Below are positions 1 to 42,873 of a stretch of DNA of 42,873 bases, piece by piece. Position 1 is the stretch's first letter. Each line of letters begins with the position of its first letter. Source of the stretch: Verrucomicrobiota bacterium (GTDB taxonomy: Bacteria > Verrucomicrobiota > Verrucomicrobiia > Chthoniobacterales > UBA10450); contig QHNJ01000137.1 of assembly GCA_003218395.1 (NCBI GenBank), positions 1 through 42,873 of the forward strand, in the 5' to 3' direction. Below the pieces are notes generated by a model. The model ran no database searches and was not told the origin of the DNA. It worked only from the letters and a program-made list of their open reading frames with translations. The position numbers and the translations under genes are program-made.

Positions 1-882
1 GATCTTCCGACGGCGACGCGTGTAAACGTTCAATGCAACGCGATGGTTGGTGAACGGAAAGATCGACGCGTACACCGGAGGTTCATCTGGCGATCGTTTT
101 CGCAGCGTTGGCAAGATCCACATGCCGCACCAGCGTTCACGGGCTTTCTGAAGCAGAATTCTATTCGGTCGAACGATAAACGCGTGATTTTCGGTCAGTC
201 GTATTGTTGGAGGCCGCACTTTCTTTATTGGCAGACTTTCCGGATTTTTTGCGCGGCAGAATTTTTTGACGGGGCAAATCCCGCATTTTGGTTGCCGCGG
301 AAGACAAACCAGCGCGCCGAGATCGACAAGCGCCGAATTGTAGATGCGGGCGGAATACCGTGGAAGAAGAATGCCCGCGTGTCTCCAGAGTGCTTCTCGA
401 CCAGCCGTTCGATCGATCGGGTTGCGGAGATTAAACAGACGCGCCAGAACGCGAGCAATGTTGGTTTCGACGATCGGGACTGGCTGATTGAAGGCGAACG
501 TCGCGACAGCATTAGCAGTGTAACGGCCGACGCCCGGCAATCCTCGTATTGCCGCGACACTCCGAGGAAAGTTGCCGCCGCGCCGGTTTTGCACGGTTAT
601 CGCAACCGCCCGCAGATTGCGCACCCGCGCGTAATAACCGAGGCCTTGCCATGCGTGGAGGACGTCACTTTCTGAAGCCCGAGCCAGCACGGCGAAATCG
701 GGGAAGCGCCGGAGCCACTCATTATAATAGGGGATAACTATGGCAACCAGCGTCTGCTGGAGCATGATCTCGGAGACGAGGATGGCATAGGGGTCGCGAG
801 TTTGCCGCCAAGGGAGAACGCGGCCGTGCTTGTGGTACCAATTTGTCAACGCCGCATAGAATTGATTTTTTCGGAAAGCCAC
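1..882 (-). CDS. mutY: A/G-specific adenine glycosylase MutY, C-terminus cut by window edge
   Basis: Base-excision repair glycosylase that removes adenine mispaired with 8-oxoguanine. The ORF track misses it because only an internal fragment (225..560 region) is listed in another frame. Reading the minus strand gives an open frame from an in-frame TAA upstream of 882 to the window start. Visible features: the N-terminal RxLPWR region, the SEIMLQQT motif with the catalytic Glu (about residue 38), the helix-hairpin-helix LPGVGRYTANAVATFAF (about 115-131), and a 4Fe-4S loop C-x6-C-x2-C-x5-C (about 193-209). The usual catalytic Asp after the HhH (ILDGNV in E. coli) reads IVETNI here, a Glu. The C-terminal NUDIX-like domain begins before the edge. 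There is no ATG in frame, so GTG at 882 is a guess. It is divergent from rnhC. Confidence 0.9.
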   Translation of the reverse strand, partial: MAFRKNQFYAALTNWYHKHGRVLPWRQTRDPYAILVSEIMLQQTLVAIVIPYYNEWLRRFPDFAVLARASESDVLHAWQGLGYYARVRNLRAVAITVQNRRGGNFPRSVAAIRGLPGVGRYTANAVATFAFNQPVPIVETNIARVLARLFNLRNPIDRTAGREALWRHAGILLPRYSARIYNSALVDLGALVCLPRQPKCGICPVKKFCRAKNPESLPIKKVRPPTIRLTENHAFIVRPNRILLQKARERWCGMWILPTLRKRSPDEPPVYASIFPFTNHRVALNVYTRRRRKI

Positions 883-977
883 AGCGAAACATGGATTAAC
901 ACAGATGACTGATTATGTCTTGCTGACTAATTCGGACGGAATGCAATCTCTGTTTCATCTGTGGTAACCTGTGGCTG
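878..977. repeat. Imperfect inverted repeat of the CACAGAT class between mutY and rnhC
   Basis: The left arm (gccacag...attaacacagatga) and the reverse complement of the right arm (agccacag...taccacagatgaaa) match imperfectly around about 45 bp. This resembles the 'CCACAG..TTACACAGATGA' intergenic repeats I associate with Verrucomicrobiota and Planctomycetes genomes. It fills the divergent mutY/rnhC spacer, so it may hold or replace both promoters. Its function is unknown. Confidence 0.5.
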
Positions 978-978
978 A

Positions 979-1926
979 ATGAATTCGTATACACATCCGC
1001 TTTCCTTAGGGGAGGTAACCAAGCTTCGTGCGCTGCTCGAAAAGCTCGGGTTCGAATTTTCTCCAAAGGAATACACGCTTCTTTTTGCCCGGAAGAATAA
1101 GCTGAGCGTGGCAGTTTACGAAAAAGGACCGAAAGTGCTCGTGCAAGGCAGGAACGTAGAGGAGTTCGTGCAATTTGAGCTGGAGCCAAAGGTTCTCGGC
1201 GAAGCGAAACTAGGCTACGAAGAAGTACACTTGCCGGAAATGTTCGAGCCGCACTTTGGCGTCGATGAGAGCGGAAAGGGTGACTTTTTCGGGCCACTCG
1301 TGATCGCAGGCGTCTATGTTGATCGTGGAATTGCGCGCAAACTTCTCGATGCCGGTGTGCAGGATAGTAAACGAATCGGCTCGGATGCGCGTATAGGTGC
1401 CCTAGCTCAAATCATTCGAAAGACTGCCAACGGCTTAGTCGAGACCGTGCTGATCGGTCCGCAAAAGTACAACGAGCTTTACCATAAGTTCGGCAATTTG
1501 AACAAACTGCTAGGATGGGGGCACGCTCGCGTGATCGAGAATTTGCTGGCAAAAAAACCGGATTGTCCCCGGGCGTTGTCGGACCAGTTTGCGGACGCGC
1601 ACGTGGTCGAGCAATCGCTGTTGCGCCATGGCCGCAAGATCGACATCGAACAACGCACGAAAGCGGAATCAGATATCGCGGTGGCGGCCGCATCGATTTT
1701 GGCGCGTGAAGCTTTTATCAGGTGGCTGGAGCGGCAAGGGAAGGAACTAGGTTTGCGACTCGAGCGAGGAGTGTCCGCCGGCGTAAGAGAGACCGCGAAA
1801 AGACTGGTGGAAACGAACGGACCCGGCGTGTTGCGCGACGTGGCGAAAGTACATTTCCGAACTGCGCACGAGGTCGCTCCGGACCATTATGCGGCCCCGC
1901 GGCCGCGTGAGAATTGGCGAAAGTAA
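979..1926 (+). CDS. rnhC: Ribonuclease HIII
   Basis: Endonuclease that cuts the RNA strand of RNA/DNA hybrids, removing R-loops and ribonucleotides from DNA. At 315 aa it has the normal RNase HIII length. The N-terminal about 80 residues match the TBP-like substrate-binding domain (DUF3378 type) that separates HIII from HII. The RNase H fold follows with the acidic catalytic residues: VDESGKGDFFGPLV (D96, E97), DSK (D129), LSDQFAD (D202), and AESDIAVAAASILAR (E230). Replacement of the second Asp by Glu in DESGKG is the HIII signature. The ATG at 979 follows a repeat-rich spacer with no clear Shine-Dalgarno. The HU-like gene lies 145 bp downstream on the same strand. Confidence 0.93.
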   Translation: MNSYTHPLSLGEVTKLRALLEKLGFEFSPKEYTLLFARKNKLSVAVYEKGPKVLVQGRNVEEFVQFELEPKVLGEAKLGYEEVHLPEMFEPHFGVDESGKGDFFGPLVIAGVYVDRGIARKLLDAGVQDSKRIGSDARIGALAQIIRKTANGLVETVLIGPQKYNELYHKFGNLNKLLGWGHARVIENLLAKKPDCPRALSDQFADAHVVEQSLLRHGRKIDIEQRTKAESDIAVAAASILAREAFIRWLERQGKELGLRLERGVSAGVRETAKRLVETNGPGVLRDVAKVHFRTAHEVAPDHYAAPRPRENWRK

Positions 1927-2071
1927 TTGAGGATTGGTCCGCGCGGGATGTCCTGGCAAAGTTGCCATTGCGTTTCGTCTTCTTGTCGAGGAAGTTAGCC
2001 GGTTAAAAAGTTCGGTTTTTGTTTTTAATTTGACCACCGCCACGGCAATGTGGAGCGATTACTAAATAGAT

Positions 2072-2428
2072 ATGGCAAAGCTAACCAAACGCGACATCGT
2101 TGTCGCCATCAGCAACCAAACCGGCATGGTCCAACACGAGGTATTCAACGTGGTCCAGCGGACGCTCGATAAAATCACCGACAGTTTAGCCAACAACATT
2201 CCCGTTGAACTGCGCAACTTTGGCGTTTTTCAGCCCCGGCTTACAAAGGCTCGCGTGGGACGAAATCCGAATCAACCCGGCAGCAGCTTCGTGATTCCAC
2301 CGCGAGCGACGGTGAAATTTAAGGCTGGCAAGATTATGCGTCAGCGCGTGGAAAAGCTTTCACGGGAGTTAAAAGAAGCCGCTGAGCGGCAGAAGAACGC
2401 TAGCGCGCCCGCCCGCAGCGGCCCGTAA
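2072..2428 (+). CDS. HU/IHF-family nucleoid DNA-binding protein
   Basis: Small histone-like protein that bends and compacts DNA as a dimer. The 118 aa show the HU pattern: N-terminal helices (LTKRDIVVAISNQTG), the core LRNFGVFQPR, and the beta-arm with VGRNPNQPG, where the conserved Pro intercalates into DNA. A basic C-terminal tail of about 25 residues (KLSRELKEAAERQKNASAP) is longer than in E. coli HU. I cannot tell HU from IHF subunits by reading. The upstream spacer is T-rich, but I could not place a convincing promoter. It converges with the histidine kinase gene; only 27 bp separate the stops, with no obvious hairpin terminator. Confidence 0.92.
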   Translation: MAKLTKRDIVVAISNQTGMVQHEVFNVVQRTLDKITDSLANNIPVELRNFGVFQPRLTKARVGRNPNQPGSSFVIPPRATVKFKAGKIMRQRVEKLSRELKEAAERQKNASAPARSGP

Positions 2429-2455
2429 CGCAGCTATTTACCCGGCCGATCGAAG

Positions 2456-4960
2456 TCAGGATTTCGCGGTAGTCTCGAGATCGAGCAGATTTTTAATCGC
2501 CTCTTCTAACCGCTCAAAATTGATCGGCTTGGTCAGATGCTCGGAAAAACCTGCCGCTCGGGCTTCCTTTACGTCTTGTTCGGTTCCAAAGCCACTAAGT
2601 GCAATTCCAGGCAGAGCTTTGCTGCTTCGCAATTCGCGCATTAATTCATAGCCGGTGCGGTCCGGAAGTCCGATATCGCTAATTAGCAGATCGAAATCCT
2701 GTGCGCGCACTTTTTCCACGGCCTGCTCGGCGGAATGCGCCACTGTAATTTCGTAGCCGCGGCGCTCCAGCATCTTCTTCATTCCGGTGCATGTATCATG
2801 ATGATCGTCCACCACTAGGACGCGCCGATGCCTGGGCACAACCAAATCTTTTTCCGAAACGGCGCGTCGATCGCGTTGGGCGCCATCGCCGTCGCCGCTG
2901 ATCGGACTCGGCACCGTTTTCAGTTCTAGCGAAAACGTGGAGCCTTGATCCTTTCCGGGACTTCCCACGCGGATTTTCCCGCCATGCGCATCGATCAGCG
3001 CCTTCGAAATCGCAAGACCTAGGCCGAGCCCTCCAAAACGGCGGGTGATCGAGGTTTGTCCCTGCTCGAAAGCGTTGAAGATTTTATCGATCCTTTCCGG
3101 CTCAATGCCCATCCCAGTGTCGGCAATCCGGACGTCAATCCTCTCCGGCGTGGCGTTCATTGTCTCGATAATGATGCGTCCTTTTTGGGGAGTAAACTTC
3201 ACGCTGTTCTTGATCAAATTCCAAAAGACTTGCTGCAAACGCGCCGGATCGCCTGCGACATGCGTATAAGCAGCGTGAAGGCGAAATTCCGCCTCAAGAT
3301 GCTTCGCAGCAATGTCCTCGCGGCAAATCTCGTAAGCGCGGTGGAGGATTTCGTGCACGCAAACAGTCTCAAAGCTCAACTGCAGTTTGCCTTTTGCGAT
3401 GCGCGTGACGTCGAGCAAATCGTCGATCAAACGCGCTTCCAGCTCGACGTTGCGTCGAATGACCTCGAGCGCCTCGTGAACCGTCGGGGAATCGGGAACG
3501 GTCGCTTCCAACTCCCCGACCATCGCGATCACTGGTGAGAGAGGATTGCGCAACTCGTGCGAAAGCAGCGCTAGGAATTGGTCTTTCGCGGCATTTGCGC
3601 CAATCAGTTCCTGGCGCAGTTTGACATCTCGCGTTTTGTCTTCGACGAGATATAGCACGCCTTGGATGGTTTCTTGCGGGCCCTGTAGCCGGAGCAGGGT
3701 AACATCCAAAAAATGCGTCATACCCGTTTTGTCTTTTAAGGGCTGCTCGATCAACTGAAACGGTGTGCCAAAAGAAAGGACTTTCTCGATTGCTCCGGCC
3801 GGGGCGATCTTCACATCGTCGTAAGTGGCTTCCGTGATGTCGTCACTCTGTGGCAGATCTCCGAAACGCTGGGCCATGTGCGCAAAAGCCTCGTTCGCCT
3901 GAAGGAAACGGCGGGACCTCGGATCGACAAAGGCAATGCCACTAGGCATGTTCGCCAGGATCTTTTCGTTAAAGACGACTTCACGTTCAATGCGCCGCGT
4001 AGATTCCAGCTGGCGCTGATAAAACCCGCTTCCGAGCCACGCGAGAACCGCCGTGAGAACAACCAACCAAGCTGCCAGGACAGTCATTCGTGCGAGGAGG
4101 TCATGAACGGGCTGGTAGGCGAGACTTTTCGGCTGCTCAACTACCGCGACCCAACCGGTCGATTCGATGGGGCTGAAAGAGTAAAGATTGCCGTGCCGCT
4201 CGAAGTGCCCGCTCTTGCTTTGGCGGATCTCTTTGATCAAAATCCCCCCTTCGGCAGAACTCGCTTTGGGGTTCGGCTTAAAATCAGTGACAAAAAGCGC
4301 GGCGCCGTTCTGGTCGAGCACCTCGAAACGAAAGCGATCGGCAAACTCGATTGTAGACAAGCGCCGACCGATTCTTTCCACGAGGACAGAGACTCCAATA
4401 TAACCGAGGATCGTCCGGTCTGGCCCGCGAACCGCGCCTACGATATCGGTTACGAGCCGTTTATCTAGCAACCTGGGATAAACTGCTGAGACAAAGGTCC
4501 CATTCGACGCTGCTGCTTGCTCGCGCCAGCGATCGGAACCAAAATCCTGGCCGATCATCTCCGGAGCCGTTGGAATTGATGCAATAAGCCGGCCATCTGG
4601 CGCACTCATGAACATTCCATCGATGTAGGGATGCGAATAAAATGCTGAGCTGAGCCATTGTGGAGCGACTGTCTGGGGACTCGTCGCGCTCAAAATGTTC
4701 GCGACTTCTGGCAGCGTCTGATAATACTCAATAACGCTACTACTGCGGGTTAGGTCATGGCCCACGAGGTGGCCCACCAATTGGATTAGGGTTTGCCGGT
4801 CGCGCAAGATCCTTGTTTCCAGGGTGTCGCGCAGAATTGTGTACGAAACGATGAGGGTTAAGACCGATGGGATCCATCCCGCTAAAAGGATTGGAAAGAT
4901 GATCTTGAAACGTTCGAAACGGTCCCGTCTTCGTTTCTTAAATGTGTCTCGCAATTGCAT
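2456..4960 (-). CDS. Membrane hybrid sensor histidine kinase with receiver domain
   Basis: An 834-aa signal transducer. Order of parts: TM1 (about 20-43); a periplasmic sensor of about 240 residues resembling a double-Cache domain (contains SAPDGRLIASIP and GYIGVSV-type segments); TM2 (about 291-312); a PAS-like segment (about 330-440, MPSGIAFVDPRSRRFLQANEAF); HisKA with phospho-acceptor H468 in LALLSHELRNPLSPV; HATPase_c with N box (NLIKNSVKF), DTGMGI and GLGLGLA; and a C-terminal receiver (about 712-828) with D718/D719, phospho-acceptor D762 in LISDIGLPDRTG, S789 and K811. No output domain and no adjacent response regulator, so its partner must lie elsewhere. Cache sensors usually bind small molecules; the ligand here is unknown. 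ATG start at 4960. Confidence 0.92.
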   Translation of the reverse strand: MQLRDTFKKRRRDRFERFKIIFPILLAGWIPSVLTLIVSYTILRDTLETRILRDRQTLIQLVGHLVGHDLTRSSSVIEYYQTLPEVANILSATSPQTVAPQWLSSAFYSHPYIDGMFMSAPDGRLIASIPTAPEMIGQDFGSDRWREQAAASNGTFVSAVYPRLLDKRLVTDIVGAVRGPDRTILGYIGVSVLVERIGRRLSTIEFADRFRFEVLDQNGAALFVTDFKPNPKASSAEGGILIKEIRQSKSGHFERHGNLYSFSPIESTGWVAVVEQPKSLAYQPVHDLLARMTVLAAWLVVLTAVLAWLGSGFYQRQLESTRRIEREVVFNEKILANMPSGIAFVDPRSRRFLQANEAFAHMAQRFGDLPQSDDITEATYDDVKIAPAGAIEKVLSFGTPFQLIEQPLKDKTGMTHFLDVTLLRLQGPQETIQGVLYLVEDKTRDVKLRQELIGANAAKDQFLALLSHELRNPLSPVIAMVGELEATVPDSPTVHEALEVIRRNVELEARLIDDLLDVTRIAKGKLQLSFETVCVHEILHRAYEICREDIAAKHLEAEFRLHAAYTHVAGDPARLQQVFWNLIKNSVKFTPQKGRIIIETMNATPERIDVRIADTGMGIEPERIDKIFNAFEQGQTSITRRFGGLGLGLAISKALIDAHGGKIRVGSPGKDQGSTFSLELKTVPSPISGDGDGAQRDRRAVSEKDLVVPRHRRVLVVDDHHDTCTGMKKMLERRGYEITVAHSAEQAVEKVRAQDFDLLISDIGLPDRTGYELMRELRSSKALPGIALSGFGTEQDVKEARAAGFSEHLTKPINFERLEEAIKNLLDLETTAKS

Positions 4961-5031
4961 TCGCGTAAGTTGCGAAAATTAGCTTATCACCGTTAACCGA
5001 CTCGCCGCATCAGGCAAGGCGAATGTGTCGC

Positions 5032-5939
5032 TCACTCGCTTTGACGAATCGCGAGGTTTAACTCGCGCGCTTGGGCATGAATCACCTTCACATCAGCCAA
5101 ATTCAATCCCTCTCCGGTTGCTTTGCTTAAGGGAAACGTGAATGGCGTTAACCCTGAGCGAAGTTTCTCAAAGAATGGCCTGTGCGCCACTGTTGGCGGT
5201 AATGTTTTCAATTCTCCTGCGAAGAAATCGACCAGCTCGTGTTGCGCGAGAATCTTTGCCCGTTCGGGCGAAAAATCCATTTCGATTGCCGCTCGCTGAT
5301 CTCCAAGCTTCGCAACCAGCCACCAAGACTGATCAAATGCGCCACTTTTTGATCGCGCAACTCGATCATCGCCTGTTCAACATTTGCTTGTGTCGCGATG
5401 AGTTCTTTGCGTAGTGCGCGCCACTCGCCGCGGCGCGTTAGGTCAATGAGACTTGGTCACGGCGTGTCCCCGATAAGCCACGGCAAGGCCACGAGCTTCT
5501 CTCATCAAAACCCCCAGGTTATCGACCGCAGTTTCTTCTCTGCTTCGACAGTCAAAAATCCGTTGGCCACCAATCCTCCAAAGATCGGAGTTTTTCGCTC
5601 GCAGCTGCCAGGACTCGCTTTTGGAAATTCTCGTTGCAGTCACCCGAAAGGCAACCGCATGAACTCATCGAGTTGTTGAAATATGCGCGCGATCAACGGC
5701 GCAGTGTAAGCATTCACGCCCAGTTCCTCGCGCTCGCATCCCTGTTCGGTGATTGGTTCCTCTTGCGCCATCACGGGTGTTGCAAGGCCGGTCGCACCCC
5801 AATTACGAAGATCGACAATGAACACAACATTCTCGCTCTCTGCGCCATGCCCCGAGGCTTTTTTCGTGCTACAGCTGCCATTTTGACACGCAAACGTACG
5901 ATTTTTTTGATTTGACGCACATGCTGAAAACGGCATCAT
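5032..5939 (-). pseudogene. Decayed conserved hypothetical gene (multiple frameshifts)
   Basis: Three adjacent minus-strand ORF fragments read as one protein if the frame is changed several times. The 5640..5939 piece gives VVFIVDLRNWG...LGVNAYTAPLIARIFQQLDEF. The next, in a shifted frame, gives NENFQKRVLAAASEKLRSLEDWW then VEAEKKLRSI. After further shifts come LRKELIATQANVEQAMIELRD and KVAHLISLGGWLRSLE, and the last fragment (5032..5280) gives AAIEMDFSPERAKILAQHELV to the stop. The helical, soluble character and the 'VAHLISLGGWLR' stretch resemble a conserved Verrucomicrobiota hypothetical protein I recall without a function. At least three frame changes are needed, so this is a pseudogene rather than one sequencing error. 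Its 5' end overlaps the start of the divergent GT2 gene. Confidence 0.6.
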
Positions 5940-7488
5940 GTCGCCCTTGCTGCCTCAACTAGTAGCAGCGGTGGAAACTCCAATGCAAGGAAGCCTCGGA
6001 CACATTATCTGGACCGTCTGCTATCTGAGTGTGCTCATCGGTCTTTCGGCGTACGGTGTCCATCGCTACTTCATCATTTATCTGTATCTCAAAAACCGGA
6101 AGCGCGCACCGGTTCCGGCCCGTTACTTTGAACAACTGCCGACGGTGACGATGCAGTTGCCAATTTTTAACGAGATGTACGTGGCCGAGCGTTTGCTTCG
6201 TTCCGTGAGCGAACTGGACTATCCCCGGGAGCTTCTCCAAATCCAGGTGCTGGACGATTCGATTGATGAGACCCGCGAAATCACCGCCTCCTGCGCCGAC
6301 GAATTGCGGCAGCGCGGTTTTAACGTTCAACGCATTCATCGGGTAGATCGCACCGGTTTCAAGGCTGGCGCGCTGGCCGTAGGGCTGGAGGCCGCGGAGG
6401 GCGAATTTGTTTGTATCCTTGACGCCGATTTTGTCCCGCCTCCGGATTTGCTAAAGCGCACGATCCATTTCTTCAGCGATCCGAACGTAGGAATGATCCA
6501 GACGAGATGGGGCCATTTGAATCGCGGTTATTCGCTGCTCACCCGCATGCAAGCGATCTTTCTGGATGGCCATCTCTTGCTCGAGCAAACCGCGCGCAGC
6601 CGAAGCGGCCGGTTTTTCAATTTCAATGGAACGGCCGGTCTCTGGCGGCGTTCCTGTATCGAGGAGGCTGGCGGCTGGCAGCACGACACGCTCTGCGAAG
6701 ATCTTGATCTCAGCTATCGCGCCCAGCTTGTCGGTTGGAAATTTATCTTTCTTTCTGACGTTGTAACCCCCGCTGAACTTCCAGTGGATATGAACGGGTT
6801 TAAATCTCAACAGCATCGCTGGACAAAGGGATCCATCCAGACCTGCAAGAAACTGTTGCCCACAATTTGGCGCAGCCGGCTTCCATTTCCGATCAAACTT
6901 GAGGCCACGGGGCATTTGATGTCGAACTTCGCCTACTTGCTGCTTGCTTTCTTATGCGTCCTCTTGCACCCCTCATCCGGCGCGCCCGGGGGTGGTTGGT
7001 TGCGGACGCTGCTAATCGATGTTCCGATTTTCCTGGCGGCGTCAGTCTCGGTAGCGATTTTTTATATTTGCGCGCAGCGGGAGCTGCATCCGCGAACGTG
7101 GATGAAAGAGATTCTTTTTCTGCCGTGCTTGCTCGCCCTTGGCATTGGTCTTTCGCTGAACAACGCGCGCGCAGTGCTGGAGGCGCTCTTCAATCACAAG
7201 TCGGATTTCACACGCACGCCCAAGTACGGCATCGAACGCAAATCGCAACATTGGCGAACCTGCAAGTACCGGCCGCTGAAATCAGCCCTCCCGCTCGCAG
7301 AGCTGGCTTTCGCGATTTATTTCACCTACTTCCTTTGGTTCGCGATTGCGCATGGACAGTTTCTCTCGGTGCCCTTCCTGCTCATGTTCCAAGGCGGCTT
7401 CCTTTATGTCTGTATCTCTTCGTTCGCGAACCGCTGGCCCAAAATCAGCTTGGGCGGCTCACGCGCCGCCACCGCAATTCCCGCGTGA
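5938..7488 (+). CDS. Processive GT2 membrane glycosyltransferase (cellulose/glucomannan synthase-like)
   Basis: A 516-aa inverting beta-glycosyltransferase expected to polymerise a polysaccharide at the inner membrane. Visible parts: N-terminal TM (about 24-48); GT-A domain with VLDDSIDET (D106/D107, nucleotide-sugar binding), LDADFVPP (DAD, 162-164, metal), CEDLDLSYR (ED, 254-255, catalytic base region), and QQHRWTKGS (291-299), the Q(Q/R)xRW signature of processive synthases; then four or five TM segments to the C-terminus. The subfamily resembles CESA/CslA-like bacterial enzymes of the glucomannan/ceramide-glucosyl type; no PilZ domain is present, so c-di-GMP control by that route is not expected. 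The product sugar cannot be read. The next gene (L,D-transpeptidase) may be coupled: a GTG overlaps this stop. Confidence 0.9.
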   Translation: MSPLLPQLVAAVETPMQGSLGHIIWTVCYLSVLIGLSAYGVHRYFIIYLYLKNRKRAPVPARYFEQLPTVTMQLPIFNEMYVAERLLRSVSELDYPRELLQIQVLDDSIDETREITASCADELRQRGFNVQRIHRVDRTGFKAGALAVGLEAAEGEFVCILDADFVPPPDLLKRTIHFFSDPNVGMIQTRWGHLNRGYSLLTRMQAIFLDGHLLLEQTARSRSGRFFNFNGTAGLWRRSCIEEAGGWQHDTLCEDLDLSYRAQLVGWKFIFLSDVVTPAELPVDMNGFKSQQHRWTKGSIQTCKKLLPTIWRSRLPFPIKLEATGHLMSNFAYLLLAFLCVLLHPSSGAPGGGWLRTLLIDVPIFLAASVSVAIFYICAQRELHPRTWMKEILFLPCLLALGIGLSLNNARAVLEALFNHKSDFTRTPKYGIERKSQHWRTCKYRPLKSALPLAELAFAIYFTYFLWFAIAHGQFLSVPFLLMFQGGFLYVCISSFANRWPKISLGGSRAATAIPA

Positions 7489-7520
7489 CAAAGTTCGAAT
7501 TATCGGGTAAGAGGTTGCGC

Positions 7521-8288
7521 ATGCTTCGACCCCTAGCTGTAATTCTCAGTCTAATTTCGATCGCTCCCGCGCTCTTCGCCACCCAGATCGACCCTGCCCA
7601 TCAACTGATAATAAGCGTTCGCGATCAGAAGGTAATGCTTCTGGAGAACGGTGCGATGGTGACAACCTACCCGGTTTCCACGTCCAAATTCGGGCTGGGT
7701 GATTTTTTGGGGCGAATGACAACTCCTCTTGGTTATCTCATGGTTGCACAAAAAATCGGTGACAACGCACCAGTCGGCGCCGTGTTCCACAATCGGCGGT
7801 TCACCGGCGAAATTCTCACGCCAAACGCGCCGGGCCGCGATCCAGTGATTACGCGGATCATTTGGCTGCGCGGGCTGGAAGCTCAAAACGCTCATGCTTT
7901 TTATCGCTGCATTTACATTCATGGCACGCCGCAAGAAAAAACAATCGGCCGACCAGCGAGCTACGGCTGCATCCGGATGAAATCGAGCGACATTGCCGCT
8001 CTATACAATCAAGTTCCGCTCGGCGCGATTGTGCAAATTATTCCCGATCGTTTGCCCAAAGTGCCAAAGGCATCGCCAGCGCGATCGAGTAATACGATGA
8101 CGGTGCAAGTCGAAAAATCGAATGCTCAGGAGCGGCTTGCTTCCCCATCCACTTCCGGTTCGCTCACGGTCGAGCAAATGCGAATGGCGGGAGCGCTCGC
8201 TGCAGAGCGACTGAAAAGCCAGGCTCGCAAAGCGCAGCCGGTTCTAAACAAAGGGACGGCAATGGTCCAAAACAATCCGCGTGCTTGA
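7521..8288 (+). CDS. L,D-transpeptidase (YkuD domain), exported
   Basis: Periplasmic enzyme that forms 3-3 peptidoglycan crosslinks or anchors proteins to meso-DAP. The ORF track starts at 6954, but that extension lies wholly inside the GT2 gene in another frame. I chose ATG 7521, which gives a signal peptide (MLRPLAVILSLISIAPALFA) and has an AGAGG-like site upstream; GTG 7485 is an alternative that would overlap the GT2 stop. The 255-aa protein carries the YkuD catalytic motif: H134 in YIHGT and SYGCIRM with nucleophile C150. The last 80 residues are Ser/Gln/Ala-rich and probably unstructured. Position after a polysaccharide synthase suggests a shared envelope theme, but this is inference. 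Confidence 0.88.
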   Translation: MLRPLAVILSLISIAPALFATQIDPAHQLIISVRDQKVMLLENGAMVTTYPVSTSKFGLGDFLGRMTTPLGYLMVAQKIGDNAPVGAVFHNRRFTGEILTPNAPGRDPVITRIIWLRGLEAQNAHAFYRCIYIHGTPQEKTIGRPASYGCIRMKSSDIAALYNQVPLGAIVQIIPDRLPKVPKASPARSSNTMTVQVEKSNAQERLASPSTSGSLTVEQMRMAGALAAERLKSQARKAQPVLNKGTAMVQNNPRA

Positions 8289-8387
8289 GGGTAATCGGTC
8301 CGTGGCATTTGCAGGCCGCGTGAGTGACTCTTGACAATCGTGATTACGCCCGCGAGCGTCCACGCCCACACAGTTTTCGATCAAGCA

Positions 8388-8642
8388 ATGGCCAACACGA
8401 GATCAGCCGTCAAGCGCGCCCGCCAGACATTGAAGCGATCGCTTCATAATCGCAGCGTGGTTACGGGTCTGCGAAGCATGCAGAAGCGAGCGCGTTCCTC
8501 GGCAACGCCCAGCACAGATCAAATCCGCGCAGTGATCTCGGCAATCGATAAGGCGGCCAAGCGCGGGATCGTCCATAGAAACGCTGCTAATCGCCGCAAA
8601 GCGCGGCTCAACAGAGCGCTCGTGGCCGCCTCAAGGAAGTAG
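8388..8642 (+). CDS. rpsT: 30S ribosomal protein S20
   Basis: Primary-binding 16S rRNA protein of the small subunit. ATG 8388 gives MANTRSAVKRARQT..., the classic S20 start, and an 84-aa basic, helical product of normal length ending RLNRALVAASRK. The 19 extra residues of the ORF-track version (from 8331) are hydrophobic and unlike S20, so I rejected that start. The HRNAANRRKARL segment near the C-terminus is the conserved S20 signature. It stands alone on the plus strand, with short spacers on both sides. Confidence 0.95.
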   Translation: MANTRSAVKRARQTLKRSLHNRSVVTGLRSMQKRARSSATPSTDQIRAVISAIDKAAKRGIVHRNAANRRKARLNRALVAASRK

Positions 8643-8733
8643 TTTCAGATTCGAAGTTGATCTTAGCGCGCGGTTTGTCAGGGTCGGAGCAAATGGCCTT
8701 TGCATATCTCCCGGGACGGATAGATTCTTGCGA

Positions 8734-9330
8734 ATGATTCCCGCGATTCTCCTTGTTCTTTCGGCCGCCGCTTATCGCGTTACGACCGGACTCTTGATTC
8801 ACTCCGGCGCGAGCTGGCTTTCCAATTTCGCGCCGGTCGCATCGATTGCGCTCTGTTGTGCGGCCTACTTTCCAAAAAGATACAAATTCTCAGTGCCTCT
8901 CATTACGCTTTTTATTTCCGACGCGGTGATAAATTTTCGTTACGGCGCGCCGCTGCTCGATCCGCAAATTTTCATGCGTTATTTCGCGCTCGCTGCGGTC
9001 GGCTGCGCCGGGTTTCTTTTGCAGAATCGCGCATCGCTGAAGGCGCTTTTGCCGGCTTCCATTGTTGGGTCGACATTTTTTTACGGGATCACGAACGCGT
9101 TTTCCTGGTCGAGCGATCCTGGTTACGCGAAGAATCTGGGAGGACTCATCCAAGCGCTCACGGTGGGATTGCCTCAGTACAGCGCAACGCCGAGCTGGAT
9201 GTTTTTTCGCAATTCACTCATTAGCGATCTTCTATTCACTATACTCTTTGTTCTCTGCATGAACTTCGGCCGAAGCGCTGAGAGGTCGCGTGCCGGCGCC
9301 GCGCGGTTCCGTCCCGCAGCTGCGGGATGA
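8734..9330 (+). CDS. DUF6580-like integral membrane protein
   Basis: A 198-aa polytopic protein with about five hydrophobic segments. NFAPVASIALCCAAYFPKR followed by VPLITLFISDAVIN matches the pattern of DUF6580 membrane proteins (small, function unknown, loosely like ECF-type substrate-binding components). ATG 8734 is preferred over TTG 8728. The last 15 residues (RSRAGAARFRPAAAG) are low-complexity and are encoded in part by a perfect palindrome, so the natural C-terminus may have been altered. Its stop overlaps the pdhA start (ATGA), implying co-transcription with the PDH genes, though there is no known functional link. Confidence 0.7.
   Translation: MIPAILLVLSAAAYRVTTGLLIHSGASWLSNFAPVASIALCCAAYFPKRYKFSVPLITLFISDAVINFRYGAPLLDPQIFMRYFALAAVGCAGFLLQNRASLKALLPASIVGSTFFYGITNAFSWSSDPGYAKNLGGLIQALTVGLPQYSATPSWMFFRNSLISDLLFTILFVLCMNFGRSAERSRAGAARFRPAAAG
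9312..9327. repeat. Perfect 16-bp palindrome at the DUF6580/pdhA junction
   Basis: tcccgcagctgcggga is a perfect palindrome. Its last A is the first base of the pdhA ATG, and it encodes the C-terminal residues of the upstream protein. It has REP-like base composition and sits at an operon junction, where it could fold over the pdhA start. Confidence 0.6.
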
Positions 9331-10313
9331 CCGCCATGCAGCCGGGGGAGCAGCGCGACGAAGTCGAGATGCTCTCGCTGATGCTGTTAATCCGGCGTTT
9401 CGAGGAACGCGCGAGTCAACAGTATCAAGCGCAGAAAGTCGGCGGCTTTTGTCATCTCTACATCGGCCAGGAAGCGGTCGTGGCCGGAGCGGTGGCGGCT
9501 GTGCGTGACGATGATTACATCATCACCGCATATCGCGATCATGCGCACGCACTCGCCCGCGGCACGAGCGCAAACGCATGCATGGCCGAACTTTTTGGAA
9601 AAGAAACCGGATGCTCGCGAGGGCTGGGTGGCTCGATGCACTTCTTCAACCGGCAAAATCACATGTACGGTGGTCACGCTATTGTGGGCGCCCACGTGCC
9701 ATTGGCTGTTGGATTGGCCTTTGCGATCAAGTACCGGGACGAGGATCGCGTGACACTCTGCTTCTTCGGCGACGGTGCAATCAATCAAGGATCTTTCCAC
9801 GAAGCTCTAAATCTCGCTGCTCTTTATAAATTGCCGATCGTTTTCATTTGCGAAAACAACCTCTTCGCCATGGGCACGTCGGTGAAAAGATCGACATCGC
9901 TGAAGCAAATTGTCGATCGCGCGGAGGGCTACGACATTCCCGGAGAAATTGTCGATGGAATGAACTTTCGCGAAGTTCGCGACAAAGTCGCCGAAATCGT
10001 GGACTCCATTCGGAAGGAATCGCATCCGGCATTCGTCGAAGTTCGCACTTATCGTTATCGCGGCCACTCGATGTCCGACCCGGCAAGTTACCGCACCAAG
10101 CTGGAGCTGGAGAAATATCGGCTCGATGATCCAATTACTCGTTTGCGTGCTCAGCTCACGCGGGAAGGGAAATTAACAAACGAGCAATTCGATCTGCTCG
10201 ACAAGCGCTCAAAGGAAATGGTGCTTGCGAGCGTAAAATTCGCCGAAGCAAGCCCTCAACCCCCGATCGAAAAGCTGCACGATTTTACCTACGCGGACGG
10301 GGCAAAGCCGTGA
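9327..10313 (+). CDS. pdhA: Pyruvate dehydrogenase E1 component, alpha subunit
   Basis: Thiamine-diphosphate-dependent subunit that decarboxylates pyruvate in the alpha2beta2 form of PDH. The 328 aa include YRDHAHALARG (about 69-79), the TPP motif GDGAINQGSFHEALNLAAL through ICENN (148-178), and the phosphorylation-loop region YRGHSMSDPASYR. Length and motifs match the PDH E1alpha family rather than the longer branched-chain E1alpha, though a 2-oxoacid or acetoin dehydrogenase cannot be excluded by eye. ATG 9327 overlaps the previous stop; ATG 9336 is a possible alternative. It is followed by E1beta with a 4-bp overlap (GTGA), so translation is probably coupled. Confidence 0.92.
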   Translation: MTAMQPGEQRDEVEMLSLMLLIRRFEERASQQYQAQKVGGFCHLYIGQEAVVAGAVAAVRDDDYIITAYRDHAHALARGTSANACMAELFGKETGCSRGLGGSMHFFNRQNHMYGGHAIVGAHVPLAVGLAFAIKYRDEDRVTLCFFGDGAINQGSFHEALNLAALYKLPIVFICENNLFAMGTSVKRSTSLKQIVDRAEGYDIPGEIVDGMNFREVRDKVAEIVDSIRKESHPAFVEVRTYRYRGHSMSDPASYRTKLELEKYRLDDPITRLRAQLTREGKLTNEQFDLLDKRSKEMVLASVKFAEASPQPPIEKLHDFTYADGAKP

Positions 10314-11293
10314 GAGAAATTACTTATCGCCAGGCACTCAACGAAGCGCTGGCTGAAGAGTTGGAGCGCGATCCAAACGTTTTTTTGATGGGCGAGGAAG
10401 TCGCTGAATATCACGGCGCCTACAAGGTAAGTCAGGGCCTGCTTGAGCGCTTCGGACCGAGGCGCATCATCGACACCCCCATCAGCGAGAACGGATTTGC
10501 GGGCCTGGGTGTTGGTGCGGCGATGGTCGGCTTGCGGCCGATTATCGAGTTTATGACGTTCAGCTTTTCGCTCGTAGCTTTCGATCAGGTCGTGAATAAC
10601 GCGCCGAACATGTTCACAATGTCGGGGGGGCAATTTAATATCCCGATCACTTTCCGCGGTCCCAATGGACCGGCGCATCAACTCGGTGCAACGCACTCGC
10701 ACGCGACCGAAAACTTCTATGCCAGCGTGCCCGGCCTGAAAGTTTGCACGCCGGCCACGCCGCGTGACGCAAAAGGGCTGCTCAAAACAGCTGTGCGTGA
10801 TAACAATCCAGTGCTCGTTTTGGAAGCGGAACTGCTCTACAGCTCGAAGGGAATGGTCGAGCCGCCGGACGAAGAGCTGCTCATTCCTCTCGGCAAAGCG
10901 GAAGTGAAGCGGGAAGGCAGCGACGTGTCGGTTATTTGTTATGCGCAGACGGTTCCGCTCGCTCTTAAAGTCGCGGCTCAACTCGAGGAGGAAGACATCT
11001 CCGCCGAGATCGTCGATCTTCGGTCGATCAAGCCGCTGGACGAGAAAGCGATCTTTGATTCTGTCGCGAAAACGCATCGCGTGGTGATCGTAGAACAAGA
11101 TCATCCGTTTTGTGGCGTGGGCGCCGAAGTTTGCTACCGGATACAGAGAAACATTTTTGATGAGATCGACGCACCAATCCTTCGCGTATCGCAAGAAGAC
11201 GTACCGATGCCGTACAACGAGCGTCTCGAGAAAGCCGTGCTGCCGAACGCGGATAAACTCCTCGCTGCCGTGAAACAGGTTTGCTACGCATGA
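10310..11293 (+). CDS. pdhB: Pyruvate dehydrogenase E1 component, beta subunit
   Basis: Partner of E1alpha, completing the TPP site. The 327-aa protein begins at a GTG (10310) overlapping the pdhA stop and reads REITYRQALNEALAEELERD, the standard E1beta start. Other conserved segments are FLMGEEVAEYHGAYKVSQGL, DTPISENGFAGLGVGAAM (with the TPP-activating Glu), RGPNGPAHQLGATHSH, and the C-terminal VEQDHPFCGVGAEV and VSQEDVPMPYNERLE. It forms an operon with pdhA. A 89-bp spacer with an inverted repeat separates it from the E2 gene. No E3 (lpd) gene is in the window. Confidence 0.93.
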   Translation: MREITYRQALNEALAEELERDPNVFLMGEEVAEYHGAYKVSQGLLERFGPRRIIDTPISENGFAGLGVGAAMVGLRPIIEFMTFSFSLVAFDQVVNNAPNMFTMSGGQFNIPITFRGPNGPAHQLGATHSHATENFYASVPGLKVCTPATPRDAKGLLKTAVRDNNPVLVLEAELLYSSKGMVEPPDEELLIPLGKAEVKREGSDVSVICYAQTVPLALKVAAQLEEEDISAEIVDLRSIKPLDEKAIFDSVAKTHRVVIVEQDHPFCGVGAEVCYRIQRNIFDEIDAPILRVSQEDVPMPYNERLEKAVLPNADKLLAAVKQVCYA

Positions 11294-11300
11294 CGACGTT

Positions 11301-11370
11301 AAAAGAGTTACAGATGTTACAAGGTTCAAAAGGGAAACTGTTGTAACATTGTAACTCCTGTAACCTCTTT
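11301..11370. repeat. Inverted repeat of the GTTACAGGAGTTACAATGTTACA class between pdhB and pdhC
   Basis: The left arm aaagagttacagatgttacaa and the reverse complement of the right arm (aaagaggttacaggagtt plus acaatgttacaa) are the same sequence, with about 9 bp missing from the left copy. The arms flank an 18-bp loop and could form a hairpin in the pdh mRNA. It resembles a dispersed intergenic repeat type rather than a terminator, since no T-tract follows. Confidence 0.6.
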
Positions 11371-11382
11371 ACCTTTTTCATC

Positions 11383-12685
11383 ATGCCAGAAATTCAAATG
11401 CCGAAACTGAGCGACACGATGACGGAGGGTACTCTCGTCGCGTGGAAGAAAAAGAAGGGCGACGAAATTTCGGCCGGCGAAGTGCTGGCCGAGATCGAGA
11501 CCGACAAGGCGACCATGGAATGGGAATCGCCTGAAGATGGAACGCTCACCGAAATTTATGTCGAAGAAGGCGGCAAGGTAAACGTCGGCGACAAGATCGC
11601 GTTCATCGGCGGCGAAGGCGAGGAGGCGCCAAAGGAAGAGGAAAAAGCGGAAGAAAAAAAGGGAGAGGGCCCAGAAGGCGAGAAGCAAGACGAGAAAGCA
11701 AAGCGTGAGAAGGAGGAAGCAAAAAAGGAGCCGGAGGAAAAGGAAGAGATAGCAAGAAAAGAAGAAAAGCCGGAGAAGCCGAAAACGGAAAAGAAAGAGG
11801 AAAAAAGAGCGACGCCACAGAAGGCGGAAAAGAAAGTTGAAGCTGAAAAACCAGCGCCAACGATCGAGAGGCCTGAAGAAGCGCGCGTAAAAGCGTCACC
11901 GGTCGCGCGGCGAATTGCAGCCGAACTCGGCGTTGATCTTTCCAGCGTCAAGGGCACAGGCCCGGAAGGTCGTGTCACCGAAACCGACGTGCGCGCCGCC
12001 GCGCATTCAACTCTCCGGCATGCGCAAAATCATCGCGCAACGCCTAGTCGAAAGTCTCGGCCCGATTCCGCATTTTTATCTGAATATCGACATCAATGCC
12101 GGTCCGCTCATGGAGGCGCGCGAGGAATTGAAATCGGCCGGCGAAGAGGCGGACGCCGCCAAAATCACAGTGAACGACTTTGTTTTAAAGGCCGCCGTAC
12201 AGGCCGCAGTAAAGGTGCCGCGAGTGAATGCCTCGTTCGATGGCGATGCATTTGTGCAGTACGCCGATGTCGATCTTGGCATCGCGGTCGCGATTGAAGA
12301 TGGATTGTTGACGCCGGTGATCCGCGCGGCGCAAAACAAATCGCTACGCGAGATCAGTGAGCTGGTGAAGGACCTGGCGCATCGTGCGCGCAACAAACGA
12401 ATGAAGCCTGAAGAATTTCAAGGCGGCACATTCACCGTTTCCAATCTTGGCGGCATGGGAATCGACAGTTTTGCCGCCGTCATTAATCCGCCGCAAGGAT
12501 TCATTCTCGCCGTCGGCAAGATCACGAAAGTGCCCGTCATCGATGATTGCGATCAAATCGTTGTCGGCCATCGCATGTTGATCACGATGAGCTGTGACCA
12601 CCGCGTCATCGACGGCGCTCTCGGTGCCGAATATCTGAAAGAACTCCGGCATCTGCTGGAAAACCCGGCGCTGCTTTTGGTCTGA
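11383..12685 (+). pseudogene. pdhC: Pyruvate dehydrogenase E2 (dihydrolipoamide acetyltransferase), frameshifted
   Basis: E2 forms the PDH core and passes acetyl groups from lipoate to CoA. The first ORF (11383..12297) holds a lipoyl domain (lipoylated K42 in EIETDKATMEWESP), a very charged Glu/Lys linker (about 85-165), and the E1/E3-binding domain (ASPVARRIAAELGVDLSSVK, then GPEGRVTETDVRAAA). The frame then changes, near 11995-12005. The catalytic domain continues in the second ORF from IQLSGMRKIIAQRL to the HxxxDG active site SCDHRVIDGALGAEYLKEL. The usual 20-40 residue linker between binding and catalytic domains is absent at the junction, so a short deletion with frameshift explains the data better than one miscalled base. 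If real, the enzyme is inactive unless another E2 exists; if an assembly error, the gene is intact. Confidence 0.85.
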
Positions 12686-12761
12686 ATCGGTTGTCGTGCA
12701 GGGCAATGGAAATTCTGGGGACCACAGACTCGAGCCTGCGCTGCCCGGAACCTCAGGCGCG

Positions 12762-13247
12762 TTATCGCATCGCTGTTTCCCAGGCCATGAAGTCATCCAG
12801 GGTTTGCCGGGTTCTCGCGGCCGCAAACTCGATAACGGTCGCGTCATCCACAAAGCCGAGAAACGGGGTTTTGTCTGGAATCAAATCGAATGGGTCGACC
12901 AAATAACTGAGAGCTGCAACGATCCACAAGAGCGCGTCGCTCGAAACCTGATCGTATTCGCCGCGATGGTACGCGCGGATTAACCGCAACATCGTTTGGA
13001 GATAGGACCAGTTGTCTTGGAACGGCTCCCTGGGGACTGCCGCTGCCTTTCTCGCCGCCTCGTTGAAAAGCGCTTGTAAACTTTCGGGATTGTTGACACA
13101 CGATTTCGCATTGATTAGCGCCCGGGCAAACGCATCGCTACGAAGGGCAGGTTTCTGATACGGGATGCGCTGCTCAAGATTCTTCGAAGCCGACCGCCCC
13201 CGTGTCGTTCTCCGCGATTTCGTTTTGACCTTTTTCGCCTTTTTCAT
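12762..13247 (-). CDS. DUF1232 (YkvA-type) protein
   Basis: A 161-aa protein of unknown role. The N-terminal 30 residues are Lys/Arg-rich (MKKAKKVKTKSRRTTRGR). The C-terminal half carries the DUF1232 signature: ALLWIVAALSYLVDPFDLIPDKTPFLGFVDDATVIEFA, a short hydrophobic helical pair with a conserved D-DLIPD turn. Family members are usually small membrane-associated proteins. It converges with the pdh operon, and the 77-bp gap shows no strong terminator. Confidence 0.8.
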   Translation of the reverse strand: MKKAKKVKTKSRRTTRGRSASKNLEQRIPYQKPALRSDAFARALINAKSCVNNPESLQALFNEAARKAAAVPREPFQDNWSYLQTMLRLIRAYHRGEYDQVSSDALLWIVAALSYLVDPFDLIPDKTPFLGFVDDATVIEFAAARTRQTLDDFMAWETAMR

Positions 13248-13320
13248 GAAACGCTATGAAAGCACCTCGATTCGCCGATGAGAAGCCGATTCGTCTTTAA
13301 TTAAAGATCGACGATCAATC

Positions 13321-14346
13321 CTAAGGTTTTGTCGCGAAAATCAACGGTGATGGTCCGGGCGCTTGGAGTTTGCGTACTTTTTTGAAGCCAGCTTCTTCAA
13401 GCCAGCGTTTGATTTCGCTAAAGCTGAACGTATCGCCCCGTTCGCTGTGGACCAGCATGTTCACGGCAAAGATCAATCCATTCAACGGTCCCGTGCGATC
13501 GTCATTCACCAGCCATTCGGCAATTGCGATAATTCCACCGGATTTAAGCGCCCGAAAAGTTTTCGCGAGCAACTTTCGGCTACGCTCTTCGCCTTCGGTA
13601 TGAAGAATGTGACCCAGCGTGGCGATGTCGTACCCATTGCCAAAATCGGCTTCGAGCACGTCGCCTTCGATGTAGGAGAAGCGATCAGCCACGCCGAATT
13701 TCTGCGTGATGCGCTTGGTAGTCGGAATCATTTCCGGCCAATCCTGCGCCGTCACGCGTATAAGAGGCGATTGTTGCGCGAGCGCAATTCCCCAAATGCC
13801 AGAGCCGGCGGCGACATCGAGCACGCGAACAGCGTCGCGTTTCTTCGCAAGACGGAGCGCCTGCCCTAGCGCGGTGGCCGCCGGATAACTCATCGGGATA
13901 ATGTGCTCGACGAGGACCGAAAAAAATTGCGGCCCGTGCGCCTGCAGATTAAGCGCAACTGGCGGTGCGCTGGTTTTTACCGCTTCACCCAAGTGCAGCC
14001 AATCAGGAATGTGATGGCTCTTCACCATGGCGAAAAGTCCAGCGAGGCTGCCCGGCTTGTCGGTTACGAGAAAGTTTTCGCTTTCGGGCGTGAGCGAATA
14101 TTTTCCCTGTCGGTCCTTTTTTAAGAGTTCGAGGCCAACCAGCGCATTCATGATTGCCCGGAGTCCTCGCTCGGATGCGCCGGTTTTGTTTTTGACTTGC
14201 TGGACTGTTTTCGAACCGTTTTGAAGCGAATCGAAGACTTTGTTGGTCGCTGCGGCTCCGATGATGAGCGGCGGCGTGTAAGCGGAGGCAAATTGCATCA
14301 GGCGCTCGGGAGTGACTTGTTTTTTCTTGGAAGTTTTCCTTGGCAT
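13321..14346 (-). CDS. SAM-dependent O-methyltransferase-like protein
   Basis: A 341-aa methyltransferase of the two-domain O-methyltransferase type (acetylserotonin/plant COMT-like). The N-terminal winged-helix 'dimerisation' region contains LQNGSKTVQQVKNKTGASERGLRAIMNAL. The Rossmann domain shows VRVLDVAAGSGIWGIAL (SAM motif I), VTAQDWPEM (motif II acidic residue), YIEGDVLEADFGNGYDIATLGHILH and LKSGGIIAIAEWL. Substrate unknown; bacterial relatives act on pigments, quinones and secondary metabolites. ATG 14346 is chosen over TTG 14382. It is divergent from a small membrane protein. Confidence 0.82.
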   Translation of the reverse strand: MPRKTSKKKQVTPERLMQFASAYTPPLIIGAAATNKVFDSLQNGSKTVQQVKNKTGASERGLRAIMNALVGLELLKKDRQGKYSLTPESENFLVTDKPGSLAGLFAMVKSHHIPDWLHLGEAVKTSAPPVALNLQAHGPQFFSVLVEHIIPMSYPAATALGQALRLAKKRDAVRVLDVAAGSGIWGIALAQQSPLIRVTAQDWPEMIPTTKRITQKFGVADRFSYIEGDVLEADFGNGYDIATLGHILHTEGEERSRKLLAKTFRALKSGGIIAIAEWLVNDDRTGPLNGLIFAVNMLVHSERGDTFSFSEIKRWLEEAGFKKVRKLQAPGPSPLIFATKP

Positions 14347-14483
14347 TTTTGATTTGGCTTTTTGGATCGTAAGATCGATCAATAACGAGCGTGGCGGCGC
14401 TGGTAAATCAGTTAACTGTGTCGAACAATTCTAACAAAAGGACGTGGCGCACGACATCGTTCATTATTCATGCAACACGCGGT

Positions 14484-14768
14484 GTGATTCGAGATCAAAC
14501 GCTCAGGCGCAACATTATGTTTATTTTGCTTCTCGCCGCGCTGACCCTCCTGTTTTCTGGCACAACATTTTTGCAAACAACGCTTAATCCGCGCGAGCGC
14601 CCAATCTGGTTTATTCTGTTTTGGATCGTTTGCGGATGGTTAACCGTGACGGCGCTGTTCCTGGCGATCTTCGATTTGCTGGTCGTCACACTCCAATCGC
14701 GCAGAGCGCAACGGTCGCTGCGGGAGAATCTGAAAACGAAGTCGCCAAAATCGACAATTAACGAATGA
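14484..14768 (+). CDS. Small two-TM membrane protein of unknown function
   Basis: About 94 aa from GTG 14484 (the ORF track begins at GTG 14391, which adds 31 polar residues; the start is uncertain). Two hydrophobic segments, MFILLLAALTLLFSGTTFL and WFILFWIVCGWLTVTALFLAIFDLLVV, are joined by LNPRERP, followed by a basic tail (LQSRRAQRSLRENLKTK). It sits just ahead of the dGTPase-like gene with 7 bp between stop and start, so the two are probably co-transcribed. Not recognised as a named family. Confidence 0.55.
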   Translation: MIRDQTLRRNIMFILLLAALTLLFSGTTFLQTTLNPRERPIWFILFWIVCGWLTVTALFLAIFDLLVVTLQSRRAQRSLRENLKTKSPKSTINE

Positions 14769-14775
14769 TCGGGGC

Positions 14776-16104
14776 GTGAAAATGGCGACAACCAGGCAGC
14801 GATCGTCTGAGCCGCGCTTCCGATCGGTCGCCGGTCGCCATGGCGGCGTTCGGCCCGGCGAACATAGAGACGGCTACAAGTCGCGCGAGGAAATGGAAGC
14901 GACGGAGCGCGCCACGATTGCGCCGTTTGCCCAGAGATCTGGCGATTCGCGCGGCCGAAAATATCCAGAGCCCAGCCATGCGTATCGCACAGAATTTCAA
15001 CGAGATCGCGCACGCATCATTCATTCGCGGGCCTTTCGCAGGCTCGAGTACAAAACGCAGGTCTTCCTGAATGGGACCGGTGACCATTTGCGCACCCGGT
15101 TGACTCATTCGATCGAGGTGGCCTCCATCAGCCGCACAATCGCGCGTGCATTGGGACTGAACGAAGACCTCGCGGAAGCAATTGCACTCGCCCATGACCT
15201 GGGCCATTCGCCTTTTGGCCACTCCGGAGAAGAGATGCTCGCCGAATGTATGCGCGCTCACGGTGGGTTCGATCACAACCGCCAGAGCTTGCGGGTCGTG
15301 GAGCTCCTCGAAAATCCGTATCCAAAGTTTCCGGGTTTGAACCTGACATTTGAAGTACTGGAAGGTTTGCGAAAACATCGAGCCTTTTATGAGATGCCGA
15401 AAGTGGCGCGACCCGCCTTGGGCGGGTTGCAAGGTGAAGAAGGCAAGCTCACTACGGGGCGAATCCGTGTCGCCGCGGCGACCGGACCAGAGGTTCACTC
15501 CGCTTTAGAGAAGTATCATTGTCCATCATTGGAGGCGCAGATCGCAGATCTCGCGGACGAGATCACTTATTACAGTCATGATCTGGATGATGCGGTCGAT
15601 TTTGAAATTTTAAGCGCGGAGCGATTGGAAGAAAACGAAGTCTGGCGTCACAGCCGTCGCGCCGTGCTGGCACGTTATCCTGACGCGCGCGAACCTGAGC
15701 TGCACAGGTTGATCATTCGCGACATTATCGATGTGCAAGTGCGCGATGTGATAACAACAAGCGCGCAATCGATTGCTGATGCTGGTGTGCAAAGTGCGGA
15801 TTCAGTCCGCGTACAGCCGGCACCGCTCATTTGCTACAGTGACGATCTGTTACAAGCAAATCGCGCCCTGCGGAAGTTTCTATATGAGAATGTTTACTAT
15901 CACCCACGCGTTGCCGGTGTGAACCGGCGCGCGTGCGAGATGCTGAGAAAAGTCTTCGAAACATACCTTCTCGATCCTGACCGACTCGGCGACACAGCAA
16001 CAAAACGAATTGAGGTAGAAGGGCTGCATCGCACTGTATGTGACTACATTGCGGGAATGACCGATCGCTATTTGATGGAAGAATATGCGCGCATCGCCCT
16101 GTAG
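14776..16104 (+). CDS. dgt: dGTPase-like HD-domain triphosphohydrolase, with an insertion
   Basis: Hydrolyses dGTP or other dNTPs to the nucleoside and triphosphate. The 442-aa protein carries RAFRRLEYKTQVF, RLTHSIEVASISR (H111), the HD pair in ALAHDLGHSPFGHSGE (H140 D141), GFDHNRQSLR, and LADEITYYSHDLDDAV with the fourth metal ligand. Between LRKHRAFYEMP and PSLEAQIADLADE it has about 30 residues more than the family normally shows; this stretch (VARPALGGLQGEEGKLTTGRIRVAAATG) is encoded by DNA with a 17-bp palindrome, and looks like an in-frame repeat insertion. It lies in the loop before the helix bearing metal ligands, so activity may survive. GTG 14776 start, or ATG 14782. Confidence 0.88.
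   Translation: MKMATTRQRSSEPRFRSVAGRHGGVRPGEHRDGYKSREEMEATERATIAPFAQRSGDSRGRKYPEPSHAYRTEFQRDRARIIHSRAFRRLEYKTQVFLNGTGDHLRTRLTHSIEVASISRTIARALGLNEDLAEAIALAHDLGHSPFGHSGEEMLAECMRAHGGFDHNRQSLRVVELLENPYPKFPGLNLTFEVLEGLRKHRAFYEMPKVARPALGGLQGEEGKLTTGRIRVAAATGPEVHSALEKYHCPSLEAQIADLADEITYYSHDLDDAVDFEILSAERLEENEVWRHSRRAVLARYPDAREPELHRLIIRDIIDVQVRDVITTSAQSIADAGVQSADSVRVQPAPLICYSDDLLQANRALRKFLYENVYYHPRVAGVNRRACEMLRKVFETYLLDPDRLGDTATKRIEVEGLHRTVCDYIAGMTDRYLMEEYARIAL
15411..15427. repeat. REP-like palindrome inside dgt
   Basis: acccgccttgggcgggt forms a 7-bp stem with a 3-nt loop. It marks the DNA encoding the extra about 30 residues in the dGTPase-like protein, and has the same stem/loop geometry as the palindrome at 30813. 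Confidence 0.6.
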
Positions 16105-16179
16105 CGCCTCGCTGCGCGGGGGCGGCGCCGATGAGTTCGAGACAGGCACGCCGCGCGTCTCACAGACACGTGGCGACAG

Positions 16180-16812
16180 TCACGCTGCCGCGCTTCCATT
16201 CTCTTCACGCAAATACTGTATCACGAGCCGCAGCCGCTGATTTATTGAAAGTTCTTCAAGAATGCGCTGGCGGTGCAGAGGATCGCTCACGAATGTTGAG
16301 GCGACGAGATCGGCGAGCATTTCCGGGTCGCTTAAATCGGAGAGATACCGATCTACTTTGGGCGGAAGCTGCCGTTGCCCATCGTTTTTGAGGTTCGAAT
16401 AAAGCTCCAGGACTTTGGTAGCGAGCGCTTCGGTTTCAACCGAAGGGACGGAGTCAGATTCAAGGGAGTCAATTGTCGCGACCGGAAACGGCGCTTCTTG
16501 CTCGAAATCTCTGAATCGTACACGCTCCAGCCCCTGCAGAATCAGGTTCGAAGTGCCATCGCCGCGTTCGACGCAGGCGCGAATCAGACCGACCCCGGCG
16601 ATGTGAAAGAAATCTGCGCGCGATTGCCATTCTGTGCAGTGTGGTTTGATCAGTGCGACGCAGAACATGCGATGATGAGCGAGGGCGTGCTTTAGCATCT
16701 TGCGGTAGCGCGGCTCGAAGATGTAAAGCGGAAGCAGCGCGTGCGGAAAGAGCAAAGCCCCGGGCAAAGGCATGACCGGTACTCGCTTGGGCAAAATGAC
16801 GGATGCAGCCAT
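16180..16812 (-). CDS. Lon N-terminal-domain (LON substrate-binding) protein
   Basis: A 210-aa stand-alone LON N-terminal domain protein, lacking any AAA+ or protease domain. VMPLPGALLFPHALLPLYIFEPRYRKML is the conserved start of the domain; GVGLIRACVERGDGTSNLILQGLERVRF forms the PUA-like beta core, and a C-terminal helical part follows (LADLVASTF...RQRILEEL). Family members are thought to bind peptides, but no reaction is known. ATG 16812 is preferred over the ORF-track start (16893) because AAGGA sits about 6 bp upstream and the domain begins just after. Last gene of the minus-strand run from the antiporter; converges with dgt. Confidence 0.85.
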   Translation of the reverse strand: MAASVILPKRVPVMPLPGALLFPHALLPLYIFEPRYRKMLKHALAHHRMFCVALIKPHCTEWQSRADFFHIAGVGLIRACVERGDGTSNLILQGLERVRFRDFEQEAPFPVATIDSLESDSVPSVETEALATKVLELYSNLKNDGQRQLPPKVDRYLSDLSDPEMLADLVASTFVSDPLHRQRILEELSINQRLRLVIQYLREENGSAAA

Positions 16813-16889
16813 ACCGCGATCCTTTATTTTAGTAAAATATCCGCGCTGAGAAAAGGGCAAGCAGGCCGCACGCAAAAATACTCTCGCTA

Positions 16890-17576
16890 TCATCGAATTC
16901 CGAAGGCGCGAAGTTGTTCGAGCGACATTTGGCCTTCGATGTCGCTGTCACGAAGTGAAGCGTAGACGAGGACCGATCCGGCGCGTGAGAGCAGAACACG
17001 CGAAATTGCGCCAAGTTTGCCAATCCCCATCCCGCTTACGGCGAGATCGACATCTTTCTTTGTGACGAAGGCGAGCAGTCGCGCGAGCTGCGCCGGTGTG
17101 TCGGTGCGCGTCGCAACTTTGAAAATATCTGCGCCATGCGCTTTCGCCGCGCGTGCTTTGCGGCGCAAGAAACGCGAACCTGGTGTCGATTTGAGACTAT
17201 GGAACGAAATGATTCGCCGCACATTCTTCTCCCGCGCCAATTCGAGGACCGAGCGGAGAGCAGACGCCGAGCGCAACTCGACGTCGACATAATGGGCTCG
17301 GCGTAAAAATCGAGAAAGCAGATCGCGCCGCTCCCTGAGCGCCAACTTATTTGCACCGCCCTCCTGCGAATGTCGCGCGGTGATAATGAGTGGTGCACGC
17401 AATCTCGACAACTTGTTTTCCAACTCATCGACCATGCGCACGAGATGATCTAGTCGCAGTTCAAACAAATCCGGTGGTTTGCGCATTCGGATGGCAAAAT
17501 CCAGGCTCGCGCTCGACATGATGACGCCCACGAGGCGAGGACGCGGGCGGTCGTTGGCCGAGCTGCCTCCGGTCAT
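16890..17576 (-). CDS. aroD: 3-dehydroquinate dehydratase, type I
   Basis: Third step of the shikimate pathway: 3-dehydroquinate to 3-dehydroshikimate through a Schiff base. The 228-aa TIM-barrel protein shows LFELRLDHL (E39, R41), ISFHSLKSTPG with the general base His (H126), ADIFKVATRTDT with the Schiff-base Lys (K153), and the C-terminal AISRVLLSRAGSVLVYASL. This is the class I enzyme, not the small dodecameric class II. ATG 17576; it begins 35 bp after riboflavin synthase on the same strand, so co-transcription is likely, although the pathways differ. Confidence 0.9.
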   Translation of the reverse strand: MTGGSSANDRPRPRLVGVIMSSASLDFAIRMRKPPDLFELRLDHLVRMVDELENKLSRLRAPLIITARHSQEGGANKLALRERRDLLSRFLRRAHYVDVELRSASALRSVLELAREKNVRRIISFHSLKSTPGSRFLRRKARAAKAHGADIFKVATRTDTPAQLARLLAFVTKKDVDLAVSGMGIGKLGAISRVLLSRAGSVLVYASLRDSDIEGQMSLEQLRAFGIR

Positions 17577-17611
17577 ATATGTAAAAGCGGCGTGATGTTT
17601 GCCGATCTGGG

Positions 17612-18214
17612 CTATCGCCGCGGCGCGTACCGTAAAAGCATTCTCTCGACGTATTTGGCAAGGATGTCGAACTCGAGGTTCAATAAATCCCCGATCTGGG
17701 CATAATCGAGATTAGTGCAGCGTTTCGTGTGGGGGATGATCCACACGACGAAGCTTTTCGGAAGGACTTCCGCGATTGTAAGGCTGATCCCGTTGACTGC
17801 GATTGAACCTTTACTGACAACGTAATGCGCGAACTCAGCGGGTAGCTCAACTTCGAGGCGATGATCGAGTCCGCTCTCTTCAAAAGCCAAAATGAGTGAA
17901 GTGCAGTCGACGTGCCCTTGGACAAAATGCCCGCCAATGCACGCGTTTACGGATAGAGCGCACTCAAGATTTACCGGAGCCTCAGGCCGCAACACTCTTA
18001 GGTTCGTCCGGGCAACTGTCTCCTCGAGAAGATCGAAAGTGAGCTGATTGCCGCGGTGCGAGCTTACTGTGAGGCAACAGCCATTCACAGCCACACTGTT
18101 ACCGTTCCGTATTTTTTTCACGGTGTGCGGCGCAGCAATTTGCAATTGGGCGCCGCGATCGCTGACGCGAACCGCAACCACACTGCCGACTTCTTCAATC
18201 AGGCCGGTAAACAT
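17612..18214 (-). CDS. ribE: Riboflavin synthase, alpha subunit
   Basis: Converts two 6,7-dimethyl-8-ribityllumazines to riboflavin and a pyrimidine. The 200 aa start with the invariant MFTGLIEEVG and contain two lumazine-binding repeats: the first with NSVAVNGCCLTV (catalytic Cys region) and the second with GSIAVNGISLTIAEV. The motif GGHFVQGHVDC links them. Length is normal. ATG 18214 lies 10 bp after the antiporter stop. No FMN riboswitch was seen upstream, and other rib genes are not nearby. Confidence 0.94.
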   Translation of the reverse strand: MFTGLIEEVGSVVAVRVSDRGAQLQIAAPHTVKKIRNGNSVAVNGCCLTVSSHRGNQLTFDLLEETVARTNLRVLRPEAPVNLECALSVNACIGGHFVQGHVDCTSLILAFEESGLDHRLEVELPAEFAHYVVSKGSIAVNGISLTIAEVLPKSFVVWIIPHTKRCTNLDYAQIGDLLNLEFDILAKYVERMLLRYAPRR

Positions 18215-18224
18215 CGATCAACCT

Positions 18225-19559
18225 TTAGCCGCCGCGCATCGTAACCCAGGAAACCAGGAAAAGCACCGGTAGCAGGATCGGAAGGGAGAACCTTACGACG
18301 AAGCCAACAAAACTTGGTGTATGCATTTTGTGTTGTTGTGCGATTGCCTTGATCATGAAATTGGGACTGTTGCCGATGTAAGTGACGGCTCCGAACAAAA
18401 CCGCACCCATTGAGACAGCGACCATTTCGGCCGTGCCATTGGAAAGAAATTCGCGCACCGCGGTCGGGCTCTCAATGCCAAGACCGGCGTGGCCAAGAGC
18501 GCCGGCAAAGAACATTATGTAGGTCGGCGCATTATCGAGGACTGCGGATAGACCGCCGGTAACCCAGTAAAATTTCGCGGGCGTGTCAATTGCAAGATCG
18601 CGCGCGTGCAACTGCATATAATCGAGCACCGGGACTATCGTGAGAAAGATTCCGAGGAAGAGCCAGCCGACCTCTTTTACCGGAGCAAATGAAAACTCAT
18701 TTGCCCAATGTACGCTTTTCGGTGTCGTGAAATAAGATCCTACGGCGGCGACCAACATGATTGCTTCGCGCAAAAATGGCGGATGCTGGATGAAAACCGC
18801 GCCGACAATGATCGCGAGAAAGAAAATGTTGCGCAGCCCCTCCATATTGATCATGCGAACACCGGTTTCCAGCTGTCGAGCTGCTGCGGATGCGCGGCGA
18901 AAATTATGTCGATCAACATAATAAAATATCAGAAGGAGACAAAGGAGCGCGACAGACCAGGACAGCCAGCAATGCTGAATCATCCACCAGAAAGGCACGC
19001 CTTTGAGATAGCCAAGGAAGAGCGGCGGGCCCATCGGAGTTAATCCACCGCCCACGTTGCTCACGAGAAAGATGAAGAACGCGGTGTGCAAACCGGTGTA
19101 ACGATATTTGTTCACTTGAAGCCATGGGCGAATGAAGAGCATGGACGCGCCCGTTGTGCCAAGAAAGCTTCCCGCGACTGTTCCGAGAAACAGAAATGTG
19201 CAATTGAACAAAGGCGTGGCTTCTCCGCGGATTTGCACGTGAATCCCGCCAGAGACGACGAAGAGCGAGCCGACCAACACCATGAAACGGATATAATCGC
19301 TGCCCTCATGCAGGATTCGTTCCGACTGCCGGATTCCGAAGAGATAATAGGCGGTCGTGATGGCCGCGAGAAAAAGGGCAATGAGATGATAGTAGCGTTC
19401 CCAATGATGTTTCAAGACGAGCGGGAGAAATGCGATGCAAAGCAAAAGCAGCCCGAAAGGCAGCATGATTAATCGACTCGGTTCGATCTGCGGTGCTGTC
19501 GTCAGAATGAAATCGCTTATCACGAATCTCACGTGGGGGCAGAAATGCGACAAAAACAA
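18225..19559 (-). CDS. Polytopic ion transporter, CitMHS_2/NhaD-like (putative sodium:proton antiporter)
   Basis: A membrane protein with about 11-12 hydrophobic segments. FLGTTGASMLFIRPWL and FLVSNVGGGLTPMGPPLFLGYLKG are the paired re-entrant-type motifs of the ion-transporter superfamily, and DNAPTYIMFFAGALG plus FGAVTYIGNSPNFMIKAIA match the second repeat. Bacterial relatives are labelled sodium:proton antiporter or putative citrate transporter; the substrate cannot be settled by reading. The TTG start (19559) is weak; GTG codons soon after or ATG 19466 are alternatives. First gene of a minus-strand run with ribE, aroD and the LON-domain gene. Confidence 0.82.
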   Translation of the reverse strand: MFLSHFCPHVRFVISDFILTTAPQIEPSRLIMLPFGLLLLCIAFLPLVLKHHWERYYHLIALFLAAITTAYYLFGIRQSERILHEGSDYIRFMVLVGSLFVVSGGIHVQIRGEATPLFNCTFLFLGTVAGSFLGTTGASMLFIRPWLQVNKYRYTGLHTAFFIFLVSNVGGGLTPMGPPLFLGYLKGVPFWWMIQHCWLSWSVALLCLLLIFYYVDRHNFRRASAAARQLETGVRMINMEGLRNIFFLAIIVGAVFIQHPPFLREAIMLVAAVGSYFTTPKSVHWANEFSFAPVKEVGWLFLGIFLTIVPVLDYMQLHARDLAIDTPAKFYWVTGGLSAVLDNAPTYIMFFAGALGHAGLGIESPTAVREFLSNGTAEMVAVSMGAVLFGAVTYIGNSPNFMIKAIAQQHKMHTPSFVGFVVRFSLPILLPVLFLVSWVTMRGG

Positions 19560-19781
19560 ATTTCATGCAATAGAAACTAACCAAAATGGTCGAATCGGGC
19601 GCCTTCAGATTTGCACGCGCTTGGATTTTCTCGAATTACGTTGCGCGCAGTGGCCGGTGGTATCGGTGAAGAAAAATCTTTGAGAGAATTGGGAAATCGC
19701 AAATATGCCGAATAGCGCCGACAATAACTGTGTGCACACGTTAGGCGTTCCTCTTCACCCACCCCAAATCTAGATGCAAGA

Positions 19782-20378
19782 GTGCGCATTGTGATTTTCT
19801 TTGGCATTCTCTTCTTGTCGGGAATCGGCGCGCTCATTTTCGAGACGCTCTGGCTGCGGCTGAGCGGCCTGGCATTTGGCAACTCCATCTGGGCCGCGGC
19901 GTTAATTCTTTCCAGCTTCATGGCGGGTCTGGCGCTGGGCAACGGCGTCGCGGCATCGTCGAAGGTCCGACGATGGCGGCCCCTGCATCTTTACGCTGTG
20001 TTGAAACTGGCCGTCGCATCTTTTGGCTGCACAATTGTTTTTGATCTTCCGCTGCTGGGCGGGTTGATGCGGCCCATTTGGCAAATGCTGTGGAATTATC
20101 AGCCAACTGTCATCGGATTGCGTTTCGTCCTGTCATTCCTGATTTTGCTGGTGCCGACAACGGCCATGGGTTTGACGCTGCCGGTGTTAATCGAAGATCC
20201 AGTTTTGCGACAAACGAATTTTGGGCGGGCAATCGGTCTTCTTTATGGCTCGAACACATTGGGCGCAGTGGCCGGAGCTGTGCTCGGCGAAGCTTACTCG
20301 ATTCAAGCGTTTGGGATCCTTTATTTTCTCGGCAAGCAAAGAGAAAATTCGACAGTTCTGGCAAGAGCGCGCCAGTGA
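19782..20378 (+). pseudogene. Truncated spermidine-synthase-like membrane protein
   Basis: The reading frame encodes the N-terminal membrane half of the fused 'spermidine synthase' family: FFGILFLSGIGALIFETLW, GNSIWAAALILSSFMAGLALGN, VPTTAMGLTLPVLIE, and GLLYGSNTLGAVAGAVLGE. Family members continue with more TM helices and a SAM-binding aminopropyltransferase-like domain, about 700-900 aa in all. Here similarity ends near 20315 and a short unrelated tail (GILYFLGKQREN...) leads to a stop. In a second frame the tail reads SKEKIRQFWQERASDR, like the beginning of a methyltransferase, which suggests a deletion joining two genes. GTG 19782 start. Probably non-functional. Confidence 0.7.
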
Positions 20379-20427
20379 CAGAATAAGCATGCCGAGCCGG
20401 TCAAAAAATTCATCTCTAATTTCTTAA

Positions 20428-21126
20428 ATGAAGCTTTACCGTAAAATCCGCAAACTTGCGCATCCGTTGACCTACCGGCGCGCATGGCGCAGAGCGCAAC
20501 GCTCCATTTTTCGCCTGCCGCTTGGGCCGCTGCGGACAACCATCGATCCGGAACGTCTGCGAGAAATCCAACAACGCTACGCCAACGTGCCTGCCGGTTA
20601 TGCCAAATACACGAACGTGGATCCCTGGTTGCGCTTGAATCGCGAACGTGTGCAAGATTTGAAGCTGCATCGTTCGGCGCCGAAGCGCGTGCTCGATCTC
20701 GGGTGCGGAGGTGGATTTTTCTTGTTCATATTAAAAGGGCTTGGTCATTCCGTCCTTGGCCTCGACGTTGGGCGGGTATCTCTTTTTACCGAATTGCTCG
20801 ATCTTTTCGATGTTCCGCGTGTCGTCTGGAGGATCGAAGCGTTCAAGCCGTTGCCCGATCTGGGTGAAAAGTTTGATTGGATCACCGCGTTCTCAGTCAA
20901 TTTTAATCTTTACCATCCATCGCAACGGCGATGGGGGGCGGCGGAATGGGATTTTCTTCTGCGCGATTTGCAGCGACATCTGGCGTCGGGCGGCAAGATC
21001 TTCTTCGGGCTCAATCCCCTCTACGCGGGTGATTACTACACGCCCGAGCTACACGATTTTTTCCTAAGCCGGGGCGCGAACGTCGAACGCGAACGAATCT
21101 TTTTCGATAAGGGGCTGCGCTTTTGA
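20428..21126 (+). CDS. Class I SAM-dependent methyltransferase (UbiG-like fold)
   Basis: A 232-aa methyltransferase. Motif I VLDLGCGGGFFLFIL (about 88-102) followed by VLGLDVG binds SAM; DWITAFSVNFNLY and LASGGKIFFGLNP correspond to motifs II and III. The N-terminus is basic and Arg-rich (MKLYRKIRKLAHPLTYRRAWRRAQ). Substrate unknown; the form is common in polysaccharide or lipid modification clusters. ATG 20428 lies 50 bp after the truncated gene. The product ends RIFFDKGLRF, which looks like a natural C-terminus. Confidence 0.8.
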   Translation: MKLYRKIRKLAHPLTYRRAWRRAQRSIFRLPLGPLRTTIDPERLREIQQRYANVPAGYAKYTNVDPWLRLNRERVQDLKLHRSAPKRVLDLGCGGGFFLFILKGLGHSVLGLDVGRVSLFTELLDLFDVPRVVWRIEAFKPLPDLGEKFDWITAFSVNFNLYHPSQRRWGAAEWDFLLRDLQRHLASGGKIFFGLNPLYAGDYYTPELHDFFLSRGANVERERIFFDKGLRF

Positions 21127-21570
21127 CCCACACCGTACCCGCAATCGCCCCGGGAAAGAGCCAACCCACTTCCGTCGGGGGACCAATCATGTCGTAGATC
21201 GTGCTAAGCGGATGGGCAAGGCCATCCGACAAATCAGAGGGGCATCACCGGACACCGATCGTTTCGCGAGGAGCTTGTCGGGATGCTTCAGTCCTGAAAG
21301 CTTTCGGGATTGCGTACGAGGAATCGATGCTCGGTTGACGAATTCTTCCGTTCCTGCCGGGACTCGATTCATTGCGAATCAGTTTACCCAGCGTTGAAAC
21401 GCTGGTGCTATTTTGAAAAGGCCCACGGCCTGGGATCATTTTGTGAATGTGGCGCTGCCCAGTACCCGTGCGATCGATCCGCAATCACAACAATGGTCCG
21501 CAAAGAAGATTCCGCTGTTCATTCTTTTCGATCAGTTCCTGTCACTGCAAAAACGAACCGGGTCACCCTT
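21127..21570. other. Non-coding stretch, no gene recognised
   Basis: The ORFs listed here are short, in mutually exclusive frames, and resemble nothing I know. The only clear structure is the palindromic element at 21388. The remainder may be debris of older genes (for example, a minus-strand IYDMIGPPTEVGWLFPGAIAGT looks protein-like), but I cannot assign it. Confidence 0.5.
21376..21443 (+). repeat. Dispersed-repeat-like element with CCAGCGTTGAAACGCTGG palindrome
   Basis: The core ccagcgttgaaacgctgg (21388-21405) is a perfect 8-bp stem with a 2-nt loop. The context 'cagtttacccagcgttgaaacgctgg..gctatttt' resembles an abundant intergenic element I recall from Planctomycetes and Verrucomicrobiota. 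This copy is degenerate after the palindrome. Function unknown. Confidence 0.5.
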
Positions 21571-21571
21571 T

Positions 21572-21830
21572 AAAAATATTTCAAAAAAGTGAAAGAAAAG
21601 CTTGCAAGCCTTCTGCACCTTCCATTAAACGGGAATCTGGCGCGCCAAATAGGCCGCGTCAGCCGTTCAAAAATATCTTAAAAAAAGTGAAAAAAAAGCT
21701 TGCAAGCCCTTTGCATTTTCCGTTAATCGGGAGTCTGGCGCGACAAATAAGCCGCGTCAGCCGTTCAAAAATATTTTAAAAAAAGTGAAAAAAAGCTTGC
21801 AAGCCGTCAAAATATCCAATAATCCGTGCC
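21572..21830 (+). promoter_or_regulatory. Tandem array of about 97-bp promoter-like repeats upstream of the TonB receptor
   Basis: Three copies with a 97-98 bp period begin at 21572, 21669 and 21767. Each has an A-rich block (aaaaatat...aaaaaagtgaaaaaa, like an UP element), then gcttgcaagcc with TTGCAA as a possible -35, then after 15-16 bp a TTAA/ATAAT-type -10 (cattaaac, cgttaatc, caataatc). The first two copies continue with ctggcgcg...cgcgtcag, an imperfect dyad, and ccgttc. The third is cut after its -10, about 35 bp before the receptor start. Read as one native promoter plus two duplicated copies; the dyads could be operators. Confidence 0.6.
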
Positions 21831-21859
21831 AAAACCTAACCAAACCAATGGAGAAACCA

Positions 21860-24800
21860 ATGATAAAAAATGTGCTAAATAAGTTCGGATTCGTTCGCGT
21901 CGCTTTTGTAGCGAGCGTCGGATTTCCTTTGATTTTTGCATCAAACGCAGTCGCTCAGTTGGCGGCACCAGCGCAGCCCGCGCCACCCCCGGCTGGGGGT
22001 CAGGCGGAAGTCGAGCGCGTGATCGTGACCGGTTCAAACATTCCGACTGCGGAAGAGACTGGCCCGAATCCGGTGGATACCTACCGGCCGCAGGACATCG
22101 AAAAATTGGGTGTCCGCAACGCGCAGGATCTGCAAAATATTATACCGCAGGAGGCGGGCGGGACTGTCAACCAGAACATCGGTAATGGTGGTGACGGCAC
22201 TATCCAGCTCAACTTGCGCGGTCTGTTGTCCAAGGAGACCCTGGTTCTGGTAGATGGCAAACGTGTCGCAACTAGTGGATTGGGCTCCGCTGGGTTTAGC
22301 GCGGGCGTGGACATTAACCTGATTCCCTTCGTGATGATCGATCACCTCGACATCCTGAAAGATGGCGCCTCGGCTGTCTATGGCGCGGACGCGATCGCCG
22401 GCGTGGTCAACTTCTTTTTGGTCCATAAATTCCGCGGCTTGGAGATCGGGGGCACTTACGGGAACACAAACCTGGGAGCGTCCAATGAGATGGGCGAGTG
22501 GGAGGCATGGATCAAAGCCGGCACCGGAGATGAGAAGACAGACATTGTGGTCATCGCCGATTTCTGGGAGCGTACCGGCGGTTTATTTTCCGCCGACCGT
22601 GATATAAGTAGAAATGCGGGGCAGCAGGTTTTCTGGGGCGGTTTTGATGGTCGCAGCTCGAACTTCCCTGGCTCCATTTCCGCCAGTGGGAGTCCGTTCT
22701 CGTCCGCCAATTTCCGGCTAATCCCAAGCCTGTTTTTCAGCGCCAATTCCCCGCCGCCGCATTCCGCCCCGAACAAGGAGACTTCTCCGTTTTACCTCAA
22801 CAGCGTCGCGGTGCGGTTTCCGCAGCCTGTTGGCACAAACACAGCCCCGGGACTCGATGGAAATTATTTTAGGTTTAACTTCGCGGCTTTCACGCCAGCG
22901 CTTCCGCCGGCCGATCGTCAGAGCTTCTATGGGTCGTTCACCCGCGACATATGCGACAAATACCTGACGATATTTGGTGATTTTAAATATGTCCGCTCAT
23001 TTTTCGATGCGTCCCTGGCAGCCGTGCCGTTTGTGCCCGATCCATTCAAGAATCCAGGCCAAGCCGTAGGGCTTAGTGGTACTTCTGCTGGCATCAGTGT
23101 GCCAATCAGCAATCCGTTTAATCCGTTTACCGTAGGGGACACGAATTGGATATCGCCTAGTGGGCAATTAATCCCGGTGACTACCGGAGTGCGGTTTCGC
23201 GGGATTAACGATACCGGTCCCAGAAGTGAAAAGTTCACTTACTGGGATTCGCTCTTTGACGTCGGGCTCAAGGGTGAGATGGGAGAATTTGGCGATTATT
23301 TCAAGACTTGGAACTGGGAAGCGGGTTTCCGCTATTCCCGGAATGAGGGGCAGGACTTGTCCATAGGAGAAGCCAGCCAGCCTGGGCTAATAAGCGCGCT
23401 TTTGGATTCGAACCCGGCCACTGCGTTTAATCCCTTCCTTGGTTTCGCTGGCCACAACACTGCCGCGGCCAGGTCCGCTGTTTATGTTACCCTGCATAAC
23501 TCAGGCGAATATGAGCTGCCTTTGGGTTATGCGACCATTAACGGCGACCTGTTTAAGCTTCCCGCGGGACCTGTCTCCTTTGCTCTCGGCGGTGAGTATG
23601 ATGGGCCGAGATTCACCCGCGATCGCGACGTGCTCAACAACACGTTTTCATCGATTGGCTCGGTGGATGGGCAAAGCTTCAAGGTAAACCGGGATGTTTG
23701 GTCAATCTACGAGGAAGTGCGGGTACCCTTCACCAGCCCCACGTGGAACTTCCCCGGCTTCTACAGCTTCGAGGTGGACTTTGCCGAGCGCGAGGAATGG
23801 TACAGCAATAACACTTCTTCGGTTCCGGGAATTGTAAAGATCCCAGCGCAGCACAGCCAATATAACGCGCAGAAGCCGAAGATTTCCATCCGCTGGGAGC
23901 CGCTTGATCCCAAATGGATCGGAGCATTGACCTTGCGCGGTAGCTACACCGAAGCGTTTCATGCGCCGAATTTGTCGGAGATTGCGCCCGCGGGCTCGCA
24001 GAACTTCCCGGGGGTCGTCGATCCATTTTCCTCTCAGACCGATATCCAGGTCGAAGAACACATTAGCGGAAACCCCCAGTTGCACCCAGAAGTGGCCTAT
24101 GAATGGACCTACGGGGCGGTTTACAGCCCGAAATGGATCAAGGGCCTGACGCTGAGCGCGGATTGGTGGCATATTGACATGCGCGATATTGTATCGGCCC
24201 TCGGCGCGCAATTCGTTATCGAGCACTTTACCGGCACCGACTTGGTGCTACGTGGTCCCAGTACCGTTCCCGGTGAACTTGGCCCGGTCAATCTGGTCAT
24301 CGACCCCAGCCAAAACCTTGCTGGCGCGATCTTCGAGGGTCTCGATTACGAAGCGATCTATATTCTGGACTCTTCGATTTTTGGTCACGGCGATTTTGGC
24401 AGGGTGACTACCACGGTCAATGGCACCTGGTTATCCCGGGCTGAGCTCCAGACTGGACCCGATACCAAAATGTTCGGTATCGCGGGCGAGTTTTTGCCGA
24501 CGGCATTCAGCCTGACCAGTTCGCTGCCACGGAATCGGGCCAATGGCAGTCTGTTCTACGATGGTCCTGCCGACTCGTGGGCGCAGGGTTTCGATATTGG
24601 CGTGGTAGTCCACTGGATCAGCCAATATGAAGATGACAATATCTCGTTTACGGGTGGCAAGCCGCAAACACCGAGAACGAATCCGCCAGGGACTACCAAT
24701 AAGCTTGGGGAGGATGTTAGCGGCCTGGATGCTGGAGGACCCAGGGGCAGCGCCGCCCCGGGGGGTGCCGCGCGGAAAGTGGCGGCGTGGACTACATTCG

Positions 24801-25114
24801 ACCTGATCGCATCCTATACGTTCAACCTGCCGCCGCCAGCGCCGGCGCCGGTGCCTGGTTTTGCCAAGGATGGCGGTAAGAACGTCGCGATGAAGGACGG
24901 GAAGGAGAAGAATGTCATGCCGGTCTCCACTGCCGATTACAATCCGTGTGGATGGCGCGCGTGGTTAAATGGCACCACCATCACTGCTGGGATACAGAAC
25001 GTGACCGACGAAGATCCGTCGTTCGTGGGTGGCAACTTCGAGAACGGCTACGACGAATCGATTGCCACGATCAAAGGCCGGTTCTGGTACGTCGGTCTGA
25101 AGAAGCGATTCTAA
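21860..25114 (+). CDS. TonB-dependent outer-membrane receptor
   Basis: A 1084-aa beta-barrel transporter powered by TonB-ExbBD. ATG 21860 is chosen over the ORF-track start (21785) because GGAG lies about 6 bp upstream and a signal peptide follows (VRVAFVASVGFPLIFASNAVAQ). After a Pro/Ala-rich spacer comes VERVIVTGSNIPTAEE (TonB-box/plug start), then the plug with QLNLRGLLSKETLVLVDGKR and ILKDGASAVYGADAIAGVVN. The barrel ends in IQNVTDEDPSFVGGNFENGYD and a terminal Phe (GLKKRF), as BAM substrates do. The size and NIPTAEETGPNPV start resemble receptors for large nutrients such as saccharides or peptides; substrate unknown. Preceded by a promoter array and followed by a strong terminator, so probably a highly expressed single-gene unit. 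Confidence 0.93.
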   Translation: MIKNVLNKFGFVRVAFVASVGFPLIFASNAVAQLAAPAQPAPPPAGGQAEVERVIVTGSNIPTAEETGPNPVDTYRPQDIEKLGVRNAQDLQNIIPQEAGGTVNQNIGNGGDGTIQLNLRGLLSKETLVLVDGKRVATSGLGSAGFSAGVDINLIPFVMIDHLDILKDGASAVYGADAIAGVVNFFLVHKFRGLEIGGTYGNTNLGASNEMGEWEAWIKAGTGDEKTDIVVIADFWERTGGLFSADRDISRNAGQQVFWGGFDGRSSNFPGSISASGSPFSSANFRLIPSLFFSANSPPPHSAPNKETSPFYLNSVAVRFPQPVGTNTAPGLDGNYFRFNFAAFTPALPPADRQSFYGSFTRDICDKYLTIFGDFKYVRSFFDASLAAVPFVPDPFKNPGQAVGLSGTSAGISVPISNPFNPFTVGDTNWISPSGQLIPVTTGVRFRGINDTGPRSEKFTYWDSLFDVGLKGEMGEFGDYFKTWNWEAGFRYSRNEGQDLSIGEASQPGLISALLDSNPATAFNPFLGFAGHNTAAARSAVYVTLHNSGEYELPLGYATINGDLFKLPAGPVSFALGGEYDGPRFTRDRDVLNNTFSSIGSVDGQSFKVNRDVWSIYEEVRVPFTSPTWNFPGFYSFEVDFAEREEWYSNNTSSVPGIVKIPAQHSQYNAQKPKISIRWEPLDPKWIGALTLRGSYTEAFHAPNLSEIAPAGSQNFPGVVDPFSSQTDIQVEEHISGNPQLHPEVAYEWTYGAVYSPKWIKGLTLSADWWHIDMRDIVSALGAQFVIEHFTGTDLVLRGPSTVPGELGPVNLVIDPSQNLAGAIFEGLDYEAIYILDSSIFGHGDFGRVTTTVNGTWLSRAELQTGPDTKMFGIAGEFLPTAFSLTSSLPRNRANGSLFYDGPADSWAQGFDIGVVVHWISQYEDDNISFTGGKPQTPRTNPPGTTNKLGEDVSGLDAGGPRGSAAPGGAARKVAAWTTFDLIASYTFNLPPPAPAPVPGFAKDGGKNVAMKDGKEKNVMPVSTADYNPCGWRAWLNGTTITAGIQNVTDEDPSFVGGNFENGYDESIATIKGRFWYVGLKKRF

Positions 25115-25138
25115 AGCGAAGGCCGGGATAATTCATAG

Positions 25139-25180
25139 CGGCCGGGCTCCTCATAGGGCCCGGCCGTTTGCTTTTCGTTT
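25139..25180 (+). terminator. Rho-independent terminator of the TonB receptor gene
   Basis: cggccgggc pairs perfectly with gcccggccg across a 10-nt loop and is followed by tttgcttttcgttt. It begins 24 bp after the receptor stop. Confidence 0.9.
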
Positions 25181-25450
25181 ACAGAACGGACTTTACCGCA
25201 GAGATCGCGGAGCACGCAGAAAATCCTGAATTGATTCCTCATCGGAATTCAAAATGCAGCGGCGAATTCCGGAGTTTAGCAGCCAAACGTTGAAGTGGAT
25301 GAAAAATTCTTAGATCGCGAGAGGAGTAAAAAGCTATGGCGATTTGGTAAACGCGTCCCTAAGATTGACAATGGCGCGCGCGGTGCGTCCCGCAAGACGA
25401 GCATTGATTTTCGCGTCGGTTTGAGGAAAACTTAGTTCCGCTAAAAAGGC
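25181..25450. repeat. Intergenic spacer with a CCGCAGAGATCGCGGAGCACGCAGA repeat
   Basis: At 25195-25222 the spacer carries accgcagagatcgcggag followed by cacgcaga, a degenerate copy of the 'CCGCAGAG.CGCAGAG' intergenic repeats I associate with Verrucomicrobiota and Planctomycetes. The rest, up to the next gene, shows no ORF or clear promoter. Confidence 0.45.
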
Positions 25451-27388
25451 ATGCAGTACGTTACCGCGTTCTCACGTCCGCAAACTGTTCCGGCTGGGCT
25501 TGCTGCCGCGCGAAAGCCTAACCTGTGGATTCTGGACAGTTGGCGCGACCTGATCTTGTACGTCTGCACGCCGCTGGTGATCGTGCCGATCTTTCTCGTG
25601 GCGCAGGCGCGTTGGAGCGCGGAAGACATTTATCTTTTTGTCGCTGCCTTCGGCGCGATGGGTCACCACTTGCCAGGAATGATTCGCGCCTATGGCGATC
25701 GGGCGTTATTCCAGCGCTTCAAGTGGCGCTTCATTTTTGCACCGATTTTTTTGGTGGTCGTCTCCACGATCTTTTCGTTGTGGGACCTTAAAGGCATTGT
25801 GCTAGTCGCCTTTATTTGGGGCGTCTGGCACGGCATGATGCAAACGTATGGGTTCTGTCGCATCTACGATGCGAAAGTGGGCTCGTTCGCTGAGCTGACG
25901 CGTCGTCTTGATTTCGCATTGTGCGGGATTTGGTTCGCCACCGCGGTCCTTCTCTCATCGCAGCGAATGACTGATACCTTGGAGACTTATTACGCTGCGG
26001 GAGGGCCCTTCATTCCGCCCGGCTTCCTCCGGGCAGCACAGCAGGGGCTGCTTGCGTTCGCCCTCTTAGTTTCAGCCGTGTTTCTGGCAAATTTTATCCG
26101 GATGTGGACTAGCGGGAAGCGGCCTAGTCCGGTAAAGCTGGTTCTTCTCATCACGAGCATTTCTTTTTGGTGGTACTCCAACAACATCGTGGCCAGCGTT
26201 CTCGTCGGCATTGCCTTGTTCGAAGTATTTCACGACGTCCAGTACCTCTCGCTGGTTTGGATCTATAATCGTAAACGGGTTGAGACCGACAACTCGATCG
26301 GCGGGTTCATGCGCTTCGTATTCCGGCGCAGCGGTTCGCTGATCGGTCTATACGTGGGCCTGATCTTCGCCTACGGGGCGCTGGGTTATTTCAAGTCGAG
26401 CATCGGCATCGACGTAGTCAAACGCATCCTCACTGGTGTAGTGACCGCTTCGGCGCTGCTCCATTTTTATTACGACGGATTCATCTGGAAAGTGCGCGAG
26501 AAATCTACGCGACAATCTCTCGGCATCGGCGGCGGGACAACAGATGTTTTGACGAGCGGTTTTCTACCCAGCTGGGCCTTGCATGGCGCGAAATGGTTCG
26601 CTGTTTTTGTCATTCCGCTTGGCGCACTTTGGTTTGGGCAAGTGCGGCTCCCTCAGAATGAACTTGAACATTTAGCCTGGATCGCCGCCGATCTTCCTGT
26701 TTCCGCCCGGGCGCATACCAATTACGCCAAGGCTCTGCAGGAGGCTGGCCGACTCGATAAAGCAGCCGATGAATTTTCCGCTGCGCTTCGTCTTAATCCC
26801 GCTTCGGCAAAGGCCCACGCCAATCTGGCCAGCGTCCTGATTGGAAAGGGAAACCTGGAAGATGCGCAAACCCATTTCGAAACAGCACTGCGACTCGACT
26901 CTAACAACGCCGAGTTACACTCCGGTTATGCCTATCTTCTGGAGCGACTCGATCGCCCTGAGCAAGCAGCAGCGGAAATCGAAGCGTCCGTCCGCTTGGA
27001 CCCACAGTCTGCACAAGCTCGGTATAGCTATGGCGCATTTCTGGAGAAACACGGCAAACTCGAGGAGGCAATTGTGCAGTATCGACGGGCGATTCAAGCT
27101 GACCCGCGTCATGTGGATGCTCATCTCGATCTGGCAAGCGCGCTTTTCCAAGAGGGCGATTTGCAGGGAGCCGAGGCACATTATCTGGAGGGAAGCCGGC
27201 TTAAGCCAGAGCTCGCCCAACCTCACAACGACCTGGGAAAAGTTTTTATGCGCGAGGGCAACGTTTCCAGCGCGATCGCGCAATTCGAAGAAGCGCTACG
27301 TCTTCATCCCGACTTCCCGGAGGCGGAGGAGAATCTGCGCAGCGCGAGAGAAACCGAGGCTCAGTCTCGTTGGCAATCGCCGAGGTAA
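25451..27388 (+). CDS. Multi-pass membrane protein with His-rich motifs fused to six TPRs
   Basis: A 645-aa protein in two halves. Residues about 30-395 are a polytopic membrane domain with regularly placed His motifs: GHHLPGM (71-77), WHGMMQTYG (126-134), FHDVQYLSLVW (260-270) and LHFYYDGFIWKVRE (337-350). Such spaced His/Asp sets can bind di-iron or heme in membrane oxidases and hydroxylases, but I do not recognise the family and assign no activity. Residues about 419-622 are six consecutive TPRs (for example AKAHANLASVLIGKGNLEDA), probably a protein-binding module. It precedes the first TMTC-like gene by 79 bp on the same strand, so it may share its transcript and partners. ATG 25451 start. 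Confidence 0.7.
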   Translation: MQYVTAFSRPQTVPAGLAAARKPNLWILDSWRDLILYVCTPLVIVPIFLVAQARWSAEDIYLFVAAFGAMGHHLPGMIRAYGDRALFQRFKWRFIFAPIFLVVVSTIFSLWDLKGIVLVAFIWGVWHGMMQTYGFCRIYDAKVGSFAELTRRLDFALCGIWFATAVLLSSQRMTDTLETYYAAGGPFIPPGFLRAAQQGLLAFALLVSAVFLANFIRMWTSGKRPSPVKLVLLITSISFWWYSNNIVASVLVGIALFEVFHDVQYLSLVWIYNRKRVETDNSIGGFMRFVFRRSGSLIGLYVGLIFAYGALGYFKSSIGIDVVKRILTGVVTASALLHFYYDGFIWKVREKSTRQSLGIGGGTTDVLTSGFLPSWALHGAKWFAVFVIPLGALWFGQVRLPQNELEHLAWIAADLPVSARAHTNYAKALQEAGRLDKAADEFSAALRLNPASAKAHANLASVLIGKGNLEDAQTHFETALRLDSNNAELHSGYAYLLERLDRPEQAAAEIEASVRLDPQSAQARYSYGAFLEKHGKLEEAIVQYRRAIQADPRHVDAHLDLASALFQEGDLQGAEAHYLEGSRLKPELAQPHNDLGKVFMREGNVSSAIAQFEEALRLHPDFPEAEENLRSARETEAQSRWQSPR

Positions 27389-27467
27389 AACCTCCGGTCG
27401 GCCGCGCTCAGCATGGCTCGCATTTACGAGCTGGCGTGATCTCCGTGGTTAACTGGGACAAAAACTA

Positions 27468-29648
27468 ATGTCCGGGAACGCCACGCCTTCAGGAACGAGC
27501 AAACAGAACCAGCTCCGATCCCCATTCTGGCAGCGGAATTGGCTTTGGGGGCTCTTTCTGATTGCCCTGGTTTCAATAGCATACACCCGAGTCTTTAACG
27601 CCGGCTTCATCTGGGACGACGAATCGCATCTGACGCAAAATCCCTGCATTATTGGTCCGCTCGGACTTAAAGAGATCTGGACGAGCGCGCGAGCCGTCTA
27701 TTACCCGCTCGTGCTGACGAGCTTCTGGAGTTTGCATAAGCTCGTTGGCTTAAGTCCATCGCCATACCACATTCTCAATGTGCTGCTGCACGCGGCATCG
27801 GCGGTCTTGCTCTGGCGCGTCTTGCGGCAACTCGATGTTCGCGGAGCGTGGCTGGGAGCACTGCTTTGGGCATTGCATCCGGTAATGGTGCAATCGGTCG
27901 CCTGGGTCACGGAGCTAAAAAATACTCAGTCGTGTCTCTTTTATCTTTTGTCGATCTTCTGGTTTTTGAAAGTGGACGCTGAGGAGAACGGGAACAGCGT
28001 TCGCTGGTGGCGCTTTGGCCGGGCGCTCCTGTTCTTTGTTGTGGCGATCCTGAGCAAGCCATCCACGGTCATGTTGCCTGCTGTAATCGCGCTCTGTGTC
28101 TGGTGGCGGAGAGGACGAGTCCGGTGGCGCGACCTCGCGACTCTCGTTCCGTTTGCGCTGATTTCAGCGCTTGCCAGCGTGTGGACGATTTGGGAACAGA
28201 AGTTCCATTCTGGTGCGACTGGTTCTGAGTGGGCCCAGTTGTGGCCGGAGCGGCTCATCATCGCGGGTCGCGCGATATGGTTTTATCTGGGCAAACTGAT
28301 TTGGCCCGATCCGCTCATTTTCATCTATCCGCGTTGGGAGATTAATTCGTTGCAACTGACGGCTTATCTGCCGCTGCTGGCAGCGTTGGCTGGTTTGTTT
28401 GCTTTGTGGCGAATTCGTGGGAAGTGGAGTCGCCCCGTGTTTTTTGCCGCTGCATACTTTGTGATTTCGCTATTTCCTGTGCTCGGCTTTTTCACCGTTT
28501 ACTTCTTCCGCTACTCGTTTGTGAGCGATCATTTCCAATATCTGGCGAGCATGGGACCGCTCGCGTTAGCCGGAGCTGGTATTACAGCGGTGGCCGATTC
28601 CCTCAAATGGAAACCTTTTCTCCGCGCGGCCATCTGCGGAATCCTCCTGCTTTTTGGCTTTTTGACGTGGCGGCAGAGCGGGATCTACCATGACTTAGTA
28701 AACTTGTACACGGCGACGCTGGCAAAAAATCCCGGCTGCTGGATGGCGCATTACAATCTGGGCATCGTCCTGCGCGACCAAGGCGAAACTGACGAGGCGA
28801 TAACTCATTATCGGCAGGCTGTCGCGCTGCGGCCGAATTACGCAGAAGCGCATTACAATCTTGGACGTGCTCTGGCTGAAAAAGGCGAATTTGAGGACGC
28901 GATCGCGCATTACGAAAAAGCGCTGGCCATAAATCCTGCCGACGCGGAAGCTCACAACAACTTGGGTGCCACGCTTTTTATGAAAGCACGCGTCGATGAT
29001 GCAATCACTCACTACCAGAAGGCGCTCGCGATTCGGCCGGATTACTCTGAGGCGTCCTGTAATCTGGCGAACGCGCTTCTTTCCAAAGGTGATATGGACG
29101 GTGCGATCATCCGGTACATGGCGTGCGTCGCTTTGTTGCCGAATCAGGCCGAGGCTCAATACAATCTGGCGAGCGCGCTTCTTCGAAAAGGCCGAACCGA
29201 CGAGGCCATTGATCACTACCGAAAAACGCTCGAATTGCATCCCGAGAATGCCGACGCGCACGCGAATTTGGGGAGCGCGTTTCTTGCGAAGAATCGCATC
29301 CAGGATGCGATTCTTCAATACAGAGACGCGCTTCGGATAGCACCGGGAAATGTGGCTGCCCAAAGCAATCTGGCGTGGCTGTTGGCGACTTCTCGGGACC
29401 AATCACTTAGAAACGGGCCAGAAGCTGTCCGACTGGCTGAGCAGGCTAGCCGCCTGACCGGCGGAACTCGGCCAGTTATCTTACGGATGCTCGCCGCTGC
29501 CTACGCGGAAACTGGCCACTTTTCTGAGGCTACCGAAACCGCTCAACAGGCATTGCAACTGGCCAATGGCCAAGGCAACACCGTTTTGGTTGATGCCCTT
29601 CGAAGAGAAATCGCGCTGTACCAATCGGGTCGGCCGTATCACAAGTAA
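27468..29648 (+). CDS. TMTC-like GT-C membrane glycosyltransferase with TPRs (paralog A1)
   Basis: A 726-aa protein with about 10-11 TM segments, then six TPRs. In the first exposed loop it has FNAGFIWDDESHLTQNP, the acidic pair typical of GT-C enzymes. ALHPVMVQSVAWVTELKNTQSCLFYLL matches the HP..VE(A/S)VAW..RK..L signature of TMTC/DUF1736 proteins, and the last luminal loop ends AKNPGCWMAHYNLG where the TPRs begin. After the TPRs is a module shared by all four paralogs (NLAWLLATSRDQSLRNG, LAAAYAETGHF, ending LYQSGRPYHK). Animal TMTC1-4 are O-mannosyltransferases of cadherins (GT105); bacterial homologs are mostly uncharacterised. A lipid-linked sugar donor and periplasmic acceptor are inferences. 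ATG 27468. Confidence 0.82.
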   Translation: MSGNATPSGTSKQNQLRSPFWQRNWLWGLFLIALVSIAYTRVFNAGFIWDDESHLTQNPCIIGPLGLKEIWTSARAVYYPLVLTSFWSLHKLVGLSPSPYHILNVLLHAASAVLLWRVLRQLDVRGAWLGALLWALHPVMVQSVAWVTELKNTQSCLFYLLSIFWFLKVDAEENGNSVRWWRFGRALLFFVVAILSKPSTVMLPAVIALCVWWRRGRVRWRDLATLVPFALISALASVWTIWEQKFHSGATGSEWAQLWPERLIIAGRAIWFYLGKLIWPDPLIFIYPRWEINSLQLTAYLPLLAALAGLFALWRIRGKWSRPVFFAAAYFVISLFPVLGFFTVYFFRYSFVSDHFQYLASMGPLALAGAGITAVADSLKWKPFLRAAICGILLLFGFLTWRQSGIYHDLVNLYTATLAKNPGCWMAHYNLGIVLRDQGETDEAITHYRQAVALRPNYAEAHYNLGRALAEKGEFEDAIAHYEKALAINPADAEAHNNLGATLFMKARVDDAITHYQKALAIRPDYSEASCNLANALLSKGDMDGAIIRYMACVALLPNQAEAQYNLASALLRKGRTDEAIDHYRKTLELHPENADAHANLGSAFLAKNRIQDAILQYRDALRIAPGNVAAQSNLAWLLATSRDQSLRNGPEAVRLAEQASRLTGGTRPVILRMLAAAYAETGHFSEATETAQQALQLANGQGNTVLVDALRREIALYQSGRPYHK

Positions 29649-29669
29649 AGTCGTTGCCCCACTAGCAGC

Positions 29670-29995
29670 GAAAGGGCACTGCTCATTTTATCACTTTTCG
29701 ACTCGCTGACGCGATTCCGCCAAAGCTGCTCAGCCAATGGGAAACAGAGCGTAAATGTTGGCTGCGGCCGCCTCCCGAGCCGTGGTCGTTCGAAGTGGAG
29801 CAGGAATATCGTCGGCGGTTTTCTGGCACGATAGAACGCTGGCTCGATGCCAGCCATGGTTGGTGCCTGCTGCGCGAAAGCAACACGCCAAATTGGGTCG
29901 GGAATACGCTGCAGCACTTCGAGGGCGCGTGCTATGCACAGATCGCGTGGCTGGGTAATGCCTAATCATGTCCATACGGCTTTTGTTCGGCACGA
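29670..29995 (+). mobile_element. Remnant of a REP-associated tyrosine transposase (RAYT, Y1_Tnp)
   Basis: The plus strand reads GTAHFITFRLADAIPPKLL, then QWETERKCWL, EPWSFEVEQEYRRRFSGTIE and RWLDASHGWCLLRES in one frame, matching the N-terminal part of RAYT transposases (ITFRLAD, WLDxGxGxCxLR). After one frame change, VMPNHVH gives the HUH metal-binding motif of the Y1 transposase family. The first about 20 residues and everything after the HUH motif, including the catalytic Tyr, are gone; the element ends against the convergent TPR fragment. Full members are about 170-280 aa. RAYTs mobilise REP palindromes, which is notable because REP-like palindromes lie in the next gene. Not listed as one ORF in the track. 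Confidence 0.75.
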
Positions 29996-30025
29996 CTAAG
30001 AGCTTTTCCCATGTACCTCGGCGGC

Positions 30026-30853
30026 TTAGAAACCGCCGCTCCTTGAATGCTCGTGATACGGCAGGCCGAGCTCGTAGAGCGCAATTTCATCCCGAAGGGC
30101 GTTGGCCAGGCCGGATTTGCCCTCCGTGCCTGCGATGCGCAGAGCTTGCTCGGCTGCTGCAACGGCCTGGGCAAACCGGCCGCCCTCAGCGCGAGCAGCC
30201 GCGAGAGTCCGGAGATAAGTGGGATCTTTGCCGCCGGAAAGTTGCACGGCCTGTTCGGCGAGCTCGATTGCCCGATTCCCATCGCGAATTGAAGCATCGG
30301 AGGAGGTCGCGAGGAGCCACGCCAAATTGTTCCGAGCCAGCGAGTCTTGCTGGGAGATCCGTGCCGCATGCTCGTACTCGGCGATTGCATCTTTCTGTAG
30401 TCCGCTTTTAAGAAACGCGTTACCCAAAACAGTGTGGAAGCCTGAGTCGTTCGGCAGAGTCGGAAGCGCCTTCTGCCATTGCGCGATCGCTTCGCCGATC
30501 CGGCCCTGCTGAAATAGAACGCTGCCAAGGTTGAAATACGCGTCGCCATAATCAGGCCGCAGTTTCGCCGCTTTCTCGTAATGGCCGATCGCTTCACCCA
30601 GCAGACCTTTTCGGGCGAGGGCGTTGGCAAGATTAGTCTCGATGAGCGCCCCGCCAAGGTTGTAATGGGCGGAAGTGTTGCCGGATCGAATCTTCAACGC
30701 CGTCTCGAAGTGCGAAATCGCCCTGTCCAATTCGCCCCGTCGCAGGAAAAGATAGCCGAGATTGTTATGCGCCGTGTCGTTGTCAGGGGTAGGCGCAGAA
30801 TTGCTTGTAGCCACGGCCCTGTGGGCCGTTTGTTCGGACTCCGCGTGATCCAC
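30026..30853 (-). CDS. TPR half of a split TMTC-like gene (paralog B1, 3' part)
   Basis: A 275-aa soluble fragment of TPRs plus the C-terminal module of the TMTC-like family (NNLAWLLATSSDASIRDG, then YLRTLAAARAEGGRF, YELGLPYHE). TPRs include NDTAHNNLGYLFLRRGELDRA, aligning with NDVAENNLGIVLLRKGKLDES of the intact paralog B2, so the correct continuation of the membrane half (30783..32090) is in this other frame. One TPR is also partly deleted (LGGALIETNLANALARKG). ATG 30853 lies within the inserted repeat and overlaps the upstream ORF by 71 bp. It could be translated by itself as a TPR protein, but a broken gene is more likely. Confidence 0.7.
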   Translation of the reverse strand: MDHAESEQTAHRAVATSNSAPTPDNDTAHNNLGYLFLRRGELDRAISHFETALKIRSGNTSAHYNLGGALIETNLANALARKGLLGEAIGHYEKAAKLRPDYGDAYFNLGSVLFQQGRIGEAIAQWQKALPTLPNDSGFHTVLGNAFLKSGLQKDAIAEYEHAARISQQDSLARNNLAWLLATSSDASIRDGNRAIELAEQAVQLSGGKDPTYLRTLAAARAEGGRFAQAVAAAEQALRIAGTEGKSGLANALRDEIALYELGLPYHEHSRSGGF

Positions 30854-32090
30854 GAGTGACCGACCGCAGGCCGGTTGCGACAGGGCGCGAGCCGGAGTTG
30901 CGCATCATTATGGGCGCCATCAGATCCGTGATGCCCCAAACAATCAGCACATACAAACCGATCTGTGGCAGGTAAGTGTATCGATCCGCGCGCGCTTGCT
31001 CGCCGACCTGCACCAAGCCGATCACGGGCACGAGCATCCCGACATACCAAAACCAGCCGGTGAAAATGTAAGGCCGTTCTTTCCTCCAATGGATTGCCCA
31101 CAGGCTGACTGCGATGAGAAATGCAATTGCCAAAAGAACCTGCCAGGGCGGCAGTTGATCGTTGGGGTGAGGATAAAAAGCCGCCAGCCGCGCGGGCCAG
31201 AACATCTGCCAAATGTAGGCAACATAACTGATAACCGCGTTGTTCAGTCGCCACATAAAGGGCAACTGTTCAATCGCGCCGGCGCTCTGATTTTGTACCA
31301 GCAATGTCGCCACACACGAAATCGCGGACAAGGCGAACAATGGAATCTTCTCCACGATCAGCTTGAAGATCCGACCACGGACCACGGACCCCGCGCCGTC
31401 GCCGTAACCTCTTTGGCGCGCCGAAGGCTCGCGACTGACTCCTGATCTCTGATTTCTGACGTCTGACGTCTGACGTCTGACTCTATTGACCGGCCAGTAA
31501 TCGAGGAGCAAAAGCACGAATGGAAGCGTCACCAGCATCGGTTTGGACATGAGGATGAAAAATACGGCGCTGAGCACGTCTTTTCGCTCGGAGACCCAGG
31601 CGACCGATTCCACGTGCAATGGATGAATAGCGAACAGCGATGCCACGAAGGCACTTTGCCAAATACTGCCAGTCCGGCTCGGACCGCCGGTCATCTGCCT
31701 GAGCACGAAAAAGAGCAACACGACGGCGACCGAGTGCAGCAAGACATTGGTGAAGTGATGTCCGCCAGCCTTCAGCCCGTACAACTGGCAGTCGAGCATG
31801 TGCGAAATCGTCGTGAGCGGATGCCAGTTTCGCGCATGAGCATGGGTAAATGCGCCGATTACGCCATCCACCGAAAGTCCTCTGGTGATGGAGGGGTTTT
31901 CATACACATACACATGATCGTCGACATCGACGAAATCGTGTCCGAGAGTTTGTCCAAAAACTAGCCAAGTAATCGCGATGAGGGCGAGGCAAACATAGAA
32001 AGACGCGAATCTCGAGGAGGAGCGCTTTTTTAACCGACTGTTGAAAAACTCGGGCGTGTTCTTCTTACTCCTGCTCCCGCTCTTACTCAT
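30783..32090 (-). CDS. Membrane half of a split TMTC-like gene (paralog B1, 5' part)
   Basis: A 435-aa polytopic fragment close in sequence to B2 (32123..34066): FGQTLGHDFVDVDDHVYVYENPSI (acidic pair), WHPLTTISHMLDCQLYGLKAGGHH, and FAIHPLHVESVAWVSERKDVLSA. Compared with B2 it has three lesions: an in-frame loss of about 30 residues between FFILMSKP and its expected TM; a loop replaced by short tandem repeats (RRQTSDVRNQRSGVSRE); and, after YLPQIGLYVLIVWGITDLM, replacement of the last TM and luminal loop by repeat-encoded NSGSRPVATGLRSVTRG ending in an early stop. Likely a pseudogene. ATG 32090; 32 bp after the stop of B2, so the pair is a tandem duplication. Confidence 0.75.
   Translation of the reverse strand: MSKSGSRSKKNTPEFFNSRLKKRSSSRFASFYVCLALIAITWLVFGQTLGHDFVDVDDHVYVYENPSITRGLSVDGVIGAFTHAHARNWHPLTTISHMLDCQLYGLKAGGHHFTNVLLHSVAVVLLFFVLRQMTGGPSRTGSIWQSAFVASLFAIHPLHVESVAWVSERKDVLSAVFFILMSKPMLVTLPFVLLLLDYWPVNRVRRQTSDVRNQRSGVSREPSARQRGYGDGAGSVVRGRIFKLIVEKIPLFALSAISCVATLLVQNQSAGAIEQLPFMWRLNNAVISYVAYIWQMFWPARLAAFYPHPNDQLPPWQVLLAIAFLIAVSLWAIHWRKERPYIFTGWFWYVGMLVPVIGLVQVGEQARADRYTYLPQIGLYVLIVWGITDLMAPIMMRNSGSRPVATGLRSVTRGSRGVRTNGPQGRGYKQFCAYP
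30795..30905. repeat. REP-like element inserted in TMTC-like paralog B1
   Basis: Contains acggccctgtgggccgt (30813-30829, 7-bp stem, 3-nt loop) and accgcaggccggt (30863-30875, 4-bp stem, 5-nt loop). It replaces DNA that in paralog B2 encodes about 45 residues, and shifts the frame. The stem geometry matches the palindrome in dgt. Borders are estimated from where similarity to B2 stops. Confidence 0.6.
31373..31390. repeat. 7-bp tandem repeat GACCACG inside paralog B1
   Basis: gaccacggaccacggacc is two and a half units of a 7-bp repeat. It lies in the cytoplasmic-loop insertion of the TMTC-like fragment and encodes part of SVVRGR on the minus strand. Confidence 0.65.
31448..31482. repeat. 7-bp tandem repeat TCTGACG inside paralog B1
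   Basis: Five consecutive units (tctgatt, tctgacg x3, tctgact). It preserves the reading frame of the membrane fragment and encodes TSDVRNQRSG-type residues absent from the paralogs. Such 7-mers resemble simple repeats scattered in related genomes. Confidence 0.75.
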
Positions 32091-32122
32091 CCGTTTGAGA
32101 ATTCCTCATGAAAGCGTTTTCG

Positions 32123-34066
32123 TCACGGTGACGAACTGCCATTTGCGAGACTTGGATCGCGCAGCGGTCTTCCGGCCTGGTAAAGAGCGATATTGCTCTG
32201 GAGCTCGTCCGCTAGGCCAGGGTTGCCCTGGTGATTGGCTAATTCAATGCCGCGCTGCGCAGTTTCAATTGCCTGTGTGAAAAGGCCGCTCTCGGCATAG
32301 GCAGCTGCCAATATGCGGAAAATCATTGGGATCTTCTCGCCCGACAAACGCAGCGCCTTTTCGGCCAGTTCAACGGCTTGGGGGCCATTTCGAATTGAGT
32401 CTTCCGGACACGTTGCGAAGACCCATGCCAGATTACTGGCAGCATTTCCGTTTTCGGGCTGAATTGCCAGCGTTTCCTGCCATTGCTCGATCGCTTCTCT
32501 TACACGGCCCTGCTGGATAAGAACAGTGCCCACAATATTACGTGCCTCCACGTTCTCGGGCTGAATTTCCAGCAACTTGCGATAATGAATCATCGCATCA
32601 GCTACTTGTCCCTTTTGAAGAAAAGCCTTGGCAAGATTGTCGTGGGCAGGCGCGTTTTCGGGCCGAAGATTCACGGCTGCCTGGAGTAGAGAAATCGATT
32701 CGTCCAATTTGCCTTTTCGAAGGAGAACGATGCCAAGATTATTTTCGGCAACGTCGTTGTTCGAGGTTACTGCAAGTGCGTGAGTGAACAGCGTTTCACT
32801 ATTGCGCCAAAAGGTTGTCTGAATCCACCCGCGCCAACTTAATACGCCAATGATTATCGCGGCACTGGCACCCAAAATTTCGCGTTGATGACGCCATGAA
32901 GCCGACCAATCGGCGACAGTCCAAGTGCCCATGATATAAAGGCCTATCTGCGGCAGGTAAGTGTATCGATCGGCCCGCCCTTGCCATCCGACTTGCACCA
33001 AACCAATCACCGGCACAAGCATCCCCAGGTACCAAAGCCAGCCAGTGATGACGTAGGGCCGTTTTTTCCGCACAGCAAACGCCGCTGCACTAATCGCAAT
33101 CAAAGCCGCGAGCGCGAGGATGATCCCCCAGGCCGGCAGGCGATTTTCTGGATGAGAATAAAAAACCGCGAGTTTCACTGGCCAGAGCATTTGCCAAATG
33201 TAGGCAACATAGGTCACTAATGCGTTGGTCGCCCGCGATGAAATCGGAAGTTGCTCGGTCCAACCAAGCGCATGTCGTTGGGCGAGAAATGTAACGATGC
33301 CTGAGACGGCGGACAGCCCAACCAGTGGAATCTTCTCTAGAATCAGCTGTCCCGCGACTGATTGTCGATCCCACAAGCGAAGTGGCGGAGGTTTTAGTTT
33401 GACTTCGGCTTTCGGTGCAAATCGTTGGAACGGCCAGTAATCCAGAAGCAAAAGTACGAAGGGGAGCGTCACCAGCATCGACTTGGACATTAGACCAGCG
33501 GTGAACGGTAACGCTACGGTGAGATAGCGCCGAATTGAGGGCGCACGCACGTGATGAACATATGCGAGCAGGGTCAGCATGAAGAAAACGCCGCTCAGCA
33601 CATCCTTGCGTTCTGCCACCCATGCCACGGATTCCACGTGCAACGGATGAATCGCGAACAGGGTCGCAACAAAAGCGCTTCGCAAAAGTGCGCCCGTCAT
33701 TTGTTTGAAAACGAGAAAGAGCAAGACCACGGAAATTGTATGGAGAAGCACATTGGTAAAATGATGTCCTCCCGCCCTCAGCCCATATAACTGGCAGTCC
33801 AGCATGTGCGAAATCGTTGTAAGCGGATGCCAGTTCTCCGAGTGGATATGTGTGAATGCCCAGCCAATAGCGGCGATGCTGAGACCGCTGGTTATCTTGG
33901 TATTTTCATAGACGTAGCGCGGATCGTCGTAGTTGACGAAGTCATGGCCGAGAGTTTGGCCAAAAACAATCCAGGTAAGTGCCGCCAGAAAGATGCAGAC
34001 GCTGATGCTTACCCAGCGGCGGTTCGCTTTGGAGGAAGCTATCGATCGGATACTGAGGGCGTGCAC
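32123..34066 (-). CDS. TMTC-like GT-C membrane glycosyltransferase with TPRs (paralog B2)
   Basis: A 647-aa intact copy of the B type. About 10-11 TM segments carry FGQTLGHDFVNYDDPRYVYEN (acidic DD in the first loop), NWHPLTTISHMLDCQLYGLR, FAIHPLHVESVAWVAERKDVLSG, LMSKSMLVTLPFVLLLLDYWP, and GQGRADRYTYLPQIGLY-like WQGRADRYTYLPQIGLY. The last luminal loop is FWRNSETLFTHALAVTSNN, then three TPRs and the shared C-terminal module (NLAWVFATCPEDSIRNG, ILAAAYAESGLF). HMLDCQLYG and RADRYTYLPQIGLY are typical of this bacterial TPR-GT-C group. Role probably O-glycosylation of periplasmic or surface proteins, by analogy with TMTC; not shown. GTG 34066 is the only plausible start. Confidence 0.82.
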   Translation of the reverse strand: MHALSIRSIASSKANRRWVSISVCIFLAALTWIVFGQTLGHDFVNYDDPRYVYENTKITSGLSIAAIGWAFTHIHSENWHPLTTISHMLDCQLYGLRAGGHHFTNVLLHTISVVLLFLVFKQMTGALLRSAFVATLFAIHPLHVESVAWVAERKDVLSGVFFMLTLLAYVHHVRAPSIRRYLTVALPFTAGLMSKSMLVTLPFVLLLLDYWPFQRFAPKAEVKLKPPPLRLWDRQSVAGQLILEKIPLVGLSAVSGIVTFLAQRHALGWTEQLPISSRATNALVTYVAYIWQMLWPVKLAVFYSHPENRLPAWGIILALAALIAISAAAFAVRKKRPYVITGWLWYLGMLVPVIGLVQVGWQGRADRYTYLPQIGLYIMGTWTVADWSASWRHQREILGASAAIIIGVLSWRGWIQTTFWRNSETLFTHALAVTSNNDVAENNLGIVLLRKGKLDESISLLQAAVNLRPENAPAHDNLAKAFLQKGQVADAMIHYRKLLEIQPENVEARNIVGTVLIQQGRVREAIEQWQETLAIQPENGNAASNLAWVFATCPEDSIRNGPQAVELAEKALRLSGEKIPMIFRILAAAYAESGLFTQAIETAQRGIELANHQGNPGLADELQSNIALYQAGRPLRDPSLANGSSSP

Positions 34067-34168
34067 TTGCGGCGATGTGATTGTGAAGGAGGCGAGGAAC
34101 CCCGCTAGTCCAGGAGCCGAAGCCGCCGCGCCCTAAAAAGGTTGCAATTCGCATGGATAACGGATGAA

Positions 34169-35821
34169 TTAGGATTTCCTTTCATAGATCAAAATATAAT
34201 GCCCTAGCTGCGGCACCGATTTCGGTACCTCCCCCAAATAAAAATCCGCTCCATCCGACGTGATGATATTCACGAGGCCGGCTCCGTCATAATACCTTCC
34301 GGTATACTCGTTCGCCCACGCAAAGATCCGCCGATCAGATCCGGGTTGTTCTAACCATGAATCCTCCATCACGACTGAAACCAGATATTTTGGGTGCGCG
34401 CGCTCAATTTCGCGAATCATTTCCTGTTGCATCTGATGCGCATACTTTTGCGGTTCCATTAAGCAGTAAGTGTAAATGTATCCGGTCGCGGAATGCCGGT
34501 TCGAATAAAAATAAATTTGAGGCTCAGATCCTAACACTACGATCGTGTCGTTGTGGCTTGTATGGTCGCGGACATATTCAGCAATCCTAATGGACTCTGG
34601 GAATGGGCTCTCCGGATAAATCATTCGGCAAGCTTCAACTGGAGAGACTCCAAAGAAGAACTTTTTCCCCAAAAAAATCGGCAGGGTTAATACCGCACCA
34701 AGGAGAAGCAGCGGAATAAACCGAGTCACGCTCGTATGACTATCCGTGAGATCCGACAACTTGCTGATGGCAACGCCGACGAACAGCGAAACCGCTGGAA
34801 GAACCAAAATGAAATAGTGGAATCGAAAGTAAAATCCGGAACATAGCGCCAGCACCGAAAATCCGAGTAGTCCAAGCAAAAATCGTGTGCTGGCGCGCAT
34901 TCGCCGATCCCATAGGCCCGCAACGACCCCAATTCCAGCGAGTACCCAGAGCGCCCAGCCAGCGCTAATGACCTCTGTTACGCTCCGAAAAAAAATCTGC
35001 GATGCTTGGGAGAGAGGAACTAAACTGCCATACTGGCGCGCGTAGTCGATTGTCCAAAACAAGAACTGTTTGAATACGCCTGCGCACCAGAGAAGGAAAC
35101 AAGTGATTCCGAAGGGGAGAATTACACCAGCGTCGAAGATCAGATTTCGCAGGAGGATGGTGTTTAGGCCAACGCGGCGGCTATCCCTGCACAAGAGATA
35201 AATCGCTCCAAATAAAATGAAAAAAATCGCAGGCTGCTTCATCAGGAGGCCAAGGCCAAAGAGCAATCCGCTCGCGAACAGTCGCCCGAACGCCTGCCGA
35301 TCCGATTCGTCGAGCAGGAGCAGCGTCCCACCGAGCACTGGCAGCATTACAAAATGTGTCGCGTGACCGGCGAAGCCGAGCACGGAGGGACTCACAGAAA
35401 GAACCGCATAACTTGCCGCCGCCGCGATGCCCGCTGTCGTATTTACCAGTCGTCGCCCAAGGAAAAAGATCAGCACGATTGTGGCAGCGTTCACCAAGAG
35501 CAAACCCAAATGAATTCCGATGACTGTTTGTCCGAAGATCGACATGATCACGGCATAAGCGGCATAGGTTCCGGGGAACTTCATGTTGTAAGCGAGTTTG
35601 TATGGGGGGATGCCTTGCAACAAAAGTTGGCCGGCATAAGCGTACTCGCCTTCGTCGCGTTCCAGCGGAATTCCGAGCAGTCGAATTCGGATCGCGACAG
35701 TAAGGCCAAAGATGATTACCGCCAAGGCCCACCATGCGACTCGCAAGATTTTGTCATGGCTGTCGATCTTGTTGATCACAGAAAGGCTATTCCGGTGAAA
35801 ACTACCGGGGTGCAACTGCAC
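34169..35821 (-). CDS. GT39/PMT_2-like membrane glycosyltransferase
   Basis: A 550-aa polytopic protein of the ArnT/PMT type (GT-C), which moves a sugar from a polyprenyl-phosphate donor. LERDEGEYAYAGQLLLQGIPPY (about 53-74) is the conserved first-loop motif with catalytic-type acidic residues, followed by NMKFPGTYAAYAVIMSIFG and GRRLVNTTAGIAAAASYAV. About ten TM segments are followed by a soluble C-terminal domain (VVLGSEPQIYFYSNRHSATGYIY). GTG 35821 start. It sits between the TMTC-like genes and is divergent from A2 by about 110 bp, suggesting a shared glycosylation role. Acceptor unknown. Confidence 0.82.
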   Translation of the reverse strand: MQLHPGSFHRNSLSVINKIDSHDKILRVAWWALAVIIFGLTVAIRIRLLGIPLERDEGEYAYAGQLLLQGIPPYKLAYNMKFPGTYAAYAVIMSIFGQTVIGIHLGLLLVNAATIVLIFFLGRRLVNTTAGIAAAASYAVLSVSPSVLGFAGHATHFVMLPVLGGTLLLLDESDRQAFGRLFASGLLFGLGLLMKQPAIFFILFGAIYLLCRDSRRVGLNTILLRNLIFDAGVILPFGITCFLLWCAGVFKQFLFWTIDYARQYGSLVPLSQASQIFFRSVTEVISAGWALWVLAGIGVVAGLWDRRMRASTRFLLGLLGFSVLALCSGFYFRFHYFILVLPAVSLFVGVAISKLSDLTDSHTSVTRFIPLLLLGAVLTLPIFLGKKFFFGVSPVEACRMIYPESPFPESIRIAEYVRDHTSHNDTIVVLGSEPQIYFYSNRHSATGYIYTYCLMEPQKYAHQMQQEMIREIERAHPKYLVSVVMEDSWLEQPGSDRRIFAWANEYTGRYYDGAGLVNIITSDGADFYLGEVPKSVPQLGHYILIYERKS

Positions 35822-35928
35822 GATTCACTGCGCGCCATTCTTGCCAAATGGGGCTCGCTCTCTGAATTAAACGGCAGGACTGTCTGAGCACTTTACTGCC
35901 TGTGGCATGGGAATAGTAATCGCCTAAC

Positions 35929-38007
35929 GTGGGACCGGTCGTGCACAAAATCGTCCAATGCCTTTTTTCTGCGCGTGGTCGCTCCTGTCTTTTTGGGCTG
36001 CTTTTAGTTGCTGTGACGATCTTTGCCTATCGCCCGGCGTTGCACGGCGGCTTTATCTGGGATGACGATGACTATGTGATAAATAACGGGTTGCTAACTG
36101 CACCCGATGGACTGCGGCGGATTTGGTTCTCCCTCGACTCGCCTTCGCAGTATTTCCCGTTGGTTTATACAACCTTTCGCATCGAGTACGCACTCTGGGG
36201 GCTTAATCCATCCGGCTATCATTGGGTCAACCTGCTACTTCATGTTGCCAACGCACTGCTGGTGTGGCGATTGTTGGTGCGCTTGAAAGTGCCGGGCGCG
36301 TGGCTGGCGGGAGCAATCTTCGCGCTGCATCCAGTGCAAGTGGAATCGGTCGCTTGGATCACGGAACGGAAAAATGTGCTGATGGGCTTTTTCTTTCTGC
36401 TAACGCTTCTTGCCTGGATTGCGTTTGTCGACGAGCGGACGAAACGGCCCTGGCGATTTTATGGGCTGGCTCTGATCCTTTATCTCCTGGCGCTTTCGGC
36501 CAAGACGACGGCCTGCACGCTGCCAGCGGCGCTGTTCTTGATTTTATGGTTGCAGAAGAAGCCCATCAGTTGGAAGAGAGTTTTCCAGATCGTTCCCTTC
36601 CTCGTTCTTGGCATCGCCATGGGTTTATTAGCGATGTGGTGGGAGCGTTATCACCAGGGGACGAGTCGAGCCATTTTTACGTTCCTGAGCCCAATCGAGC
36701 GGGTCCTCGTCGCAAGCCGGGCTGTTTGGTTTTACCTGAGTAAACTAATCTGGCCATCCAATCTGACCTTCATTTATCCGCGATGGGATATCGCGCCGAC
36801 TCATCTGCTCGATTACACGTGGCTGTTGGCGGGAATGGTTCTCTGCGTGGCAATCTATTTTCTGCGGCGATATCTGGGGCGCAGCGTAGAAGTCGCAACG
36901 CTGTGTTTCGTAGCCACGCTTAGCCCGGTGCTTGGGTTCATCATGCTCTACACATTTCGTTACACATTTGTGGCCGATCATTATCAATACCTGGCCTGTA
37001 TCGGCCCGATCGCGCTGGCGTCGGCTGCTCTAATCAATTTGGCCGACGCGTTTGAGCGCAGTCGCACCTTAATTTTAAGCGCGGTGCTCTGTGTGGTCGC
37101 AGTCCTGGCGGCGCTGACGTGGCGACAAGCCGCCATGTATGGCGACATCGAAACGCTCTGGCGGACGACGCTGGCCAGAAATCCCGATTGCTGGATGGCT
37201 CACAATAACCTGGGCATTGTGCTTTTCCAGAAAGGCGAAATTAACGAGGCAATCGCCAATTACCGGACAACTTTGCAAATGCAACCGGATTTTTGGGATG
37301 CGGATTACAATCTCGGCAGTGCGCTTCTCCAAAAAGGCAAGGTGGACGAGGCAATCGCTTATTGCAACAGAGCCGTAGCGAGCGAGCCAAATGATCCAGA
37401 TGCCCAAGTGGCTCTCGGCAACGCTCTTGTTCAAAAGGAACGAATCGACGAAGCGATCGTTCATTACCAAAGGGCGGTGGCAATAAGGCCCGATTACTTC
37501 ATTGCCCGCTACAGTCTTGGCCATGCTCTTCTTAAAAAAGGCGAAATCGACGCTGCAATCTCTCATTGCCGGGCTGCCTTATTGATTCAGCCTAAAAATC
37601 CAGATGCTCACACGACGCTGGCCGTCGCCCTTGATGAAAGAGGTCAAACGGCGGAGGCCATCACGCACTACAAAAACGCCCTGCAGATTTCTCCGAGATC
37701 TATCTCTGCTGCGAACAATCTGGCCTGGCTGTTGGCAACTTCTTCTACCGCGTCATTACGAAACGGCGACAAAGCCCTAGAGCTAGCAAGGCAAGCCAAT
37801 CAACTCTCGGGCGGTGCCAACCCGCTTGTGCTCGGCACGTTGGCCGCAGCGTACGCGGAGACCCGGCAATTTGAAAGAGCGATCGAGATCGCGCAGGCAG
37901 CCTCGCAGTTAGCAAAGATGCAGGGTGAGAGTGCCTTGGTCGTGAGGCTCCAGCAAGAAACTGAACTTTATGAGATGAGCTTGCCTTACCGCGAAGCGCC
38001 GAAGTAG
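35929..38007 (+). CDS. TMTC-like GT-C membrane glycosyltransferase with TPRs (paralog A2)
   Basis: A 692-aa paralog closest to A1 (27468..29648). It has HGGFIWDDDDYVINNGLL, ALHPVQVESVAWITERKNVLMGFFFLL, a central GTSRAIFTFLSPIERVLVAS loop, YTFRYTFVADHYQYLACIGPIALA, and ARNPDCWMAHNNLG marking the TPR start. Five TPRs are followed by the shared C-terminal module (NNLAWLLATSSTASLRNG ... LAAAYAETRQF ... LYEMSLPYREAPK). GTG 35929 start (GTG 35941 is a close alternative). Transcribed towards the alkaline-phosphatase-like gene. Confidence 0.82.
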   Translation: MGPVVHKIVQCLFSARGRSCLFGLLLVAVTIFAYRPALHGGFIWDDDDYVINNGLLTAPDGLRRIWFSLDSPSQYFPLVYTTFRIEYALWGLNPSGYHWVNLLLHVANALLVWRLLVRLKVPGAWLAGAIFALHPVQVESVAWITERKNVLMGFFFLLTLLAWIAFVDERTKRPWRFYGLALILYLLALSAKTTACTLPAALFLILWLQKKPISWKRVFQIVPFLVLGIAMGLLAMWWERYHQGTSRAIFTFLSPIERVLVASRAVWFYLSKLIWPSNLTFIYPRWDIAPTHLLDYTWLLAGMVLCVAIYFLRRYLGRSVEVATLCFVATLSPVLGFIMLYTFRYTFVADHYQYLACIGPIALASAALINLADAFERSRTLILSAVLCVVAVLAALTWRQAAMYGDIETLWRTTLARNPDCWMAHNNLGIVLFQKGEINEAIANYRTTLQMQPDFWDADYNLGSALLQKGKVDEAIAYCNRAVASEPNDPDAQVALGNALVQKERIDEAIVHYQRAVAIRPDYFIARYSLGHALLKKGEIDAAISHCRAALLIQPKNPDAHTTLAVALDERGQTAEAITHYKNALQISPRSISAANNLAWLLATSSTASLRNGDKALELARQANQLSGGANPLVLGTLAAAYAETRQFERAIEIAQAASQLAKMQGESALVVRLQQETELYEMSLPYREAPK

Positions 38008-38031
38008 GGACACTTACCAGCTTGCGAGTCT

Positions 38032-39306
38032 TCAAAGCTCGTCGCGAAGGATTTCAAAAACAATTGTGCTATCGATTACCCCTTGCAATGCCTCCGTCCC
38101 GGGTCCGCTGCCAAACCCAATGACGTCTTCAACGGTTCCCAACGCGGATTTCGTGTAGAACGCCGCCGGCTCCGGCTGTTCTGCTCCCGGTTGTTCGCCT
38201 TGATTTCCGTTCGGCTTGCCCGGTATTTTAGCTGCTCCATACGTTCTTGTACCATGCGGACCGGTTGCCCAGGTAATCCATGGCTGTCCCGCGGAATTAA
38301 ATCCGAGCAGAGCAATTCCGCTGTCTTTGCGAAATGGAGACCCATTCAAGCTCAGTCCGCCGATCGCGGCGTCACCGCAGACAATGATTGTCGATTTCGG
38401 CCCCGCGAAATTTCGTGCAACGGCAACTGCGCGATCCAATTCGACCGTTTGGCTGAACGTCCTTTCCCCGTTGTTTTCCTGTGCCGCTTTGCGCATTAGT
38501 CCTGCATCGACCACCAGCAAGTATCCGCCAGCGTTGTATTGAAGTAATTCGATCGCCCGCCGCACCATATCCGAAAGACTCGGTTGCTGGCTTCGCTCTT
38601 CAACTTGGTTGGCAAACGCGAGCTCCACATTGTTAAAAGCGCCGAAAAGCTTCGGCCGTCGCCATGCGGGAACCGCTTCCAACTCGGCACGAGTTCGAAC
38701 GATATCGAACCCGTTGCCACGGAGTTCGAGTAAAAGATCGCGCCCGTCCTGTCTTTCCCCGCCCTTTGTGGTGGGAAGAAATTGCGCCATCCCGCCACCC
38801 ATCGCGATGTCGATCTTTCCTCCATCAACGAACTCAGCTGCAATCCTCTCCACATCATTCGGATCGGCCGCATGTGCGTAAAAAGCCGCGCTGGTTGGAT
38901 CGGTCAGGTTCGCATCTGTCACTAGACCGGTGGCTCGTCCATGTTCCCGCGCTAATTCAGTGATGGTCGTGATAGACTTCCCATCACCATTGATCGCGAT
39001 AGCGCGATTGGTTACTTTCACGCCGGTCGCAATTGCAGTTGCAGCGGCCGCCTGATCCGGAGCGGCGAAATCTTTCGAGCAGTTCGTCACCAAAGCAACA
39101 TGAGGCATCGAATCCAGATTCAGACGCGTGGCAGTCCCGCCGGCATAAGCTCGCGTCGGCGCAAGCCGCCCCGGCGCAAGGCCCTCTCCAATGAACAAAA
39201 CAATTCCGAAAGGTTTCCGGATGACCCAGTGTTGAAAATAAAGAACGCCAAGCCCGGCGAAGACGAGCAGGCAGAAAAGCGCCAGCAACTGGTTGCGCCA
39301 CTTCAC
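38032..39306 (-). CDS. Alkaline-phosphatase-fold protein lacking catalytic residues (probable pseudo-enzyme)
   Basis: A 424-aa membrane-anchored protein (one TM near the N-terminus) of the alkaline phosphatase family. The fold markers are present: FGIVLFIGEGL (for IGDGMG), APDQAAAATAIATGVKV, GLVTDANLTDPTSAAFYAH, and CGDAAIGGLSLNG. But active-site positions are changed: the nucleophile Ser of DSAA is Gln (D-Q-A), the VEGG.ID...H metal region reads VVDAGLMRKAAQEN, and ADHETGG reads GDAAIGG. It therefore should not hydrolyse phosphomonoesters by the usual route. It may bind a ligand or protein. GTG 39306 is chosen; TTG 39369 adds 21 Arg-rich residues. Divergent from gpmI, itself a member of the same superfamily. 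Confidence 0.78.
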   Translation of the reverse strand: MKWRNQLLALFCLLVFAGLGVLYFQHWVIRKPFGIVLFIGEGLAPGRLAPTRAYAGGTATRLNLDSMPHVALVTNCSKDFAAPDQAAAATAIATGVKVTNRAIAINGDGKSITTITELAREHGRATGLVTDANLTDPTSAAFYAHAADPNDVERIAAEFVDGGKIDIAMGGGMAQFLPTTKGGERQDGRDLLLELRGNGFDIVRTRAELEAVPAWRRPKLFGAFNNVELAFANQVEERSQQPSLSDMVRRAIELLQYNAGGYLLVVDAGLMRKAAQENNGERTFSQTVELDRAVAVARNFAGPKSTIIVCGDAAIGGLSLNGSPFRKDSGIALLGFNSAGQPWITWATGPHGTRTYGAAKIPGKPNGNQGEQPGAEQPEPAAFYTKSALGTVEDVIGFGSGPGTEALQGVIDSTIVFEILRDEL

Positions 39307-39391
39307 GAGGCCGATGTAGGCGCGCCTCCTTTGCCTTGTCAACGAAAGAACCGCTTGTCGATCTCTCAATCGTCGGCAGAGTGCGCTTCAT

Positions 39392-40838
39392 ATGGCTGGC
39401 CCGGTTATGCTCATTATTCGTGACGGCTGGGGCATCAATGCCGGTGGCCAGGAAAAGCGCGAAGAAAATGGAGACGCAACGCTCCTCGCGCGGACACCAT
39501 TTCACGACAAACTCTACCGCGATTATCCAAACGCGAAATTGAGCGCAAGCGGGGCCGACGTCGGCTTGCCTGATAGACAGATGGGCAACTCGGAAGTTGG
39601 CCATCTTAACTTGGGAGCCGGCAGGATTGTTTATCAAGATCTGACACGAATTAACAAGGCGATCGCGGAGGGCGAACTGGCGCACAATCGGGTATTGAAG
39701 GAAACGTTCTCCAACGCGCGCGGTCACCGACTCCATCTGCTCGGACTAGTTTCCGACGGTGGTGTTCACAGCCATTACTCGCACATGATCGCGCTTGCGA
39801 ACGCCGCGCGGGAATCAGGCGTTGCGGAGATCTTCATCCACGCCTTCACCGATGGACGGGATACGTCACCAACCGGCGGTGCCGCCTATTTGAAAACTTG
39901 CGAGGAGGAACTCCAGAAGAGCGGTTCCCAGATCGTCACGGTCGTAGGCCGCTACTTCGCGATGGATCGCGATCGCCGCTGGGATCGCACGAAAAAGGCA
40001 TGGGACGCCATCGTTCTCGGGCGCGGGGAAATTTGCAAATCGTCCCCATCTACCGCTGTGGATAGGCAATATAGAAATGGCAAAACCGATGAGTTCATTC
40101 CGCCGCTGATTTTTTCCTACGCAAATGAACAGCGCGTGCGTGACGGCGATTTTGTTTTATTTTTTAATTTCCGTGCCGATCGTGCGAGACAATTGTCTCA
40201 AGCCTTTTTGCTGAAAGACTTCGATGGCTTCGATCGCGAAGTGTGGCCCCGGGTTCATTTCGTCACTCTTACACAATACGATGTGACTTATAATTCACCG
40301 TTCATTTTTGAGCCCGCCGAACTCGTGCACATTTTGGGCGAAGTCGTGAGCGCAGCTGGCAAATCGCAACTGCGGATCGCAGAGACGGAAAAATATGCGC
40401 ACGTGACGTACTTTTTTAACGGCGGAATCGAACGCCCTTTCCCCGGCGAAGACCGCAAACTTGTGCCTTCACCCAAAGTCGCGACTTACGATCTTCAGCC
40501 GGAAATGAGCGCCCGCGAAGTCACCGATGAAGTCGTCGAGCGTATGGCGGATTACGACTTGATCATTCTTAACTTTGCCAATCCAGACATGGTCGGGCAC
40601 ACCGGGGTTCTCGATGCGGGAATCAAAGCCGTGGAGACCGTGGACGAATGTATCGCCCGCATCATCCCTTGTGCATTTCATTTATGTGGCCAAGGATGCC
40701 GCACAGTTTCGCTGCGAAGACGGAATTCTGGCCGATGTCGCGCCCACGCTCTTGTTTCTACTCGGTCTGCCGCAGCCCAAAGAGATGACCGGGCACAATT
40801 TGCTCGTGCTGGCTTCAAAAAGAAACCCATCCAGTTAA
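39392..40838 (+). pseudogene. gpmI: Phosphoglycerate mutase (cofactor-independent), with C-terminal deletion and frameshift
   Basis: Interconverts 3- and 2-phosphoglycerate in glycolysis. The first about 425 residues are normal: MLIIRDGWGIN, GNSEVGHLNLGAGRI (phospho-Ser), DGRDTSPTGGAAYL, GRYFAMDRDRRWDR, FFNFRADRARQLSQAFL, LTQYDV, and [13 protein letters not shown]. After [10 protein letters not shown] (about 40665) the frame shifts and about 40 residues are missing, including the ADHGNAD metal-ligand motif; the other frame resumes with [14 protein letters not shown], then [16 protein letters not shown] and EMTGHNLL to a stop at 40838. The ORF-track version (to 40924) has a garbage tail. As read, it is inactive. 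Either a true deletion or an assembly error in an essential gene. ATG 39392 or 39407. Confidence 0.85.
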
Positions 40839-41069
40839 CAAGATCGACAACGTGCGTGGAGAGGCGCGTACTGCTCGCGAACACCTTTCGGACTCCTCAC
40901 CTGCAGAACCCCGTTGCTGCTTGATCGCCAACAAGTAAGAAATGGGAAGTGCCAGCTGTGTTCAACACAATCAACAATGTTAATAAGCTCTGTCCCCTCT
41001 TGGCACTTCCGAAATCAGCGACAAAGGGCGCGCTCTCTACCAGTGCTTTAGCGACCTTATTCAGAGCTC

Positions 41070-42755
41070 TTGTACGAAGCGCACTACCGTGAAACCACTT
41101 TTTTGAAAGCCGCCGTCGGAAAAGCCCGAGATCTTCTATCGTTTGTTCGAGCAAAGCAGACCGCCTTGTGGAAGATCAGTTACTTTGTTATTGCAGCCTT
41201 TCTCATTCGCTCAGCCGCATGGAAGCGCTTTTCATTGCCGCAAGATCCGTTAGCCGACACCGATGTCGGATATCTCTGGCCAGCCCTCATGAAGCTGAGC
41301 AGTGGTGCTTTTGCGCATATTCAAGGCCTAAACTTCCTCTATCCGGGCCTGGTTTATCTGATTTTGCAGATCTGCGCCGATTTTCGGGCAATCTCAGTGA
41401 TTCAACATTTCCTCGGCTTGATTGCCGGTGGTTTATTTCTCGCGAGCTGGAGTAGACTCGGCGATTTCTTTCCCAAACCTCGTTTGAACCGTGTCGTGCA
41501 CGAAGCGATCGGGCTTTTAGGCGCTGGCATCTATTTGCTTTCATACGGTCCTATCTTCTCCGAAATGCAAATCCGGCCCGATGGCGTGTGCATGTTTTTC
41601 GAAATCTTGATCTTTTGGCTAATAGTTCAGTTCTTTTATTACCGGATAATCTCACCGAATGCACGGAAGGCGGTTATTTATGGAACCGCAATCGGGGTAA
41701 GCGCTTTTCTCCTCGCGTCGCTGAAGCCGAGTTTCACGCTCATGGCGCTTTTTGCGGTTGCCCCCGTAATCTGGTTAATAGTCAATGCTAAAGGCAATTT
41801 CGCTGGGAAGCTTGCGTTTTTTGCTATCACGGTGCCCATCATCGTGGCGCTGACTCTTACGGAGCATTATCACAGGCGAAACGATCAGATCGTCAAAATG
41901 TTTCTCCCAGAGACCCTCTTTGTGATCCATGCGAAAATCATTCGGGAGCAGATGGCCGCTGACTTAAGAAACGGCCAGACGGATATTTACTCCCCTGCGT
42001 GGCTGCGAGTTGCCTGCGATGATCTCGAGAGAGAAATTCAACGCACGCATAATCTCTATTCTAGGGTGTTCCCCGTTCTCGGATTTGAGCCCGACTACCT
42101 AAAGGTTGGTGCTGATTCCCTTCTCAGTCGGTGGCGGCGTCAACTTGGTAATGAGCGCTTCTTGAGATTCTTGAAGTACTGGTACTGGCACAGCGTCGCG
42201 CACCGGCCATTTGCTTTTATCGACAAAATCGCTGGCCAACTCAGGGTCTTTTACTCGACGAATTGTCCAGCATTCAGCGCGCGGAAGGTATGGCCGTTGT
42301 CATCCCGCTCTTATGCCGGGAGCCTTTCGGCACTGTCTCAATCTCAATCGTTGCAGTTGCTTTCTAAGATGCCGGCCGGATCAGCTTTCTTGGAACACAC
42401 CCAAGCACTTCGTTTCAGCGACATCGTCGTTCATCAAAACAAGGGAGTTCAAATCTGTCATGTTTGCTGCGCTCGGACCTATCTCGCAATTTTGCTCATC
42501 AGTGTTCCCCTTGCAGGTTGGTTCATGTTCAAACGAAGCGGCTCAGAAGAGTCAAAGTGGACAGCATTTTTGGTTATTTTTTTCTACTCCGCCAATTTCG
42601 GAAACGTCTTTGGCATTTCGGTCGTTCACACGATGGAAGTTTGGCGCTACTCCACCGTTCTTTTTATTGCGGCGCTGTTTGCGCAGCTTTGGGCGATCCG
42701 ATGGTTGATTGAAGTCAGTCTAACGACCTTCGTCAATCAAGCTACCCGGCATTGA
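41070..42755 (+). CDS. Polytopic membrane protein, GT-C-like (putative glycosyltransferase)
   Basis: A 561-aa protein with roughly ten hydrophobic segments. The first loop has QDPLADTDVGYLWPALM, an acidic pair before a Y/W-rich stretch as in GT-C enzymes, followed by FLYPGLVYLILQI. A long soluble insert (about 275-450) separates the last two TMs. No named family recognised; the GT-C label rests on topology and neighbours. It begins at TTG 41070, a weak start; the upstream 230 bp contain no other gene. No stop or frameshift seen. Confidence 0.6.
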   Translation: MYEAHYRETTFLKAAVGKARDLLSFVRAKQTALWKISYFVIAAFLIRSAAWKRFSLPQDPLADTDVGYLWPALMKLSSGAFAHIQGLNFLYPGLVYLILQICADFRAISVIQHFLGLIAGGLFLASWSRLGDFFPKPRLNRVVHEAIGLLGAGIYLLSYGPIFSEMQIRPDGVCMFFEILIFWLIVQFFYYRIISPNARKAVIYGTAIGVSAFLLASLKPSFTLMALFAVAPVIWLIVNAKGNFAGKLAFFAITVPIIVALTLTEHYHRRNDQIVKMFLPETLFVIHAKIIREQMAADLRNGQTDIYSPAWLRVACDDLEREIQRTHNLYSRVFPVLGFEPDYLKVGADSLLSRWRRQLGNERFLRFLKYWYWHSVAHRPFAFIDKIAGQLRVFYSTNCPAFSARKVWPLSSRSYAGSLSALSQSQSLQLLSKMPAGSAFLEHTQALRFSDIVVHQNKGVQICHVCCARTYLAILLISVPLAGWFMFKRSGSEESKWTAFLVIFFYSANFGNVFGISVVHTMEVWRYSTVLFIAALFAQLWAIRWLIEVSLTTFVNQATRH

Positions 42756-42816
42756 GGGCAAAGCCACTTCCATCGCGCAAGCCGGGCACAACCTGCTCAT
42801 TCCGGTTTTTTCGCAA

Positions 42817-42873
42817 TCAGCCGTCGCGTTTCAGCGCGTGAGGCTTGTTTTGCTTCAGGAAGTCGCGATGCCG
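42817..42873 (-). CDS. Possible C-terminal end of an unseen gene
   Basis: Open minus-strand frame from the window edge reading RDFLKQNKPHALKRDG and a stop. Too short to identify; it may equally be chance. Confidence 0.2.
   Translation of the reverse strand, partial: RHRDFLKQNKPHALKRDG

Follow-up and report, generated by a model that had tools for sequence, protein, structure and literature searches.

A tandem array of three predicted primary-sigma-type promoters upstream of a TonB-dependent receptor gene in an Udaeobacter-like soil verrucomicrobial genome

Analysis of the window (the whole stretch of 42,873 nucleotides, from an Udaeobacter-like soil Verrucomicrobia MAG) showed three near-identical promoter-like units in series before one TonB-dependent receptor gene. 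The array is read here as three tandem primary-sigma-type promoters for that gene, with a probability of roughly three in four. Tandem promoters are the best reading because the same layout of A-tracts, CTTGNCA, a 17-18 nt spacer and a TA box also precedes several unrelated genes. The units were named from outside to inside as P3, P2, and P1, with P1 proximal to the receptor start.

TRF on the window placed the tandem array at 21558-21805, with a period of 98, 2.6 copies, 87% matches and a score of 366, and a repeat search showed that successive unit copies started 98 and 97 bp apart, the three units spanning approximately 21566-21825. Each unit consisted of helically phased A-tracts, CTTGCAA, a spacer of 17-18 nt and a TAA box, and the preliminary description of three units of about 97 bp, each with an A-rich block, TTGCAA and a TA box, was borne out by both searches and by reading of the sequence. 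The array is well above chance expectation and is also kept in relatives. A small ORF of 110 aa spanning the array is unlikely to be coding because the periods of 98 and 97 are not multiples of three. The features of the array and of its surroundings are shown in Table 1.

Table 1. Positions in the window of the array units, the linker elements and the neighbouring features, with the TTGCAA and TA boxes as read on the sequence
Feature	Position	Strand	Description
P3, outermost	21569-21631	+	A-tracts 21569-21599, -35-like TTGCAA 21602-21607, 18-nt spacer, -10-like TAAACG 21626-21631
P2	21664-21729	+	CGTTC 21664-21668, A-tracts to 21697, TTGCAA 21700-21705, 18-nt spacer, TAATCG 21724-21729
P1, proximal	21762-21825	+	CGTTC, A-tracts 21767-21794, TTGCAA 21797-21802, 17-nt spacer, TAATCC 21820-21825
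Bipartite element of P1	21742-21766	+	GACA 21742-21745, N16, CGTTC 21762-21766
Decayed bipartite copy before P2	21644-21668	+	GCCA...CGTTC
Conserved short leader	21833-21859	+	CCTAACCAAACCAAT then GGAGAAA, Shine-Dalgarno 21850-21856
TonB-dependent receptor downstream of array	21860-25114	+	Pfam Plug 1e-16; 1084 aa without stops
Methyltransferase-like gene upstream of array	20428-21126		
Terminator-like hairpin	21388-21405	+	CCAGCGTTGAAACGCTGG + TGCTATTTTG; consensus match only

The alpha subunits of RNA polymerase bind UP elements at approximately -41, -52 and -63, and phased A-tracts bend DNA. The centres of the A-runs lay 10-12 bp apart, at -6, -17, and -28 from TTG (approximately -41, -52, and -63), and the A-tracts occupied the alpha-subunit positions of an UP element near -41 and -52. 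The TTGCAA of the three window units matched TTGACA at 4/6 positions, and the relatives mostly carried TTGTCA or TTGCCA (5/6). Spacers fell within 16-18 nt both in the window (Table 1) and in the relatives (17-18 nt). The -10 boxes scored 2-3/6 against the E. coli TATAAT, with the TA box itself conserved at 17-18 nt, and their register was not unique, since P1 also offers AATAAT at 15 nt. A scan of the array with the E. coli consensus found no promoter on the + strand. Among 32 P1 units, TTG and the last A of the -35 (97-100%), TAA of the -10 (97-100%) and the two proximal A-tracts (mostly 94-100%) were conserved, and spacer positions 7-12 were conserved at only 34-53%.

The layout of A-tract, CTTGNCA-like -35 and TA box recurred at 10 non-receptor sites, assigned by N-terminal sequences to four or five gene families. 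At these sites TA stood at 17/18 in 10/10 against a background of 4%, a comparison that is partly circular in that the search profile includes the -10. Intergenic regions yielded too few sites to define a genus-wide -10 consensus, and a search for generic AAAAAANNTTGACA promoters gave too few matches. Upstream of the 'GLPPGFDCSTIH' proteins at two loci (L293 and L296), the A-tract/CTTGNCA promoter type had a second promoter-like sequence, TTGACG-N18-TATAAG/TAAAAG, not identical to it and lying further downstream.

The duplication of a promoter with UP-like A-tracts, as proposed earlier, was well supported by the fixed position, the selective conservation, the layout at unrelated genes and the presence of 2-3 copies in the genus. 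In the mechanism proposed, the phased A-tracts upstream of the -35 in each unit would curve the DNA and serve as an extended UP element, with a predicted alpha-subunit contact at the A-tracts. The CTTGNCA-like -35 and the TA-box -10, 17-18 nt apart, would set the transcription start, and the most likely effect of the extra units would be additional initiation events or buffered expression of an abundant envelope protein.

In the draft genome of origin (2.95 Mb, 335 contigs), unit sites were found in the window (contig C135, three units), before another TonB receptor on C217 (one unit) and before a non-receptor gene on C262 (one unit), the remaining matches being noise. Single units before other TonB receptors, which the preliminary description had raised, were represented by the one on C217. 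Further GCTTGCAAGC sites in this genome had no A-tract. The array is not a widespread repeat, the unit standing before two receptors and one other gene in this genome, and a dispersed repeat (REP/MITE) was ruled out, with copies not scattered over many unrelated genomic places.

A 65-nt DNA profile was built from 28 units, including those of the window, which match by construction. Among 83 genomes of the family, strong matches were found in 13/14 genera, almost only before one receptor family; the other genera normally had a single unit, the window's genus two (or three). Outside the family, one genome matched, weakly, among 197 genomes of the order (E up to 1e-5). The -35 of P1 lay approximately 62-65 bp before the receptor start codon in nearly all matched genomes, and in the genus the second unit lay at 150-161 bp and the third at 255-260 bp. 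The unit is very probably a family-wide promoter of the TonB receptor, neither unique to the window strain nor a dispersed repeat. The leader CCTAACCAAACCAAT/GGAGAAA was common to nearly all array-bearing receptor homologues.

Within the receptor clade there was normally one array-bearing receptor per genome, with the exception of G001, which had two arrays. Receptor paralogues 70-78% identical to the window receptor had no unit in several genomes, and the A-tract unit was missing at G007:C81, G007:C167, G022:C120, G004:C104, L041, L048, and L118. The L041 and L048 paralogues carried another conserved upstream string, CAGTCATTC[GA]ATTTTGCA. A single array-bearing copy amid array-less paralogues recalls an expression-site layout. 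Six contigs labelled Acidobacteria or Nitrospira (L152, L167, L170, L176, L187, and L193) encoded receptors approximately 65-76% identical to the window receptor, and these labels are probably binning errors.

The conserved element of the linker was GACA-N16-CGTTC, which was tied to P1 in 13 genera. GACA stood 20-21 bp before GTTC in 51/64 proximal units by script, with several more recognised by eye that the script had misread, and before the outer units in just 1/25. For genera g2-g9 (g10, g12, g13, and g14 left out), the GACA-GTTC spacing was present in 26/26 regions against a shuffled mean of 0.25, and for genera g10-g14 it was covered by the count in proximal units. The distance from GTTC to the -35 was 34-36, or 25 in two separate lineages, and that from the -10 of P2 to GACA was 17-20 bp in nearly all scored genus relatives and 27-30 in other genera with a placeable P2. 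Both shifts amount to approximately one helical turn, and the GACA-GTTC distance stays fixed.

On its sequence, GACA-N16-CGTTC resembles either a sigma-type promoter or a protein-binding site of rigid geometry. ECF41 promoters have the form TGTCACA-n16-CGTC, the second half being tabulated also as CGTT and TGTT (PMC3426412). The element is like ECF promoters in its two-part form, its spacer within 16 +/- 1 and its CGTC/CGTT-like second half, and differs from ECF41 in that the first half lacks TGTC (GACA instead of TGTCACA) and that it sits directly upstream of the A-tracts of another promoter. That it would be a second, different promoter type (of an ECF-type sigma) or an activator site set by helical turns between P2 and P1 is conceivable, with the odds against it. 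If this were true, two regulatory systems would drive one receptor and would have been kept family-wide for essentially one gene. The window proteins that were scanned contained no sigma domain and included no sigma factor. A regulon of GACA-N16-CGTTCAAA was also sought and rejected, as the other genomic matches, on visual inspection, showed recurring codon-like strings and resembled conserved coding sequence, and no regulon emerged.

These spacings bear on the strongest alternative to three promoters, namely that only P1 is a real promoter, with the outer copies serving in cis as bending sites or regulator-binding sites upstream of it, as a tandem operator array. Steps of about one turn in both distances are as expected for elements on the same face of the helix, and the bending by phased A-tracts would suit such a role, but one-turn losses are also possible by slippage between A-tracts, and the loss of one A-tract in this way could account for the step too. 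Against this alternative, the P2 units of the genus genomes that were scored retained TTG..A and a TA box 17-18 nt away, and GACA was missing before 24/25 outer units. Several other genera also had a different promoter-like element, TAGGCA-N17-TAGAAC, at the place of P2 (CTAGGCA-N17-TAGAAC or a close variant, preceded by a T-tract, in genera g2, g3, g4, g12, and g14). A single promoter with accessory copies is considered unlikely on this evidence, and three tandem promoters remain the preferred reading.

The count of copies in relatives, which the preliminary description had regarded as informative, gave three units in three genomes (that of the window, G012, and G013) and two in more than 20, which make up most of the genus relatives with the array, the differences (2 vs 3) being seen between species. 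The array of G012, the closest relative, was 88% identical to that of the window. P2 and P3 were mutually the closest copies, with an identity over the spacer and -10 region of 75% in the window, 96% in G012, and 100% in G013, and the third copy appears to be a recent local expansion. All three window units read TTGCAA, compared with TTGTCA in 29/32 P1 units, a pattern suggestive of homogenisation among the copies. A plain duplication of P1 probably does not account for P2, and the -10 surroundings of the CTAGGCA-N17-TAGAAC element (CCGATAGAACG and CCGCTAGAAGGGAAA) resemble those of the genus P2 (CCGCTAGACGGGAAA).

The order of events proposed for P1, P2, and P3 follows sequence similarity, without a tree. 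P1 would be the ancestral family promoter, with GACA-N16-CGTTC as its own upstream site. The simplest story would be an old two-promoter layout in which P2 was older and separate, its -35 and A-tracts having become P1-like in the window's genus. P3 would be a recent copy of P2 plus linker made by unequal recombination, and the step to three units was probably taken more than once.

A recombinogenic or selfish repeat with no regulatory role would fit the variable copy number (2 vs 3) and the partly homogenised units within a genome, but the repeat is not dispersed and is present only before particular genes, and the conservation of its blocks and its almost constant distance from the start codon over 13 genera largely refute this idea, which is now highly improbable. 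An equally improbable alternative is that the array acts as a structured leader RNA or attenuator, for which the two dyads in the first two linkers would speak; the dyad is, however, lost in the closest relative, and only about 28 nt of leader follow P1. The letters of this dyad (ctggcgcg/cgcgtcag) were indeed found after the first two units. Its role as a working part did not hold, as it was broken in G012 (CTGGCGCG...CCTGTCAC) and absent in most relatives, and its reading as a hairpin or operator was rejected on the same grounds. No Rfam family was found in the array (the best match, E 0.71, lay outside it), and a riboswitch or sRNA was rejected on this search.

Tandem UP-type promoters are a known kind of arrangement, and GACA-N16-CGTTC is the one unexplained conserved element. 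The array is like the E. coli rrnB P1 and other UP-element promoters in that a -35/-10 promoter is preceded by A/T-rich alpha-subunit sites near -41 and -52, and like the tandem rrn P1/P2 layout in having more than one promoter in series. P1 of the window has an exact match to the UP consensus AAAWWTWTTTTNNNAAA, lying upstream of its E. coli position by about one turn. Unlike rrnB P1, the array has three phased A-tracts, near-identical duplicated units, a weak match to TATAAT and a protein-coding target. In the UP element of rrnB P1, the As at -41 to -43 are critical (PMC4390567).

The H. pylori sabA promoter is similar to the array in serving an outer-membrane protein gene, in its UP-like A-boxes and in repeat variation between strains (PMC4081817). 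Its output is set by the helical phase of the A-boxes to the core promoter, with a T-tract acting as a rheostat (PMC4081817). In sabA, a homopolymer varies in length by slippage, whereas in the array the variable part is the entire 98-bp promoter unit, and the differences observed are between species only.

Udaeobacter-type soil Verrucomicrobia are abundant and largely uncultured, and their promoters seem unmapped: the open-licence papers searched included none on TonB promoters of Udaeobacter or on start sites in Verrucomicrobia, and gave no mapped promoter for the phylum. The locus offers a candidate family-wide promoter model (phased A-tracts, CTTGNCA, 17-18 nt, and a TA box), a likely example of promoter copy number differing from species to species, and a conserved two-part candidate regulatory site, GACA-N16-CGTTC, without a matching known protein. 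The array also marks one receptor, often amid array-less paralogues, as the one whose expression is probably maintained at a high level.

The array probably starts its own transcription unit because a methyltransferase-like gene and the terminator-like hairpin at 21388 lie upstream, and this hairpin may separate the array from that gene. The receptor scored below every NCBIfam curated cut-off. Downstream of the receptor, window positions 25451-38004 contained five TPR-rich proteins, running in both directions, with one PMT_2 mannosyltransferase-like gene among them, and a small TCTGACG-type tandem repeat (periods of 14 and 21 bp) was found at 31435-31481 within a predicted ORF.
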